This document shows positions 1 through 64,000 of a stretch of DNA of 64,000 nucleotides, in pieces. Source of the stretch: Verrucomicrobiia bacterium DG1235. GTDB lineage: Bacteria > Verrucomicrobiota > Verrucomicrobiia > Opitutales > Opitutaceae. Made by a program: the position numbers and the translations under genes. The stretch's first letter is position 1, and each line of letters begins with the position of its first letter. Where the stretch lies: positions 3,782,335 to 3,846,334 of the forward strand of contig DS990592.1 of the NCBI GenBank assembly GCA_000155695.1, in the 5' to 3' direction. The notes beneath the pieces were generated by a model that ran no database searches, was not told the DNA's origin, and worked only from the letters and a program-made list of their open reading frames with translations.

Positions 1-1041
1 CGTCGGAGCTATCAAATCCAAGGACAAGGTTTGCTCGGCCAATCCATGCTGGACAACGGTCCCCGGCATCCCCCAGACCACACTACTAGCCTCGTCTTGG
101 GCGATTGCGGATCCACCACTACTGCAGATTTGGGAACATCCAAGATACCCATCCTTGCCCATGCCAGTCATCACCACCGCCAAGGTTCCCGCGCCATAGC
201 AGTGCGCAACACTACGAAATAACACATCTGCCGCCGGACGACAGGAATTCTCCTGGGGGCCGTCATGCAGGTGGATCACCACATTCGCGCCTTGCCTTCG
301 CGTCTCCATATGACGACCGCCGGGAGCCATGTAGGCATGCCCCGGCTGCACCACCTGTCCCTCTTCCCCTTCGTGGACAGTCATTCCCGAACATCGATCC
401 AATCGGGCGGCCAAGGTTTTCGTAAAAACCGGCGGCATATGTTGCACAATCACCATCGGTACCGGCAACGGCTTCCGAAGCTGCTCGAATACCCGAGCAA
501 GGGCGTTAGGTCCTCCCGTAGACGTTCCTATCGCCACAATATCGATACGATTCGATCGATTGCTCGCGAAACGTTTCTTGGCTACAATAGGCGCGCCAGC
601 GCTTCGTTGCGCGGAAGGGAGCGCGGCAAGGCTGGGTTTAAAATAATGCTTTATCCTCGGCAGCAACTCTTCGCTCAAATACTGAAGCGAATCAGCGATG
701 CCGATGGAAGTAGCCTTTTTTGCCACGTAATCGTTCGCGCCGGCATCCAGCGCGTCGAGCGTCGACTCCGCTCCCTTCTGGGTCAGGGCGCTCAACATAA
801 TGATTGGCAGACGCGGATGTGTCCTGCGGATGGCCCGCACCGTTTCGATGCCTCCCATTTCAGGCATTTCCATATCCATCGTGACCGCGTCAGGATTTAC
901 CTGCGTGATCATCTGCAGCGCGATTCGCCCGTTCGCGGCCACACCCGCCGTCTCCATATCCGGATCACGCGACACGACCTCAGAGACGAGCTTCCTCATC
1001 ACAGCCGTATCATCCACCACAAGCACTCGTATTTTCTTCAC
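1..1041 (-). CDS. cheB: Chemotaxis protein-glutamate methylesterase CheB (3' end cut by window edge)
   Basis: CheB removes methyl groups from (and deamidates) chemoreceptor glutamines/glutamates when phosphorylated by CheA, giving adaptation. Reading the minus strand from a GTG at 1041 gives 347 uninterrupted codons up to base 1. The receiver domain occupies about residues 1-125 (VLVVDD start, phospho-acceptor Asp56 in VTMDMEMPEMGG). A linker follows, then the esterase domain with the Ser motif GTSTGGP, the His motif QHMPP and the Asp motif MTGMGKDG. Family length is about 350 residues, so only the last few residues and the stop are missing. The GTG lies 10 bp after the cheY stop, and no in-frame ATG sits between them. 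It is the last visible gene of the che operon. No cheR is visible and it may follow beyond the edge. Confidence 0.93.
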   Translation of the reverse strand, partial: MKKIRVLVVDDTAVMRKLVSEVVSRDPDMETAGVAANGRIALQMITQVNPDAVTMDMEMPEMGGIETVRAIRRTHPRLPIIMLSALTQKGAESTLDALDAGANDYVAKKATSIGIADSLQYLSEELLPRIKHYFKPSLAALPSAQRSAGAPIVAKKRFASNRSNRIDIVAIGTSTGGPNALARVFEQLRKPLPVPMVIVQHMPPVFTKTLAARLDRCSGMTVHEGEEGQVVQPGHAYMAPGGRHMETRRQGANVVIHLHDGPQENSCRPAADVLFRSVAHCYGAGTLAVVMTGMGKDGYLGCSQICSSGGSAIAQDEASSVVWGMPGTVVQHGLAEQTLSLDLIAPT

Positions 1042-1051
1042 GCGCGTGCCG

Positions 1052-1426
1052 CTAGTTGAGAATTCCCAGAATCCGGAGCTTGTCCTGCACCATCTCTTCG
1101 TCGAAAGGCTTCATGAGAAACTCGTTCGCGCCATACTCTATCGCTGTCATCAGATCCTCAGGTTCATTATGAGAAGTCACCATCATAATCTTCAAATGGT
1201 CGTACTCCGGACAGGACCGCAGTTCCTTGACGAACTCGATGCCGCTCATATTGGGCATGTTCCAATCGACCAAGGCTAAATCGATTTCACTAGCCTCAAC
1301 CATACCCATGCGAGATAGAGCCTCGCAGCCATCAGTCGCTTCGACAGTCTCGATTCCAAGCCCCTTCATATAGCTGCATAGCAACCTGCGAACAGCGCGA
1401 CTATCATCAATCACCATCGTTTTCAT
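1052..1426 (-). CDS. cheY: CheY-type single-domain response regulator (second che-operon copy)
   Basis: This is a stand-alone receiver domain of 124 residues. The acidic pair is IDD near residues 6-8, the phospho-acceptor is Asp54 in LVDWNMP, the switch residue is in MVTSH, and the conserved lysine is in MKPF. There is no output domain, so it probably acts by protein contact, either as a flagellar-motor-type CheY or as a phosphate sink. It sits between the MCP gene and cheB on the same strand. It is clearly divergent from the other CheY at 7508-7873, so the two probably differ in role. Which one reaches a motor cannot be told from sequence. Confidence 0.9.
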   Translation of the reverse strand: MKTMVIDDSRAVRRLLCSYMKGLGIETVEATDGCEALSRMGMVEASEIDLALVDWNMPNMSGIEFVKELRSCPEYDHLKIMMVTSHNEPEDLMTAIEYGANEFLMKPFDEEMVQDKLRILGILN

Positions 1427-1468
1427 AAGCGTATCCTAATTTTGGAACAACAACCAATCCACTCGCAA

Positions 1469-4400
1469 CTAGGAGCGCGAAAGGTCTACGATCCCTTGGA
1501 GATGTGACGATAGTTTCGCCAGTTCCTGCGCCGCTACCAAAGTATCATTCGCTCCCTCCGTCGTGCTCTGGGCAGAAGTGGACACACTTACGATATTCTC
1601 CGATATCTCCGTGCTGCCTCGAGAGGCTTCCGAAACATTACGAGCGATCTCGTTAGTGGTAGAAGACTGCTCGTCTACCGCACTCGCGATATTGTTCTGA
1701 ATGTCGTTGATCTGGGCGATGATCTGAGAAATCTCGCCAATCGCCGTTACCGCGCCCTCCGCATCACCTTGAATCGCTTCGATTTTCGAAGAGATGTCCT
1801 CAGTCGCCGCAGCTGTCTGCTTGGCAAGTTCCTTCACTTCATTTGCCACGACCGCGAATCCCTTTCCGGCCTCACCGGCGCGAGCCGCTTCGATCGTAGC
1901 ATTCAGAGCCAGAAGATTCGTCTGCTCAGCGATCGAAGTGATCACCTTGATGACCTCGCCAATCTCAACACTCGACGCCCCAAGCTTCGCCACAGTGGAA
2001 TTAGTATCAGACGCCACTTTCACCGCAGATGATCCCACCTGAGCGGCTTCTGAAGCACTCTTAGCAATCTCTCGAACCGAAGCGCTCATTTGCTCCGCTG
2101 CAGTAGCAACCATAGATATATTCGTAGCGACCTGCTCAGATGCAGAGCTAGCGACTCCAGCCTGACGAGCCGTATCTTCCGTATTCGTATTCATGCTTTG
2201 CGCGGTAGACGAAAGCTCTTCAGCCGCAGAAGACAAAGTCTGCGAATGCTCTGCTACAGAGCGAAGCGTCTCCTGGAGCTTTGCTTCAGCGACCTTCCGA
2301 TCCGTAATGTCAGACGCGAACTTGATGACTCGGAAAACCTTTCCGGATACATCGAAACGAGGATTGTAAGTCGCCTGTATCCACACGTCACTACCATCTT
2401 TTCCTAATCTCTTGTATTCAGCTGTCTGGAACTTCCCTTCGTTTAGCTCCTTCCAGAAACTAGCATACTCATGGGATTTTGCGTATTCCTGCTCGACGAA
2501 TATGCGATGGTGCTGCCCTTTAATCTCATCCAAACTGTAGCCAAGGCAATCGAGAAAATTCTGATTCGCGTTCAATATCATTCCCGCCGCATCGAATTCG
2601 ATGACAGCCTGATTTCGATTCGCTTCGGTAAGCTGGCGCTCATTATTCATAGCCGCAACTTTCGCTTCCGTGATATCAGTGGCAATCTTCACAATTTTAA
2701 ACACTTTTCCGACTTCATCCTTAACGGGTGCATAAACAGCTTGTATCCAAACTTCCCTGCCATCTTTCGACAATCGCTTAAAACTATTCGAAACACTTTT
2801 CCCCGCATTTAGATCGCTCCAGAAGTTCTGATACTCGTTCGAGTTCGCATAACTGTCCTCCACAAACATCCTATGATGCTTACCCACGATTTCTTCACGA
2901 GTATATCCCATCACACTTAGGAAATTATCATTCGCGCTTAGTATGTTTCCGCTCGTTTCAAATTCAATATAAGCAAAGGCGCTATCGATGGCATCTATAA
3001 CTCCCTTGCTGTTTTGACGCTCAATCTCCATCTCAGTGAGATCATAGCGAACACCAATATATTTTTTCGGTTTCCCATTATCACCCATCACTGGAGCAAT
3101 AACAGCATCCACGTAGTAAGGCGTTCCATCCTTCTTCAAATTCTTGATTTTCCCACGGAAGGTCTCACCTCGACCAATAGTCGACCATAGTTTTTTGAAT
3201 ACGCTCTTTGGCATATCCGGGTGACGGGTCATGTTGTGCCCTTGTCCAATCAATTCCTCACGATCATACTGAGAAACTTCGCAAAACCTGTCATTACAAG
3301 ATACGATCGTACCTTTTAAATCCGCTTCTGAAACGATACAGGTATGGTCCGCTATCGCAGCTCGAACCTTAAGTTCCGCTATCGCGATCCAATCAATTTC
3401 CTCGGATCCAAAAGTCTTTTTTAAACCAGAGCAGGCATTTTGAAGAGACCGACCTAAGTCCCCAATCTCGTCCTTAGATTCGCAATCTATGGAATGCTCT
3501 AGCTTTCCATCAGCTAGGCCTTCAATCGCTGTAACAGCATTCTTGATACGCTTTACGACAGGCCGAGCGACGAAGAAAACCAAACCCGTAACTCCGATCA
3601 CGATCGCGACCAGCGCCAAGATGATGTTCGTGTTGCGTATCGAACGAGCCAAAGCCGTGATTTCGTCTTTCTCGACCCGAACCATGGTAGTAAACCCGGT
3701 ACCCTTGAAACCGAGCACGGGAACGCTTCTCGCATAGCCAGCACCCTGCATATAGTCGCTGCCCTGCTGGTCGCTCTTGCGCTTGTGACGAGCCCACATC
3801 CCCCCCTTCGGAGGTGAGGTAGGATCAATTCCCACCCGAGCCGCCTCGACGCCAGCAGTCGCGAGATTCAAAGAAAACAAGGCATCCCTCTTACTCTCTA
3901 TATAGCCGTTGAATGTAGGGTCGACATCTACGATTACGCGACCGAGAGGATCCAAAACAGTGAGCTCTGCAGAGGCCAGCCCCATGGACTTAAGGTTCTC
4001 GTACTCGGATACGACAATCTCCTCCACTGTATCCGCGGCGAATTGGTTATGGAAATATCCCCGTACGTCGCCATCAAGATCCCGAATGGGCGCAGAAAAG
4101 GAAAGGCTCCACGCAGGAGCATTCTCCTTGTAAACTCTCTCAACGAGTTCGCTCCGACCCGCCTTGCCAAAAACGGTGCCTGAAAGAGCGTTAGAAGAAT
4201 CATAGGTCGAAAACTTCCCATTCTTCACATCCTTAAACCAGGATTCCCCTGAAAGATCTTCTCCCAAAAGCCCAGAAGTAGGGATCTTTGTCCCATCAGC
4301 CGCCACCGTATTCACCGCTGCGATACGACCTTCCGTATCTGTTACAATCGTTAGCGAATAACACCCGTAGGTCGTGACATACTTGTCGAGCATCGCATTC

Positions 4401-4660
4401 AAATCAGCGAGCTCCACTTCGTTCATCTGCGAGAGATTCCGATGAAACAGACTGTTCAGACTGAATGCCTGCACGTCTCCGTAACGTTCGAACAGATTTC
4501 TATCAATCTTATCCTGTACCGATCTAGCGGATACAGAAAGCTCGTCTAGGCTTTCGTCGATGACACCTTGAAAACGAACCTGAACGATCACGAGAACCGC
4601 GATAACTGGAAGCGCAATAAGAAGCGCTGTTGGCAATACGAGTTTGGTACTTAGCCGCAT
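1469..4660 (-). CDS. Methyl-accepting chemotaxis protein with periplasmic Cache domain, HAMP and three PAS domains
   Basis: A transmembrane chemoreceptor of 1063 residues that feeds CheA/CheW. TM1 is at about residues 8-28. A large periplasmic dCache-like sensor spans about 35-335. TM2 is at about 342-364 and HAMP at about 365-415. Three cytoplasmic PAS domains follow (about 440-545, 555-675, 680-795), then the MCP signalling domain with the conserved tip [23 protein letters not shown]1 resembles the FAD-binding PAS of Aer ([14 protein letters not shown]). PAS2 and PAS3 are near-duplicates of each other (HHR[MI]FVE, FW.[ED]LN.GK, DGR/DGS-VWIQA). The C terminus (VDLSRS) has no CheR-tethering pentapeptide. 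It lies 21 bp downstream of cheW, so it is probably the cognate receptor of this array, sensing both an external ligand and internal redox state. Confidence 0.93.
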
Positions 4661-4681
4661 AACATGAGTAGGTTGTGAGAG

Positions 4682-5131
4682 TTAGACTTGTAAATCGTGA
4701 GAAAGAAATGACGCCGTAGAATCTGCGTCCAATACGTGAAGAAGGCGGTGCTCCAGCTTGTGGACACCCTTCAAAAATTCCCCTATATCCTCAGGAACGT
4801 TGCTCGGGGCCGGCTCGAAGGTATCAGCGGATACTTCAATCACTTCTCCAACCGAATCCACGACGAAGGCGCTTTCTCCGGTCTTTGCACGCGCAATGAT
4901 CAACATGGGCGAACTGCTTTCGGCGTCACGTTCTTCAAGTCCGAGCCGCACGCGCAGATCGATCGCAGTAAGAATCTGACCCCGCAGATTGAGAAGACCT
5001 TCTATGGTCGAAGGAGCGAGAGGTACAGGAGCCAAATTCGGACAACGAATCACCTCCTGAATAAAAAGCACATCCATCCCGAACAAGAGGCCGTCAAGTT
5101 CGAAGGTGCAAAGTTGAGTCGTGTTTTCCAT
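4682..5131 (-). CDS. cheW: Chemotaxis coupling protein CheW
   Basis: CheW links chemoreceptors to CheA. The 149-residue product is a single CheW domain beginning TTQLCTFELDGLLFGMDV. It carries the hallmark IEGLLNLRGQILTAIDLR (about residues 43-60), where the NLRG arginine is the canonical receptor/CheA contact. It starts 5 bp after the cheA stop, which indicates translational coupling. It ends 21 bp before the MCP start. The conserved FVVDSVGEVIEV segment is present, and nothing is unusual in length or motifs. Confidence 0.95.
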   Translation of the reverse strand: MENTTQLCTFELDGLLFGMDVLFIQEVIRCPNLAPVPLAPSTIEGLLNLRGQILTAIDLRVRLGLEERDAESSSPMLIIARAKTGESAFVVDSVGEVIEVSADTFEPAPSNVPEDIGEFLKGVHKLEHRLLHVLDADSTASFLSHDLQV

Positions 5132-5136
5132 CTGAA

Positions 5137-7494
5137 TCAGGCTACACTTTGTGGAGGGTTTAAGCCGGCGGATTTCAGCACCGAGGGCACATCTATGATA
5201 TCCGTTATCTCACCCTGCATCACAGCAGAGCCCAAAAGTCCTGGCCGTGTACCGGATCCCTGGATACTTGCTGATTCCTCGATAATATCGCGAATCCCCC
5301 CTACCACCAGACCTACGTATCGCCCGCCGCATTCATAGACGATAACTTGAACGACCTGAGGCTCGATATCCACCGCACCAGACCCGATGTGATCGGCTAG
5401 GCGAACCAGTCGCATAATGCCTCCGCGATACAAGACCGACTCTCCGCTGCCCGATCGCTCGATCGCGCTTAAGTCGAACTCCTCCAAGCGCTCCGCGGCC
5501 TCCAAAGGCACCGCTAGGCGATTCCAGCCCGGCAAAGAGAAAATGATAAACGAATCCTTCTTGCCAGATTCGATCTCCTCTTCGCCAGCGGCCTGAGACG
5601 CTCCCAATTCGTTTTGAGAAGTATTAAGAACTCCCGCATGTTTGGCGACTCCCACCGCATCAAGAATAATAGCTACGGAGCCATCCCCCATAATGGTCGC
5701 GCCAGCATAGAGAGGAAGTCCTTTGAGTTGATGCCCCAAAGGCTTCACCACAATCTCTTCCGTATCGCTGACTTCATCGACCACCAGACCGAAAATTTGA
5801 CGATCCGCGCGAAGCACTACGATACTGATCGTAGTTGGCGCCTCAGCCTTCGGTTTGGAAATCTTAAGGGCCCGATCAAGGAAAACCAGTGGCAGCAGTT
5901 CTCCCCTAAGACGAAACACTGGAGAATCGTACACTTGCTCTACCGCCTCGACAGCCTGGTCTCCTTCCAGTCGAACCAATTCCACTAGACTCACCTGAGG
6001 AATCGCAAAACGCTGCGCCGCGCTCTTGACCACCAAAGCCGGCACTATCGCCAACGTAAGTGGAATCTTAATACGCAAGGATGTTCCCCGGCCAATGCTA
6101 GACTGGATATCGACCGACCCCCCGATTTTCTCGATATTGGTCTTAACCACATCCATGCCCACTCCGCGGCCAGATACATTGCTCAGTTTTTCCGCCGTAG
6201 AGAATCCGGGCAAAAAGATTAGATTGATCATCTCGCGCTCGGTAAGCCGGGTCGCTTCCTCGTCCGAAATCAAGCCCTTGTCGATCGCTTTGCGGCAAAC
6301 TCTCTCTCCATTGATACCAGCTCCATCATCAACGATTTCGATGTTCACCTGTCCGCCTTCATGGAAGGCTCGCATGAGAAGCTGAGCCACCGCTGGCTTG
6401 TCCGCTGCCGCTCGCTCTTCCGGAGACTCGATTCCATGATCCACCGCGTTTCGGATAATATGAGTCAGCGGATCCTTGATAGCCTCGATTATCGTCCGAT
6501 CGAGCTCCGTATCAGCCCCGAACGTTTCCAAGCTAACTTGCTTCCCCAAGTCGCTCGCAAGGTCACGCACGATACGCGGGTACTTTCCCCAAACCGAGCC
6601 AATCGCTTGCATACGCGTCTTCATCACGCCTTGCTGCAGTTCCGTCGTCACTTGATTAAACCTCTGGGAGAGGGACGAAATTTCAGCCGGGGTAATCACA
6701 CGCTGCTGGCTAACCTGCAAAAGCTGGTTTCTAGACAGCACTAACTCTCCAACCATGTTCATCAAAGTATCAAGTAGATCGACATCTACTCGCACCGTGG
6801 CGCCCGAGACCTTTTCAAGCTTCCTGCTAATCTCCGGAGTTTTTTCCTTGGGCTTTGTATCCAAATTCTCTTTCGCCACCGAAGCCTCGCCGGAAGCTTC
6901 AGCAACATCGAACAGCCCCCAACCCGCGGCCGCTTCTTCAGCGACTACAGGCTCAGAAATCTCTGCGGCCAGAGCTTCCACCGTCGGCTCATCGTCCTCG
7001 AAAAGTCCCCAACTCCCATCAACTTCCTGATGATGATTCACCATTGGATCCAGTGCGAGCTCGTCTACGTCTGCACTCCCCAAAGGCTCGCCCTTTTTAA
7101 CGGAATCCAGAAGACTCCTCAAATCATTGTACTCCCCAGCCGACTCGTCCGAGCCACACGACTCGATCACGTCCAGGATCGCCCTCAACGCGTCAGAAAG
7201 CTTCAACAAGGCGTCCGCGATGTCCGGCGTCGACTCCAATTCCCCATCCCGCATCATCGAGAGCACATTCTCTCCCGTATGAGCAATGCTCTCGATTCGG
7301 TTGAAGCCCAAACATCCAGCCGTTCCCTTAATCGTGTGCACAACCCTGAACACTTGATTGAGCAGCTGCGGATCGCTATCGCCCTTCTCAATCTCGAGCA
7401 AATCCTGGTCAAAGGTCTCAAGCCCCTCCGAACTCTCTAGCAGAAAGTCCTTTATCAGCTCCGCCTGCAGGTCATCGTTGATATCGCCGGACAT
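5137..7494 (-). CDS. cheA: Chemotaxis histidine kinase CheA with two C-terminal CheW-like domains
   Basis: CheA is the kinase that phosphorylates CheY and CheB. In 785 residues it has an N-terminal HPt domain with phospho-His53 (VVHTIKGTAG), then an acidic linker (about 130-230) instead of a recognisable P2 domain. The dimerisation segment is near 235-300 (LMNMVGELVLSRNQLL). The ATPase core carries the N box (HIIRNAVDHGIESPEER), a DDGAGI motif and GRGVGMDVVK. A first CheW-like domain spans about 500-625 and a second, more divergent one about 640-775. The linker holds two copies of a WGLF(E/D) motif (162-166, 192-196). It starts 13 bp after cheY. The tandem CheW domain may let one kinase contact extra coupling surfaces in the array. 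Confidence 0.95.
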   Translation of the reverse strand: MSGDINDDLQAELIKDFLLESSEGLETFDQDLLEIEKGDSDPQLLNQVFRVVHTIKGTAGCLGFNRIESIAHTGENVLSMMRDGELESTPDIADALLKLSDALRAILDVIESCGSDESAGEYNDLRSLLDSVKKGEPLGSADVDELALDPMVNHHQEVDGSWGLFEDDEPTVEALAAEISEPVVAEEAAAGWGLFDVAEASGEASVAKENLDTKPKEKTPEISRKLEKVSGATVRVDVDLLDTLMNMVGELVLSRNQLLQVSQQRVITPAEISSLSQRFNQVTTELQQGVMKTRMQAIGSVWGKYPRIVRDLASDLGKQVSLETFGADTELDRTIIEAIKDPLTHIIRNAVDHGIESPEERAAADKPAVAQLLMRAFHEGGQVNIEIVDDGAGINGERVCRKAIDKGLISDEEATRLTEREMINLIFLPGFSTAEKLSNVSGRGVGMDVVKTNIEKIGGSVDIQSSIGRGTSLRIKIPLTLAIVPALVVKSAAQRFAIPQVSLVELVRLEGDQAVEAVEQVYDSPVFRLRGELLPLVFLDRALKISKPKAEAPTTISIVVLRADRQIFGLVVDEVSDTEEIVVKPLGHQLKGLPLYAGATIMGDGSVAIILDAVGVAKHAGVLNTSQNELGASQAAGEEEIESGKKDSFIIFSLPGWNRLAVPLEAAERLEEFDLSAIERSGSGESVLYRGGIMRLVRLADHIGSGAVDIEPQVVQVIVYECGGRYVGLVVGGIRDIIEESASIQGSGTRPGLLGSAVMQGEITDIIDVPSVLKSAGLNPPQSVA

Positions 7495-7507
7495 AGGAAT
7501 TCTTGAT

Positions 7508-7873
7508 TTAGTTTGGTAGTACTTTTGACACTACAGCCAGTAGCTGATCCTGACTGAAGGGCTTGACAATCCAGCCGGTCGCTCCCGCAGCCCTGCCCGC
7601 AGACTTTTTCGCCGGGTCAGATTCCGTAGTGAGCAGAACGATCGGCACGGACCTGTATGCGGGAAGCGTCCTTAGGCGACGCGTAAGCTCTATGCCATCC
7701 ATTCTCGGCATGTTCACGTCCGTGATCACTAGGTCTACTTGGTTTCGTTGAACGGTATCGAAAGCTTCAATACCGTCGGCTGCTTCGAGCACTTGGTGTC
7801 CGGCTGATTTCAGAGTAAATCCAACCATCTTGCGCATCGTAGCCGCGTCATCTACTGTTAGAATTCTTTTCAT
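7508..7873 (-). CDS. cheY: CheY-type response regulator, first gene of the che operon
   Basis: A single receiver domain of 121 residues: TVDDAATMRKMV acidic pocket, phospho-acceptor Asp52 in VITDVNMPRMDG, switch residues in LLTTES, and lysine in VKPFSQDQL. This sequence is the type often encoded directly ahead of cheA and is probably the main CheA phosphorylation target. It is the promoter-proximal gene of the minus-strand che operon, and cheA begins 13 bp after its stop. The start ATG at 7873 gives the family's normal N terminus (MKRILTVDD). Confidence 0.93.
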   Translation of the reverse strand: MKRILTVDDAATMRKMVGFTLKSAGHQVLEAADGIEAFDTVQRNQVDLVITDVNMPRMDGIELTRRLRTLPAYRSVPIVLLTTESDPAKKSAGRAAGATGWIVKPFSQDQLLAVVSKVLPN

Positions 7874-8215
7874 TGGGTCAGTGGTATGAAGAAATCAAGG
7901 AAGGGGAAATGTGGTGTATCCTCGATTTCGGTGTGAGCTATCTATCGTTCAAAATTTCAGAAATCTAAGTAAACAAACGGTAATAGTTTTTAAGAGTTAC
8001 CTTCCATTATCGTTCGCCTCCCACTGAGATGCAGTTCGCGCTCTCCACAAGTGCATACGCCTTTTTGACGTATTTTTAAGTACTTCCAGCAACCGCCTTC
8101 AAACTGACTTTAAAGTCTATTTACCAAATTAGTATTGTACTCGGTTCAGCTTTAAAAAGAGCTTGAAAACTTACAGTTCACATCCGCATTACCTATTAGA
8201 ACTTAATAAGTTACA
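7874..8215. promoter_or_regulatory. Divergent intergenic region between che operon and partner-switching operon
   Basis: This 342-bp AT-rich stretch contains no convincing coding frame. It separates the start of the minus-strand che operon from the plus-strand PP2C/kinase gene, so it must hold both promoters. It includes the imperfect inverted pair GGTAA...TTACC around 7979-8001. I could not assign -35/-10 boxes with confidence. Shared control of both operons from this spacer is an inference from geometry. Confidence 0.5.
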
Positions 8216-9793
8216 GTGCCTAACCGATCAAACGGTTCCATGGCCGCACCGACCAGCTCCGAACGACCGCATGTGCTATTAGTAGACGACGACAGAGTGT
8301 TCCGCACACTCGTCGGCTCCTTATTGAACCGCTGTAATTACTTAGTCACGACCGCAGAAACAGCGGCCGAGGCTTGGCAATCGCTTCAGTCCAAAGGATT
8401 CGGAAACTTCGATGTCGTTGTATCCGATTATTGGATGCCAGGACAAACCGGGCTCGACTTGCTCAAATCTATCCAGCTGAAAGATTCGACCTTGTCCGTC
8501 GTGCTCATGACTGCCGACAGCGAGAAAAAGATCCTAGAAAAGCTGATACAGTATGGCGGATGCGGTTTCCTACAGAAACCAGTTACTAAATATACGCTAA
8601 GAGATGCCGTTGAAAGAGCGCGCGAGCGTACTAAGTGGATGCGTCATCTTCAAACAACGGCTAACGAAGCGACCACTCTCGGCGAAAACCAACGCACCCT
8701 ACTTCACAGGCAACTCAGTCTGACCTGGCCAGAGATCGAATTTTTCTTCACATCAAAGTCTCAAGCAAGCGGCGATTTCGTATCCTCAATTACACTACAA
8801 GACAATCAACGAATACTACTCGCCTCCGACGGTTCAGGACATGAGCTCTCTTCCGCCTTTCAGTCCAACTACTTCCACGGCCTCGCCCGAGGCATGCTGG
8901 TGAAGGGAGCTCCCATAAATGAAGTCTTCGATTATTTCAACGAGGCCCTGCTCCAAGAGTGGAACAACGAGAACACCGTGGGACACTCGGTAGCGGCATG
9001 CGCCGTTCAGTTCGACTATGAGAATCAAACACTCTCCGTCTTAAATGCTGGCTTCCCCTGTCCAGTAGCTTCGGACCTAAACGGATTTGCCCGCCCCCTC
9101 GGAGGGGAGATAGGATCCCCACCGCTCGGCTGGTTCTCCGGCGCCAACGAACCCGAACTCCATAGCATGAGCCCGGGTCGCCTCTACCTCTGGACCGATG
9201 GACTCGGAGATTTAGCGGAGAGCCTCGATATTGACCCCCTCGCACTCGCGGATCGACTCCTGAACAAATCTCGTCCCGCAAGCACGCTCGTAGCCACCGC
9301 CCGCGACGACATAGCTGTCATGAGACTAAAAACGCCCAAGGCCACGGACTACGATGATTCATCCGTTCCCCTCATCTCTGTCGACATACCAGGAGACCAA
9401 TTCGAGGAGATCGACAAGTGGCAATCGTACTGCGAGAGAAGCATTCGAATCGCGATCGAAGATATAGACGCCGATCTCCTCTCCGAGATACTCGTCTGCA
9501 CGCGTGAAGGCCTGATCAATGCCCTCAAGCACGGCTGCGAAGGATTCGCAGATCGCAAGACCAGCCTGAAGGTCGCTCGCTCAGTCGACTTCAGCGAAAT
9601 CAAGGTCCTCATAGAAGACCCCGGCCTCGGGCACGATTTCAACTGGGAAACCCACGCCACGGAGGCCGCGGAAAACCTCATCCCCGAGCACCGAGGCCTG
9701 ATCATGATGCAGGCCATTCCCCAGCGCATCGACATTTCAGACAACGGGTCACGCGTGCAAATGGCATTCACCCACAACCCATCCGCAAACTAG
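8216..9793 (+). CDS. Response regulator fused to PP2C (SpoIIE/RsbU-type) phosphatase and anti-sigma-type histidine-kinase-like ATPase
   Basis: A three-part switch protein of 525 residues. The receiver domain (about 18-135) has the LLVDDD acidic pocket, phospho-acceptor Asp71 (VVVSDYWMP) and KP (LQKPV). The PP2C phosphatase (about 165-340) keeps its metal-binding aspartates in SGDF, ASDGSGHE, LWTDGLGD and ARDDIAV. The GHKL/RsbW-like ATPase (about 395-520) carries EGLINALKHGC and EDPGLGHDF. The order matches the HsbR type known in Pseudomonas, which dephosphorylates or phosphorylates a STAS antagonist, and a STAS gene follows 3 bp downstream. The start is the GTG at 8216. The in-frame ATG at 8240 is an equally possible start. 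It diverges from the che operon, so CheA may phosphorylate its receiver (inference). Confidence 0.88.
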   Translation: MPNRSNGSMAAPTSSERPHVLLVDDDRVFRTLVGSLLNRCNYLVTTAETAAEAWQSLQSKGFGNFDVVVSDYWMPGQTGLDLLKSIQLKDSTLSVVLMTADSEKKILEKLIQYGGCGFLQKPVTKYTLRDAVERARERTKWMRHLQTTANEATTLGENQRTLLHRQLSLTWPEIEFFFTSKSQASGDFVSSITLQDNQRILLASDGSGHELSSAFQSNYFHGLARGMLVKGAPINEVFDYFNEALLQEWNNENTVGHSVAACAVQFDYENQTLSVLNAGFPCPVASDLNGFARPLGGEIGSPPLGWFSGANEPELHSMSPGRLYLWTDGLGDLAESLDIDPLALADRLLNKSRPASTLVATARDDIAVMRLKTPKATDYDDSSVPLISVDIPGDQFEEIDKWQSYCERSIRIAIEDIDADLLSEILVCTREGLINALKHGCEGFADRKTSLKVARSVDFSEIKVLIEDPGLGHDFNWETHATEAAENLIPEHRGLIMMQAIPQRIDISDNGSRVQMAFTHNPSAN

Positions 9794-9796
9794 CCA

Positions 9797-10093
9797 ATGA
9801 ACTCAACGGACCGCACTTATAAAGCGCCGGGCGATGTAGTAAGCACCGTCGCCCAAGAATGCTGGAAAGAGATCGAAGCCAATCTTGCCCAATTGAAAAA
9901 ATCCGAGACTCTGGTACTCGACCTCAGAGCCTCGCGAATAATCGATTCAGTCGGACTAAACGTAATCGTGAAAGCCATCAAAGTCGCTGATTCAATAGAA
10001 GCGAAAGTGAAAATACTGGTCGGAACGGAAAGCGTAAAACGCATCTGCATTTTCACGCGACTCGATAAAAAGGCGGAAGTCATCGGACCTTAA
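9797..10093 (+). CDS. STAS-domain anti-sigma-factor antagonist (RsbV/HsbA-like)
   Basis: A 98-residue single STAS domain. The phosphorylation-site motif is RIIDSVGLNVIV with Ser51 following Asp50, the position equivalent to the regulatory serine of SpoIIAA/RsbV. The start is 3 bp after the stop of the PP2C/kinase gene, indicating translational coupling. In known systems the kinase part phosphorylates this serine and the PP2C part removes the phosphate, so this is the expected substrate of the upstream protein. Its final binding partner is not identifiable from sequence. The next gene in the operon is a natural candidate. Confidence 0.88.
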   Translation: MNSTDRTYKAPGDVVSTVAQECWKEIEANLAQLKKSETLVLDLRASRIIDSVGLNVIVKAIKVADSIEAKVKILVGTESVKRICIFTRLDKKAEVIGP

Positions 10094-10116
10094 AACTAGC
10101 CTCCCGCAACCCACCC

Positions 10117-11898
10117 ATGAATCGACTCTCAAAAACCCTCTCGCCGCTTAGGCTTCCGATACTCGCAAGGTCTCGCTCACGATCATTTCGAGTCAACACA
10201 CAGCCTGCCCGCGATTCACTGCAACTCGCGATTGAAGAAATCGGAAGCGCATTCGGCAGCGTGGGCTCTAGCCTCGACTCGCTGAGCGATCAAACGCATC
10301 GGCTAAAGGACAATTGCCAAGTCTTAGTCGACGCCTCCAGCGGTCAAAGCAATAGCTCTATCCTAATCAAACGAGCGGCAAAAGCCTTGGAAGCGCCCAT
10401 CCAATACATTGGCTCCAGTATCTACGAAAGGCAAAGCACCTGCAGCCTGCTCTCCAACTGCGAAAAGTCGGCCACCAAACTGCTGCAGCGGCAGAACGAC
10501 ATGAACTCCGCCCTGCAACCCCTCAAATTCATGCTCGTCTTTTTCAAGATCGAAGCAGCCCAGCTTTGCGCGGAAGATCAAGCCACCTTCAAATCGGTAT
10601 CAGAGGAAATCTCCCGCCTCCACAAGCTCGTTGACGACACCTTCGGCAAGAACATGAAGCAGCTTGAAGCGGCCCGCGCCGCGACATCCGAAGCGGAAAA
10701 ACAAGCCAACCAGCAAACCGCAAAGCAAGCGGAAGAGATCGAAAAAAAACAGCAGGACCTCGCCCAAACAATCGATAGACTCAATCAGCAGATAGAAAAA
10801 AATCAGCTCGAAGAATCAGACCTAAACTCAGCTACCGGCAAATTTGAGAGCGCCATCGGCAGGCTCATCATGTCACTGCAATACGAGGACATCTTCCGAC
10901 AGCGATGCGAAACCATTCTCCAAGCCTTCGACGAGCTAAAGGAGGAAAACGCAGACCGGGCATGGATCCTAGTGCAGGCTAAGCAAATTGAAACCGCCGC
11001 CAAAGAGCTTCGCGAGTCTGCAGAAGAAACGCTCACAGGGCTCGATTCCATTTCGCAGCAAGCCAAAGAGCTCTACCGCATTTCCGCCACCATGGATCAA
11101 TTCGAGCACAACACCGCATCCGCTGACGGTATGGTGCAAACCCTGCTCGAAGCATTCGAATCCATCCGAGACATCCTCAAGAAAAACAAAGCCCTCGCCG
11201 CCGACTCCAAAACCGCGATCAAGCCTGTTCAAAACCTCACCGAAGATCTCTCCGCAGTCGTGTTCGAGGTCTCCATGAATATTCAATTCATCGCCCTCAA
11301 CGCTCAAATTCGCTCCATCCAAGTCGGAGCGGGCAGCGGGCTCGAAATCCTCGCAGCCCGTACTGCGGAGATTTCCTCCGAACTGAGAGAGCTAGGCGAT
11401 ACCACTTCAGCGCAAATAACCGAACTTCACCAGACCGTGAACAGTCTCACCAGAGCCATTGAAACTGACTTCGAAGGAGTATCACACACGCTTGATGAAC
11501 TGGATGAAAGCAGCCAGAAAATCGAAGCGGAACTGCACGACCTAAGAGACGGAGCCCTAAATTCGCTAAGCCTCATCGCCGATATGCTCGGATCAGTGGA
11601 AAGCCTGATCACAGGCGATCGAAACAAGCTCACCCGCATTTCCTCCATCGCCGACACCCTAGAGGATCGAGTCGCCGAGCTCGTCAGCCAGGCCAAGCTT
11701 CAAAAGCTCTCCGCCAAGGACAGAGCGCTCCTGGAAGAAGAGGTCGAGCAACGCCTCCAGAAAGTTCGCGGAGCCATGCACACGCGCGTTCCCACCGAAC
11801 TCGCAGATACGGATTCGATGCTGGCGATATCAGAGAAACAATCCAGCCGCCGCGAGTCGGCTGTCTCCCTGAGCTGCGACAATATCGAGCTCTTCTGA
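10117..11898 (+). CDS. Cytoplasmic helical signalling protein with CheZ-like DxxxQ motif and degenerate MCP-tip segment
   Basis: I know no precise family for this 593-residue protein. It has no signal peptide or transmembrane segment and is almost entirely helical, with a charged coiled coil at about 165-235. Residues 254-264 read LQYEDIFRQRC. Asp258 and Gln262 reproduce the spacing of the CheZ phosphatase pair (D143/Q147, motif DLTGQ). Residues 389-420 (NIQFIALNAQIRSI then an ILAARTAEIS stretch) mirror the hairpin tip of chemoreceptors (NLLALNA-IEA) but with key residues changed. The last residues (SCDNIELF) form an acidic-hydrophobic tail like the CheY-binding tail of CheZ. It lies 23 bp after the STAS gene. 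I infer a chemotaxis modulator, possibly a CheY-P phosphatase controlled by partner switching. Confidence 0.7.
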   Translation: MNRLSKTLSPLRLPILARSRSRSFRVNTQPARDSLQLAIEEIGSAFGSVGSSLDSLSDQTHRLKDNCQVLVDASSGQSNSSILIKRAAKALEAPIQYIGSSIYERQSTCSLLSNCEKSATKLLQRQNDMNSALQPLKFMLVFFKIEAAQLCAEDQATFKSVSEEISRLHKLVDDTFGKNMKQLEAARAATSEAEKQANQQTAKQAEEIEKKQQDLAQTIDRLNQQIEKNQLEESDLNSATGKFESAIGRLIMSLQYEDIFRQRCETILQAFDELKEENADRAWILVQAKQIETAAKELRESAEETLTGLDSISQQAKELYRISATMDQFEHNTASADGMVQTLLEAFESIRDILKKNKALAADSKTAIKPVQNLTEDLSAVVFEVSMNIQFIALNAQIRSIQVGAGSGLEILAARTAEISSELRELGDTTSAQITELHQTVNSLTRAIETDFEGVSHTLDELDESSQKIEAELHDLRDGALNSLSLIADMLGSVESLITGDRNKLTRISSIADTLEDRVAELVSQAKLQKLSAKDRALLEEEVEQRLQKVRGAMHTRVPTELADTDSMLAISEKQSSRRESAVSLSCDNIELF

Positions 11899-11900
11899 GA

Positions 11901-12071
11901 CTACCACTTCAGGCGAGCCTCAAAAGCCCTCCGCCCGAAAAACGATTGCTCTGCCAATACCGCATCTTTGGCAGCGTACTCACGTGCGCTCCCCGCCACA
12001 TTTAAGCAGCTACCCTGGACCCCATATCCGTACCCCATCAGGGAATCCCGCGCGTCAGCATAGCCGTAAAC
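11901..12071 (-). other. Short antisense-strand reading frame, possible small gene or gene remnant
   Basis: On the minus strand a frame of 56 codons runs from just after a TAG (12072-12074) to a TAG at 11901-11903. The translation has a protein-like composition (it contains MGYGYGVQGS, AREYAAKDAVLAE and FFGRRAFEARLKW). Its only ATG, at 12038, would give 45 residues. It is convergent with the preceding plus-strand gene, with 2 bp between the two stop codons. I do not recognise the sequence. It may be a small real gene, the 3' end of a decayed gene, or chance. Confidence 0.3.
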
Positions 12072-12145
12072 CTACCTAGATTAGGTTCGCCTCAAAAACA
12101 CAGGCATGTTTCCCTTGTTTCCAAATCCAACCTTGTCCCATTCGC

Positions 12146-15100
12146 ATGCAACGCCTTTTCCCAAACCTTTTGATCATGTTCCTCACGGCTCTTTGCGTGC
12201 AGTCGCTTCATTCGGAGGACATCGAACTACCAGACGCCCAGCTCGAAAGCCTGATCCGAGACTCCCTCGGCAAACACGACGGGGCCCTCACTGATTCGGA
12301 TCTCGCAAGCCTCACTTCCCTCAACTCCGGCTCCCTCGTCTCGGAAACAAAAATCAGCGATCTTACTGGAATTGAGTACGCGACGAACCTCACAGAACTC
12401 ACGCTACGATTTCAAACAATCGAAGAATTAAGCCCGCTCGCAAGCCTGGCAAACCTCGAACAGCTCGACCTCAGCGGCAACCCGATCACAGACCTCACGC
12501 AACTCGGTTCCCTCGCACAACTTCGCGTGCTCTCCATTTCCGAAGCCGAGATAACCGACCTCACCCCCCTCGCGAGCCTAAGCAGCCTTCAATGGCTGTT
12601 TCTCAGCAAAAACTCCATTTCGAACCTGAGCCCCATCGCTGGAATCGCCACCCTCTCGTATTTGGATTTTGAGGACAACCCGATCGCCGACTTCTCGCCC
12701 CTTAGCCAGATCACCACACTGACCACCCTAAACCTGAGAAACACCGGCTTCAATAGCCTCGCACCGCTCGCTCCCCTCAAATCCCTGCGAAGCCTCGACG
12801 CTAGCGAAAACCTGCTCTCCTCGCTCGAAGGCCTAAACCAATTACCCCAGCTCCAGCAATTCCAAGTCAGCGACAACTACCTCACAGACATCACCCCACT
12901 CGCCGAAATCGCCACCCTCCAGCTCATCGCCCTCAACCGAAACTTCATAGACTTTACCGCAGGCACGCCCAACGCCGACACCCTCTCACTTCTCCAAAAC
13001 GCCGGCGTCTCCATCAGCAGCCTCGTTCAAAAAACTCCCACCCTCGAGCTTTCCGACAATGCCGTCGAAACTCCATATTACGGAAGCGGCGGAAACGGCT
13101 CGATCAACATCACAACCAACTCCCAATGGGAAGCCAGCGTCGACTCCAGCTGGCTCTCCCTCACCTCCCAAGGCGACGGTTACGGAGACGCCACCCTTTC
13201 CTTCTCCGTCATCTCCACGCCGGATTTGTTCGGTCCCAGAACCGCCACCATCACCGTCAGCACTCCACAATACGAAGAAAGCTTTGAAATCGAGCAACGC
13301 CCCTACCTCGAAGTAGTATTCCCAGATCCCCAGCTAGAGCTCGCCCTCCGCGTCGCCCTCGACAACTTCGACGACCCCATCACCGACCACCAGCTCGAAA
13401 CTCTCAACACCCTCAGCGTACCCCTAGGCCCCTCCGCTAAGGAATCCATCAAAATCACCGATCTCACCGGCCTCCAATACGCAGACCAGCTGCAAAACAT
13501 CTACCTCGACAACCACGCCATCTCGGACATCTCCCAGCTCGCCGGATTCGTTAAGCTCAAGACCCTCTCCCTTTCCAACAACCTTCTCAACGACCTCACC
13601 CCGCTCAAGTTTCTCACCGCCCTCCAAACCCTAAACGTCGACAACAACTTCATCCCGCTCTCCGACACCCAGCAGAGCTCTGTCATAAATTCACTGGTAA
13701 ACCGAGGCGGCACCGCCAAAACCGAACCCCAGCTATCGACCACCTTCTCATTCTCCATCGATGACGACACCTTCGGACCCGAAGGCGGAAGCGGCACCCT
13801 CTTTGTCGAATCAAACGATGCTTGGGAAGCCGCCTCCGACACGGACTGGATCACATTTGACAACGGATCTACCGGCACTCGCGTCGGCTCAATCAAATTC
13901 ACCGTCTCCGAATTTCTCGAGCTCTCCACACCCCGCGTAGCCACTATCTCAATACACGACCAAACGGTGACGGTTACGCAACGCCTTCCTGAACCTATCG
14001 CGTTCACCGATCCAGATCTCGAAACGGTCCTCATCGAAAAACTCGCCCTGGAGACGGAATACGTTACCGACTTCGACCTAGAAAACCTGCTCGACCTCGA
14101 ACTGATACGCGATCCATTCGACCCCGAAGACCCAGATATCAGCTCCCTAAACGGCCTCCAGCACGCGGTCAACCTAGGCAGCCTCTCGATATCAGGCCAC
14201 ACCACAATCTCGCTCGACCCCATCGCATCGCTCGATTCCATCACGAACATAAACGTATTAAACGCCTCACTACAAAATATAGACGCCCTATCCCAACTCA
14301 CTCGGCTCGAAACCATAACTCTCAAGAACTGCGGTCTATCCTACATACCTATCCTCAACTGTGAGGACTCACTGATAAGCCTAGACCTCGGAGACAACAA
14401 TATCGTCGACATCGCGCCACTTACCCCTTTGTCGAAAATCGAAACCCTCACGCTCAACTACAATCCCATCGAAGACCTGAGCGCGCTCGCCGAACTCCTC
14501 GAAATCAGCTACCTCGATCTATCCGGAACACAGCCCTCAGATCTCGCCCCGCTACAAGGTCTTTCAAAAGTGAATACACTCAACCTTTCGGAAACCGAGA
14601 TCTCCGAGATCAATGCTCTCTCCTCATTTAGCGCTCTCATCTCACTCGACATCTCCGCCAACCAAATAGTCTCACTCGAGCCCCTCACCACCATCACAAG
14701 CCTCACCGAGATTTACGGCTTCAGCAACGAAGTCGAAGACCTCACCCCCATCCTTAAACTCCCCAATCTCGTTCGAATCGAGTTCCCCTGGAACAAAGTA
14801 CACGACCTAAGCCCCTTCCTCATATCGCCAAACGTCGAACACCTAGACCTGAGCTTCAACTACATCACCGACCTGTCCCCCATCACCAATCTACCCAACC
14901 TCAAGGAACTCTCAGTCCAAGGCAACTTCCTCGACCTCAGCTCCGGCTCCGCTCAAAACGAACACCTACAAACCCTCTCCGAACAAGGAGTCACGGGCTC
15001 ATTCGACTTTCAAAGAGCTCTCAGCGGTACCGTAGAAAGTTCAGCCTTCTCGGTTGGTCCGGAAAAAAAAACGCTATCGACTAATTTCACCACCACCGGG

Positions 15101-15637
15101 CGCCTAAAAGCCAGCACGTCGGCGAATTGGATCAGCTTCGACTACGACCCATTCGCCGGAACAGGTCCCCTCGAAATCCATGTCGACGAAAACGACTTCG
15201 GCGTTTCTCGCAACGCGCTCATCGACTTGGGATTCGCCATTATCACCGTAGAGCAATCCTACGACGCAAACTGGACCGCCTACCTCAATTCACTCGGACT
15301 CGATCCCGCCGCGGCCGAAAATCGAAAAGACGCCGACAGAGATGGCGACGGCCAAAGCAACGAATTCGAATCCCAAACTGGCTTCGATATGTCTGACGCA
15401 TCCTCAAAATTGATCTTCCGCATTATCCCCAACACCGCATCCGAAAACAGTTTCTATATCCATTATTCCCCTACAAATCCCGGGTACAGTGGACAGATCC
15501 AATTCAGCTCTGACATGGAAACCTGGGAAACGATTTCTGAGGAAAACAGCACAGAGGTGGAAAACTACCAAATCATTCACCACACGCCCACCAGCACGCC
15601 CACCTACTATCGTCAAAACATCACCCCGATCAACTAG
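12146..15637 (+). CDS. Large secreted protein of three leucine-rich-repeat blocks alternating with three BACON-like domains
   Basis: 1163 residues with a Sec signal peptide (about 1-23, MQRLFPNLLIMFLTAL core). SDS22/internalin-type LRRs (L..L.L..N.I.DL.PL) fill about 60-290, 440-505 and 690-955. Each block is followed by an Ig-like BACON-type domain with the W..S/T..W(L/I).(L/F) pattern (about 300-387, 530-615, 965-1050). Blocks 2 and 3 begin with a repeated pre-LRR cap (FPDPQLELAL, FTDPDLETVL), and the cap before block 1 is similar (LPDAQLESLI). Near 1090 is an acidic DADRDGDGQSNEFE loop typical of thrombospondin-3/EF-hand-like calcium sites in verrucomicrobial exported proteins. The C terminus is a beta-rich tail with no recognisable sorting motif. 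It is likely surface-exposed or secreted, for binding to proteins or glycans. The gene is strongly C-rich in the plus strand. Confidence 0.85.
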   Translation: MQRLFPNLLIMFLTALCVQSLHSEDIELPDAQLESLIRDSLGKHDGALTDSDLASLTSLNSGSLVSETKISDLTGIEYATNLTELTLRFQTIEELSPLASLANLEQLDLSGNPITDLTQLGSLAQLRVLSISEAEITDLTPLASLSSLQWLFLSKNSISNLSPIAGIATLSYLDFEDNPIADFSPLSQITTLTTLNLRNTGFNSLAPLAPLKSLRSLDASENLLSSLEGLNQLPQLQQFQVSDNYLTDITPLAEIATLQLIALNRNFIDFTAGTPNADTLSLLQNAGVSISSLVQKTPTLELSDNAVETPYYGSGGNGSINITTNSQWEASVDSSWLSLTSQGDGYGDATLSFSVISTPDLFGPRTATITVSTPQYEESFEIEQRPYLEVVFPDPQLELALRVALDNFDDPITDHQLETLNTLSVPLGPSAKESIKITDLTGLQYADQLQNIYLDNHAISDISQLAGFVKLKTLSLSNNLLNDLTPLKFLTALQTLNVDNNFIPLSDTQQSSVINSLVNRGGTAKTEPQLSTTFSFSIDDDTFGPEGGSGTLFVESNDAWEAASDTDWITFDNGSTGTRVGSIKFTVSEFLELSTPRVATISIHDQTVTVTQRLPEPIAFTDPDLETVLIEKLALETEYVTDFDLENLLDLELIRDPFDPEDPDISSLNGLQHAVNLGSLSISGHTTISLDPIASLDSITNINVLNASLQNIDALSQLTRLETITLKNCGLSYIPILNCEDSLISLDLGDNNIVDIAPLTPLSKIETLTLNYNPIEDLSALAELLEISYLDLSGTQPSDLAPLQGLSKVNTLNLSETEISEINALSSFSALISLDISANQIVSLEPLTTITSLTEIYGFSNEVEDLTPILKLPNLVRIEFPWNKVHDLSPFLISPNVEHLDLSFNYITDLSPITNLPNLKELSVQGNFLDLSSGSAQNEHLQTLSEQGVTGSFDFQRALSGTVESSAFSVGPEKKTLSTNFTTTGRLKASTSANWISFDYDPFAGTGPLEIHVDENDFGVSRNALIDLGFAIITVEQSYDANWTAYLNSLGLDPAAAENRKDADRDGDGQSNEFESQTGFDMSDASSKLIFRIIPNTASENSFYIHYSPTNPGYSGQIQFSSDMETWETISEENSTEVENYQIIHHTPTSTPTYYRQNITPIN

Positions 15638-15670
15638 CTCTAACGTAGATCAACCCCACTTTTTGGATAC

Positions 15671-15702
15671 AAAAAAAGCGGAGCCACATTAGGGCTCCAC
15701 TT
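15671..15702 (-). terminator. Rho-independent terminator of the arginine cluster
   Basis: On the minus strand, 28 bp after the argG stop, an AGTGGAGCC / GGCTCCGCT stem is followed by seven T residues. It lies between the convergent LRR gene and argG. The T run fits the minus strand only. Confidence 0.75.
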
Positions 15703-15730
15703 AAAAAAGACTTACTCGTATTGTGCTCGC

Positions 15731-16960
15731 CTACTGTTCGATAAACTCCGACTGAGTGCGAGCGCGGGCCCTGAGACGCAGGCCTTGAAGTCGAATAAAT
15801 CCAGTCGCATCATCAGGATTGTAGGACGACTCGACCCCCTCCATGGATGCTACGTCTTCATCGTAGAGCGAGTACGGAGACTTGCGGCCAACCGTGGTGA
15901 CGTTGCCCTTGTAAAGCTTGAGACGGACTGTCCCGGTTACGCTCTTCTGGCTGTTGTCGATAAAGGCCTGTAGCGCTTCGCGTTCCGGAGCGAACCAGAA
16001 ACCATTGTAGACCAGCTCTGCATACTTCGGAATGAGCCCGTCACGCAAATGCTCCAGATCACGATCCATGGTGAGCGACTCAACCTGCTTGTGCCCCATC
16101 ATAAGGATGGTGCCACCTGGCGTCTCGTACACCCCACGACTCTTCATGCCGACAAAACGATTTTCGACGATGTCCACTCGGCCGATGCCATGCTTACCTG
16201 CGATCTTGTTGAGCTGATAAACTGCTTCGGCCGGAGTCACTTCCTTGCCGTCAATCGCCGTACAATCACCTTTCACGAAATCCAACTCGATGTACTGAGC
16301 TTCGTCCGGCGCATCCTCAGGATCGACGGTGAGCTTGTACATCTTCTTGTTGTCTGGAGTCGTCGGATCGAACCATGGATCCTCGAGTATGCCAGCTTCG
16401 TAGGAAATGTGTAGCGAGTTGCGGTCCATCGAATAGGGCTTCGAGGCAGACGCCTCCACGTCGATGTTGTTATCCGCGCAATACTTGATCATCTCGGTGC
16501 GACCCGGGAAAGCCTTGCGGAAGACTTCCATTCTCCATGGAGAAATGATTTGAAGATCCGGAGCGAGCGCCGCGTAGCCGAGCTCGAAACGGACTTGGTC
16601 GTTGCCCTTACCCGTCGCCCCATGAGCAACCGCGTCAGCGCCTACCTTCCGGGCCAAGTCGATATGAGCCTTCGCAATCAGCGGACGAGCGATCGACGTG
16701 CCAAGGTAGTATTGGCCTTCATAGATCGTGTTCGCGCGAAGCATCGGAAAAATGTAGTCCTTCGCGAACTCGTCTTTTAGATCCAGCGTATAGTGAGCGG
16801 AAGCCCCCGTCGCTTTGGCCTTCTCCTCAAGACCGTCGAGCTCCTCTTCCTGGCCGACGTCAGCGGCGAAGGTGATGATCTCCGCGTTGTAGTGATCCTT
16901 GAGCCAGCGAACCAAGACTGAGGTGTCCAAGCCGCCCGAGTATGCGAGTACGATTTTCAT
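15731..16960 (-). CDS. argG: Argininosuccinate synthase
   Basis: Condenses citrulline and aspartate with ATP to give argininosuccinate, the penultimate step of arginine synthesis. The 409-residue product has the N-type ATP pyrophosphatase P-loop [14 protein letters not shown] at residues 6-19. It also has the [13 protein letters not shown] segment (about 115) and the citrulline/aspartate-binding region up to [11 protein letters not shown]. Family length is about 400-445. It is the last gene of the minus-strand argC-J-B-D-F-G cluster, 113 bp downstream of argF with a dispersed repeat in the gap. No argH is present in this window, so the last step must be encoded elsewhere. Confidence 0.97.
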
Positions 16961-16972
16961 AGAAATTATCTT

Positions 16973-17066
16973 TGGAAGTTAAGGTTGCCCATGAATGCCA
17001 CGAATGGACACAAATCTTACCGAAGGCACTAAGACCAATATTCGAGAAGATTCGAGCAATTCGTGG
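16973..17066 (-). repeat. Dispersed intergenic repeat between argF and argG
   Basis: The minus strand reads TTGTGTCCATTCGTGGCATT followed by CATGGGCAACC (plus positions 16983-17012). Related 'cgaat...cgtgg' wording continues to about 17066. I recognise this type of near-repetitive TTCGTG-rich element from intergenic regions of Verrucomicrobiota and neighbouring phyla. It fills the only sizeable gap inside the arg cluster and has no open frame of its own. Confidence 0.5.
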
Positions 17067-17073
17067 GAGAAAA

Positions 17074-18018
17074 TTATCTGCGGTTCGCTTCGGCCAGTAC
17101 CGCCATGATCGCCTTTTGGGTATGAAGGCGATTTTCAGCTTCATCGAAGATGACTGACTGCTTGCCGTAGAGTACGTCCTCCTGAACCTCCATGCCTTTG
17201 TAAGCTGGAAGGTCATGCATGAAAAGCGCATCGGATTTCCCGAGCTTCATCAGGTCTGAGGTGACCGAGTAAGGCTTCATCGCAGCTATACGCTCGGCCG
17301 ATTCCTCCTCCTGGCCCATGCTCACCCAAGTATCCGTGTAAAGCACGTCCGCATCCTTGGCAGCCGCTTCCGGATCAGTTGTGAAACTCCATGTCGGCGC
17401 GTAGCCGCTTTCCGACAAAGTCGCCTTGATCTCCTCGCTCGGCTCGTAGCCTTCCGGTCCGGCGAGCACCAACTCCATGCCGAACATGGCCGCCCCGAGG
17501 ATCCAGGAGTTCGCGATGTTGTTAGCCGTGTCGCCAAAGTACGCGAGCTTCTTGCCTTTAAGCGATTCGAGGAAGTTCGTTCCGTCCGCCCAGCGCTCCG
17601 CCATAGTGAAGGCGTCCGTGTAGATCTGGCAGGGATGCAAGTAGTCCGTGAGCGCGTTGATTACCGGAATCGTTCCCAGCTCGGAAAGCTGCTCGATCTC
17701 AGACTGGTCGTAGGTGCGCACGATGAGGCCATGGACAAAACGCGAGAGCACGTTAGCCGTGTCGAAAATCGATTCACCGCGTCCGAGCTGAATGTCATTC
17801 TTGTTCAGAAAGATCGGATGCCCACCCAACTCATGAATGCCTACGTCGAAAGAGACCCTGGTTCGCGTGCTGGATTTGGAGAAAATCATGGCCCAAGTCT
17901 GACCCTTTAGCGAAGGCGGCGTATGGCGACCACGACCTTTTTTGAAGGCGTGAGCCAGCGAAAAGACTTCCGCCGCCTGATGGATCTTGATATCGGTTTC
18001 CTTGAGAAAATGCTGCAT
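17074..18018 (-). CDS. argF: Ornithine carbamoyltransferase with Asp in place of the catalytic-site Cys
   Basis: Transfers the carbamoyl group to ornithine to give citrulline. The 314-residue product has the carbamoyl-phosphate motif SSTRTR (S50-T53), the HPCQ motif (128-131) and the ornithine SMG loop (DTWVSMG, about 229-235), which argues against acetyl- or succinyl-ornithine specificity. The usual HCLPA motif reads HDLPA here: residue 269 is Asp (codon GAC, 17214-17212), followed by a normal YKGMEV. The rest of the protein is intact and of normal length. It lies 35 bp downstream of argD in the arg cluster. The function call is firm from context, but the Asp is unusual. Confidence 0.92.
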   Translation of the reverse strand: MQHFLKETDIKIHQAAEVFSLAHAFKKGRGRHTPPSLKGQTWAMIFSKSSTRTRVSFDVGIHELGGHPIFLNKNDIQLGRGESIFDTANVLSRFVHGLIVRTYDQSEIEQLSELGTIPVINALTDYLHPCQIYTDAFTMAERWADGTNFLESLKGKKLAYFGDTANNIANSWILGAAMFGMELVLAGPEGYEPSEEIKATLSESGYAPTWSFTTDPEAAAKDADVLYTDTWVSMGQEEESAERIAAMKPYSVTSDLMKLGKSDALFMHDLPAYKGMEVQEDVLYGKQSVIFDEAENRLHTQKAIMAVLAEANRR

Positions 18019-18053
18019 TCTTAAGTGTTGGTTTCTGGGTATTGAATATTTAA

Positions 18054-19280
18054 TTACACTACGGCCGATAGCTCGGCCACCCGAGCTGCGATTACGGAGT
18101 TTACAATTTCCAAGGCTGCATCGATATCAGCCTTCGTCGCGATAAGGGGAGGCAAGAAACGAATCACGTTTCCACCAGCTGGTGGCACGACAAGCCCCGC
18201 ATCTCGCATCTTAACAACGATTTCAAAAGGCGCCTCCGCAATCTGGATACCGAGCATATAGCCCTGTCCTCTTACATCTAAAACGTAATCGGGATACTCA
18301 GCCTTTAGCGCTTCAAGTTGCTCCATAAAGTACGCTCCGTTTTCGCTGACGTTCGCCAAGAGCTTCTCGTTTTCGATCACGGAAATCGTTTCAAGCGCCG
18401 CCGCACAAATAAGCGGCGTGCCCCCAAAGGTCGTGCCGTGCGAACCTGCGTGGAAAAGCGACGCATGCTTGTCATCCATCCAAACCGCTCCGATTGGAAC
18501 ACCTCCGCCAAGGCCTTTAGCCATGCCGATCGCGTCCGGACGAATGCCCGCCTTCTCGAATGCGAAAAAGGTGCCAGACCGACCAGCGCCACACTGAACC
18601 TCATCGATAAGCAGCAGAATCCCCTCATCATCACAAAGCTTCCGCAAGCCCTGCAAAAATTCGATCGAGCACGGATTCACTCCGCCCTCACCCTGAATCG
18701 TTTCCACAAAGATTGCTGAAGTCTCTTCGTCCACCTTATCCGCAAAGGCTTGCAAGTCATTAAGCGGAGCTACTTCGAAACCAGGAACCAGAGGCCGAAA
18801 GCCGCCTTGGATCTTTTCCTGCGGCGTAGCGCTCATCCCTCCAAAGGTCCTGCCGTGAAAGGCCTGCTCGGCAACGATCACCTTAAACTGCTTCGCCTCA
18901 GCGCCCGACTTAGCCTTACCGTAAAGGCGAGAAAGTTTGATCAAAGCCTCGTTCGCCTCGGCGCCGCTATTGCAGAAGAAGACCTTGCCGCCTCCGCCTG
19001 CCTTATCGTTGAGCTTCGCAGCGAGTTGAGCCTGCTTTTCATTACGGTACAAGTTGCTGACATGAATCAGCTCACCTGCCTGTGATTGGATAGCGGATAC
19101 CAACCTAGGATGACAATGTCCCAGAGTTAGCACCGCGATGCCGGAACAAAAATCGAAGTACTCCTTATCCGCATCGTCCCACACGCGAACGCCGCGGCCA
19201 CGCGTGAACGTGATAGGCGGCAATCCGTAATTGCCGAGTACATTGTCCTTATAGAGCTGCTCGGTATTTTGTGTAGTCAT
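18054..19280 (-). CDS. argD: Acetylornithine aminotransferase
   Basis: PLP-dependent class-III aminotransferase (408 residues) converting N-acetylglutamate semialdehyde to N-acetylornithine. Visible family marks are the PLP-phosphate segment FCNSGAEANEAL (about 102), the DEVQCGAGRSG aspartate motif (about 220), and the Schiff-base lysine in GMAKGLGGGVPIGA (about 252). The TFGGTPL segment follows. It sits 51 bp downstream of argB and 35 bp upstream of argF. The length is typical of ArgD. Ornithine aminotransferase is an alternative on family grounds only; the operon makes ArgD far more likely. Confidence 0.95.
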   Translation of the reverse strand: MTTQNTEQLYKDNVLGNYGLPPITFTRGRGVRVWDDADKEYFDFCSGIAVLTLGHCHPRLVSAIQSQAGELIHVSNLYRNEKQAQLAAKLNDKAGGGGKVFFCNSGAEANEALIKLSRLYGKAKSGAEAKQFKVIVAEQAFHGRTFGGMSATPQEKIQGGFRPLVPGFEVAPLNDLQAFADKVDEETSAIFVETIQGEGGVNPCSIEFLQGLRKLCDDEGILLLIDEVQCGAGRSGTFFAFEKAGIRPDAIGMAKGLGGGVPIGAVWMDDKHASLFHAGSHGTTFGGTPLICAAALETISVIENEKLLANVSENGAYFMEQLEALKAEYPDYVLDVRGQGYMLGIQIAEAPFEIVVKMRDAGLVVPPAGGNVIRFLPPLIATKADIDAALEIVNSVIAARVAELSAVV

Positions 19281-19331
19281 GATGTTTTCGGATAGTGACG
19301 CAGCGCATTAGCCCGCATCGTTCGTTTATGC

Positions 19332-20210
19332 TTAGTGACAAATTTCAGTACCGATACCCTTATCGGTGAAGATTTCCAGGAGCAAGCTGTGAGCTAGCCG
19401 ACCATCGATAAAGTGAACCCTGTGCACGCCAGCATCGAGCGCCTTGATCGCGCTCTCGACCTTGGGAAGCATTCCCGCGCTAATCGTTCCGTTCTTCTTA
19501 AGCTTATCTACCTGATTAACTTTTAGAGTGGAAATCAATGTATCCAGATTTTTAGGATCCGACAGAAGCCCAGGAACATCGCTCATGTAAACAAGCCTCC
19601 GAGCTCTCAAAGCGCTCGCCACGCAAGCAGCCGCCACGTCCGCGTTTACATTGTAATACTGTCCGTCGTCATCCTTAGCGACTGGGGAGATAACAGGAGT
19701 ATACCCGTCTTTAATCGCCTTCTTGATAATCTTCGCCTTAACGCTGGTAATGTTTCCGACGAAGCCCAAATCCACTGGATCCCCGTGTACATCCGTATCC
19801 AGTTTTTCACACTGCAGGATGTTCTCACCTGGAATGCCGAGCGGATGATCTTTGCGAATCTGAAGCATTTCGCAGACGTCTCCATTCACCTTTCCGCTTA
19901 AGACATCGCGCACAACCTTTACGGATTCTCCATCGGTGTAACGGAGCCCGTTCACGAACTTCGTCTCTATTCCCTTATCCGCGAGAGCCCTACTGATTGC
20001 TTTGCCCCCGCCATGCACCACGACCGCATGGATACCGACCGCAGAAAGAAAGGCGATATCGCCCGCCACCCGCGCCCGTATTTCAGGGTCGGGATCATCC
20101 ATAAAACTGCCACCGTATTTGATGACGAATGTCGCGCCCCGAAAGGTCTGCACATAAGGGAGCGCTTCAACCAATACAGCTGCTTTGGAAATGATTTCCT
20201 GCATGTTCAT
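19332..20210 (-). CDS. argB: Acetylglutamate kinase
   Basis: Phosphorylates N-acetylglutamate, the second step of arginine synthesis. The 292-residue amino-acid-kinase fold shows [12 protein letters not shown] near residue 27, VVHGGGKAI near 62, and [14 protein letters not shown] near 180. An N-terminal helix (about 1-24, [20 protein letters not shown]) is present. It resembles the extension of the hexameric, arginine-inhibited ArgB type, so feedback inhibition by arginine is plausible. The ATG at 20210 gives the standard N terminus. It sits 35 bp after argJ. Confidence 0.96.
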
Positions 20211-20245
20211 AGTTCGAAATAGAAAGGAATTTGAAAAGGTTTGAG

Positions 20246-21466
20246 CTACTCGCTTTTGTTGAAATCGACGTAGCCTTCGGTGAGATCGCTAGCCCGGAGA
20301 CGATAGCTCGCATCTCCCGCGTGCGTATTGATGTGGATGGTGAATCTTCGCTCGCTCACCACCGTCTTCCACTGTGGTTTGTTTTCCGGTATTGGAGTAC
20401 CGGATACGAGTGCAGGCACATCGCCATACGAGATATCGATTTTCTCGGGATCAAACTCCGAATCCGCATAGCCAAGGGCATCCATAAGCCGCCCCCAATT
20501 CGGATCGTTTCCGTACCAGGACGTTTTCACCAGAAGCGAATTGCCAATAGCCCGAGCTATATTTTCAGCTCCTTTTTCCGTGTCAGCTCCCGTAATCAAG
20601 AGCTCGACAACCTTCGTGATCCGCTCTCCATCCGCTACGATCTTATCCGCTAGATTATCGCAGATCAGAAAAAGAGCTTCCTTAAAGGCTTCAAGAGCCG
20701 AGTCGTCCAAGCGCACTCCTGATGCGCCGTTCGCAAGTACGAGCACTGTATCATTAGTGCTCATATCTCCATCGACCGTAATCGCATTAAAGGTATGCTT
20801 AACCGCCTCCTGCAGAATCGGTTTCAGAGCCACTTCGCCCGCGTCAATATCTGTCGTAATAAAGGCGAGCATCGTCGCCATATCCGGCTGGATCATGCCA
20901 GCTCCTTTCGCGGAGCCTGCCAAAGTCACGGTCTTGCCGCCGACTGAGAATGTCGCCGTGCACGTCTTTTTTCGCGTATCGGAAGTTAGAATACAATTGG
21001 AGAACGATTCGCCATCGGTGTCGCCGGCTTGAGCCGCTCTTCCCGCAGCAGCGATCGCCGGAGAAATCCGATCCATCGGCAGCAACTCTCCAATACGGCC
21101 CGTCGAGCAAACAAGAAAACTATTGCCCGGAACCCCGCAGGCCGAGGCCGCTTGATCAGCCATTTGCGCCGCATCGACCTTACCCTGTTCTCCAGTACAG
21201 GCGTTCGCATTGCCGCTATTGGCCACGATTCCATGAATAGCTGTACTTGAATTTAGGATACCTTCGCACTGAAGGACAGGCGCAGCCTTTACCCTGTTTT
21301 TCGTAAACACACCCGCCGCTGCGCAAGGAGTCTTGGAGAAGACGATCCCCGTATCGAGCCGGTCGTTTCCTTTGCGACGCACATCCGCAGATACTCCTTT
21401 GGCAAAGAATCCCTTAGGATCCGTGACACCTAAAGTATTGGGCGTGAATGTGATTTCGATTGGCAT
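20246..21466 (-). CDS. argJ: Glutamate N-acetyltransferase / ornithine acetyltransferase
   Basis: ArgJ recycles the acetyl group from N-acetylornithine to glutamate. The 406-residue precursor contains the self-cleavage site [20 protein letters not shown] (about residues 185-204), where the Thr of ATML becomes the nucleophile of the beta subunit. Other marks are [13 protein letters not shown] (about 80) and the C-terminal EGYVDFN. With ArgJ in the cluster the acetyl cycle is closed. Whether it also uses acetyl-CoA (bifunctional type) cannot be judged here. It starts 6 bp after the argC stop. Confidence 0.96.
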
Positions 21467-21472
21467 AATGTT

Positions 21473-22498
21473 CTAGATAAGTCCGGTGGTTTCATCCCAA
21501 CCCTGCCAGATGTTCAGAATCTGGATCGCCTGTCCGCCGGCGCCTTTAACGAGGTTGTCCTCAGCGGAGGTGATTACGAAGTTGCCCGTCCGCTCGTCCT
21601 TGACCGCGGAAACGTCTACCCGATTCGTGCCGACAACGTACTTGGTGTCAGGCCGCTCGCTTGGTGGCAGAATACAGATAAAAGGTTTATCGGAATAAGC
21701 CTTTTCCCACTCGGCATATAGCTGCTCGATCGTGGAACCCTGCGAGGGCACGGTAATCGTCGTCGCAATTCCCCGATTCATAGGGGCCAGGTGGGGGTTG
21801 AACTGGATGACCACCTCTTCCCCAGCCGCTAAGGAAAGCTGCTCTTCCATTTCGGATAGATGGCGATGTTTGGGAACACCGTAGGCCTTCGCGCTCTCGT
21901 TCACTTCGCAGAAGGAGAAGGCCTCCTTGCTCTGCTTGCCCGCGCCGCTCGTGCCGCTAAAAGAATTAGCGACTATGTGTTCCTTGCTGATGATTCCCGC
22001 CCTCATCAATGGAAGCAAGGGGACGAGAATGCTGGTCGGATAACAACCGGGGCAGGCAAAGAGATCCTTTGACTGCCAGCCGTCCGCGGAAAGTTCAGGC
22101 ATGACATATTGAGCGCGACCAAGCAGCTCCACGTCAGGATGGGCAGCTCCGTAGAATTCTTCGTAAACGGCTGGATCGGAAATCCGAAAATCGGCGCTGA
22201 GATCGATGACCTTCTTTCCCGCATCTACGAGGTGCCGCGCGTATTCGGCAGCCGCTCCATGCGGAAGCGATAGAAAGGCGACATCGATATCTTCCCGAGC
22301 TGCCAGTTCAGCCGGATCCGAGTTCTCGAACAACATCTTGTCGAGCACCCCACGCAAGGCAGGAATCACGGCGCTAACTGCCTGACCGGCCTTGCTCCGC
22401 GACGTAACGGCCTTAAGCGTCACCTTCGGGTGGGCGGCAAGGAGTTTGACTAGGATTTCCCCTCCGTAACCGGAGGCGCCTACGATGGCTATATTCAT
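21473..22498 (-). CDS. argC: N-acetyl-gamma-glutamyl-phosphate reductase
   Basis: NADPH-dependent reduction of acetylglutamyl phosphate to the semialdehyde. The 341-residue product begins with a Rossmann motif (MNIAIVGASGYGGEILVKLL). The catalytic cysteine is in FACPGCYPTS (about residue 148), followed by the SGTSGAGKQ segment and the HRHLSEMEEQL histidine (about 210). It is the first gene of the arg cluster. The 95-bp spacer between it and the rpsI terminator must contain the arg promoter, but I could not assign boxes or an ArgR operator. Confidence 0.96.
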   Translation of the reverse strand: MNIAIVGASGYGGEILVKLLAAHPKVTLKAVTSRSKAGQAVSAVIPALRGVLDKMLFENSDPAELAAREDIDVAFLSLPHGAAAEYARHLVDAGKKVIDLSADFRISDPAVYEEFYGAAHPDVELLGRAQYVMPELSADGWQSKDLFACPGCYPTSILVPLLPLMRAGIISKEHIVANSFSGTSGAGKQSKEAFSFCEVNESAKAYGVPKHRHLSEMEEQLSLAAGEEVVIQFNPHLAPMNRGIATTITVPSQGSTIEQLYAEWEKAYSDKPFICILPPSERPDTKYVVGTNRVDVSAVKDERTGNFVITSAEDNLVKGAGGQAIQILNIWQGWDETTGLI

Positions 22499-22593
22499 TG
22501 CTCTAAAAATTTGGATGCAGGGAGGCCGCCTAGCGGTAGATGTCGCTTCCTACGGAGAAAAATTTGCTGTGGATGTCCTTGGGATAGGAATAG

Positions 22594-22631
22594 AAAAAGC
22601 CCTCATGGTCACGCGGACCAGTGAGGGCTTT
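22594..22631 (-). terminator. Rho-independent terminator of the rplM-rpsI operon
   Basis: On the minus strand, shortly after the rpsI stop, a 10-bp AAAGCCCTCA / TGAGGGCTTT stem encloses a smaller GGTC/GACC pair and runs into TTTTTCTATT. It cleanly separates the ribosomal-protein operon from argC. Confidence 0.85.
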
Positions 22632-22655
22632 CGAAAAATTCTGCAGATAAGCGGA

Positions 22656-23054
22656 TTAACGCTTGGAGAACTGGAACTTCTTACGTGCCCCGGGCTGACC
22701 GGCTTTCTTACGCTCCTTCATGCGAGGATCGCGAGTGAGGTGGCCAGCTTGCTTGAGTGGGATACGGAGTTCACCGTCGAGCTTGAGCAATGCGCGAGCG
22801 ATACCGAGAGAGATCGCGCCAGCTTGTCCGCTGTCACCACCGCCTTGTACCTTGGCAATCACGTCAACCTTGTCCTTGAGCTCGGAAGTAGCGAGCGGGG
22901 ACAAAGCGATACGCTGGAAATTCTCGTGAGAGAAAAATGCCTCGGTTTCCTTGCCGTTTACCACGATCTTGCCAGTGCCCTCTTGAAGACGGACGCGAGC
23001 GACTGCGGTTTTACGACGGCCAGTGCCTAGAAATACGTTTGATTCAACGGACAT
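22656..23054 (-). CDS. rpsI: 30S ribosomal protein S9
   Basis: 132 residues with the S9 start GTGRRKTAVARVRL, the central GGGDSGQAGAISLGIARAL, and the conserved C terminus LTRDPRMKERKKAG...KKFQFSKR that reaches the P-site tRNA. It is 18 bp downstream of rplM, the near-universal bacterial pairing. A strong terminator follows. Highly expressed genes on this strand are consistent with a replication origin to the right. Confidence 0.98.
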   Translation of the reverse strand: MSVESNVFLGTGRRKTAVARVRLQEGTGKIVVNGKETEAFFSHENFQRIALSPLATSELKDKVDVIAKVQGGGDSGQAGAISLGIARALLKLDGELRIPLKQAGHLTRDPRMKERKKAGQPGARKKFQFSKR

Positions 23055-23072
23055 GTGTAAAAGCTGTATGGA

Positions 23073-23501
23073 TTAGAGGGAAACAACCTCTGGGTTTTGC
23101 GCTTCGTGTGGGTGAGACTCGCCTGCGTACACCTTAAGCTTGGTGAGCATCTTGCGGGCGAGGCGGTTCTTTGGAAGCATTCCCTTCACGGCGTGCTTCA
23201 CGACGAAATCCGGCTGACGTTCCTGCATCTGAGCAACGCTGAGACGCTTTTCGCCGCCAACGTAGCCGCTGTAGAACATGTACTGCTTCTGCTCTTCCTT
23301 CTTGCCGGTCAGGGCGATCTTGTCGGCGTTGATCACGACAACGAAGTCACCTGTGTCCACGTGTGGAGTGTAGGTGGGCTTGTTGCGGCCGCGTAGAATG
23401 TTAGCGATCTTCACGGACAAACGTCCCAATACCTGATCCTTTGCGTCGATCACGTACCAGTTGCGTTGTACCGTTTCCTGTTTGGCGAGAAATGTTTTCA
23501 T
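23073..23501 (-). CDS. rplM: 50S ribosomal protein L13
   Basis: Starting at the ATG at 23501 gives 142 residues, the same length as E. coli L13, with the canonical N terminus MKTFLAKQETVQRNWYVIDA. An in-frame ATG 27 bp further upstream would add an atypical MFCSFSRNP leader and is rejected. Motifs include LGRLSVKIANILRG, YTPHVDTGDFVVVINADKI, VKGMLPKNRLARKML and LKVYAGESHPH. It is the first gene of the rplM-rpsI operon. Confidence 0.97.
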   Translation of the reverse strand: MKTFLAKQETVQRNWYVIDAKDQVLGRLSVKIANILRGRNKPTYTPHVDTGDFVVVINADKIALTGKKEEQKQYMFYSGYVGGEKRLSVAQMQERQPDFVVKHAVKGMLPKNRLARKMLTKLKVYAGESHPHEAQNPEVVSL

Positions 23502-23589
23502 CGGATTTCGAGAAAAAGAGCAAAACACCTAGCCTGCGCCGGAGCCTTGTCAATGGTTTACTGAATTAATTTGGATGCGTCCGTCCGAG

Positions 23590-24264
23590 CTAAAATCTTA
23601 GCCTGACTGCCGCGCTTCCATAGAGACTGTTGTCGGGCATGCCAGCTCCAAAGTCGTTATCCGAATAATGAAGGCCAAGCAACAGTCGACTAGAAGGCCC
23701 TAGCTCCACCGGATACAGCAGGTCTAAGCCATAGTAGCGATAATCGACGTCCGCCTCCACCAGGCCTGCTCGAATCGTGGCCTGAAAAGGGAAGACATCG
23801 AGCGGAACCGCTACCGAAGTCGACGCTTCGACCGTAAAGGCGTCCAAATCGAAATCATTGTATATGTATATTGATGGAGAGAAGGTTCCGAATTCGCCCA
23901 CTAGCCCGACATAGCCTTCGAAGGTCTCGTCGAAGCCGTCGGTAAAACTCAAGGTGCCTCCTAGATCGATCGCGAGCTTATCCCCCGCAGCCCACCCGTA
24001 CCCGGCGTAGACATCGTATTGATCCCCAATCGTTTCCGGCCGACTCCTGTTTTCCAGAGGCAAGGCTGCCCAAAGCCCGCCATAGACGTTTCCCTGGCTC
24101 AGCTCCAGCGAAGGGTGCCACGTTAGATCCGCCATTTCCAAGCCACGGTCTACATAAATGCTGCTGATCGCTGCCTCAAGCGTACCGTCCGCCGCCGAAC
24201 AATGAGAAACGACGCCGAGAAGCGTCGCAGCCAAAGCGCTTTGAATAAGGGGATTGTCTTTCAT
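23590..24264 (-). CDS. Small outer-membrane-type beta-barrel protein of unknown function
   Basis: 224 residues with a Sec signal peptide (about 1-24; core SALAATLLGVVSHCSA) followed by alternating hydrophobic/aromatic strands such as GGLWAALPLEN, YDVYAGYGWAAGDKLAIDLGG and RLLLGLHYSDNDFG. It ends in RLRF, with the terminal Phe typical of barrel assembly. The pattern resembles the short 'TIGR02001/Gcw_chp' type of exported barrel-like proteins, but I cannot confirm this. It is transcribed away from the DUF423 gene, and an 18-bp perfect palindrome lies in the shared upstream region. Confidence 0.7.
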   Translation of the reverse strand: MKDNPLIQSALAATLLGVVSHCSAADGTLEAAISSIYVDRGLEMADLTWHPSLELSQGNVYGGLWAALPLENRSRPETIGDQYDVYAGYGWAAGDKLAIDLGGTLSFTDGFDETFEGYVGLVGEFGTFSPSIYIYNDFDLDAFTVEASTSVAVPLDVFPFQATIRAGLVEADVDYRYYGLDLLYPVELGPSSRLLLGLHYSDNDFGAGMPDNSLYGSAAVRLRF

Positions 24265-24334
24265 AGTGGGCGAACTGGAATGGGTGTGTAGTTAAGAAGG
24301 CCGAAAAGGCCCAGAATAGAATTTGATCGGTCCA

Positions 24335-24352
24335 ACTTTGATTAATCAAAGT
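24335..24352. promoter_or_regulatory. 18-bp perfect palindrome, candidate operator
   Basis: ACTTTGATTAATCAAAGT is a perfect 18-bp palindrome. It lies in the 135-bp spacer between the divergent barrel gene (start 24264) and the DUF423 gene (start 24400), 71 and 48 bp from the two starts. The position fits a dimeric regulator controlling one or both genes. The FNR-like half-sites TTGAT/ATCAA are 2 bp apart instead of 4, so this is not a standard FNR box. Confidence 0.5.
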
Positions 24353-24399
24353 CTGTTAAACGCAATACTCAAAATCACTCTTTTCTTTAATTTCTATCT

Positions 24400-24753
24400 A
24401 TGAACAAATTGACCCTTAGCTGCCTCATCGCCGTCGCGGGGATTGGTCTGGGCGCTTTTGGAGCGCATGGCCTGAAGGACCAGTTGCTTGCAAATGGAAC
24501 CACCGAGGTCTGGAACAAGGCGGTTCTCTACCACCTGATTCACGCGGTCGTCCTTTTCGTCGCGGCAAATTCGAGCGGAACGCTCAATAGCAAGTGGGCC
24601 TTCCGACTTTGGAGCGTCGGCATTCTTCTCTTTTCCGGATCACTCTATATTCTAGCCCTCAGCAAATGGAGCCTCCTCGGCCCGATAACGCCCCTCGGAG
24701 GGCTCGCTTTCATAGCCGGGTGGATCTGCCTCATTTTCGAAAACAAGAAGTAG
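24400..24753 (+). CDS. DUF423 (YgdD-type) small integral membrane protein
   Basis: 117 residues with four predicted transmembrane helices. The family's conserved N-terminal GIGLGAFGAHGLKD (about 15-28) is present, as are YHLIHAVVLFVAA, LFSGSLYILAL and the C-terminal ITPLGGLAFIAGWICL. The molecular function of the family is unknown. It is followed 14 bp later by the CCA-adding enzyme gene, with which it is probably co-transcribed. Confidence 0.92.
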   Translation: MNKLTLSCLIAVAGIGLGAFGAHGLKDQLLANGTTEVWNKAVLYHLIHAVVLFVAANSSGTLNSKWAFRLWSVGILLFSGSLYILALSKWSLLGPITPLGGLAFIAGWICLIFENKK

Positions 24754-24767
24754 CCGCCCCTCCCACT

Positions 24768-26189
24768 ATGCCCCTCCAACCTACACGCCAGCGCTTGGAT
24801 CTAAGCCTTCCTCGCGCTCTGAAACAGGCGCTGCAGACCCTAGAGTCCGCTGGCGCTACTTGCCGTGTTGTTGGCGGGTCGATACGCGACGCTCTCTTAG
24901 GACTTGAGCCGAAGGATTTCGACGTCGAGGTTTATGGCCTCGACCTCGATTCAATCGCTCAAACCCTGGCGAAACTTGGAAAGACGGATCTCGTGGGCAA
25001 GGCCTTTGCCGTAGTCAAACTTTGGACACATGGCGAGGAGTACGACTTCGCCATACCGCGTCGCGAATCGAAGAGCGGCTCCGGTCACCGCGGCTTCACC
25101 ATCGAAACTGACGCCCACCTCAGCGAGGAAGAAGCCCTCAAGCGCCGCGACTTCACCATCAACGCTCTCCTCTACGATCACGCCACTAGCGAAGTGATCG
25201 ACTATTTCAACGGTCTCGAAGATCTGGAAAGGCGCATTCTACGCCACGTAAGCCCCGCCTTTTCGGAAGACCCTCTCCGCGTCCTGCGAGCCATGCAATT
25301 CGCCGGACGCTTCGAAATGGAACTGCACCCTGACACGGCTGCCCTCTGCCGCAAAATCGGCCACGAATTCTGGACCCTGCCAAAAGAACGCGTCTGGACC
25401 GAATGGGAAAAATGGGCCAAACGCTCCCGCTCCCTATCCCACGGGCTTCGTGCCCTCGTAGCCAGCGGATGGTTACGCTACTTTCCAGAGCTCAACGCCC
25501 TTCGCAGTCTTCCTCAAGACCCGGAATGGCACCCGGAAGGCGATGCTTGGACTCATACGCTCTACTGCCTCGACGCGCTCGTTCGCGATACCGACTGGAG
25601 CTCGCTTGCCGAAGCTGAACGCGGCGTCCTCGCCTTCGGAGTCCTCTGTCACGATCTCGGCAAAGCTCGTTGCACTCGCTGGGCTCTCAAGCGGGGCGAG
25701 AAACATTGGATCAGCCCCGGTCACGATTCGCAAAGCGTCTGGCTCGCAGAACAGTTCTTCAACAAGATGCGCGCCCCGCACGAGTTGCGCGACAAAGTCA
25801 TGGCCTTAGTAGGCAATCACCACTTTTTGAATACAGTTCCAGAAGGCGGTCACAGCGACGCCTCGCTGCGACGCCTCGCCAAACGCCTTTCTCCCGCCAC
25901 AACCCATGAGCTCGTCTACGTCATGACGGCAGACCACCGCGGTAGACCTCCCCTCCTATCCGAAGCCCAGGACTTGCGAATCGCAGAATTCAAAATTCGT
26001 ATCCAAAAATTGGATCTAAAAGAGTCAGCCCCTTCGCCTATCCTCCTTGGCCGCCACCTCATCGCCCGAGGCTTGAAGCCCAGCCCCAACTTTAGGCCAA
26101 TCCTCGATGCCGCCTACGAAGCCCAACTCGATGGGTCGTTTCGCGACGAAGCCGGAGCCATCGAATGGCTAAATGAAAACCAAAGGTAG
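24768..26189 (+). CDS. cca: CCA tRNA nucleotidyltransferase (class II, with HD domain)
   Basis: Adds or repairs the 3' CCA end of tRNA. From the ATG at 24768 it has 473 residues. The nucleotidyltransferase head shows GGSIRDALLG and the catalytic DFDVEVYG carboxylates (about 34-57). RRDFTINALLYD and the RNA-binding segment (FSEDPLRVLRAMQFAGRF) follow. A C-terminal HD phosphohydrolase domain carries FGVLCHDLGKA and the HH pair of VGNHHFL. The frame is open upstream into the DUF423 gene, but that extension is out of frame with DUF423 and not family-like, so the downstream ATG is chosen. Its TAG stop lies inside a dispersed GGTAG repeat. Confidence 0.93.
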   Translation: MPLQPTRQRLDLSLPRALKQALQTLESAGATCRVVGGSIRDALLGLEPKDFDVEVYGLDLDSIAQTLAKLGKTDLVGKAFAVVKLWTHGEEYDFAIPRRESKSGSGHRGFTIETDAHLSEEEALKRRDFTINALLYDHATSEVIDYFNGLEDLERRILRHVSPAFSEDPLRVLRAMQFAGRFEMELHPDTAALCRKIGHEFWTLPKERVWTEWEKWAKRSRSLSHGLRALVASGWLRYFPELNALRSLPQDPEWHPEGDAWTHTLYCLDALVRDTDWSSLAEAERGVLAFGVLCHDLGKARCTRWALKRGEKHWISPGHDSQSVWLAEQFFNKMRAPHELRDKVMALVGNHHFLNTVPEGGHSDASLRRLAKRLSPATTHELVYVMTADHRGRPPLLSEAQDLRIAEFKIRIQKLDLKESAPSPILLGRHLIARGLKPSPNFRPILDAAYEAQLDGSFRDEAGAIEWLNENQR

Positions 26190-26230
26190 AGCGTGGCCGC
26201 CGCGCCACGCCTAGCCTAGCGCAACTGTCC
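26185..26230 (+). repeat. GC-rich GGTAG-type intergenic repeat, copy 1
   Basis: Begins GGTAGAGCGTGGCCGCCGCG and continues with CCACGCCTAGCC and GCAACTG. It matches the copy at 27384 over about 25 bases with few changes. The first TAG is the stop codon of cca. The two copies flank gpsA in the same orientation. Confidence 0.6.
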
Positions 26231-26277
26231 TGCATAACCCATAGGCCGACGGACCGATCCGCGCATACCCCTCCAGT

Positions 26278-27288
26278 CTACAGCGACTCCGCTTTCAACC
26301 CACGCAGCATCAGGCGCTCGATGCCTTCCTTCGGGCTGACATCGTTGTACAGCGTCTCGTAGATTTGCTCGATGATCGGCGCGTCGATCCCCTTCTCCTG
26401 ACACAGCTTGTGGTAGCCAAGACAAGTACGATAACCCTCCACCGTCATCTTCCGCACATTGATCAGCTCGTCGATGCTCACGCCCTTCGCGATCAACTCG
26501 CCAAAGGTGCGATTCCGGCTCTCCGTCCCGTTGCAGGTAAGCACCAAGTCGCCCATCCCGCTCAGACCATAAAAAGTCGCCGTCTCCCCGCCCAACGCGG
26601 TGCCAATCCGATGCATCTCCGCCAAAGCCCGCGTCTGCAGCGCCGCCTTGGCATTGTCAGTGAGACCCAGCCCGTCGCAGCAACCAGAAGCAATCGCGTA
26701 CACGTTCTTCAGCGAGCCCCCCAAAGAGACACCCTTAAGATCGCTCGAACGATAGACGCGCAGCGCCGGGCCGCTCATCGCAGCCTGAATCTCCTTCGCG
26801 TCCGCCTCGCCCAAGGTGCTAGCAAGCACGATGGCCGACGGCTGCTGGCCCGCCACCTGGCTAGCGAAAGTCGGCCCACTCAAAGTACCCACCGCAAAGC
26901 CAGGCAGCTCTTCCTGGATCACCTCGTAGGGAAACTGCTGCGTCCCCTCCTCGACCCCCTTGGTCAAGGTCAGCAGCAGCTTCAACTTATTCGAACCCGC
27001 TTCTTCCAGGGACTTTCTAATCTCCCCGCACACGCTGCGCAAAAACTTCGTTGGCGCCGCGATGATGCACACCTCCGCCTCGCTCAAAGCCGGCTGATAC
27101 TCGTGGGTGATCCTCATCGACTCGCCCAAGCGATAGCCCGGCAAGAACTCCTTGTTTTCCCGAGCTTCAGTCATTTCCTCGACCTGCCGCGGCTCGCGCG
27201 GAACAAGCGTCACGTCTTGCCCAAGCTTCTCTAAATGGATCGCCACAGCAGTACCCCAGGCGCCGGCAGGTAGTATACAGAAATTCAT
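26278..27288 (-). CDS. gpsA: Glycerol-3-phosphate dehydrogenase [NAD(P)+] with altered first glycine of the dinucleotide motif
   Basis: Makes sn-glycerol-3-phosphate for phospholipids from dihydroxyacetone phosphate. The ATG at 27288 is chosen because GGGAGGGAC lies just upstream as a strong ribosome-binding site. An ATG 15 bp further upstream overlaps this site. The 336-residue product has the N-terminal Rossmann segment ILPAGAWGTAVA, where the usual GxGxxG begins with Pro7. Other marks are GTLSGPTFASQVAG (about 140), the catalytic Lys in LKGVSLGGSLKNVYAIASG (about 185-204), and AEMHRIG..LGG...GLSGMGDLVLTC. It stands alone between two repeat copies. Confidence 0.93.
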   Translation of the reverse strand: MNFCILPAGAWGTAVAIHLEKLGQDVTLVPREPRQVEEMTEARENKEFLPGYRLGESMRITHEYQPALSEAEVCIIAAPTKFLRSVCGEIRKSLEEAGSNKLKLLLTLTKGVEEGTQQFPYEVIQEELPGFAVGTLSGPTFASQVAGQQPSAIVLASTLGEADAKEIQAAMSGPALRVYRSSDLKGVSLGGSLKNVYAIASGCCDGLGLTDNAKAALQTRALAEMHRIGTALGGETATFYGLSGMGDLVLTCNGTESRNRTFGELIAKGVSIDELINVRKMTVEGYRTCLGYHKLCQEKGIDAPIIEQIYETLYNDVSPKEGIERLMLRGLKAESL

Positions 27289-28005
27289 AACAGTCCCTCC
27301 CATTTCTCCCCAAATCCCCCAAAGAGCAACGACAATTCTCCTCCCAGAAAACTAGCCCCACCTTCCCTTGAGCACGTCGCAATGGTAGGGCGTGGCCACC
27401 GCGCCGCACCTAACCCACCCCAACTGCAACCGCTAAGCTAACTCCACCTTCCTCATCCTCACTGTCGGCTTCGTCGCCATCCCATCCGGCATCACCGCCC
27501 ACCACCCAAACCCGTTAAGAAATGGAAGAGACTACGACTCAAACGATAATTCCAAGGATCGATAAATAGCCCGTCCCTATTTTTCTCTTTTGCTCAAAGT
27601 CGAGCCTGCTCCCTAAGGCTCCCAGTAAAAAGTAAGCGGAGCATTTTGCCCATTGCTACTGCTGTTGTTGATCCTGAAGAAAATTTATTCCCATTCTTAA
27701 CCGGAACATTGCAACGCATGAACATGAGATAGTGGCGTTCAGAGCTGTCGCTATTTCGCTAGTGGCGAAGAACCGAGAAGCCCGTGAACAATCGCCCTCC
27801 GCAGCCGCCCTTCTTCGCCAAACTCTCTCTAAAACAAACCTGTAAACAGGCCGCCGATTCCTCCCAGCTTTCGCTCGCTTCACAAATAAAAGGGGGGAGC
27901 CACAATCGAATTCCCTGGGGCAATTGAAACTTTGCAGACGAATCGGCCAAACGGGGTTTGAATATTGCTACATCCAAAGCGGATCAAAAAACACGCCGCT
28001 GACTA
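27289..28005. other. Long intergenic region with a repeat and possible gene debris
   Basis: About 720 bp without a gene I can support. It contains the second GGTAG-type repeat (27384). It also has a 23-codon minus-strand frame ending at 27613 whose last residues (NGQNAPLTFYWEP) look like the end of an exported verrucomicrobial protein; this may be the remnant of a decayed gene. The only longer frames (75 codons at 27656-27883, 72 at 27759-27977, both minus) overlap each other and show no recognisable features. The 3' part must contain the promoter of the DUF3667 gene. Confidence 0.4.
27384..27427 (+). repeat. GC-rich GGTAG-type intergenic repeat, copy 2
   Basis: Begins GGTAGGGCGTGGCCACCGCG and continues with CCGCACCTAACC and CCAACTG. 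It is the counterpart of the copy at 26185, on the other side of gpsA and in direct orientation. Confidence 0.6.
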
Positions 28006-28833
28006 ATGACTTTGGAAGACTCAACTCGCCACTGCAAAAACTGTGGAGCGCCCCTTGATGCGGAATTCTGCTCACGCTGCGGCCAACGAGACCTCGATTT
28101 TCGTCGAGATTGGCGAGGCCTCACCAGCGAGTTCTTCTCATCCATGTTCAACTTAGACGGCCGAGTTCCTCGCGGCATATTCGAGTTGCTCTTTCGACCT
28201 GGCTATAATGCGAAACTCTTCCTCGAGGGAAAGCGGGTGAGCCAGATTCCTCCGCTGCGGCTGTTTCTCTTTTCGAGCCTCATCTACTTCATATGGCTCA
28301 CCTCTGGAGCCAGCATTTCAATAGCCGAAGGGATCGCCGAGGGGATCGCCGATGAGATGATTGAAGAGAGTGGCCTAGAAAACGACGAGAGCACGTCCGA
28401 CAGAGGCCTAGCAGAAAAATTGGAGAATCCCGATGCCATCATGGCAGAGTTCAACAACTGGCTCCCACGCGTGTTCTTGTTGAGCGTACCCGCTCTCGCT
28501 TTGGTGACGCGATTCCTATTCCGGAAACAAGAATTCGCGCTGCTAGAGCATCTCATAGTCGCCATGCAGCTTCTGACATTTGTCATGCTGTGGCGGCTCT
28601 TAAGTTCCGCGATCGCTTGGCTCAGCTCATTCGTCTCGCAGCCCATTTCCGATCACATTGAGGACGTATTGGCTATTTGGATATTGCTTTATCCAATATT
28701 CGCCCTCCGTAGAATCTTCGCCCTCAGCTGGCCGAAATCTATTGTAGCAACGCTCTTCCTCGTACCTCTCTTTGTCACATTGTTCGGAATTGGAGTCGCA
28801 GCGGTAATGGTCCTCGCTATCTGGATCTCCTAG
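28006..28833 (+). CDS. DUF3667-type membrane protein with N-terminal zinc-ribbon motif
   Basis: 275 residues. The N terminus has a CKNCG...CSRCGQ zinc-ribbon pair (about 10-29), followed by the family's FNLDGRVPRGIFELLFRPGY segment and QIPPLRLFLFSSLIYF with the first transmembrane helix. An acidic insert (about 105-145) carries two near-identical GIA-E/D units (EGIAEGIADEM). Three or four further transmembrane helices follow, up to the C terminus. This order is typical of DUF3667, whose function is unknown. It is monocistronic. The upstream 700 bp are gene-free. Confidence 0.8.
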   Translation: MTLEDSTRHCKNCGAPLDAEFCSRCGQRDLDFRRDWRGLTSEFFSSMFNLDGRVPRGIFELLFRPGYNAKLFLEGKRVSQIPPLRLFLFSSLIYFIWLTSGASISIAEGIAEGIADEMIEESGLENDESTSDRGLAEKLENPDAIMAEFNNWLPRVFLLSVPALALVTRFLFRKQEFALLEHLIVAMQLLTFVMLWRLLSSAIAWLSSFVSQPISDHIEDVLAIWILLYPIFALRRIFALSWPKSIVATLFLVPLFVTLFGIGVAAVMVLAIWIS

Positions 28834-28973
28834 AAACGAGACAAAACGTTTTCATTTCAGAGCAGCCGACTCACCAAGCTGCCCAAACGAGTCTGTTCGG
28901 CTACATGATGACCTATGTTCGCACCGCGAACCCTGACACTTTCAGGGAATTCAGGATGCCACTTGGTTCCATT

Positions 28974-29000
28974 TGTTCGCGAGCAAGCTCGCGCCCACAC
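28974..29000. repeat. Short palindromic intergenic element
   Basis: TGTTCGCGAGCAAGCTCGCG followed by CCCACA. The core CGCGAGC-AA-GCTCGCG (28978-28993) is a perfect palindrome. Elements of exactly this type recur between genes in many bacterial chromosomes (REP-like). It abuts the transaldolase terminator. Confidence 0.55.
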
Positions 29001-29031
29001 AAAAAAACACGCCCTTCACAGGACGTGCTTT
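29001..29031 (-). terminator. Rho-independent terminator of tal
   Basis: On the minus strand an AAGCACGTCC / GGGCGTGTTT stem with TGTGA loop ends in seven T residues, 29 bp after the tal stop. Confidence 0.8.
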
Positions 29032-29060
29032 CAAATTAAAAACTCGCTGCGTCGAAAAGC

Positions 29061-30032
29061 TTAGAACTTTCCTTCGATCATCTTCTCGAGCTTGACGATG
29101 TCCTTGGCGAAGTTGCGAATGCCTTCGGCCGTCTTTTCAGTCGCCATCGCGTCTTCATTGAACATCCAGCGGAAGCTATTCTCGTCCATATCGATCTTCT
29201 CGATGTCCTTGGACTGAGAATTCGCCTCATTGAGCTTTTCCTCAACGAGCTCGTTCGAGCTTGCCAGCTCTTCTAGTAAATTCGGCGAAATGGTCAGCAA
29301 GTCGCAACCAGCGAGCTCTAGGATCCCTCCCTTGTTGCGAAAGCTCGCGCCCATGACTTCCGTCTTGTATCCAAATTTCTTATAGTAGTCGTAGATCGCT
29401 TGCACGGAAAGTACGCCGGGATCTTCCGCTGGCTCGAATGTTCTGCCCTCCTTCGCCTTGTACCAGTCCATGATACGGCCGACGAAGGGCGAGATAAGCG
29501 TGACTCCCGACTCCGCGCAGTGAACTGCCTGAGCCATGGAGAAGAGCAGTGTAAGGTTACAATGGATACCCTCCTTTTCCAATTCTGCAGCCGCATTGAT
29601 GCCTTCCCAAGTGGAAGCGATTTTTATGAGGATACGATCTCGGGAAATTCCCTTTTTCTCATAGAGAGCGATAATCTCCTTCGCTTTCGCGATCGTGGCT
29701 TTCGTATCGAAAGATAGACGAGCATCTACCTCGGTCGAGACGCGACCGGGCACGATATTCAGAATCTCAATACCGAAGCGAACGAGAAGCTCATCCATGA
29801 TCGCGTCTATCCGTGCTGCTGTTGGCATGCTCGAGTCATCTGCTTCTTTGATCGAAGCGTCTACGATAGCTGCATACTCTTCTTTTTCAGCAGCCTTGAG
29901 AATGAGGCTTGGATTCGTTGTCGCGTCGCGCGGCTCGAATTCCTTCATCGTTTGGAAATCGCCAGTGTCGGCTACGACGACTGTGAATTTCTTTAGTTGC
30001 TCGAGTTGATTTAGTGATGTTGCGTCAGACAT
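29061..30032 (-). CDS. tal: Transaldolase (TalB-type)
   Basis: Pentose-phosphate pathway enzyme moving a dihydroxyacetone unit from sedoheptulose-7-P to glyceraldehyde-3-P. The 323 residues are close to E. coli TalB over the full length: [11 protein letters not shown] and [13 protein letters not shown] near the start, [16 protein letters not shown], the Schiff-base lysine in [13 protein letters not shown] (about residue 134), [26 protein letters not shown] and VMGASFRN. The standard start ATG is at 30032. Single gene with its own terminator, divergent from the SIS gene. Confidence 0.96.
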
Positions 30033-30162
30033 AAAGCGTAGTTGAGGTTTTTAGTTAAGCTTTTGAGATAAGAAGGAACAGGAAACCCTCTCTGGGTCCA
30101 CCGCAAATCCCCTTGTTTCTTTACCGTTTAGCAACATTCTACGGCCCAAACGAATTTTATTC

Positions 30163-30885
30163 ATGCTGAAGGAGAACTATTTTAAATCGTCCCAAGTCCT
30201 GCTGGAACGCGTCTACTTGCAAAACCAAGCAGAGATCGAACGCCTCGCTCCTCTCATCGCGAAGTCGATCGCGGAAGGCGGTGTTATCCATACCTTCGGA
30301 AGCGGACATTCCGAAATCATTGGCCGTGAAATGGTCGGAAGAGCCGGCGGCCTCGTTTGCGTGAGCGCGATTCTGGATACAACCGGAGGCTTCATCGAAA
30401 ACTTGGAAGGCTACGGCCGAGAGCTGGCCGCCCGCTACGATCGCAACCATGGTCTTCATGCCGGCGAGTTCATTATCGTCATCTCCAACTCTGGCAAAAA
30501 CTGTTCGCCCATCGAAGTCGCCCTCTACGCCAAAGAGAAGGGCTTGAAAGTGATCGCTCTGACCTCGGTCGGCATGGCTCAACAGGTCAAAACGACTCAC
30601 TCTGGCGGCAAGATGCTGCATGAAGTTGCGGACTTCGTTTTCGATAACTGCGGGAGCTTCGGCGACGCGATCGTAGAGCTGCACGAAAAGGGCAAGTTCG
30701 CGGGTCCGACTTCTACCATGGCAGGAGCCTTAATTATCAATCTGCTGCAAATGGAGATTCTCGACGAGTTGCAAAAGCTTGGCGTCGCCGCTCCCCTCCT
30801 GCGCAGCCAAAATACGGAAGGCGCGATGGAGGCAAACCGCGAACTCGCCCGCAGCTATAAGGGACGACTTAGCAAGCCGCTTTGA
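30163..30885 (+). CDS. SIS-domain protein (UPF0309-type phosphosugar-binding protein)
   Basis: 240 residues with a sugar-isomerase (SIS) fold. The phosphosugar-binding loop FGSGHSEIIGREMVGRAGGL lies near residues 45-64, and VISNSGKNCSPIEVALYAKE near 106-125 contains the second binding serine. A C-terminal helical part includes GPTSTMAGALIINLLQME. The pattern matches the UPF0309 branch, which is related to N-acetylmuramate-6-phosphate etherase and GmhA-like isomerases. The substrate is not known. No phosphotransferase or kinase gene neighbours it, so the pathway cannot be inferred. Confidence 0.85.
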   Translation: MLKENYFKSSQVLLERVYLQNQAEIERLAPLIAKSIAEGGVIHTFGSGHSEIIGREMVGRAGGLVCVSAILDTTGGFIENLEGYGRELAARYDRNHGLHAGEFIIVISNSGKNCSPIEVALYAKEKGLKVIALTSVGMAQQVKTTHSGGKMLHEVADFVFDNCGSFGDAIVELHEKGKFAGPTSTMAGALIINLLQMEILDELQKLGVAAPLLRSQNTEGAMEANRELARSYKGRLSKPL

Positions 30886-31002
30886 CAGCGAGGGGAATTC
30901 ACATTGAATCAATTGCGTAAACCAACGCAGCCATACGGCATTGAGCATTGCGTTTCAGCGCGTATCTGCTGAATCGTAGGCACCATAAGCGGCTTAGCAA
31001 AA

Positions 31003-31353
31003 ATGTTTCAGGTTACCTTTAGCGAACAATCCCTCAGAGAGTTGGAAAAGCTGCCAACGCTCAAACAACTCGCCGTCATCGATCCGCTCAGCAATCTGAC
31101 CGAGTACCAGCTCAACCATCCGGAAGAGCCGCTCGGCTCCTTCAAGAGGAACGGCAAGCTGGTTTTCCGTCTTCGCTCAGGCGAACACCGCATCTACTTC
31201 GAGCGGGACAACGGATCACTAAAAACGATCTGCATTTTGCACAAGAACACGCTTACCGACTTTATCTACCGGACAAAGCTACCCATCTCCGAGGAACAGC
31301 TCGCCGAGCAGCATTCGTCTTTCTGGAAATACCTCGACTCCCTCAAACACTAA
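31003..31353 (+). CDS. RelE/ParE-like toxin-fold protein without a neighbouring antitoxin
   Basis: 116 residues. The first 90 follow the RelE/ParE pattern: VTFSEQSLRELEKLP, a short helical hairpin, LGSFKRNGKLVFRLRSGEHRIYFE (the strand bearing the typical RxRxGxxRI arginines), and ICILHKNTLTDFIY. A C-terminal helical extension of about 25 residues is not typical of the toxins. No antitoxin-like gene lies upstream or downstream; pssA begins 14 bp later, suggesting co-transcription. It may be a domesticated member with a housekeeping role. Toxin function is unproven. Confidence 0.75.
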   Translation: MFQVTFSEQSLRELEKLPTLKQLAVIDPLSNLTEYQLNHPEEPLGSFKRNGKLVFRLRSGEHRIYFERDNGSLKTICILHKNTLTDFIYRTKLPISEEQLAEQHSSFWKYLDSLKH

Positions 31354-31367
31354 GCCGCCCCACCCAT

Positions 31368-32237
31368 TTGGACGAAGAGCCCGAACTCGAACCGAAGGAA
31401 ATCGTCAAACTCGACGCTTCCCAAGCCAGCAAAATTTACCTGCTTCCCAACCTATTCACAGCAGGCAACCTATTCTTCGGCTTCCTTGCCATTAAAAGCT
31501 GCATCCAAGCCCGCTACGGTATGGGCCTGGAAAACTCCGATTTCGATTCCAACGCTCTTTTTCGCCAAGCCGTGCTTTTTATTCTCGGCGGCATGGCCTG
31601 TGATGCGCTCGACGGGCGGGTCGCTCGACTAGGCGGGCGCGAATCCATCTTCGGCAAGGAGTTCGACTCGATCGCCGACATCGTCACCTTCGGCCTGGCC
31701 CCAGCCATGATGGTGCTATTTCTGATTCTCAATCCTGCGGAGAACGAAGACTACTCTACCAAAGCAGGCTTCTTCCTCGCCTTTATCTACCTGCTTTGCG
31801 CCGCCGTTCGGCTCTCGCGATTCAACGTCATCACTCACCCCGCCGTTCGTTCTAAAAAGCTAAAGGAGGCCGACGGCGATTTTCTCGGCCTGCCTGTACC
31901 TGCCGCCGCCGGAATGATCGCCACCATCGTCCTGGTCCTCACCAAGCACGACGCCCTGCGAGACTTCGCGATCGGCCTGCCATTCCTCATGCTGCTCATC
32001 TCCTACCTGATGATCAGCAACGTCCGCTACCCGTCCTTCAAGAACATCGACTGGCACACCCAGATTCGCTTCACGACCTTCGTAGCGGTCCTCGTCGTTG
32101 GCGGGCTTATCTACTTCTCCCGGGAGTACACCCTCGTTCTTGGGTTCATCAGCTACATATTCTACGGAATCGTACGCCACCTTCTCCGGCTCAGACGCAT
32201 CGCGAGAGCCAAATCCAAGCCCTCCAAACAAGTGTAA
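31368..32237 (+). CDS. pssA: CDP-diacylglycerol-serine O-phosphatidyltransferase
   Basis: Makes phosphatidylserine, the precursor of phosphatidylethanolamine. The 289-residue membrane protein has the full CDP-alcohol phosphatidyltransferase signature DGX2ARX8GX3DX3D (DGRVAR...G...DSIAD, about residues 83-105) and about eight hydrophobic helices. The chosen start is a TTG at 31368 (acidic leader DEEPELEPKE), since no ATG precedes the conserved LPNLFTAGNLFFGF. It ends just before the AT-rich region ahead of dnaN. Confidence 0.93.
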   Translation: MDEEPELEPKEIVKLDASQASKIYLLPNLFTAGNLFFGFLAIKSCIQARYGMGLENSDFDSNALFRQAVLFILGGMACDALDGRVARLGGRESIFGKEFDSIADIVTFGLAPAMMVLFLILNPAENEDYSTKAGFFLAFIYLLCAAVRLSRFNVITHPAVRSKKLKEADGDFLGLPVPAAAGMIATIVLVLTKHDALRDFAIGLPFLMLLISYLMISNVRYPSFKNIDWHTQIRFTTFVAVLVVGGLIYFSREYTLVLGFISYIFYGIVRHLLRLRRIARAKSKPSKQV

Positions 32238-32496
32238 ATCGATTGCTAACAACTTGGGCAAAACCGACCAACAAGCTGGTAAGATCACTTTTTTTTTAAC
32301 ATATCCTTTTTTGCGACCAAACATCCCTACAGGGCTTGAACATTTTGAATCACCCCTTAGTCATTGGTTTTCACACCTTTAAGCCACTTATCACTGATAT
32401 TCACAGACCATATGAATACTGGTGTTTATCTTAATTAATTAACTAACTATTCATTGGAATTGTCAGAAACTCCAATAACCAGCTAACTCGTCCCCA
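32238..32496. other. AT-rich candidate replication origin upstream of dnaN
   Basis: 259 bp between pssA and dnaN, with no coding frame and much higher AT than the surroundings. It contains a run of nine T residues (32289-32298 area) and TTAATTAATTAACTAAC (about 32430-32447). It also has two 8/9 matches to the DnaA box TTWTNCACA in the same orientation, GTTTTCACA (32367-32375) and ATATTCACA (32397-32405), whose starts are 30 bp apart. The gene order pssA-dnaN and the strand-composition switch nearby support an origin, but only two imperfect boxes are seen. It must also hold the dnaN promoter. Confidence 0.4.
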
Positions 32497-33639
32497 ATGA
32501 AGTTCAAAATCCACCGTGATCATTTCAGCAACGGCCTCCAGCAAGTCCTCAACGTCGTCGGTTCCAAGGCAACCATGCCGATCCTGAGCAACGTGCTCAT
32601 CGAAGCTGAAGGCGACACGATCTCGCTAACGACCACCAACCTCGACCTCGGCATCTGCGCTCGCATCAAGGCGACGATCGAGGAGGAAGGCGCCGTCACC
32701 CTCCCGGTCAAGCGACTTGCCACCATCGTCAAGGAACTTCCCAACAGCGACGTTAAGGTTGAGGCCTCCCCCAGCAACCAGGTCAAAATCGCCTCTGGCG
32801 GATCGAATTTCAAAATCATGGGCATCAGCCGCGAAGAGTTCCCCGCACTTCCGGAATTCAGCGACGACCGTTCCTTCACCATCGAGCAGGGAACCTTGGC
32901 TGGGATGATCAAGAGCGTCTCCTACGCTCAGTCCAGCGACGAGACCCGCTACATGCTCAACGGCGTGTTCTTCAATTTCCTCGAGCCGGAAGAAGGCGCC
33001 TCCGGTCGCCTGAGCCTAGTGGCTACCGATGGACGTCGCCTCGCCAAAACCGATCATGAAATGGAAGTCGGCGAGGGAATGTCCGGAAGCCTTATCCTTC
33101 CCGCGAAAACCGTGTCCGAGCTGGTTCGCCTCCTCGACAAGGGGGAAAACCTCAAGATCGCCTTTAACGATCGTCGAGTCGCTTTCCAGATCCACACCAA
33201 GGACGATTCCGACGGTTTCGTCGGTGACATCCACCTCGTTTCCAAAGTAGTGGAAGGCAATTACCCGAATTACCAACAGGTTATTCCCAAGGAAACTCAC
33301 CAGCGCATCAAGGTCGAGCGCGAGCTCTTCCTTCAGTCGATTCATCGCGCGGCCCTCGTCACCACCGACAAGTCCAACCAGGTCAAGATTCAGATCTCGA
33401 ACAATCTTATGGAGCTTTCCGCATCGAGCCCCGACTTCGGCGAGTCTCACGAATCGCTGGCCATCGATTACAGCGGTCCCGATCTTCAAGTCGCTTTCAA
33501 TCCTCAGTTCCTCATGGATCCGCTTAAGGCCCTCACTAAGGATGAGCTCTTCTTCGAGCTGAAGGACGAAGTGAGCCCCGGAGTATTCAAGACGCTGGAA
33601 AGCTTCCTCTGCGTGATCATGCCGGTCCGTTTGACCTAG
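32497..33639 (+). CDS. dnaN: DNA polymerase III beta subunit (sliding clamp)
   Basis: Forms the ring clamp that tethers DNA polymerase to its template. 380 residues comprise three repeated clamp domains. Family marks are [16 protein letters not shown] near 23-38, the TTNLDLGI strand, [27 protein letters not shown], and the C-terminal [13 protein letters not shown]...VIMPVRL, which is the canonical end. dnaA and recF are not adjacent. The clean terminator downstream shows it is transcribed as a short unit. Confidence 0.96.
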
Positions 33640-33662
33640 GCTGACACTGATCGTTTTCATCG

Positions 33663-33693
33663 AAAGACTCGCCTAGTACGGCGAGTCTTTTTT
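33663..33693 (+). terminator. Rho-independent terminator of dnaN
   Basis: A perfect 11-bp stem (AAAGACTCGCC / GGCGAGTCTTT) with a six-base loop is followed by further T residues, 23 bp after the dnaN stop. Confidence 0.9.
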
Positions 33694-33837
33694 GTCTCGA
33701 AAAGGAGTGTTCTTTTAGATCTCAAGGCGATCGCGTTTGCGGTGTTTTATCGCCATCCTCTTCCGTTCTCTACCGTTTTTTGATTGAGGCGCTGCTCAAC
33801 AAGCTTCTATTTGCTGCCCCTATTTTGTAATTTCACT

Positions 33838-34728
33838 ATGTTGGAACAAGCTACCCTATCACCCTTTGCAGAGATTTTTGTCTACGCCTGCGTCGGCCTC
33901 TCGATCGTCTTTGGTCTGCTCAATAGCAGAGTCTCGTCCCTAAAGATCTCCGTTCTAAATCGCTGGGCTCGGTGGATGGGGGTAGCATTTGGAGCGGCTT
34001 ATCTCGTCTTCGACGCGGGTTGGTTAAACCGTCCGTTCTGGGTGATCGGAGCGCTTTTCTTTCTCGGTTGGCTTCTTGTCGAGACCCTTTATACTTGGTT
34101 GGCAATCAACGCTTTAAGCAAAAGCTCTCTCTCTTTGTTTCCTCGCTTTTCCGAAAATACGACGGGAGAAGAATGGCCCGCCCAAAAGAAGCTAATCGAA
34201 ATCAAAGACTGGCTGAAGACCAAGGGATTCACGCGTACGAAGGCCCTCCTGGCCGATGTGGGGCATGGCATCCATATTCGCTCTACTGTCTTTCAAAGCG
34301 AAGATAACAAAACGCGTTTTCAGATCCTTTTTGTCCCTCAAAATAATGGCGATATTGGTTTCTGTTTCTCGTTCTCATCGGAAAGCGAATCGGGTGAACG
34401 CTTTGTAACGGACAATCTCTATATGCCTTATGGCGGATTTTATCCGGAAAACTGGTCGGTAATTCGAAAGCCTTGGGCCCGTAATGTCGTAAGCCTCTTC
34501 AAGATTCACCAACAACGCATCTCCAAGGCGAAGCTTGTGGATTATGATGCCGATCCAATCGATGAACTGAATCAGCAGCAACGTGAATTGGAAAAGACAA
34601 ACCTAGAGGCGGGGTTTCTCGTTCCGCACAATTTGCAGGAGGAGCACGGACGCATTACCTGGGAAGGCCGTTATCGCGTCTGGAAAGAGGTTTGGATGCT
34701 CAACTACTTTGGCATCTCAATGGCTTAG
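33838..34728 (+). CDS. Membrane-anchored protein of unknown function
   Basis: I do not recognise a family. From the ATG at 33838 it has 296 residues; a TTG 54 bp upstream is possible but gives an atypical leader. Three hydrophobic helices lie at about residues 8-30, 45-62 and 65-92. A soluble C-terminal domain follows, rich in aromatic residues (FLVPHNLQEEHGRITWEGRYRVWKE at the end, given here only in part for orientation). There is no signal-peptide cleavage site. It is convergent with moaA, 11 bp apart. Confidence 0.65.
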   Translation: MLEQATLSPFAEIFVYACVGLSIVFGLLNSRVSSLKISVLNRWARWMGVAFGAAYLVFDAGWLNRPFWVIGALFFLGWLLVETLYTWLAINALSKSSLSLFPRFSENTTGEEWPAQKKLIEIKDWLKTKGFTRTKALLADVGHGIHIRSTVFQSEDNKTRFQILFVPQNNGDIGFCFSFSSESESGERFVTDNLYMPYGGFYPENWSVIRKPWARNVVSLFKIHQQRISKAKLVDYDADPIDELNQQQRELEKTNLEAGFLVPHNLQEEHGRITWEGRYRVWKEVWMLNYFGISMA

Positions 34729-34739
34729 TCGGCACTCCC

Positions 34740-35753
34740 TTACCCGCCAATATAAGACATCTCTACTTTCTTTGTGCCGTTTAAGGCTTTGCCATTGCTG
34801 CGATCTTCCGAATATTGATCGTCGCGAGATATCCAAAGCTTGGATACGAAATTTGTAAATTCTTCTTGGTCTATTCCATCGCGAATTCGCTTCTTCAAAT
34901 CGGTCCCGGCCGTAGCGAAAAGACAGGTGTAGAGTTTGCCTTGAGCGGATAGCCGAGCTCGATTGCAATTGCCGCAAAACGGATTCGTAATAGAAGTTAT
35001 GATACCGAATTCGCTGCCGGTATCGGTAAATCGATAGCGCGAAGCGACTTCTCCGCGATAGTCGGGATCAACCGGCTCAAATTCGTAGCGACTCCCTATC
35101 GTTTCGAGAATCTGCTTGGCTGGTATTACTTGATCCATCTTCCATCCATTGGTTTCGCCCACATCCATGAATTCGATGAAGCGAAGCGTGATCCGCCGCT
35201 CGCGGAAATAATTCACCATGGGCAAAACATCCATCTCGTTGACGCCAAGTTTAGCGACCATGTTGATCTTGATTGGCAGACCCGCTTTTTCAGCAGCGTC
35301 GATTCCACGAAGCACGGCTTCGGGTGAGGAACGTCCTCCGCTCATTTGAGCGAAACGTTCTGTATCCAAACTGTCGAGACTAATGTTTATTCGCTTCAGT
35401 CCAGCGTCTTTCAGCTTTTGCGCATAGCGCGGCAGCAGCGATGCATTCGTAGTAAGAGAAATGTCCTCGATGCCCGTATCGTTTGCGATGCCAGCTATTA
35501 GCTCGCTCAAATCCGGACGAAGCAAGGGTTCCCCGCCCGTTAGGCGAATTTTCTTAACTCCCAGCTTTGCGAAACTACGAGTAGCGAAAATGATCTCCTC
35601 GTTGCTGAGCATCGCTCCCTTAGGAAGAAAAGCGTAGTCGGGGCCAAAGATTTCCTTTGGCATACAGTAGGAGCAGCGAAAATTGCACTGGTCCGTGACC
35701 GAGATCCGCAGATCACGCAAAGGTCGATTAAACTTATCCGCTACACGGTTCAT
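34740..35753 (-). CDS. moaA: GTP 3',8-cyclase MoaA (molybdenum cofactor synthesis)
   Basis: Radical-SAM enzyme catalysing the first step of molybdopterin synthesis. In 337 residues it has the N-terminal 4Fe-4S motif CNFRCSYC (about 23-30), the LTGGEPLLRPD segment (about 71), the C-terminal second cluster FCGNCNRARLSAQGKLYTCL (about 260-279), and the C-terminal double glycine (MSYIGG) needed for activity. No other moa gene is adjacent except cinA, whose N-terminal domain is related to MoaB/MogA. cinA lies 52 bp upstream on the same strand and may be co-transcribed with it. Confidence 0.96.
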   Translation of the reverse strand: MNRVADKFNRPLRDLRISVTDQCNFRCSYCMPKEIFGPDYAFLPKGAMLSNEEIIFATRSFAKLGVKKIRLTGGEPLLRPDLSELIAGIANDTGIEDISLTTNASLLPRYAQKLKDAGLKRINISLDSLDTERFAQMSGGRSSPEAVLRGIDAAEKAGLPIKINMVAKLGVNEMDVLPMVNYFRERRITLRFIEFMDVGETNGWKMDQVIPAKQILETIGSRYEFEPVDPDYRGEVASRYRFTDTGSEFGIITSITNPFCGNCNRARLSAQGKLYTCLFATAGTDLKKRIRDGIDQEEFTNFVSKLWISRDDQYSEDRSNGKALNGTKKVEMSYIGG

Positions 35754-35805
35754 TCAACTAGGCAGTAAGGAAAAGGCTGCACGAAAGGTAAAGTCACAAA
35801 CTTGC

Positions 35806-37053
35806 CTAGCCCTTAACAAGTTCTCTTCTAAGCATATCCATAGCGGCATTGAGCACGCGTCTTTTCTGGGCAATGCGAGGTCCGCGAAAATGGAAGCGCT
35901 TGGCGGTGGCGCCGTTAGGCGTATGAAGGCCGATATAAACCGTTCCTACTGGGGCCTTTTCTGTTCCGCCACCGGGTCCTATGTAGCCAGTGGCGCTAAT
36001 TGCATAGTCAGCGCGAAGTCGCTTGGCGACTCCAGACGCCATTGCTGTAGCGACTTCTTCACTCACAGCCGTGAACTCTTGTATCAGCTGTTCGGGTACA
36101 TCGAGGAAGTCTTCCTTAGCATCAATGCTATAGGTTGCCAGTCCTCCGACAAAGAAATCGGAAGAACCTGCAAGGTTCGTAATTTCGTTTGAAATATAGC
36201 CACCGGTACAGCTTTCCGCTGTCGCGAGACTGAGATCTTTATGTCTTAATAAATTGGATACGATTTCAACAAGCGATTCGTTTCCAAGCGTGAGAAAGTT
36301 TTCGCCCAGCATTTCCTTGCATTCCGAAGCGAGTTTCAAAAATCGCTCGTGAGGATTTTCTTCGCCAGGAAAGCTCATGCGGAAATCCACCATTCCTGGG
36401 TGCGCGCAGTAGGCTAGCTCTAGACCGCTTTCGCGTTTCGCCATCGGTTGAAGCATCGTCTCGAGTGACGATTCCCCAATACCTGTAGTGCGAATTTGGA
36501 TATAGTTTTCCCGATCCTGGACGATTCCCTTTTCTAGAAGCCGGGGCAGTACCTTTTCTTGAAACATGGGTTGGAGCTCGTGGGGCGGACCCGGAAGCAT
36601 GACTAAGATCTTGCCGGCCGTTTCCAGCCAAAGCCCGGGAGCGGTACCATTGGGATTAGCGAGTACCTCGCTATTGGCGAATCGGTAGGCCTGCTTATTG
36701 TTATTCTTGGTGATGTTTAGCCGAAGCATAGCGAAGCGGTCCTCGATGGCTTGCATTATGGCTTCGTCGTAGACGAGTTCCTCGTTCAAATATTCAGCAA
36801 TGATTTCTTTGGTGCGGTCATCTACCGTGGGTCCCAGACCGCCGGTTGTAATCATGACGTCCGCTCGCTCCCAAAGTAAGTGAAAGTATTCTAGGATATC
36901 TGCGGGAGCGTCGGAAATAGTAGCGTTTGCGTGAAGAGTAACACCTGCTTGACGAAGCTGATCGCCAACGTAGGTAAGGTGTCCATTGGGAGTGAGGCCT
37001 AGTAGAAGCTCTTCGCCTAGAGTCAAAAGTATGATCTTCGGATGGGATGTCAT
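35806..37053 (-). CDS. cinA: CinA-type nicotinamide-nucleotide amidohydrolase / competence-damage protein
   Basis: 415 residues with two domains. The N-terminal MoaB-like domain has LTLGEELLLG and the TTGGLGPTVDDRT loop (about 70-82). The C-terminal amidohydrolase (PncC/CinA-C) has ATAESCTGGYISNEITN (about 266), GGLATYS, and ATGYIGPGGGTEKAPVGTVYIG. CinA C-domains hydrolyse nicotinamide mononucleotide for pyridine-nucleotide recycling, and the N-domain has ADP-ribose pyrophosphatase activity in studied members. It is divergent from uvrC. Confidence 0.92.
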   Translation of the reverse strand: MTSHPKIILLTLGEELLLGLTPNGHLTYVGDQLRQAGVTLHANATISDAPADILEYFHLLWERADVMITTGGLGPTVDDRTKEIIAEYLNEELVYDEAIMQAIEDRFAMLRLNITKNNNKQAYRFANSEVLANPNGTAPGLWLETAGKILVMLPGPPHELQPMFQEKVLPRLLEKGIVQDRENYIQIRTTGIGESSLETMLQPMAKRESGLELAYCAHPGMVDFRMSFPGEENPHERFLKLASECKEMLGENFLTLGNESLVEIVSNLLRHKDLSLATAESCTGGYISNEITNLAGSSDFFVGGLATYSIDAKEDFLDVPEQLIQEFTAVSEEVATAMASGVAKRLRADYAISATGYIGPGGGTEKAPVGTVYIGLHTPNGATAKRFHFRGPRIAQKRRVLNAAMDMLRRELVKG

Positions 37054-37128
37054 CGTTGTTCGAACGTTTCGGAAGCAATTTGGATTGGGATCTTGGCTAT
37101 ATTTGAATGGAACTTAACTTAAAAGAAA

Positions 37129-38610
37129 ATGCCAACGAATGGATCCAGTGATTTGAAAGAAAAGGTAAGGCGCCTCCCGTCCAAACCGGGCGTGTACCTG
37201 ATGAAGGACCGTTTGGGTTCGGTGATCTACGTGGGAAAGGCGAAGGACCTGAAGAAGCGGGTTTCATCTTACTTTCAGGCATCCAAGAAATTCACGCATC
37301 AACCAAAGATTCGCGCTCTGGTGCAAATGATTCGGGATTTTGAGTACATCGAGGTAAAATCTGAACCCGAGGCACTATTGCTCGAGGGAAAGCTGATTAA
37401 AAAGTGGAAGCCGAAGTACAATACGGACTTCGTCGACGATAAGCGCTTTTTGTTGGTACGAGTGGATGTTACGCGCGAGCTGCCTCGCTTCGCGCTAGCC
37501 CGTTTTAAGAAGGAGGATGGGGCGCGCTATTTCGGACCTTTCGCTCATGCGAACCATATTAGGAAAACCTTGACGGAGATGCGGCGTCGCTTCGGGATTT
37601 TGTTGGGTGATGCTACGCCAAAGCGGGAAGAGGACGGGCAATTTCGACTCTACGATGACGTTCGGTCCGAAATTTACGGTCATGAAAATGTGGTGACAGT
37701 CGAAGAGTACCAAGAACGCGTAGAAGAGGCGTGCGAATTTCTGCAAGGAAAGTCTCGCGAGTGGCTGGACGAGTTGAAGGAAGAAATGGCGAGAGAAGCG
37801 ACTGAGCGAAATTACGAAAAGGCTGCCGCCTTGCGTGATATCGTTTTCGCGCTCGAGGCTTCGCTTAAGAAAACCCGCAAATTCGAACGAGACCTACCCG
37901 TTCGGGAATCTGCGGAAGAAACTCTGAAGCTGTTGCAGAAGGAGCTTTCCATGGAGCTCGTTCCAAAGACGATCGAGTGCTTCGACATTTCTCATATTTC
38001 AGGAACCTTTGTAGTGGCTTCTATGATACAGTTTGTGGATGGACGTCCTAACAAAGCTGGCTACCGCAGATTCAAAATCAAGAGCTTCAAGGGAAACGAT
38101 GATTTTCGTTCCATGGAGGAAGTCGTTGGCCGACGCTATCGGCGATTGCACAAGGAAGGAAAAGCCTTTCCTGAGTTGATTGTTATCGATGGCGGCCGTG
38201 GCCAGGTAGGAGCGGCCGTTAAGTCTTTCCTGATGCAGGATCTCGAACCTCCAGAGCTCATCGGTCTCGCAAAAAAACATGAGACGATTATTTTTCCAGA
38301 CGAACGCCCTCCCCTTCGGCTTCCGCTTAAGCACGCAGGACTTCAATTGCTACAACGCTGTCGCGACGAAGCACATCGGTTCGCTAACACTTTCAATGCT
38401 GATCTTCGAAGCAAGCGTATCCGCGAAAGCATACTCGACGACTTTACGGGGCTCGGGCCAAAGAAGCGTAACAGCTTACTCGATGAGTTCGGCAGTATCG
38501 AACGGCTGAAATCCGCTTCCATCACAGAACTGAGATCAGTAGACGGAATCGGCCTCGAAACCGCAACGCGCCTAAAAATATTTTTGGACGAACACTACAC
38601 GGGTTCGTAG
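37129..38610 (+). CDS. uvrC: Excinuclease ABC subunit C, compact form lacking the four-cysteine motif
   Basis: Makes both incisions in nucleotide-excision repair. 493 residues against about 600 in E. coli. The N-terminal GIY-YIG nuclease is intact (PGVYLMKD...VIYVGKAKDLKKRVSSYF, given in pieces). The UVR helix pair is at about 218-245 (ATERNYEKAAALRDIV). The RNase-H-like nuclease keeps its acidic residues (ECFDISHISG, DDFRSMEEVV, VIDGGRGQ). The C-terminal helix-hairpin-helix pair follows (FTGLGPKKR, SVDGIGLETATRL). The segment between GIY-YIG and UVR, where other UvrC proteins have four cysteines, reads ILLGDATPKREEDGQF and has none. Confidence 0.93.
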   Translation: MPTNGSSDLKEKVRRLPSKPGVYLMKDRLGSVIYVGKAKDLKKRVSSYFQASKKFTHQPKIRALVQMIRDFEYIEVKSEPEALLLEGKLIKKWKPKYNTDFVDDKRFLLVRVDVTRELPRFALARFKKEDGARYFGPFAHANHIRKTLTEMRRRFGILLGDATPKREEDGQFRLYDDVRSEIYGHENVVTVEEYQERVEEACEFLQGKSREWLDELKEEMAREATERNYEKAAALRDIVFALEASLKKTRKFERDLPVRESAEETLKLLQKELSMELVPKTIECFDISHISGTFVVASMIQFVDGRPNKAGYRRFKIKSFKGNDDFRSMEEVVGRRYRRLHKEGKAFPELIVIDGGRGQVGAAVKSFLMQDLEPPELIGLAKKHETIIFPDERPPLRLPLKHAGLQLLQRCRDEAHRFANTFNADLRSKRIRESILDDFTGLGPKKRNSLLDEFGSIERLKSASITELRSVDGIGLETATRLKIFLDEHYTGS

Positions 38611-38618
38611 CTAACTCG

Positions 38619-38650
38619 AAAAAGGCCTCTTCCAATATGGAAGAGACCTT
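38619..38650 (-). terminator. Rho-independent terminator of gltB
   Basis: On the minus strand, after the gltB stop, AAGGTCTCTTCC / GGAAGAGGCCTT forms a stem with one mismatch and is followed by TTTTT. On the plus strand there is no T run, so it mainly serves gltB. Confidence 0.8.
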
Positions 38651-38675
38651 GTAGTTGAAAAGGTGTTACGAAGTC

Positions 38676-41600
38676 CTATGCTGTCGCTGGAATGTTCAAA
38701 TTCTCAAGCTTAAGCACGTTCTTAGGCGTTTCTGGTGTCGAAGGATGCGGCACGACTTTCCAGAATTTGCTCGTGGTAGCCTGCCAATTTTCGAGAAGCG
38801 CTTTGGCGTGTGGACTCTGGGTGCTTTCGGCGTGGGCCTCGATGAGCTTTTTGAGGGCGTCAATCTCCCCATTGTCTCCGAGGCGTTCGATTCCAACCAT
38901 GGCAGAATTGTAGAGATTGCTGAAGCTTTCGTCCTCGTCGTAGACAAAGCTCAAGCCACCGCTCATACCAGCTCCGTAGTTTGTACCCGTTTTTCCAAGA
39001 CATACAATTAGTCCGCCGGTCATGTATTCGCAGGCATGGTCGCCTACGCCTTCCACAACAGCTATGGCACCGGAATTTCGAACGCCGAAACGCTCGCCAG
39101 CCAGGCCTGCGGCAAAGAGGTGTCCGCCGGTGGCTCCGTATAGGCATGTGTTGCCGAGCAGTGTGTTCTCCTTCCAACAGTAGGTTTGTTCTTCGCTAGG
39201 ACAGATTACGATTTCGCCGCCGCTCATTGATTTGCCGACGTAGTCGTTCGCTTCGCCGAGAAGGGTCGCCTTGATTCCGTGGGTGAGGAGCGTACAGAAG
39301 CTCTGGCCAGCGGTTCCTTTGAAAGTAAGATCAATCGATCCGGGAGGAAGGTGGTTGTTGCCGCGAACGTAGGCAACTTCGCCTGAGAGGTGAGTGCCGA
39401 GGCAGCGATCAGTATTGCCAATTCTGTATTTGCCGCGGAATGACGCCGCACGGCCGACGATCACATCGTGCGATTCTTGGATAATAGTGGAATCTAGACT
39501 ACCATCGAAACCAAGTCGTTCGTTTCTCGGACGCGTGTGGATCCGAGGAGATTCTCCGCTAGGATCTGGGCTGTGTAGGAGGCCGCTGAGGTTAACCATA
39601 GCGGTCTTCGGATTTTCCGGATCGTCGATTTGTTCGAGAAATTCGGTGCGGCCTACGAGGTCGTCCAATTTTCGAAAACCGAGTTTCGCCATGTAGTGTC
39701 TTACGTCTTCGGCGACTGCGTTGAAGTAGTTGATTACGTTTTCGGCAGTGCCTTTGTATTTCGCTCGAAGGTCCTCGCGTTGAGTAGCGACACCCACTGG
39801 GCATGTATTCAAATGACAAACACGAAACATTGCGCAACTCGCTGCGATCATGGCTGCGGTGCCGAAGTTGAATTCTTCGGCTCCAAGAATGGCGGCGATC
39901 ACGATGTCTCGTCCGGTTTTCATTCCACCGTCGGTACGAAGCGTAACGCGATTTCTGAGACCATTCATCATGAGAACCTGATGGGTTTCGGCGAGGCCGA
40001 TTTCCCATGACGAGCCAGCATGCTTAACGGATGAGAGCGGAGAGGCGGCGGTACCGCCATCGTGTCCCGATACGAGAATCACATCGGCGTACGCTTTCGC
40101 TACGCCGGCTGCGACGGTTCCAACTCCGGAACTGGAAACGAGCTTCACGCAAACCTTGGCGCGCGAGTTCACTTCCTTGAGGTCGAAGATGAGCTGGGCC
40201 AGGTCTTCGATGGAGTAGATGTCGTGGTGCGGTGGCGGAGAAATTAGCGTAACGCCGGGGACGCTGAAACGAAGCTTAGCGATGAGCGGAGAAACCTTGT
40301 GTCCCGGGAGCTGACCGCCCTCGCCCGGCTTGGCGCCTTGGGCGATTTTGATTTCGATCTCTTTTGCAGAGGCTAAGTATTCGGCGGTAACGCCGAAGCG
40401 CCCGGAAGCGACTTGCTTGATTGCGGACGAGGCGTTGTCGCCGTTTTCGAGCAGCGAATAGCGGCGAGGCTCTTCACCGCCCTCCCCTGAATTCGATTTG
40501 CCGCCAATCCGGTTCATGGCGATGGCTAGCGTTTCGTGGCACTCGGGCGAAAGGGCGCCTAGGGACATGGCTGCAGTACAGAAGCGGCGGCGTATGTCCT
40601 CGATTTCTTCTACTTGGCTAATATCAACTCCAGATTCTGGATACTTGATCCGAAGGAGGTCCTTAATTGCGTAGGGCTGATGCTCGTCGGATTGCTGACG
40701 ATAGGTTTCGTAGTCTTCCTTCTTACTCGTTTTTAGGAAGCGATGCATCCCGCCGACGACCTTTGGGTTCCAGGCGTGGAACTCGCCGTTTTTGCGAACG
40801 ACCTTGTAGTAGCCAGCGCTTTCGAGCTCGGCTTGTACTTCCGGATCGTAGGCGTGTTTGTGGCGTGCGAGAGTTTCTTCCGCTATGAGCTCGTAGCTGA
40901 TTCCTCCGATAGGTGTGGGCGTGCCGGTGAAGCATTCGTCGATGACTTCGGGAGAAATGCCAATGGCTTCGAACATCTGGGCGCGACAGTAGGAGAAGAG
41001 CGTGCTGATCCCCATTTTGCCCATTATCTTGAGTAGACCCTTATCGATAGCGGTTCGGTAATTGTTGGCCGCTGTAATGGCGTCGACGTTTTCAATCTCT
41101 CCGCGATCCGCGAAGTTGGTCATGATCGCGAGTGCGATATAGGGATTGACGGCGTTCGCTCCGAATCCAAGGAGGCAGGCGATTTGATGGACGTCGCGGG
41201 CTTCGCCTGTTTCTGCGACGATATCGCATTTCATCCTGTATCCAGTTTTCACTAGGTGCTGATGGACGGCACCGGTAGCGAGAAGCATCGGTATGGCTAT
41301 CCGATCTTTGGATACGTTACGATCCGAGAGTATGATTACCTTGGCGGATTTCTTTTCGACTGCGTCCTGTGCAAGCTCGACGAGGTCTTTGAGGGCGGGT
41401 TCGAGACCCTCTGCTCCTTTGCTTACGTCGTAGGTGACGTCGAGTCGGATGACGCGATCTTTGAGGAACTTGACGTTAAAGAGCGCGTCCAGCTCGTTGT
41501 TGAAGAGAATGGGCGATTCTGACTTAACGAATCCTGCGCTTTGCGGGAGTTCTTCGAAGAGTCCGAGTCGGCCGCCGAGAAACATATTGAGCGACATGAC

Positions 41601-43208
41601 TGAGCGCTCGCGAATGGAGTCGATCGGGGGATTCGTGACCTGTGCGAAGAGTTGCTTGAAGTATGTGTAGAGGAGGCGCGGCTTACGGGAGAGGAAGGCG
41701 AGTGGCGTGTCGTCTCCCATGGAACCGATTGCTTCCATGCCGGACTCTGCCATGGGCTTGAAGACGATATCGTATTCATCTTTGTCATACCCGAAGGCAA
41801 GCTGGCGTTGGATCTCTTCGTCCTCGGCCTTGGAGATTTCGACTTTCGAATCTGCGGAGAAGCTTTGAATATCGACGAGGTGTTCCGCGCACCACAGGGT
41901 GAAGCGCTGATCGGAACCGATCATGCTTTTGATCTCTTCGTCTTCGAGGAACTTATGCTCTTGCCTATCGATTGCGATCATCTTGCCCGGACCGAGGCGG
42001 CCGGTTTTGACCGTTTTCATGTCGGTCTCGTCGATGAGACCCAGTTCGGAGGCGAGCATGAAGGTGCCGTCTTCGTAGATTTTGTAACGGGCGGGGCGGA
42101 GGCCATTGCGATCGAGAGAGGCTGCGATGTAGCGGCCGTCGGCGAATGCGATGGCGGCGGGTCCATCCCAGGGCTCGAGCATGCAGGCGTGGTATTCGTG
42201 GAAGCCGCGCAGGGCGTCGTTGAGCTGCTTGTTGTTCTCCCACGCGGGCGGCATCATCATGGTGACTGCTTGCAGGGCGGATCTCCCTCCAAGGGTGAGC
42301 AGCTCGAGCGTATTGTCGAAGCTAGCCGAGTCGGACATGTTGGGCTGTACGATGGGGCGGAGATCTGAAAAGCGGTCGCCCCAGACTCCGTGGACGTTGG
42401 AATTCTCGCGGGCTCGCATCAGGTTCCGGTTTCCGCGGATGGTGTTGATTTCGCCGTTGTGGGCCATCATGCGGAATGGCTGGGCGAGGTGCCACTGGGG
42501 GAAGGTATTGGTCGAGTAGCGCTGGTGGAATATGACGAAGTTGGTGGTGTAGGCTGGATCCTTGAGGTCGGGGAAGTATTTGCGGACCTGTGGGGAATTG
42601 AGCATCCCCTTGTATATTATAGTGCGGCTGGAAAAGCTGCAGATGTAGAAGTCGTGGAGTTCGGCTTCGATGGCGTTTCGCTCGGCGGTCTTACGAGCGA
42701 GGAAGAGCTTTCGTTCGTATTCGTCCGCGGACATGCCGTTGGTTTTGGCGATGAGGGCTTGAACGATGTGTGGCTGTGTCTTGTCGGCTTTTCGGCCGAG
42801 GCAATTGGGATCGACGGGAACGTAGCGCCAGGCCAGGAGGGCGAGTCCTTCATCTTGGACTGCGTCTTCGATGATTTTTCTACCATGCGCCTGAGCGTAT
42901 TCGTCGTTGCGCGGAAGGAAGATGACTCCAACTCCGAGGTCGTCTTCGTTGAAGAGGCTTTTGCCTTGGTCTTCGAGGAACTCGCGGAAGAGCTGGTAAG
43001 GGATTTGGGTGAGGATGCCGGCTCCATCGCCGGTGATTGCGTCAGCGTCTACGGCTCCGCGGTGAGCCAGGTTTTTGAGCGCTTGGAGCGACTTTTGAAG
43101 CAGTTCGTGCGAGCGTTCGCCATTGATGTTGGCGATCAGGCCGACGCCGCATGCGTCGTGTTCGTATTCCTCCTTGTAGAGAAGTGGTGAGGCTTTGATC
43201 TGTTTCAT
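38676..43208 (-). CDS. gltB: Glutamate synthase large (alpha) subunit
   Basis: Transfers the glutamine amide to 2-oxoglutarate, giving two glutamates. The 1510-residue chain has a short propeptide, then the class-II amidotransferase starting at the nucleophilic cysteine (HDACGVGLIANI, Cys about 20). A central domain precedes the FMN-binding synthase barrel, with SVKHAGSSWEIGLAETHQVL and the 3Fe-4S motif CHLNTCPVGVA (about 1137-1147). The C-terminal GXGXG-type beta-helix includes MSGGEIVICP. The NADPH-binding small subunit gltD is not adjacent, so it is encoded elsewhere or a ferredoxin serves as donor. Single gene with its own terminator. Confidence 0.96.
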   Translation of the reverse strand: MKQIKASPLLYKEEYEHDACGVGLIANINGERSHELLQKSLQALKNLAHRGAVDADAITGDGAGILTQIPYQLFREFLEDQGKSLFNEDDLGVGVIFLPRNDEYAQAHGRKIIEDAVQDEGLALLAWRYVPVDPNCLGRKADKTQPHIVQALIAKTNGMSADEYERKLFLARKTAERNAIEAELHDFYICSFSSRTIIYKGMLNSPQVRKYFPDLKDPAYTTNFVIFHQRYSTNTFPQWHLAQPFRMMAHNGEINTIRGNRNLMRARENSNVHGVWGDRFSDLRPIVQPNMSDSASFDNTLELLTLGGRSALQAVTMMMPPAWENNKQLNDALRGFHEYHACMLEPWDGPAAIAFADGRYIAASLDRNGLRPARYKIYEDGTFMLASELGLIDETDMKTVKTGRLGPGKMIAIDRQEHKFLEDEEIKSMIGSDQRFTLWCAEHLVDIQSFSADSKVEISKAEDEEIQRQLAFGYDKDEYDIVFKPMAESGMEAIGSMGDDTPLAFLSRKPRLLYTYFKQLFAQVTNPPIDSIRERSVMSLNMFLGGRLGLFEELPQSAGFVKSESPILFNNELDALFNVKFLKDRVIRLDVTYDVSKGAEGLEPALKDLVELAQDAVEKKSAKVIILSDRNVSKDRIAIPMLLATGAVHQHLVKTGYRMKCDIVAETGEARDVHQIACLLGFGANAVNPYIALAIMTNFADRGEIENVDAITAANNYRTAIDKGLLKIMGKMGISTLFSYCRAQMFEAIGISPEVIDECFTGTPTPIGGISYELIAEETLARHKHAYDPEVQAELESAGYYKVVRKNGEFHAWNPKVVGGMHRFLKTSKKEDYETYRQQSDEHQPYAIKDLLRIKYPESGVDISQVEEIEDIRRRFCTAAMSLGALSPECHETLAIAMNRIGGKSNSGEGGEEPRRYSLLENGDNASSAIKQVASGRFGVTAEYLASAKEIEIKIAQGAKPGEGGQLPGHKVSPLIAKLRFSVPGVTLISPPPHHDIYSIEDLAQLIFDLKEVNSRAKVCVKLVSSSGVGTVAAGVAKAYADVILVSGHDGGTAASPLSSVKHAGSSWEIGLAETHQVLMMNGLRNRVTLRTDGGMKTGRDIVIAAILGAEEFNFGTAAMIAASCAMFRVCHLNTCPVGVATQREDLRAKYKGTAENVINYFNAVAEDVRHYMAKLGFRKLDDLVGRTEFLEQIDDPENPKTAMVNLSGLLHSPDPSGESPRIHTRPRNERLGFDGSLDSTIIQESHDVIVGRAASFRGKYRIGNTDRCLGTHLSGEVAYVRGNNHLPPGSIDLTFKGTAGQSFCTLLTHGIKATLLGEANDYVGKSMSGGEIVICPSEEQTYCWKENTLLGNTCLYGATGGHLFAAGLAGERFGVRNSGAIAVVEGVGDHACEYMTGGLIVCLGKTGTNYGAGMSGGLSFVYDEDESFSNLYNSAMVGIERLGDNGEIDALKKLIEAHAESTQSPHAKALLENWQATTSKFWKVVPHPSTPETPKNVLKLENLNIPATA

Positions 43209-43245
43209 GGCGGGAAAGTTAGATATTTTCGGTCTGGCTTGTGGT

Positions 43246-43278
43246 AAAAAAAAGGGGCCGGATTTATTCTCCGGCCCG
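43246..43278 (-). terminator. Rho-independent terminator of the glutaredoxin-like gene
   Basis: On the minus strand an 8-bp stem GGGCCGGA / TCCGGCCC with loop GAATAAA is followed by a nine-T run. It lies between the glutaredoxin-like gene and gltB. Confidence 0.85.
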
Positions 43279-43310
43279 CTTTGCTCACGATCGCTGAAAT
43301 GGGGACGGCA

Positions 43311-43652
43311 TTAGAAAAAGCGAATCGGCTTGGACTCGGAGCGCATCTTTTCGTGCTCTTCGTCGGTGCAGCCGCGATCCGTCGGAGCGATTGCTTCCGT
43401 TTCGCTTGCGGATACGAGTTTGTTGGCGAGCATGTACTGCTCCACTTCTTCGCCGCTGACATCGGCGAGCATAACGCCGTCGATTTCGACGCAGGGAGAG
43501 AGGGGCTGGCCTGACTTGGCGACCATCTCGGCGTAGTTGTCTGCGTTGTTGATGATATCGATGTCTTCGTACTCGAGTTGGTGCTTCGACATGATGGCGC
43601 GTACGCCCATGCTCCAGCCGCAGGAAGGTTTCAGGTATGCTTTGATTTTCAT
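43311..43652 (-). CDS. Monothiol glutaredoxin-like protein (CGWS active site)
   Basis: From the ATG at 43652 the product has 113 residues beginning MKIKAYLKPSCGWSMG. The frame is open upstream, but the extension is not glutaredoxin-like. The active site Cys11-Gly-Trp-Ser resembles the CGFS site of monothiol glutaredoxins that carry Fe-S clusters. The cis-proline region LSPCVEIDGVML (about 60-71) and DVSGEEVEQYM complete the thioredoxin fold. A C-terminal tail with an extra cysteine (DRGCTDEEHEKM) is unusual. It is divergent from recA and lies upstream of gltB on the same strand, separated by a terminator. Confidence 0.8.
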   Translation of the reverse strand: MKIKAYLKPSCGWSMGVRAIMSKHQLEYEDIDIINNADNYAEMVAKSGQPLSPCVEIDGVMLADVSGEEVEQYMLANKLVSASETEAIAPTDRGCTDEEHEKMRSESKPIRFF

Positions 43653-43958
43653 GAGCTCTGGTAAGTTGGTAAAAGGTGGTGCAATAATCGCGCCTAGCAG
43701 TGCGAGTGTAGGCCGTGTGACAGCACTTTCAAGCCGCCAGCTGAATTTTCTGCAAGCTCTTTTGGGTTGGCCGGAGAATCGGAACGATACATCGAGGTAC
43801 GTGTTTGAATAGCGATTATCTTGAGGGTCGGACAGTAGATGTCCGAGTGGCACGGTTATATTAGGCGGCAGAAATCACTCAAATCTTGCCAGTCCAAGTG
43901 GGCGAACTCAGATTGTGGGCAAATCTAATCTATAACCCTAACACTTTCGAAACTAAGT
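43653..43958. promoter_or_regulatory. Divergent spacer between glutaredoxin-like gene and recA, with an inverted repeat
   Basis: 306 bp with no supported gene. It contains TCGGACA-GTAGA-TGTCCGA (43828-43846), a perfect 7-bp inverted repeat about 110 bp before the recA start. It may be a LexA-type operator or a hairpin. It matches neither the E. coli (CTG-N10-CAG) nor the Gram-positive (GAAC-N4-GTTC) SOS box. An AT-rich TATATT at 43857 could be a -10 element, but no matching -35 is seen. Confidence 0.4.
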
Positions 43959-45020
43959 ATGGCTAAAGGCAAAACGAACCCTCTTCCCTCCTCAGACGAC
44001 CGCGAAAAGAATGTCGAACTAGCGATTTCCGCAATAACCAAGCAGTTCGGCGAAGGCTCGATCATGCGTTTGGGCAGCGGCTCGAAGCTGAACGTCGACG
44101 TGATTTCGACTGGATCGATCTCAATTGACCTTGCCCTAGGCGTCGGCGGTTTGCCGCGTGGCCGAATCTGTGAAATCTACGGTCCGGAATCCTCAGGTAA
44201 GACGACCATGTGTTTGAGCCTTATCGCTGAGGCGCAGCGCAAGGGAGGCTTGGCAGCCTTCATCGACGTGGAACACGCCCTCGATCCTAAGTACGCCCGC
44301 AAGCTTGGGGTGAATGTAGACGACCTGCTCGTTTCTCAGCCGGATTCTGGAGAGGACGCTCTTAATATTACAGAGACTTTGATTCGCTCGAATGCGATTG
44401 ATGTGATCGTGATCGACTCGGTAGCCGCTCTTATTTCCAAGAGCGAACTCGACGGGCAAATGGGTGATGCGACGGTTGGCTCTCAGGCGCGTCTGATGAG
44501 TCAGGCTATGCGTCGCCTGACTGCGATCGTAAGCAAGACGAAGTGTATTTGTCTGTTCACCAACCAGATACGCGAAAAGATCGGCGTTATGTTCGGCAGT
44601 CCTGAAACGACGCCGGGTGGTCGCGCCTTGAAGTTCTTCTCTTCGGTGCGTATGGACATCCGTCGTATCGGCCAGATCAAGGACAACTCGGGTGTTGTTA
44701 AGGGGAATCGGACTCGTATCAAGATGGTGAAGAACAAGGTGGCTCCCCCGTTTACGGAAGCTGAGTTCGACATCATGTACAACGAGGGCATTTCCCGTAC
44801 CGGTTCGATCGTCGATCTGGGGATTGAGCACAAGGTGCTGGAGAAGAAGGGCGCCTGGATTTCCTACAAAGGCGATCTTATCGGCCAGGGCCGTGAAGCG
44901 GCGAAGGCGCACCTTTCGGAGAATCCGGAGATCTTCGAGGAGATTTCGGTAAAAATTCTCGAATCGGTTAATCCCGAATTGCTTGAGAAAAAGAAGCTCG
45001 AAGCGGCTGAGGCGAAGTAG
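43959..45020 (+). CDS. recA: Recombinase RecA
   Basis: ATP-dependent strand-exchange protein and SOS co-protease. 353 residues with the Walker A loop GPESSGKTT (about 68-76), [19 protein letters not shown], the Walker B strand [11 protein letters not shown] (about 148), the L1/L2 DNA-binding loops ([41 protein letters not shown]), and the C-terminal domain. It has the normal size and a single-gene unit ending in a strong terminator. An inverted repeat lies upstream. Confidence 0.98.
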
Positions 45021-45048
45021 TCGCGCCGCTCAAAATAGTCACTCTTTC

Positions 45049-45076
45049 AAAGGCCGCTTGTCAAAGCGGCCTTTTT
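45049..45076 (+). terminator. Rho-independent terminator of recA
   Basis: An 11-bp perfect stem AAAGGCCGCTT / AAGCGGCCTTT with loop GTCA is followed by T residues, 28 bp after the recA stop. Confidence 0.88.
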
Positions 45077-45147
45077 GTTGGATGGGTTACGGATCGAAAA
45101 GAATCGATCTTCAGAAAAGATGCTGCTTTTCGAGGAAAATTAAGTGT

Positions 45148-46506
45148 ATGGAAAATACTGATACAGTTGCCGCTCTCGCCACGCCTGCGGGAGAGTCTGC
45201 GATCGCTATGATTCGCGTGACTGGGGGCTTGTGCGAGCAGATAGCTAACGATGCGTTTGGGCTAGCGAAGCGCCCTGCCCCGCGTCATGCTAGCCATGGA
45301 TCCTACCGATCTGCCAGTAAGGAAGTATTGGACGATGTCGTGTATACTTTTTTCTCAGGTCCGAAATCGTACACGGGCGAGGACGTGCTTGAGATTTGCT
45401 GTCATGGGAATCCATTGATCGCGACGCGCGTGCTTGAGGATTTGCTGGAACGGGGTTGCCGGCAGTCGGAACCGGGCGAGTTTACGCGGCGGGCATTTCT
45501 CAATGGACGAATGGACCTGACTCAAGCGGAGGCGGTGATGGAGTTGATCCAGGCTCGTAGTGATCGAGGTATCCGAGTGGCTAACAACCAGTTACGTGGT
45601 CACTTCGGCAAGCAGCTCGAGCAGTTGAAACAGCGTTTGCTCGCTACGGTTGCAACCGTGGAAGCCTATATTGATTTTCCCGATGAAGACCTGCCGCCGG
45701 AGCGGAAGGAGGCTGAAATCGAAGCGATACGAGCGGTGTTGACCTTCTGTAGTCGTATCATCGATAGCGGAAAGTATGCCGCCTTTTTGCGAGATGGGGT
45801 TAAGACTCTGATTCTCGGGGAGCCGAACGCCGGCAAGAGTTCTTTGATGAATTGTTTGCTTGGCTTCGAGAGGGCTATCGTAAGCGAGGAGCCCGGCACT
45901 ACGCGTGACTTTATACGGGAGCGGGTCATTGTGGACGGGCACTGTCTCCAATTAATGGATACAGCTGGGCTTCGAGAGGCGGAAAGCGGAATCGAGCGGC
46001 AAGGGATTCAGAAAACCGTGGAATTGTCGGAAGAGGCGGACCTTTTTCTGCTGGTACTAGACGGGACACTTCCGTCCCCTGCCCTTCCGGATTCCGTAGC
46101 GAAGCGAATCACCGCGAAGAATTGCATTGTGGTTCGGAACAAGTCGGATTTGGGAGAGCGTCACCCTCTTTCCGAGCAGCTATGCGGCTTGGAGCAGCTA
46201 TCGATGGCGGCGATTTCTGGCGAAGGGCTTTTGGAGCTGAGGGAGCGGATCGTTAAAATGATTGATGCCCATCTGGCTCATGATCGGGATGACTTGATTC
46301 TCGTGAATGCGCGCCATAGTGCCGCTTTGAAGGAGTTGGCTGAGTGTTTGGCTTCGGCGATTCGCAATTTTGAGGCGGGCGAGCCGGCGGAATTTGTTGC
46401 CAGCGAACTCCGGGGAGCGATCGAGGCAATAGGGCGTGTGCTCGGTCGAATCGACAACGAGGATGTCCTCGATGTCCTTTTTTCCAGTTTTTGTATCGGT
46501 AAGTGA
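45148..46506 (+). CDS. mnmE: tRNA modification GTPase MnmE (TrmE)
   Basis: With MnmG, it modifies uridine 34 of certain tRNAs (5-carboxymethylaminomethyl group). From the ATG at 45148, with GAGGAAAA 8 bases upstream as ribosome-binding site, the product has 452 residues, as in E. coli. Features are the N-terminal formyl-THF-binding domain (TDTVAALATPAGESAIAMIR), the helical domain, the G domain with LGEPNAGKSSLMN (P-loop, about 222), the GTTRDF switch, DTAGLRE and RNKSDLG, and the invariant C terminus FCIGK. The frame is open upstream into the recA end, but that is not family sequence. mnmG follows. Confidence 0.95.
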   Translation: MENTDTVAALATPAGESAIAMIRVTGGLCEQIANDAFGLAKRPAPRHASHGSYRSASKEVLDDVVYTFFSGPKSYTGEDVLEICCHGNPLIATRVLEDLLERGCRQSEPGEFTRRAFLNGRMDLTQAEAVMELIQARSDRGIRVANNQLRGHFGKQLEQLKQRLLATVATVEAYIDFPDEDLPPERKEAEIEAIRAVLTFCSRIIDSGKYAAFLRDGVKTLILGEPNAGKSSLMNCLLGFERAIVSEEPGTTRDFIRERVIVDGHCLQLMDTAGLREAESGIERQGIQKTVELSEEADLFLLVLDGTLPSPALPDSVAKRITAKNCIVVRNKSDLGERHPLSEQLCGLEQLSMAAISGEGLLELRERIVKMIDAHLAHDRDDLILVNARHSAALKELAECLASAIRNFEAGEPAEFVASELRGAIEAIGRVLGRIDNEDVLDVLFSSFCIGK

Positions 46507-46569
46507 TTGTTTATTAGCGGCTTAAGATCATTCTTGAGCTTGGAGTCCCCTCTCCTATCGTCCCCATCC

Positions 46570-48417
46570 ATGAGCGGAATGCTGGATGAGTATGATGTAA
46601 TTGTGTGCGGAGCGGGTCACGCTGGTTGTGAGGCTGCGCTCGCTGCGGCGAGAATGGGCGCTCGGACTTTAGTTGTGAGCGGTAACATTGATACGATCGC
46701 GGCAATGAGCTGCAATCCAGCTATTGGCGGAGTGGCGAAAGGGCAAATCGTCCGTGAGATCGACGCTCTTGGCGGTGAGATGGCGGTGAATGCGGACGTT
46801 TCAGGCATTCAGTTTCGTTTGCTCAATGCTTCAAAGGGTCCTGCTGTGCAGTCGCCTCGCGCTCAGTGCGACAAGAAGGTCTACGCTCTGAGGATGAAGC
46901 ATGTGTTGGAGTTGCAGGAAAACCTCTCGATTTTTCAGGCAACTGTAACGGGACTGATCTTCAAGGCGGGTAAAGTCGCGGGGTGTCGCACGAACTTGGA
47001 TGTGGAATTCTTCGGCAAGTCAGTGGTGGTCACAACTGGTACGTTTTTGCGTGGATTGATGCACATCGGGAAAAACAAGAACGAAGGCGGGCGTATGGGC
47101 GACTTTTCCGCTCAAACGCTTTCCAGTAGCTTCCTCGAGGCGGGTATCGAGCTTGAGCGCCTGAAGACGGGCACCCCGCCCCGCTTGCTCGGCCGCACCA
47201 TCGATTTCTCGCAATTAGAGGAGCAAAAGGGAGACGAGCGCCCTAGCCTTTTTGGGTTCTATGACACGCGCGGCGAAAAGGACTTGTTCCACGTGGAACA
47301 GCGCGGGGAACGTTTGGCGGGCTGGAAGCCGGGAACGGATCAGGTTTCGTGCTGGATCACTTATACTTCGGCGGACACTCAAAGGATTGTAAACGAGAAC
47401 TTGCACCTGTCGGCCATGTACGGGGGCGAGATTGAGGGAACGGGCCCGAGGTACTGTCCGAGCATCGAGGACAAATTTGTCCGTTTCGCCAACAAGACGC
47501 GTCACATGCTCTTTTTGGAGCCTGAGGGGCGGAATACTGACGAATACTACGTCAATGGGCTTTCGACGAGTTTGCCGTTCGCGGCTCAGCTGGAGATGCT
47601 TCGTTCGATCGAGGGACTGGAGGCGGTGCATTTGCTCAGACCGGCATACGCGGTCGAATACGATTTTGCGCCTCCTACACAGCTGTTTTCGCATCTTGAG
47701 TCAAAGAAGGTGGAAAATCTCTTCTTTGCTGGGCAGATCAACGGAACCTCAGGTTACGAGGAGGCTGCGTGTCAGGGACTTGTGGCGGGCGTGAATGCGG
47801 TGCTTAAGGTTCGAGGGGAAGAACCTATGGTTCTCAAGCGGCACGATGGATATATCGGGGTTCTCATAGATGATCTCGTGACGAAGGGGACGCGTGAGCC
47901 GTATCGGATGTTTACGAGCCGTGCGGAGTATCGGCTTTTGTTCAATCATGGGAGCGCGGAGTTGAGGATGCTGGATCACGCCAGCAAGCACGGACTGGTG
48001 TCGGATGAGCGCTTAGCTAGGATGAAGCGGAAGAAGGAGGACGTTGAGAAGTGGATTCATTGGCTCGAGGTCAATCGCATGGGACATGACTCTTGGGCGA
48101 CGATCGTACGGCGCGGGGTAGGGAAGGATGAGTTGCCGGAAGAGCTTCGGTCCTTAGAGGCGTCCACTTTGGAGCAAGTTCTTTATCGGGTGAAGTACAA
48201 GGGCTACCTTGAGCGGGAAACGCGTCAGATCGAGAAGCTGAAGGACGTGGAGAAAATTAAGATTCCGGCAGATTTCGACTACTCGAAGCTCAAGGGCTTG
48301 AGGAACGAGTCGGTGGTAAAATTGACGGAAACACAACCGGCAACCCTCGCTCAAGCGAGTCGGATTAGTGGCGTAAATCCGTCGGATATTAGTATCCTTA
48401 TGATCGCTCTTAGGTGA
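46570..48417 (+). CDS. mnmG: tRNA uridine 5-carboxymethylaminomethyl modification enzyme MnmG (GidA)
   Basis: FAD-dependent partner of MnmE. The ATG at 46570 gives 615 residues starting MSGMLDEYDVIVCGAGHAG; ATG 46579 is an alternative three codons on. Features are the dinucleotide-binding GAGHAGCEAALAAARMG, the SCNPAIGGVAKGQIVREIDA motif, TGTFLRGLMHIG, the catalytic-cysteine region of the family (ISYTSAD-like stretch, here WITYTSADTQRIV), FAGQINGTSGYEEAACQGL, and the C-terminal helical domain. It lies 63 bp after mnmE on the same strand, so it is probably co-transcribed. Confidence 0.95.
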   Translation: MSGMLDEYDVIVCGAGHAGCEAALAAARMGARTLVVSGNIDTIAAMSCNPAIGGVAKGQIVREIDALGGEMAVNADVSGIQFRLLNASKGPAVQSPRAQCDKKVYALRMKHVLELQENLSIFQATVTGLIFKAGKVAGCRTNLDVEFFGKSVVVTTGTFLRGLMHIGKNKNEGGRMGDFSAQTLSSSFLEAGIELERLKTGTPPRLLGRTIDFSQLEEQKGDERPSLFGFYDTRGEKDLFHVEQRGERLAGWKPGTDQVSCWITYTSADTQRIVNENLHLSAMYGGEIEGTGPRYCPSIEDKFVRFANKTRHMLFLEPEGRNTDEYYVNGLSTSLPFAAQLEMLRSIEGLEAVHLLRPAYAVEYDFAPPTQLFSHLESKKVENLFFAGQINGTSGYEEAACQGLVAGVNAVLKVRGEEPMVLKRHDGYIGVLIDDLVTKGTREPYRMFTSRAEYRLLFNHGSAELRMLDHASKHGLVSDERLARMKRKKEDVEKWIHWLEVNRMGHDSWATIVRRGVGKDELPEELRSLEASTLEQVLYRVKYKGYLERETRQIEKLKDVEKIKIPADFDYSKLKGLRNESVVKLTETQPATLAQASRISGVNPSDISILMIALR

Positions 48418-48500
48418 TAAGTTGTTGCATGTTAGGTGTTTGTGTGGTGATTGATAAGGTTATTGGCCGAAGGAGTTGCCTCTGGGTTGACTTCATTGGG

Positions 48501-48518
48501 TGTCACTGAATTGTAACT
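48501..48518 (+). promoter_or_regulatory. Candidate Pho box upstream of phoB
   Basis: TGTCACT-GAAT-TGTAACT: two 7-base direct repeats with a 4-base spacer, the 7-4-7 geometry of PhoB binding sites (consensus CTGTCAT-N4-CTGTCAT). It lies about 60-75 bp before the start of the phoB-like gene, which would fit autoregulation. Confidence 0.5.
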
Positions 48519-48576
48519 CAACAGCGGTTGCGCTCGTACGTAGCCTTGTAAGAATTCGGGCGTAAATATTACGCTT

Positions 48577-49275
48577 ATGGTAGCTATGGATGAGTCCAAA
48601 AGAATTTTGGTGGTAGACGACGAGGTTGATGTGACTGAGTTGTTGAGCTACCATTTGAGGCAGCGCGGCTATGAGGTCCGTTCATTGAACGACTCTCGTC
48701 TCGCTCTCGAAATCGCACGTCAGTTCCGTCCGGAGTTGATTGTCCTGGATATCATGATGCCGGATTTCAGCGGACTGCAGGTTTGTCGCTTAATCCGCGC
48801 GGATTCTTCGCTCAAGGAGGTCCCGATCATCTTCCTGAGCGCGAAGACGGAAGAGGGGGATCGCATCGATGGGTTCGAAAGCGGAGCGGACGACTACGTT
48901 TGTAAGCCTTTTAGTCCGAAGGAGTTGATGTTGCGTGTTTCAGCGATCTTGAAGCGTCGCGGCGAGGCGGATGACGCGAAAATCCTGGAGGTGAATGGGA
49001 TTCGCATGGATGTGGAGCACCACCGTGTTGAAGTGGAGGCGGAAGCGATTGAGCTCACCGCTACTGAGTTTAGGCTCTTGAAGCTGCTCCTCGAGGAGCG
49101 CGGGAAGGTTCAAACTCGCGAAACGCTTTTGCTCAAGGTGTGGAACTACGAGAACGACATCGAAACGCGCACGGTCGATACCCACATGCGGCGTCTACGT
49201 GAAAAGCTTGGAAACGAAGCCTCTTGGCTTGAGACCGTACGTGGGGTTGGCTATCGCTTGGTCGAAAGCAGATAG
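48577..49275 (+). CDS. phoB: OmpR/PhoB-family response regulator
   Basis: 232 residues: a receiver domain (about 8-125) with VVDDEVD, phospho-acceptor Asp58 (LIVLDIMMPD), LSAKTE and CKPFSPKEL, then a winged-helix DNA-binding domain (about 135-230) with LTATEFRLLKLLLEE and the recognition helix region ENDIETRTVDTHMRRLREKL. The order and sequence match PhoB more than other OmpR members, and the phoR-like kinase follows after 6 bp. No pst or phoU genes are in view, so the phosphate role is inferred. ATG 48586 is an alternative start. Confidence 0.88.
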   Translation: MVAMDESKRILVVDDEVDVTELLSYHLRQRGYEVRSLNDSRLALEIARQFRPELIVLDIMMPDFSGLQVCRLIRADSSLKEVPIIFLSAKTEEGDRIDGFESGADDYVCKPFSPKELMLRVSAILKRRGEADDAKILEVNGIRMDVEHHRVEVEAEAIELTATEFRLLKLLLEERGKVQTRETLLLKVWNYENDIETRTVDTHMRRLREKLGNEASWLETVRGVGYRLVESR

Positions 49276-49281
49276 TTCCTC

Positions 49282-50601
49282 ATGATTCTCACTCTAGCAG
49301 GCGTCGCCATATGCGTCGCTATCTTCTTCGCTTCCAAGTACTTCAAACAAAAGGTTGCGATCCGTCTTCTTGCTGAATCCTTGACGAGTCGCACCTCGAT
49401 TCTGACCCATTCGAAGGAGTTTCGCGGGGTCAACGAGAACTGGGAGTTGCTCATTCAAGAGCTCAATCGACTGATCGAAGACGTGAACAGCCTCAGCCGT
49501 AAGAGTAGCGGGCAGCTCAATCAAATCGAGACGACTCTGGGAAGTCTTCAGGAAGGGGTGGTAATTGTTGATAGGGATAATTATATCTTATTGGTTAACA
49601 ATGCCTTAACGAAAATTTTCCCCTCTATGACTGATCGAGTAGGGCAACGAATCGAGAGCGGGATGGGAAGCTCGGAGTTTCTCGATTTTGTGTGGGACGT
49701 GAAAAAAGGCCGCGGCCCAGCCAAGCGGGAAATCGAGATTCGGAATGGTCAAAATGAGATTTGGCTGGATGTCACGGCGGCCCGGCTTTCCGAGGCTTTG
49801 GAAGGCAATGGACCGTGGTTTCTCTTCGTTCTTCACGACACGACCCGCCAGAAGTTGCTTGAGCGTGCCCGAAAGCACTTTGTGGCGAACGCTTCTCATG
49901 AATTGAAAACTCCGGTTTCAGTTATCAAGGGGTATTCGGAAACGCTTGTCACGGATCACGAGACGATGCCGGTCGAGGATAGAAATCGGTTCATCTCTAC
50001 GATTTTTCGTCATGCCGAACGTTTGGCTTTGTTGATCAACGACTTGCTGAGCCTATCCCGCCTGGAAAGCAATTCTCCTAGTTTCGACTGGTCGGAGTCG
50101 GACATTCTCCCTTGGATTCGAGAAATCGCGGCGGACTACCGCTCGAATCCTCGCAAGGTGGGTTTGCAGGTGGATACAGCGTTTGCCGAAGATCTGAAGG
50201 CTCCTGTCCGGTTCGACGTTTTGAAGTTGCGGCAGGTATTCGATAATTTGGTGGAAAACGCATCAAAGTATTCCCCGGACAATGGCCACATCTCGATTGG
50301 AGCGCGGATTCGAGGCGCCGAGTTGCTCATTTGGGTTCAGGACGAGGGGGTTGGGGTGCCGGAGGAGGATTTAGGACGAATTTTCGAGCGATTCTATCGG
50401 GTGGATAAGGGGCGTTCTCGCGAAACGGGAGGAACGGGACTCGGCCTCAGTATCGTGAAGCACATTGTCGAGTGGCATGATGGTCATGTTTGGGCTGAAA
50501 ATGCGGAGGAGGGCGGTCTTAAAGTCGTGTTTGGTCTCCCAATATTATCGCTGAGCGCATCATCCAATTTGATTTCCGGGACGAAGTCGGAAGCAGTCTA
50601 G
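49282..50601 (+). CDS. phoR: PhoR-type sensor histidine kinase
   Basis: 439 residues with one N-terminal membrane helix (about 2-18), a cytoplasmic linker coil, and a PAS-like domain (about 85-190). The HisKA domain carries phospho-His206 in VANASHELKTPVSVIKGYSE. The HATPase domain carries the N box NLVENASKYSPDN, DEGVGVPEE, IFERFYRVDKGR and GGTGLGLSIVKHIVE. There is no large periplasmic sensor, as in PhoR proteins that read phosphate status through PstB/PhoU. It starts 6 bp after phoB, clearly a two-component operon. Confidence 0.9.
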   Translation: MILTLAGVAICVAIFFASKYFKQKVAIRLLAESLTSRTSILTHSKEFRGVNENWELLIQELNRLIEDVNSLSRKSSGQLNQIETTLGSLQEGVVIVDRDNYILLVNNALTKIFPSMTDRVGQRIESGMGSSEFLDFVWDVKKGRGPAKREIEIRNGQNEIWLDVTAARLSEALEGNGPWFLFVLHDTTRQKLLERARKHFVANASHELKTPVSVIKGYSETLVTDHETMPVEDRNRFISTIFRHAERLALLINDLLSLSRLESNSPSFDWSESDILPWIREIAADYRSNPRKVGLQVDTAFAEDLKAPVRFDVLKLRQVFDNLVENASKYSPDNGHISIGARIRGAELLIWVQDEGVGVPEEDLGRIFERFYRVDKGRSRETGGTGLGLSIVKHIVEWHDGHVWAENAEEGGLKVVFGLPILSLSASSNLISGTKSEAV

Positions 50602-50654
50602 TCCGGAAATAACGTATTGAAACGGTAGGCGTTTCTTTGCTTAAACCCGCTGCC

Positions 50655-51245
50655 ATGAATTCTGGATATGAACAGCACTTGAAGCGAGTGGAGCTACGGC
50701 GAAACGATCTCGAGGAAAAGCTAGCCGAGTTGTTTCCGTGTGAAACGAAGCTTTCGCTCGAAATCGGATGTGGGCATGGACATTGGCTCGTAGACTACGC
50801 GGCTGGGCATCCGGAAAAGAGCTGTCTCGGGGTCGACCTTATTCAAGACAGAGTTAGCAGGGCAGGGCGAAAGCGGGATAGAGCGAAGCTTGGCAATGTT
50901 CAGTTTGTGAAAGGGGAAGCGTTTGAGGTCATCGATCTTTTGCCCGCTCATGTGCGCTTGAGCGAAGTCTTCATTCTCTTTCCGGATCCCTGGCCGAAGA
51001 AGCGACACTGGAAAAATCGGATTTTTCGCCACGCGTTTCTATCCGAGCTAGCGAAGCGCTGTGACTCCGGCGTTCGCTGTCACTTCCGCACAGACTATGA
51101 ACCCTACTTTGAATGGGCTACGGAAGTCGTTGCAGAAGAGGCACTTTGGCGTCGAGACGAGGAGATTGACTGGCCGTTCGAGAAGGAAACTGTATTCCAA
51201 CGACGGGCAGATAGCTTCCAATCTATGATTATTGTAAGGAAGTAG
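50655..51245 (+). CDS. trmB: tRNA (guanine-N7-)-methyltransferase TrmB
   Basis: SAM-dependent m7G46 methylation of tRNA. The ATG at 50655 gives 196 residues (MNSGYEQHL); a TTG 18 bp upstream is possible. Family motifs are SLEIGCGHGHWLVDYA (SAM loop, about 39), LGVDLIQDRVSRA, FILFPDPWPKKRHWKNRIF (the hallmark DPWPK motif, about 110), and the C-terminal region FRTDYEPYFEWATEV. It lies 53 bp after phoR and may be co-transcribed. Confidence 0.93.
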   Translation: MNSGYEQHLKRVELRRNDLEEKLAELFPCETKLSLEIGCGHGHWLVDYAAGHPEKSCLGVDLIQDRVSRAGRKRDRAKLGNVQFVKGEAFEVIDLLPAHVRLSEVFILFPDPWPKKRHWKNRIFRHAFLSELAKRCDSGVRCHFRTDYEPYFEWATEVVAEEALWRRDEEIDWPFEKETVFQRRADSFQSMIIVRK

Positions 51246-51724
51246 GATCATCGCCCTAACAATATGGACGGCTTCGTTTCTCTATCGCGTGTTTGCGGCG
51301 CGACACCCGCGGCGCTGCAACACTATATATATGTCTGAAGGTTTGGGCCGCTTCAGGCGTAGAGCGCAATGGCCACGAATTGCAGGCCGATTCCCAGCAC
51401 GAGGAGAATAGTGCAGAAAAGATAGAAGGGATCGAAAGCTTTTGGTCGGCCTCGTTTGGCAGGTTTGCGTTTCGAGGGCTTCTGGGGAGAGCGTTTCTTT
51501 TCGACTTCCTTCAGGCCGAATAGCGCGTCGCTGAGATCTTCTTTTGCCATGGTTGATAAGCTGAGTGCCAGATTCAGAAGGTGAAGCCAAGAACTTACTA
51601 ATGCTATTAGTTTTGATACTACCTTGAAATGGCTCAGCTACAATCCTGCCTAATGACCCTAAAAAGTCTTTTCGAGAGTTGACGGTTTCCCGAGCGTCGT
51701 CCAACTAATCCTCTTCTTTCAGCT
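51246..51724. other. Spacer between trmB and the atp operon, holding one small minus-strand gene
   Basis: Apart from the 65-codon gene at 51353-51550, I see no other coding frame. The 174 bp from 51551 to 51724 must contain the atp promoter as well as that of the small gene, but I could not place -35/-10 boxes with confidence. The stretch at about 51600-51640 is AT-rich. Confidence 0.4.
51353..51550 (-). CDS. Small basic single-span membrane protein of unknown function
   Basis: 65 residues: an acidic start (MAKEDLSDALFGLKEVE), a very basic middle (KKRSPQKPSKRKPAKRGRPK, about 18-37), and a C-terminal hydrophobic helix (YLFCTILLVLGIGLQFVAIAL) ending four residues from the stop. This tail-anchored layout and clean composition suggest a real gene. 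Function is unknown. It is divergent from the atp operon, where other bacteria often carry small atpI/atpZ membrane proteins, but it shows no AtpI motif. Confidence 0.6.
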   Translation of the reverse strand: MAKEDLSDALFGLKEVEKKRSPQKPSKRKPAKRGRPKAFDPFYLFCTILLVLGIGLQFVAIALYA

Positions 51725-52567
51725 ATGCCGGGCAAAAAGACACTACTCCTCCCATCACTTGCGCTATTATTTCCAGTAGCTAATGCTTCAGCAGCGGTCA
51801 GTCCCGCAGCGGATGAGCTCTTCAACGTATTCGGTCTGCCGGTCACGAACAGCATGGTGACAAGTTGGGTCATATCGATTCTTCTCATCATTGGCGTTCG
51901 CATGATGGTTGGTAGTCCGAAGCTTGTTCCTTCCAAGGGCCAAGCTGTTATCGAGGGGTTTCTCGTTTTCGTTCGGGACATGACGGGACCGATTGTGGGC
52001 AAAAAGGCGATCAACGCTGCGCTTCCGTTCATTCTGGCCTTTTTCTTCTACATTTTAATCCAAAACTGGAGCGGTTTGATTCCGGGCGTTGGCAGCCTAG
52101 GCATGGGTTACACTGATGCCGAAGGCGTTTTCCACGTTACGGAGGCATGGATCCGTCCTGCCAATGCCGACTGGAATGGTACGATCGCTTTGGCTGCGGT
52201 TGCCATGATTTCTTGGCTCATCATCGTGCTCAAGTACGACGGTCCCGTGGTTTTGATTAAAGATCTCTTTGGCAACAAGGCTGACAAGAAAGAGGTTGGG
52301 GCGGGGATGTGGTTCGCTCTCTGGCCCGTCTTTTTGATGGTGGGCGTGATCGAAGTCATCTCCATCTGTATTCGTCCGTTCACGCTTTCGGTCAGACTTT
52401 TCGGCAATATCTTCGGTGGTGAGAACCTTCTCCATCAAACGAACTTCTTCCCCATTTTCTACTTTCTCGAGCTCATGGTTGGCTTCGTCCAGCCGCTTGT
52501 CTTCATTTTGCTCTTCAGCGTCTACATCGGCCTGATCTGCAATCACGGGGATGAAGAGCATCATTGA
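51725..52567 (+). CDS. atpB: F0F1 ATP synthase subunit a
   Basis: Membrane subunit with the proton half-channels. 280 residues with a signal-like N terminus (LLLPSLALLFPVANASA), five or six membrane helices, QNWSGLIPGVGSLG, the essential-arginine helix SICIRPFTLSVRLFGNIFGGE (Arg in LSVRLFGN, given in part), and a final helix LVFILLFSVYIGLIC. It is the first gene of the operon; no atpI precedes it. c-subunit gene 80 bp downstream. Confidence 0.95.
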   Translation: MPGKKTLLLPSLALLFPVANASAAVSPAADELFNVFGLPVTNSMVTSWVISILLIIGVRMMVGSPKLVPSKGQAVIEGFLVFVRDMTGPIVGKKAINAALPFILAFFFYILIQNWSGLIPGVGSLGMGYTDAEGVFHVTEAWIRPANADWNGTIALAAVAMISWLIIVLKYDGPVVLIKDLFGNKADKKEVGAGMWFALWPVFLMVGVIEVISICIRPFTLSVRLFGNIFGGENLLHQTNFFPIFYFLELMVGFVQPLVFILLFSVYIGLICNHGDEEHH

Positions 52568-52647
52568 TTGAACAACACTTTGCTGTCGGGACCATATACT
52601 AAAATGTGGGCGACAACATCCATCGTAACAAAATAACACACACTACT

Positions 52648-52854
52648 ATGTTCGAAGTACTCGCTGCAATCGAAGGAAATATCGCATCTGGTCTTGGCGT
52701 CATGGGCGCCGCTATCGGAGTTGGCTTGGTCGGCTTTAAGGCTGCCGAAGCAGTTGGCCGTAATCCAGGCGCTTCTGGTAAGATTCTCGTTCAGTCCATT
52801 CTCGGTATGGCACTGGCGGAAGGCCTCGGCGTTCTCGCCCTGTTCCTCGCGTAA
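52648..52854 (+). CDS. atpE: F0F1 ATP synthase subunit c
   Basis: Ring-forming proteolipid. The ATG at 52648 gives 68 residues (MFEVLAAIEGNIASG). Two helices flank the polar loop GRNPGASGK. The ion-binding Glu58 lies in helix 2 (GMALAEGLGVLALFL). The Na+-type residues (Gln in helix 1 and Ser/Thr after the Glu) are absent, so proton coupling is expected. The upstream in-frame ATG (52606) adds an atypical MGDNIHRNK leader and is rejected. A strong hairpin follows the gene. Confidence 0.95.
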   Translation: MFEVLAAIEGNIASGLGVMGAAIGVGLVGFKAAEAVGRNPGASGKILVQSILGMALAEGLGVLALFLA

Positions 52855-52868
52855 GTTAATCGCTTTGC

Positions 52869-52900
52869 GACGCGTCGTCCAAACGGCGGCGCGTCCTTTT
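52869..52900 (+). terminator. Intercistronic hairpin with T run after atpE
   Basis: GACGCGTCGTC / GGCGGCGCGTC form an 11-bp stem with wobble pairs and loop CAAAC, followed by CTTTT. It lies between atpE and atpF inside the operon, so it probably acts as an attenuator or mRNA-stability element that raises subunit c over the downstream subunits. Confidence 0.6.
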
Positions 52901-52933
52901 CACTTTCTCTTACTTCATCTTCCGTAATTCGAA

Positions 52934-53485
52934 ATGATTGACCTCATCCAAGTTCTGGCCGCAGGCGACCCGCACTCAGTAGCGGAGTCAGCTGGCATCG
53001 CCGAAAAGTTCGGCATCCATACCAGCCACATCGTAATGCAGCTGATCAGCTTCACCATTTTGGCGGCTGTTCTCTGGAAGTTCGCATTCAAGCCAGTCTT
53101 CGCCACCATGGAGGAACGCGAGGAAAAGATCGACGCCGGTCTCAAGTATGCCGAAGAGATGAAGGTGAAGCTCGCCGAAGCCGAAGCGGAGAAGAAGAAA
53201 ATTCTTCAGGAAGCCTCGCTCGAAGCGAAGACGATCGTCACGGAAGCTCGCCAGACAGCTGAAGCTCGTATCGAAAAGTCCGCCCAAGACGCCATCAAGG
53301 CTGCAGAGGACATCACCAAAAAGGCCGAGCTCCAGATCGAAAACGATCGCAAGCAAATGCTCGCCGAAGCTCGATCCGAAATTTCCCGACTCGTGGTCGC
53401 GACTACTGCCAAGGTCCTCTCGAAGGAACTCTCCGAAGACGAGAAGGCCCGCTACTCTGAAACCGCCAGCTCAACTCTCGTCTAG
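52934..53485 (+). CDS. atpF: F0F1 ATP synthase subunit b
   Basis: Peripheral-stalk subunit of 183 residues with one membrane helix (about 34-52, IVMQLISFTILAAVLWKF). The FKPVFATMEEREEKI hinge follows, then a long charged coiled coil (about 60-160) to the C terminus that binds delta. The N-terminal tail before the helix is about 32 residues, longer than in E. coli. It is 79 bp after atpE because of the hairpin, and 24 bp before atpH. Confidence 0.94.
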   Translation: MIDLIQVLAAGDPHSVAESAGIAEKFGIHTSHIVMQLISFTILAAVLWKFAFKPVFATMEEREEKIDAGLKYAEEMKVKLAEAEAEKKKILQEASLEAKTIVTEARQTAEARIEKSAQDAIKAAEDITKKAELQIENDRKQMLAEARSEISRLVVATTAKVLSKELSEDEKARYSETASSTLV

Positions 53486-53509
53486 TTCGCGACCGGTATT
53501 TGAATTTCA

Positions 53510-53905
53510 ATGACACGCGATAAGCAAATCATCAACTACGCGAAGGGACTGCTGAAGATCTCTCTCGAGGATGGCCAGTTCTCCGAAGAGCGCGCCGCTG
53601 CGGTTTTGCAGACCTTGGAAAAGAATCCGCCGCGTAAATACGCTTCAGTTCTCAAACAGTTCCTGAAGCTCGTGCAGCGCGAAGTCGCGAAAAGCACAGC
53701 GGACGTCGAACATGCCGGATCTATCAGCAGAGCGGCAATTGAGGCGATCCAGTCAAAATTGTCTGGGCACTACGGTCGGGCGATTAACGTAACCACCCGA
53801 CAGAATGATTCTCTAATCGCCGGAATGCGCGTCCGCGTAGGTTGCGACGTCTTTGACGCATCGGTAGCTGGATCGCTCCGGCAGCTTCAGGCCTCGCTCT
53901 CCTAA
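53510..53905 (+). CDS. atpH: F0F1 ATP synthase subunit delta, short form
   Basis: Caps F1 and joins it to the b stalk. Only 131 residues against about 175-180 in most bacteria. The C-terminal domain is recognisable (AIQSKLSGHYGRAINVTT; GMRVRVGCDVFDASVAGSLRQLQASL). The N-terminal helical domain, which contacts the alpha subunits, is shortened (first helix region DKQIINYAKGLLKIS). Gene position between atpF and atpA confirms identity. No frameshift is apparent, so it looks like a natural compact version. Confidence 0.88.
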   Translation: MTRDKQIINYAKGLLKISLEDGQFSEERAAAVLQTLEKNPPRKYASVLKQFLKLVQREVAKSTADVEHAGSISRAAIEAIQSKLSGHYGRAINVTTRQNDSLIAGMRVRVGCDVFDASVAGSLRQLQASLS

Positions 53906-53954
53906 CAACAATACCCCTCTACTTTAAAACACCTTTTCAAAACGCTAGAACACT

Positions 53955-55487
<1,533 letters not shown>

Positions 55488-55525
55488 TCCAGACTCGCTG
55501 AGAACCACCGCGAACCCTTCACTAG

Positions 55526-56404
55526 ATGCCTAGCACTAAAGAAATCCGCGGCCGCATTAAGTCGGTCAAGAACACTCGCCAAATAACCAAGGCGATGGAG
55601 CTTGTTGCGGCTTCAAAGATGAAGAAGGCGCAGCAAAACGCGTCTTCCGGACAGGCTTATGCGGCATTGCTCGCTGAAGTTCTGGCGAACGTCTCCGGAC
55701 GCATCGACGGAATCGAGCATTCGTTTTTTGAGGAACGCGAAGTTAAGACTCGCGGCATTCTAGTTGTATCCACGGACCGGGGACTTTGCGGAGCTCTCAA
55801 CAGCAACCTTTTCCGCGAAATCTTGAAGATCCAAGGCGACGCGAAGTACGTGACAATCGGTCGTAAGGCGGTACAGTTTGTGAGCCGTAACAAGCTCGAT
55901 CTACTGGCCGAATTCTCAGTACCCGACGAAGTGCCTTACCTTCAGGTAAAGCAAATCGTGGAGTTCATGATCGAGAAGTATGAAGCGGGCGAGATCGATA
56001 CGATCGAGATTCTCTATCCCCGTTTTGTGAATACGTTGATTCAAGAAGCTTCATTTGGGAAGCTCCTGCCGATCAGCAACCTCGATGACATGATCAACAG
56101 TCTCCGTGGCAAGGATGCTGAGCCTTACCGTGAAAACATTGACGACCGAAAGATCAAGTTTGAGCCGGATCCTGCGACCATTTTGAGCTCTTTGCTTCCG
56201 CTATTCGTCAACCGCGAGGCGCATCAAGCGCTTCTCAACGCACGTGCTTCCGAGCACAGTGCGAGAATGGTTGCCATGAAATCTGCAAAGGACAACGCAA
56301 CAACTTTGCTCGACGGACTCACGCTCCAGTTCAACAAGGCCCGACAGGCGGCCATCACCCAAGAAATCCTCGAAATTGCCGCGGCCACATCGTCCAACGG
56401 CTAA
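55526..56404 (+). CDS. atpG: F0F1 ATP synthase subunit gamma
   Basis: Central rotor shaft. 292 residues with the N-terminal helix IRGRIKSVKNTRQITKAMEL (about 6-25, family signature), TDRGLCGALNSNLFREI, and the C-terminal helix ending TLQFNKARQAAITQEILEI. No redox-regulatory cysteine insert as in plants. It lies 38 bp after atpA. Confidence 0.97.
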   Translation: MPSTKEIRGRIKSVKNTRQITKAMELVAASKMKKAQQNASSGQAYAALLAEVLANVSGRIDGIEHSFFEEREVKTRGILVVSTDRGLCGALNSNLFREILKIQGDAKYVTIGRKAVQFVSRNKLDLLAEFSVPDEVPYLQVKQIVEFMIEKYEAGEIDTIEILYPRFVNTLIQEASFGKLLPISNLDDMINSLRGKDAEPYRENIDDRKIKFEPDPATILSSLLPLFVNREAHQALLNARASEHSARMVAMKSAKDNATTLLDGLTLQFNKARQAAITQEILEIAAATSSNG

Positions 56405-56416
56405 CCCAACTTTTAG

Positions 56417-57862
<1,446 letters not shown>

Positions 57863-57875
57863 TTTCAAAAGTAAG

Positions 57876-57949
57876 AAGTATGAGGGCTGAAGGATGAAAA
57901 CTAAAGCCCGAACAATGACTTCAAAATTCATAATTCAAACTTCATACTT
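57876..57949. repeat. Repeat-like insert between atpD and atpC with 8-bp inverted ends
   Basis: The atpD-atpC spacer is 93 bp, longer than most in this operon. It is bounded by AAGTATGA (57876-57883) and its exact inverse TCATACTT (57942-57949). Inside are near-repetitive GAAGGATGAAAACT and AATTCATAATTCAAACTTCAT phrases. This resembles small intergenic repetitive elements seen in other genomes. No open frame. Confidence 0.5.
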
Positions 57950-57955
57950 TAAAGA

Positions 57956-58360
57956 ATGTCACTTCAACTAGAAATCGTAACGCCTCACGGCAAGGTATAC
58001 GACGAGACCGTAGAGTCCGTCGTCATGCCGACCACTTCTGGCGAGGTCGGCATCATGACAGGCCATATTCCACTCCTCACTGAAATTCAGCCAGGCGACA
58101 TCGCGGTGACCAAAGAAGGTGGCGTCGACCATCTCGCTGTCAGTAAGGGCTTTGCGCAATGCATCGGCGATAAGGTGTCCATCCTCGCCGAGAACGCGAT
58201 CAGCGAGGACGACATTGACGTCAACGAAGTCGAAGCCGCCATGCTGCGAGCTCAAAGCGCCCTCAAAAACGCCAAGGAAATGAGCGAAGAAGAAATCAAC
58301 ATGCTCGAAACCACCGTCCAGTACGCGAGTATTCAGCAATTGCTGAAGAAGAAGAAGTAA
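57956..58360 (+). CDS. atpC: F0F1 ATP synthase subunit epsilon
   Basis: 134 residues: the N-terminal beta-sandwich (LQLEIVTPHGKVYDETVESVVMPTTSGEVGIMTGHIPLL, quoted in part: TTSGEVGIMTGHIPLL) and a C-terminal helical pair (EAAMLRAQSALKNAKEM to LLKKKK) that can inhibit ATP hydrolysis. It ends the atp operon; a strong terminator follows. Confidence 0.95.
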   Translation: MSLQLEIVTPHGKVYDETVESVVMPTTSGEVGIMTGHIPLLTEIQPGDIAVTKEGGVDHLAVSKGFAQCIGDKVSILAENAISEDDIDVNEVEAAMLRAQSALKNAKEMSEEEINMLETTVQYASIQQLLKKKK

Positions 58361-58381
58361 AAGAACTTTAATCTATTTGAT

Positions 58382-58420
58382 AATGCCCATTCTTCCTCTA
58401 CGAAGAGCGGGCATTTTTTT
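58382..58420 (+). terminator. Rho-independent terminator of the atp operon
   Basis: AATGCCC-A-TTCTTC / GAAGAG-C-GGGCATT form a 13-bp stem with one mismatch and loop CTCTAC, followed by seven T residues, 21 bp after atpC. It also marks the border to the AT-rich island. Confidence 0.9.
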
Positions 58421-58427
58421 ATTTAAT

Positions 58428-59390
58428 ATGAAGCTGGTCATACAGATCCCTTGTTATAACGAAGAGGAAAACATAGCAGTAACCTTGGCTTGCTTGCCGC
58501 GAAAAGTTAAGGGATGCAGTTCTGTTGAGTGGTTAATCATTGATGATGGTAGCATTGATAGGACAGCAGAAGTAGCTAGGGAGTGTGGAGTCGATCATGT
58601 TGTACGACTGCCTCAGAATGCAGGTTTAGCGAGAGGTTTTTCTGCGGGATTGGAATACGCCGTATCGATAGGTGCAGATGTGATCGTTAACACAGATGCT
58701 GACAATCAGTATAATGCCGATGATATTGAAAAGATCATAGTTCCTATTTTGAATTGTAGTGCAGACATTGTCGTAGGAGAGCGTCCGATCTCAGCGATTG
58801 AACACTTTTCGTTTGTCAAAAAAATATTACAGAAGTTCGGTAGCTTTGTAACTCGAAAGTTGAGTGGAACGAACGTGAAGGATGCCCCTAGCGGTTTTAG
58901 AGCGTTTAGTAGATCTGCAGCCTCTCGACTAAATGTGTTTAGTGAGTACACCTATACCTTAGAGACCATTATCCAAGCAGGGCAAAATGGTATGGCAATC
59001 ACTTCGCTACCTGTACGAGTAAATGGAGAGACGAGACCTTCAAAACTTGTAAAAAGCATTTTCCAATATGTGAAAAGGTCTGCTATTACGATGGGGCGTA
59101 TCTTCTTAGTATATAGGCCGATGCGCTTCTTTGTGTTTCTTGCGTTGGCGTCATTGGCTTCTGGACTTGGTTTAGGGATAAGATACCTCTTATATTATAT
59201 CGCTGGAGAGGGAGCTGGCCACATCCAATCGGTGATTCTTTCTGCACTTTTTGTAGGTGCCAGCTTGCTCTTCCTTATGATTGGTATCATTGCCGATCTT
59301 ATTTCTGTGAACAGAAGGTTGATGGAAAAAATCCAATGGAAATTGAGTAAACTGGAAGATATGATTCAAGGGAGAGATCACAGCCATTGA
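58428..59390 (+). CDS. Family 2 glycosyltransferase (dolichol-/undecaprenyl-phosphate sugar synthase type)
   Basis: Transfers a sugar to a lipid or polymer at the inner membrane. From the ATG at 58428 it has 320 residues beginning MKLVIQIPCYNEEENI; the frame is open 51 bp upstream through the terminator, which is rejected. The GT-A domain has IIDDGSIDRT (about 37-46), the metal-binding DAD of NTDADNQYNADD (about 84-95), and the APSGFRAF acceptor segment. Two C-terminal membrane helices (about 230-255 and 265-295) resemble DPM1/GtrB-type enzymes. First gene of the AT-rich island. It overlaps the next gene by 4 bp. Confidence 0.9.
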   Translation: MKLVIQIPCYNEEENIAVTLACLPRKVKGCSSVEWLIIDDGSIDRTAEVARECGVDHVVRLPQNAGLARGFSAGLEYAVSIGADVIVNTDADNQYNADDIEKIIVPILNCSADIVVGERPISAIEHFSFVKKILQKFGSFVTRKLSGTNVKDAPSGFRAFSRSAASRLNVFSEYTYTLETIIQAGQNGMAITSLPVRVNGETRPSKLVKSIFQYVKRSAITMGRIFLVYRPMRFFVFLALASLASGLGLGIRYLLYYIAGEGAGHIQSVILSALFVGASLLFLMIGIIADLISVNRRLMEKIQWKLSKLEDMIQGRDHSH

Positions 59391-60598
59391 AGATTGAAAG
59401 TGCTATTCACGTAGGAATCGTAGGGGGAACGTTTACTGGCAATCGCGGTGCACAAGCGATGCTCACGGTTTGTATAGAGCAAATGCGGCAGCGTTTTCCT
59501 AACTGTTTTATTCATGTACTGACGTATTATCCTAAGGAAGATCTAAAGGAGGTATTGGGCTCTAGTGTTTTTGTTCATAGCTCTACACCGATACGGTTGA
59601 TATCTAACTGGTTACCTTGGCTGTTATTCCTCCGAATCTTTGGACGTTGGAAAGGTGCTCCAAAAACTAAAAACGGATTAGGTTTTCCGATGCTTGCGAA
59701 GCTGGACTTGGTTCTTGATGTGGCAGGTGTAGGGTACATCGACGGTCGCGAAAGTTTTTTGCCATACAATGTCCTGACTTCGTTACCTTTTTCGATGATG
59801 GGAGTGCGATACTTTAAGTTGTCTCAGGCTATCGGACCAATAGGTTCCTGGCCGAACAAGGTTTGCTCGAGTTTGGCATTGTCGAGAGTAACGGGAATCT
59901 TCGCTCGTGGATCAATGACCGAACGTCATTTGAATGCTTTTTTTTCTGGAAAAAAGGAGATTAGGCGTGCCTCAGATTTAGCGTTCCTGTTAAAGACGAC
60001 GCAAGCGTTTGAAGAGCCAGAGCGACGGCCAAGGAGATTGGGCATAGTTGCAAGTTCTTTGGTGATGTCTCACAATAGTGAATATATCAAAAATATGAGT
60101 GAACTATGTCTATTGTTATTGAGTAAAGGGTGGGAGATCGTGCTGATTGCACATTCTTGGCGGGATGGCACTATGAGATTACGCAACAATGATCTTCCGG
60201 CATTGAATGCTATAACTGAATCGAATGTGCGCTTGATGAGACTGAGGCAGGTAGGGTTAGGATTGAATGCATCTGAGCTGAAAGGGGAGATCGGATCCTG
60301 TCGTGTGGTATTGACAAGTCGATTCCACGGGATGGTAGCAGCTTTGAGTACAGCAACTCCGGTTTTGGTTGCTGGATGGAGTCATAAGTATCGCGAAGTG
60401 ATGGCGCAGTTTGGTTTGGAGCGTTTTTGTCTACCGCATCAGAAGGCGAATGCAGCTACATTGGAAAAGTTTATAGATGAATTGGATTCTACAGCTGAAA
60501 CGATTTCTAAAAAAGTTTCCAAGCGTCTGCCTGAGGTAAAAGCAGATAGTCTGTGGCAGTTTGATTGCGTTGCCAAAGAATTACGAAACAGCGTTTGA
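59387..60598 (+). CDS. Polysaccharide pyruvyl transferase family protein
   Basis: 403 residues of the PF04230 type. These proteins add pyruvate ketals to exopolysaccharide sugars or modify surface glycans. Marks are GIVGGTFTGNRGAQAML at the start, LVLDVAGVGYIDGR (about 105), the KLSQAIGPIGSWP segment, IFARGSMTERHL, and the C-terminal CRVVLTSRFHGMVAALSTATPVLVAGWSHKYREV, quoted in part (TSRFHGMVAALS). The start is a TTG at 59387 overlapping the GT2 stop by 4 bp. Its TGA shares one base with the ATG of the next frame, so the genes are translationally coupled. Confidence 0.88.
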   Translation: MKIESAIHVGIVGGTFTGNRGAQAMLTVCIEQMRQRFPNCFIHVLTYYPKEDLKEVLGSSVFVHSSTPIRLISNWLPWLLFLRIFGRWKGAPKTKNGLGFPMLAKLDLVLDVAGVGYIDGRESFLPYNVLTSLPFSMMGVRYFKLSQAIGPIGSWPNKVCSSLALSRVTGIFARGSMTERHLNAFFSGKKEIRRASDLAFLLKTTQAFEEPERRPRRLGIVASSLVMSHNSEYIKNMSELCLLLLSKGWEIVLIAHSWRDGTMRLRNNDLPALNAITESNVRLMRLRQVGLGLNASELKGEIGSCRVVLTSRFHGMVAALSTATPVLVAGWSHKYREVMAQFGLERFCLPHQKANAATLEKFIDELDSTAETISKKVSKRLPEVKADSLWQFDCVAKELRNSV

Positions 60599-60990
60599 TG
60601 GAAAGTGTTTCCAAACAAAACTTAGGAAGCTTGTTGCCCCAGTTGCTTCGTTTTGGGTGTGTGACCAGTTTGGTGCTGGGATGCTAGCTGGGAATTGTCT
60701 GGATGCTCGAACCGTGGCTTAACGCACATACATCATATTTTGTCACGCACATCGCGATTTTTTTGGTTTCGTTTTATTGCATTCTAAATGCTACATTCAA
60801 AGCAGTTTTGAGTAGGCTTAAAATGAGGATTTATTTGAAAGCGGTAATCGGGACTAAATTGTTAGACTATCTAGTTTTCTCGGTCTTGATAGTCGCATTT
60901 GAAGTGGATTTGCTACTCGCAGTTCTTTCAGTTACGCTTGTAATTCCGGTAATTCGCTTTCTTTTTGCGAGAAAGGCATTGATTTCGTGA
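60598..60990 (+). pseudogene. GtrA-like four-helix membrane protein interrupted by an in-frame TAG
   Basis: An ATG at 60598 overlaps the stop of the preceding gene (TGATG) and opens a frame reading PQLLRFGCVTSLVLGC, then TAG at 60685-60687, then LGIVWMLEPW and on in the same frame to 60990. Ignoring the TAG, the 129 residues form four membrane helices with GtrA-family marks (LLRFG start; YFVTHIAIFLVSFYCILNATFKAV, asparagine-containing helix 2, quoted from its start: YFVTHIAIFLVSFYCILNAT). GtrA proteins act with GT2 enzymes in lipid-linked sugar translocation, which fits the neighbour. Alternatively translation restarts at ATG 60703, giving 95 residues and three helices. Either a nonsense mutation or a sequencing error. 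Confidence 0.68.
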
Positions 60991-61010
60991 AATGGAAAGC
61001 GAGATAGAGG

Positions 61011-62093
61011 ATGAATATTGAAGATATTAATACGAAGTCTCCTATCGGTAGTTACCGAGGAGCGTGGGTTGGCTATAGTTTGGATGAGGAAATTCGGAAA
61101 CGTGCAGCCTCGGGTGGAGTTGTCACGGCGACGCTCTGCTACTTGATCGAGACGGGACGAGTACAAGGCGCGCTAGTGTGCTCTTCACAGTTCGAAGATG
61201 GCGTGTTCGATTTTAAATTAAGTATTGCTCAATCGCGAAAGGAATTGTTCGAGGCCCAATCAAGCAAGTATTTCGACATTCCGGTTTTGAAGGGCCTTGA
61301 TTTGGTGAAATCGTTTGATGGCAAGGTCGCTGTTGTGGGATTGCCCTCACAAATTAACTCGTTGACTCGGCGCATGGCAAAGAACGAAGAGTTAAGAAAA
61401 AAGGTTGGTTTTCGAATAGCTCTTTTTTGCGGTCATAATTCCAAAAAGGAGTTGATCGAACACATATGGAAGAAGAAAGGAATTGATGGTAGGGATATCG
61501 AACAATTTCGGTATCGACAGGGCCACTGGCGAGGTCAAATGGAGTTGACCATGAAGGATGGGACATTGTCCCGGTTTCCATTTCAGGATTTCAGTCATTA
61601 CCAGAACTTACATATACTTTCGCTTGATCGCTGCCTGAACTGTCATGACCATATGGGGTATTATAGCGATCTATCGACAGGAGACGTATGGTTGCACAAG
61701 ATGAAGGTAGACCCAGTAAAGCACTCAATCTTTTTGGCCCGTACATCATTAGCAGAAGAAATCATTCAGAAAATGAAGTCGAGTGGTCTGTTGGAGGCGA
61801 AGCCGGTAGATCGACAGTTCGTTTATCGAAGCCAAAAACGCTCAATCAACTACCACTACAATCTATCAGCCCGTGCCATGGTAGGTAAGTGGCTCGGCGT
61901 CAAAGTGAAAGATAGAACAAAGGAAAAGCCTAAGGTACGAGATCTCGTTGCTGCTTTTATTGTTTTATTAAATCATAAAATCTCCAAGAGCCCACGGCTA
62001 CTTTTTTGGTTCATGAAGATTCCGAAGCCGATATTGTCGGTTTATTTGTACTTGTTCAAAGGATTAGTTAATTACGAACGTAAAAATTTTTAG
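61011..62093 (+). CDS. FrhB/F420-hydrogenase beta-subunit-like protein of a polysaccharide cluster
   Basis: 360 residues related to coenzyme F420 hydrogenase/dehydrogenase beta subunits. Such homologues are regularly found beside polysaccharide pyruvyl transferases in exopolysaccharide loci, with unclear function. Marks are RKRAASGGVVTATLCYLIET (about 28-47), SSKYFDIPVLKGLDLV, FCGHNSKKELIEHI, FRYRQGHWRGQM, and the short Cys motif RCLNCHDHMGYYSDLSTGDVW (about 204-224, CLNC then GDVW). It has fewer cysteines than true Fe-S hydrogenase subunits. It lies 20 bp after the GtrA-like frame on the same strand. Confidence 0.82.
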   Translation: MNIEDINTKSPIGSYRGAWVGYSLDEEIRKRAASGGVVTATLCYLIETGRVQGALVCSSQFEDGVFDFKLSIAQSRKELFEAQSSKYFDIPVLKGLDLVKSFDGKVAVVGLPSQINSLTRRMAKNEELRKKVGFRIALFCGHNSKKELIEHIWKKKGIDGRDIEQFRYRQGHWRGQMELTMKDGTLSRFPFQDFSHYQNLHILSLDRCLNCHDHMGYYSDLSTGDVWLHKMKVDPVKHSIFLARTSLAEEIIQKMKSSGLLEAKPVDRQFVYRSQKRSINYHYNLSARAMVGKWLGVKVKDRTKEKPKVRDLVAAFIVLLNHKISKSPRLLFWFMKIPKPILSVYLYLFKGLVNYERKNF

Positions 62094-62115
62094 TGAATTT
62101 TTGTTCGAAAGCTAA

Positions 62116-64000
62116 TCATTCATTCTGTTGCCATATACTGTATAGAATAACTGATAGCGTTCTTTTGTCATCGTTCAATCCTATTTCTGATGGAACGAAG
62201 CTACGACTTGGCAAAATCTCTACTAACAAATCTGTTTCAAGTAGGGTTTGTTCCGTTTTAGATATAGTCAATATGTTGTCGCCGCTCTCAAGTTTTTCAA
62301 AACTTGTAAAATCACCATTAACGTAAACCTTAATGTCTATTTGGTTATTCTTTAAAACGTGTTTTGGAGCGGAAATATGGATTCGTAGAGTGTCTTTTTC
62401 AGGGTCGTTTTTCAAAAGGATTGTACCCTTGTTACTAACCCAAGCATAGCTTGCTTGGCTGTAGACACCTCCGACTAATTGCCTGTTTATTGTTTGGGTT
62501 TGAGCAGGCCATTCTATACTTGTTCTTAAGGCACTACTTTCTTTGTCGATATCTGAGTTGTTTTTACCGAAAATTGATTGGCTGTAGCTTGCATAATACA
62601 ATGTATCACCATTCCATGATGTCGCAGCTATATCGTCTTTCCAATGTATCATTTTTTTTAGACTATCTGGGGCTAGTTGGCGTTGTTGTTTTGTTACAAC
62701 TATATAACTGATGCTGTCCCGTTCTGATTCAGGTAATGATGATAGATCAATGAAAATACGTTTTGTTAACCAAGAAATACGGGGAGCCTGCCACCATCCC
62801 CAGACTCCAATTGTACTTTCTGGAGGGACTTCATTAATTATGAATTCAGCTACCTCACTTCTCATTTTATGAGTCTTAAGGGAAAGGAGCTGACTTTTGA
62901 GGTCAGGAAGTGAATATAGTGGTATTAGGCTAAAGAGTAATAGTGCCGTTATGTAAACTATCCTATTTTTTCTAATAAACGGTATGACTAAGTACAGGCA
63001 TACCGGTGTCAGAAAAGCTATTCCGGCAAGAGGATTGATGAACCTTCTGAAAAAAGCCTGATAAGGAAAAACAATCCACCAAAAAGCGTAGCCTAGTACC
63101 AATATGATTATTAAGAGTAACTCTTTTGGAATGGTAGTTACTCGCAATTTGAAATGTGATAATAGATACAGTATAAATGCGAGTGTAATTATTGCTATGC
63201 CGACACTTAATAAAGGTGTAGGGACTCCACTTTCATTAAGAATCATTAATTTGTTAGCAAATTTTGAGGATAAGGTGTAACTTAAGTTGCTGGAGGCACC
63301 TTTGGAGGCAATAGCAGAGAACTGTACATTCCAGTAGTTCACATAGCTTGCGGAACCGAGTATTATTAGCCGATGCGCTTCGGTGGCCAGTATAGGTATG
63401 AAAAGGCCTATTAGAATCCGAGATATTCGTATTACCGGCTCGGTGCCCCGACCACTTGATTTGACTATAAAAGACCAAACAACAAAAGCGATAATACCTA
63501 GGAAGAGTATGGTTTTTGTTTCAAACGCGAGTCCCAGAAATACGCCTGATAAAACAGGTAAACTTGGTTTCCGTGCTAAAAGGTACGCTGCGAATAGAAA
63601 ATAGAAAAAAGCTGGGATCTCACCAAACCCCGTTGTTGCATAGTAGTGGAGTTTAGGGATTGAGAGAAAAAGTGCGATGGAGATAAGGGGTATTGTCTGG
63701 TCGGTTGCTCCCTTAGTTAAGCAGTAGATAAGCCAAATTAAGCCGAGAAAGAAGATCACTGAAACTAGATTAGCACCCAGAAACTCGGGAAGAATCACTG
63801 AGGCAATTCCAACAGGTACTAAAAAGGGCCAGCCTATTTGAATTGATCTATGAAACGGTGCGATAGACGGGTACTCCAACGCCGGATATCCTTTAGTTAT
63901 CCAGCTATTCGCCGCTTGTAAGTGGAAAGCAGCATCGAAGTTGCTAAAAGTAGTGATAGCATATGTAATGATATAAAAAAGTTTGAAAAATATAAAGCAT
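62116..64000 (-). CDS. GT39/ArnT-like integral membrane glycosyltransferase (5' end cut by window edge)
   Basis: The minus-strand frame is open from 62116 to the right edge. Upstream of the TTG at 63879 it still reads FDAAFHLQAANSWITKGYPA, which matches the family's D-rich first periplasmic loop, so the true start lies beyond 64000. At least 628 residues are visible: about ten to twelve membrane helices up to about residue 390, then a soluble region with WGWWQAPRISWLTKRIF, and a beta-rich C-terminal domain. The pattern fits lipid-linked-sugar mannosyl- or aminoarabinosyl-transferase-type enzymes. It is convergent with the FrhB-like gene (22 bp apart). AT-rich like its neighbours. Confidence 0.8.
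   Translation of the reverse strand, partial: CFIFFKLFYIITYAITTFSNFDAAFHLQAANSWITKGYPALEYPSIAPFHRSIQIGWPFLVPVGIASVILPEFLGANLVSVIFFLGLIWLIYCLTKGATDQTIPLISIALFLSIPKLHYYATTGFGEIPAFFYFLFAAYLLARKPSLPVLSGVFLGLAFETKTILFLGIIAFVVWSFIVKSSGRGTEPVIRISRILIGLFIPILATEAHRLIILGSASYVNYWNVQFSAIASKGASSNLSYTLSSKFANKLMILNESGVPTPLLSVGIAIITLAFILYLLSHFKLRVTTIPKELLLIIILVLGYAFWWIVFPYQAFFRRFINPLAGIAFLTPVCLYLVIPFIRKNRIVYITALLLFSLIPLYSLPDLKSQLLSLKTHKMRSEVAEFIINEVPPESTIGVWGWWQAPRISWLTKRIFIDLSSLPESERDSISYIVVTKQQRQLAPDSLKKMIHWKDDIAATSWNGDTLYYASYSQSIFGKNNSDIDKESSALRTSIEWPAQTQTINRQLVGGVYSQASYAWVSNKGTILLKNDPEKDTLRIHISAPKHVLKNNQIDIKVYVNGDFTSFEKLESGDNILTISKTEQTLLETDLLVEILPSRSFVPSEIGLNDDKRTLSVILYSIWQQNE

Follow-up and report, generated by a model that had tools for sequence, protein, structure and literature searches.

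The window analysed here, a stretch of 64,000 nt from Verrucomicrobiia bacterium DG1235 (GCA_000155695.1, contig DS990592.1, positions 3,782,335-3,846,334, forward strand), carries at its left end two divergent sets of genes separated by a 342 bp intergenic region (7874..8215). The leftward set, on the reverse strand, has the order cheY-cheA-cheW-mcp-cheY-cheB-cheR. cheY1 (7508..7873; PF00072, 1.8e-28, a call that also draws on the gene neighbourhoods) lies immediately before cheA (5137..7494; Hpt, H-kinase_dim, HATPase_c and two CheW-domain stretches), and is followed by cheW (4682..5131; PF01584, 2.2e-28), a chemoreceptor (1469..4660) with HAMP, three PAS stretches and MCPsignal above cut-off and Cache below its cut-off, a second single-domain receiver, CheY2 (1052..1426; PF00072, 1.4e-25), and cheB (1..1041; PF01339, 1.6e-61, with a PF00072 receiver), which is truncated by the left window edge. 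The rightward set, on the forward strand, consists of a receiver-PP2C-GHKL fusion with a GTG start at 8216 and a stop at 9793 (8216..9793), a STAS protein gene 3 bp after it (9797..10093; PF01740, 1.3e-6), and, a further 23 bp on, a gene for a helical protein of 593 aa that we refer to as P3 (10117..11898). All of the genes called by the first-pass annotation were recovered where it had placed them, and the che operon additionally extends outside the window into cheR (L132:13431-14285; PF01739, 2.3e-53).

The fusion has 525 residues and comprises a receiver (residues 20-133, PF00072), a PP2C/SpoIIE phosphatase (200-381, PF07228) and an HATPase_c_2 kinase (415-517, PF13581), which is the architecture given for HsbR in PMC6482189. 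The receiver Asp, the PP2C motifs and the kinase N-box are all kept in an alignment of the window protein with 17 relatives, one of which (L080) is without the N-terminal part, and the STAS protein has a phosphorylatable serine, within IIDSVGL. Both architecture and key residues bear out the suggestion, made at first sight of the DNA, that these two genes follow the logic of HsbR and HsbA. HsbR-HsbA of P. aeruginosa and CrsR-CrsA of S. oneidensis likewise pair such a fusion with a STAS protein having a phosphorylatable Ser, but here the pair sits beside a cheA cluster and P3, with no Hpt gene found in the operon, no diguanylate cyclase gene seen after the STAS gene, and no FlgM in the DG1235 genome by Pfam.

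P3 belongs to a family that Pfam does not name, and it occurs in verrucomicrobial che clusters as well as on plasmids of Alphaproteobacteria. There are 42 high-scoring matches in the family to which DG1235 belongs, spread over 31 of 200 genomes, all 31 of which have CheA; in the phylum the protein is uncommon, with a match of more than 100 bits in 11 of 387 genomes. We read 40 of the family neighbourhoods and found STAS near P3 in 28: in 16 of these a PP2C gene is present as well, and in 12 the STAS is of a different kind and there is no PP2C gene. In the remaining 12 neighbourhoods no STAS was found nearby. The recurrence of the three genes in 16 of 40 neighbourhoods indicates that the arrangement is more than chance. 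Conserved linkage to che clusters in related genomes, which had been set beforehand as a test, was found, with CheA within 10 kb of 34 of the 42 P3 matches and che genes alongside 14 of the 16 triads. The remaining two triads are L047, where no che genes were seen in the 6.6 kb read downstream, and the decayed L055, where there are none in 19.9 kb. A literature search of titles and abstract openings, with subscription journals mostly outside its range, returned no prior description of a che cluster that includes STAS, PP2C and P3.

The layout of these genes varies. Six loci of the same genus, the window and L038-L042, share the divergent form, as does L043, and in eight others (L044-L046, L048-L050, L054 and L080) the genes run in a single direction, in the order PP2C, STAS, P3, cheY and cheA. 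Outside the family, in L084-L086, the PP2C-STAS pair is flipped, placing the PP2C gene between STAS and P3, and alphaproteobacterial plasmids (seven loci inspected of 16 records) have STAS-cheY-cheA...cheB together with P3. Given these other arrangements, the set is not one frozen operon. The first description, in which an operon of three genes stands opposite a che operon distinct from it, requires revision: the wider set is STAS, P3, cheY and cheA, to which a midpoint-rooted tree suggests that the PP2C/kinase gene was probably an addition in one clade. Relatives of the PP2C fusion also occur on plasmids (eight records), and the three stretches inspected contain no annotated che genes.

The STAS proteins at these loci are of two kinds. 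The phosphorylatable serine is present in 21 of 21 distinct rows for STAS proteins encoded beside a PP2C gene and in none of the 22 alignable rows for those without one, so that the STAS serine and the kinase/phosphatase gene go together across loci. All of the 20 PP2C-less proteins scanned, out of 23, match STAS or STAS_2 (E < 0.001). At the 12 P3 loci where no STAS gene had been found, four profile rounds over frames of 60-260 aa added none up to E 0.5; for one of them, L053, which begins at a contig end, the reading covers the downstream side only. These loci sit in 11 genomes, two of which (G012 and G019) carry the triad at another locus. A search of the other nine for the fusion recovered a nearly full-length copy elsewhere in two (G188 and G164), away from P3 and with no STAS found in the short flanks, and only receiver-length or other partial matches among those listed for the remaining seven.

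P3 itself has no Pfam or NCBIfam match above cut-off in the window, and no transmembrane segments were seen by eye. Its structure model is all-helical (pLDDT 78.6, pTM 0.57), with hairpin tips predicted at about residues 148-151 and 404-407 and a short, conserved C-terminal tail, DNIELF, after a low-confidence stretch. With this model Foldseek found nothing in the PDB at an E value of 0.001 or below; the two best matches are McpB models, and CheZ is missing among the 50 listed. In its C-terminal half the family profile matches MCP cytoplasmic structures (2ch7, E 1e-7; also 3g67), and among the 60 solved structures listed of 403 for the profile there are MCP cytoplasmic domains, then coiled coils, and no CheZ. 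Like the MCP cytoplasmic domain (PF00015), P3 is predicted to form a helical hairpin and has ALNA near the tip. Unlike an MCP, the window protein has no Pfam MCPsignal (found at E<=1 in three of 36 P3 members), no HAMP and no sensor domain, two hairpins are predicted, and the tip pattern is altered (ALNAQIRSIQVGAGSG in the window). Judged by the roles that we take the Tsr tip residues to have, this alteration makes canonical CheA/CheW binding doubtful. An origin of P3 by internal duplication was also considered; the halves align weakly (hhalign probability 82), in a coil-like manner and out of tip register, and we therefore do not claim it.

P3 has a Q..D...Q motif (Q255xxD258xxxQ262), kept in 56 of 56 aligned rows, and N395, near the second predicted tip, is equally invariant. 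The motif fits the CheZ signature AXXF(Y)Q-DXXXQ given in PMC7750401. When the motif region, which was picked after the motif was already known, is aligned with E. coli CheZ, the P3 residues fall exactly on D143 and Q147, and the score lies above all 200 of 200 shuffles. Comparison of the whole P3 profile with one CheZ sequence by hhalign is weak (E 0.067), with 2 of 200 shuffles reaching an equal score. CheZ (PF04344) and P3 have in common DxxxQ, preceded by F/Y and Q/E in most P3 rows, and a conserved short C-terminal tail, but E. coli CheZ has 214 aa against 593 and P3 has an MCP-like C-terminal half. Identification of P3 as CheZ by profile was rejected: the window protein has no Pfam CheZ match, and CheZ is not in the 25 families listed of 138 for 36 P3 members. 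The initial label of 'CheZ/MCP-like' for the third protein holds at the level of the motif and of the C-terminal half.

Partner switching by PP2C, GHKL and STAS proteins is mainly known for freeing sigma factors, and the comparative evidence here ties it to the chemosensory core of CheA and CheY and to a family with a CheZ-like motif. In the reading that we favour, STAS and P3 would be chemosensory accessory parts, working on CheA or CheY-P decay much as CheS and CheT/CheZ do, with STAS in this clade placed under HsbR-like partner-switch control and CheA probably feeding the receiver. In such a scheme the PAS-containing receptor would set the level of CheA activity, and CheA would phosphorylate CheY1, CheY2 and CheB, with the fusion's receiver as a probable further target. 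The state of that receiver would determine whether PP2C dephosphorylates or GHKL phosphorylates the STAS serine, as in HsbR/HsbA, and one form of STAS would bind a chemosensory accessory protein, with P3 as the likeliest partner and CheA as a possible one. Given its helices, its MCP-like hairpins and its DxxxQ of the CheZ type, P3 would most likely speed phosphate loss from CheY1~P, and the switch would then control the gain of the signal or how long it lasts. What was observed is the gene content and its conservation, the linkage, catalytic motifs that are intact, and the match of STAS serine to PP2C; all of the molecular interactions we infer.

Because the combination of switch and helical protein with a CheZ-like motif has been kept in a number of relatives, it suggests that the switch tunes the duration of the chemotaxis signal. 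We hold the full proposal, a chemosensory cluster into which a serine-phosphorylation switch is built, running from a CheA-fed fusion through STAS to P3 or CheA, only tentatively, at a little short of an even chance. If true, it would link His-Asp to Ser phosphorylation within a single circuit driven by a receptor, and would provide a candidate function for a 'hypothetical protein' found repeatedly in verrucomicrobial and alphaproteobacterial che clusters. Some of the alphaproteobacterial clusters may, at a guess from PMC8429497, belong to the rhizobial Che2 type, about whose function little is known. In a bolder form of the proposal P3 would be the founder of a new CheY-P phosphatase class that uses MCP-like hairpins as its framework, occurs in at least two phyla and is gated by a small STAS protein, which in one Verrucomicrobiota clade came under Ser phosphorylation by the CheA-fed PP2C/kinase as a partner switch setting signal lifetime; this is possible, if on the unlikely side. 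The receiver may be fed by a kinase other than CheA: the PP2C-STAS pair neighbours a hybrid kinase with Hpt in L084 and a receiver-Hpt gene in L085. The absence of CheZ from the DG1235 genome by Pfam speaks for the proposal. Against it stand four CheX matches in that genome, which could supply CheY-P phosphatase activity, as well as the weak whole-profile score against CheZ, the 12 P3 loci at which no STAS was found, the rarity of P3 in the phylum and the two genomes whose fusion lies away from P3.

The closest competing explanation, which we regard as rather unlikely, is that STAS acts as CheS does in S. meliloti, binding CheA and altering phosphate flow among the CheYs, with the PP2C/kinase switching STAS on or off CheA and P3 a separate phosphatase or scaffold untouched by STAS. 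According to the review PMC12654446, CheS is a STAS-only, che-cluster-encoded protein that binds CheA, and CheT of the same system is a separate DXXXQ protein with reported CheY-P phosphatase activity; this precedent makes CheA as good a target for STAS as P3. Likened by these descriptions only, our STAS protein resembles CheS of S. meliloti and relatives but has the serine and its own kinase/phosphatase, and P3 resembles CheT but, at about 600 aa, is predicted to have two long hairpins. Gene order speaks on both sides. STAS lies directly before cheY-cheA and apart from P3 in all seven plasmid loci inspected, and the PP2C gene intervenes between STAS and P3 in L084-L086, unlike in the family; in the 16 family loci with PP2C, however, STAS adjoins P3 and not cheY, with an overlap of 1 to 4 bases between their frames in L045, L047 and L055.

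We consider it unlikely that this is an ordinary HsbR/HsbA/CrsR switch in which the target of the STAS protein or GHKL domain is a sigma or anti-sigma factor encoded elsewhere, with the che cluster serving as input only. The DG1235 genome has six other SpoIIE matches, one of them below cut-off, and eight other STAS matches, two in short frames (140 and 182 aa) and the rest in frames of 513-646 aa, a length we take to be that of SulP-type transporters. Switches with this domain order have FlgM/FliA, RpoS and HsbD as targets in Pseudomonas, and RpoS in Shewanella (PMC6482189, PMC5085249), but no sigma or anti-sigma gene is among the annotated genes of the cluster, the genome lacks FlgM by Pfam, and Ser-less STAS proteins persist without PP2C in the same che setting, contrary to the prediction of this explanation. 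Less likely still is a P3 that lacks phosphatase activity and serves as a degenerate scaffold or adaptor of receptor-like form, with Q..D...Q a structural or docking site: its MCP-like C-terminal half, the McpB models as best Foldseek matches, occasional MCPsignal matches and invariant N395 would fit, but its altered tip makes canonical CheA/CheW binding doubtful and a CheZ-register DxxxQ in every row is unexpected of a mere scaffold.

The leftward run of the window cluster comprises cheY1 (the receiver gene directly before cheA), cheA, cheW, a chemoreceptor gene whose product carries HAMP, three PAS stretches and MCPsignal, cheY2 (the second receiver gene) and cheB, with cheR the next gene, just beyond the window edge. 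Across 342 bp begins a rightward run of three genes. The first encodes a receiver-PP2C-HATPase_c_2 fusion of 525 residues; after a gap of 3 bp comes the gene for a STAS protein of 98 residues, and after a further 23 bp that for P3, a helical protein of 593 residues for which Pfam and NCBIfam gave nothing above cut-off; the positions assigned to these genes in the first-pass annotation are all correct. By Pfam the 5.8 Mb assembly containing the window encodes four CheX, two CheA and one FliG, and neither CheZ nor FlgM was found in it.

A profile (A1) built from 36 of the 38 P3 rows then available, without L054 and L059, was searched against 200 genomes of the Opitutaceae, loci being retained at ~160 bits or more and the weaker, mostly MCP-like matches discarded. 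When a gene split into two pieces is taken as a single locus, which removes the second pieces in G172 and G194, there are 42 P3 loci in 31 genomes, those in G108, G172 and G194 being partial. Of 200 family genomes drawn alike, 90 have a CheA (PF02895), including all 31 with P3, and a CheA match lies within 10 kb of P3 at 34 of the 42 loci; at the other eight it is absent from the contig (five), more than 100 kb away (two) or 10.2 kb away (one). Phylum-wide P3 is uncommon, with matches at E ≤ 0.001 in 35 of 387 genomes and above 100 bits in only 11.

Neighbourhoods were read for 40 of the 42 loci, the window included (G056:C16 and G108:C519 were left out). A PP2C gene and a STAS gene accompany P3 in 16 (the window, L038-L050, L054, which is cut at a contig end, and L055, which is decayed), with che genes alongside in 14 and none in the stretch read at L047 and L055. 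STAS without a PP2C gene is found in 12, in every case between P3 and the cheY preceding cheA, with extra sequence intervening in L064-L066, L073 and L074. In the other 12 no STAS was found near P3, which shows that, locally at least, P3 can occur without one. Beyond these 40, PP2C and STAS genes also occur in L080 and L084-L086, and STAS without PP2C in L119-L122; neither was found near P3 in L087 and L089, the upstream sequence at L089 being just 1.1 kb. Loci of the PP2C class usually run PP2C, STAS, P3, cheY, cheA, cheW, mcp, cheY and cheB in a single direction, as seen to the extent of the contigs in L044-L046, L048-L050, L054 and L080. The che block is inverted in the window genus and L043, and the PP2C-STAS pair in L084-L086; the divergent layout of the window is therefore a conserved gene set that has been rearranged locally. 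Two CheY-like receivers precede P3 in L069:7608-8687 and L067:8333-9146, and in L069 the two are separated by a small frame that matches CheA at its Hpt end; no CheA match was found near P3 in either locus, a possible relay without a local kinase.

In STAS proteins aligned at the phospho-position known for SpoIIAA and RsbV, Ser is present in all 24 PP2C-linked rows fetched, and in 21 of 21 distinct proteins when four rows from contigs fetched twice are discounted and the window is included. Ser occurs in none of the 22 alignable STAS rows without PP2C (23 in all, L063 not being alignable here), which have Thr, Ala, Leu, Met or Ile instead; the 20 checked against Pfam (L063, L065 and one of two in L058 were left out) all match STAS or STAS_2 at E < 0.001. 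The corresponding residue of HsbA is given as Ser56 (PMC5085249). In another che cluster, which lacks P3 (L127:14204-16070 and L133; G021:C51), three separate genes for receiver-PP2C, HATPase_c_2 kinase and STAS immediately precede a CheA-receiver fusion, so that partner switching is coupled to CheA a second time, and the L127 STAS has the Ser. Since Ser is confined to PP2C-linked STAS, L127 included, it goes with the enzymes, and STAS in che settings persists without them. This pattern is the strongest argument that STAS would have a chemosensory job for which it need not be a sigma switch; the two STAS groups also correspond to phylogenetic groups, which makes the rows non-independent. Alignment of the window fusion with 17 relatives shows conservation of the Asp of the receiver, of the PP2C motifs (GGDF/SGDF, D..GH, [TS]DG and DD) and, in the kinase, of the N-box (RE...N..HG). 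The exceptions are L080, which is truncated at its start, L085 and L086, in which Ala replaces the receiver Thr, and L043 and L047, whose G2 box is altered. In Candidatus Synoicihabitans palmerolidicus (L055/L088) the PP2C and P3 genes are fragmented and the L055 STAS has lost the Asp preceding the Ser, as if the module were decaying. Another genome of the window's genus (G127) has three P3 paralogues on contigs C8, C11 and C21 (L060, L074 and L072), with a Ser-less STAS near two and PP2C near none in the stretch read.

In a midpoint-rooted P3 tree of 56 rows (L055 omitted) all 19 PP2C-linked rows fall inside one 31-row set (96/90), the remaining 12 being rows without STAS found; two further such rows, the STAS-without-PP2C rows and the plasmid rows described below branch outside it, and the long branches L087 and L089 meet. 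The four neighbourhood labels need 7 changes on this tree, versus 29.7 in shuffles. A simple reading, with only a midpoint root, is that STAS and P3 would be older and that the enzymes were added in the 31-row set and then lost several times; they may also have been gained more than once. Two genomes of the class without STAS found (G188 and G164) have a nearly full-length fusion elsewhere, with no STAS found in its short flanks and, in G164, a CheB-type gene next.

With P3 of one relative as query, a 'hypothetical protein' was recovered from a Sphingomonas plasmid che cluster; it matches the P3 profile (hhalign probability 96, E 3e-9), keeps the motif Q255xxD258xxxQ262 (window numbering) and has a C-terminal tail ending in LF. 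As a query it matched 16 plasmid records, and the seven loci opened (that of Sphingomonas and six others) are all alphaproteobacterial. Directly 5′ of cheY, each carries a small gene with a STAS_2 match at E < 0.001, four exceeding the curated cut-off of STAS or STAS_2, and no PP2C domain was detected in the seven by profile search. P3 follows cheB in L143, L145, L147 and L148, and lies beyond cheB tail to tail in L144; in L146 and L149 P3 and the che block are divergent. On Agrobacterium leguminum plasmid p1 (L144:24903-26045) a receiver-HD phosphohydrolase gene stands beside STAS-cheY-cheA where, in Verrucomicrobiota, the PP2C fusion is found near P3, a hint that this position accepts different outputs.

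In an alignment of 56 P3 rows, which span Verrucomicrobiota and the seven plasmids, Q255, D258, Q262 and N395 are invariant and F158 is kept in 55. Most Verrucomicrobiota rows read L-Q-[FY]-[QE]-D-x-x-x-Q, often preceded by Ser, Ala or Gly; for CheZ, the signature has been published as AXXF(Y)Q adjoining DXXXQ (PMC7750401). With hhalign, D258 and Q262 align weakly onto D143 and Q147 of E. coli CheZ (A1, E 0.067); residues 230-285, a region picked after the motif had been seen, give E 0.007 and exceed 200 of 200 shuffled CheZ sequences, and the P3 body gives E 0.09 and exceeds 198 of 200. Most P3 proteins have, after a variable linker, a short C-terminal tail (DNVELF, for example) that recalls the C terminus of CheZ, which binds CheY. 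For the C-terminal half of P3 there are matches to MCP structures (2ch7, E 1e-7). An AlphaFold model (14 sequences; pLDDT 78.6, pTM 0.57) has long hairpins whose tips fall near residues 148-151 and 404-407; its best two Foldseek matches are MCP models, with designed bundles and pore proteins only a little lower in score, and nothing reaches E 0.001.

HsbR/HsbA serves as a model for how the switch of the window would work: phosphorylation of the receiver in an HsbR-type fusion is described as converting the kinase into a phosphatase, and the partner of an HsbA-type STAS as depending on its Ser state (PMC6482189, PMC5085249). A review (PMC12654446) offers CheS as a precedent for a STAS protein acting on CheA, and CheT as a non-CheZ DXXXQ protein that dephosphorylates one of two CheYs. 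By analogy, the window cluster joins an HsbR/HsbA-type switch with CheS/CheT-type chemosensory parts. STAS and P3 are probably both chemosensory parts, and P3 is a candidate receiver phosphatase, for which we judge the chances about even. The full chain, in which receptor and CheA would act through the fusion and STAS on a chemosensory output, is more tentative, somewhat short of an even chance. Alternatively, the receiver of the fusion could be fed by a hybrid kinase: one with Hpt adjoins the PP2C-STAS pair in L084, as does a receiver-Hpt gene in L085. Directly after P3 in the window (12146-15637, forward strand) lies a 1163-aa frame in which repeated leucine-rich stretches were seen, by eye only.
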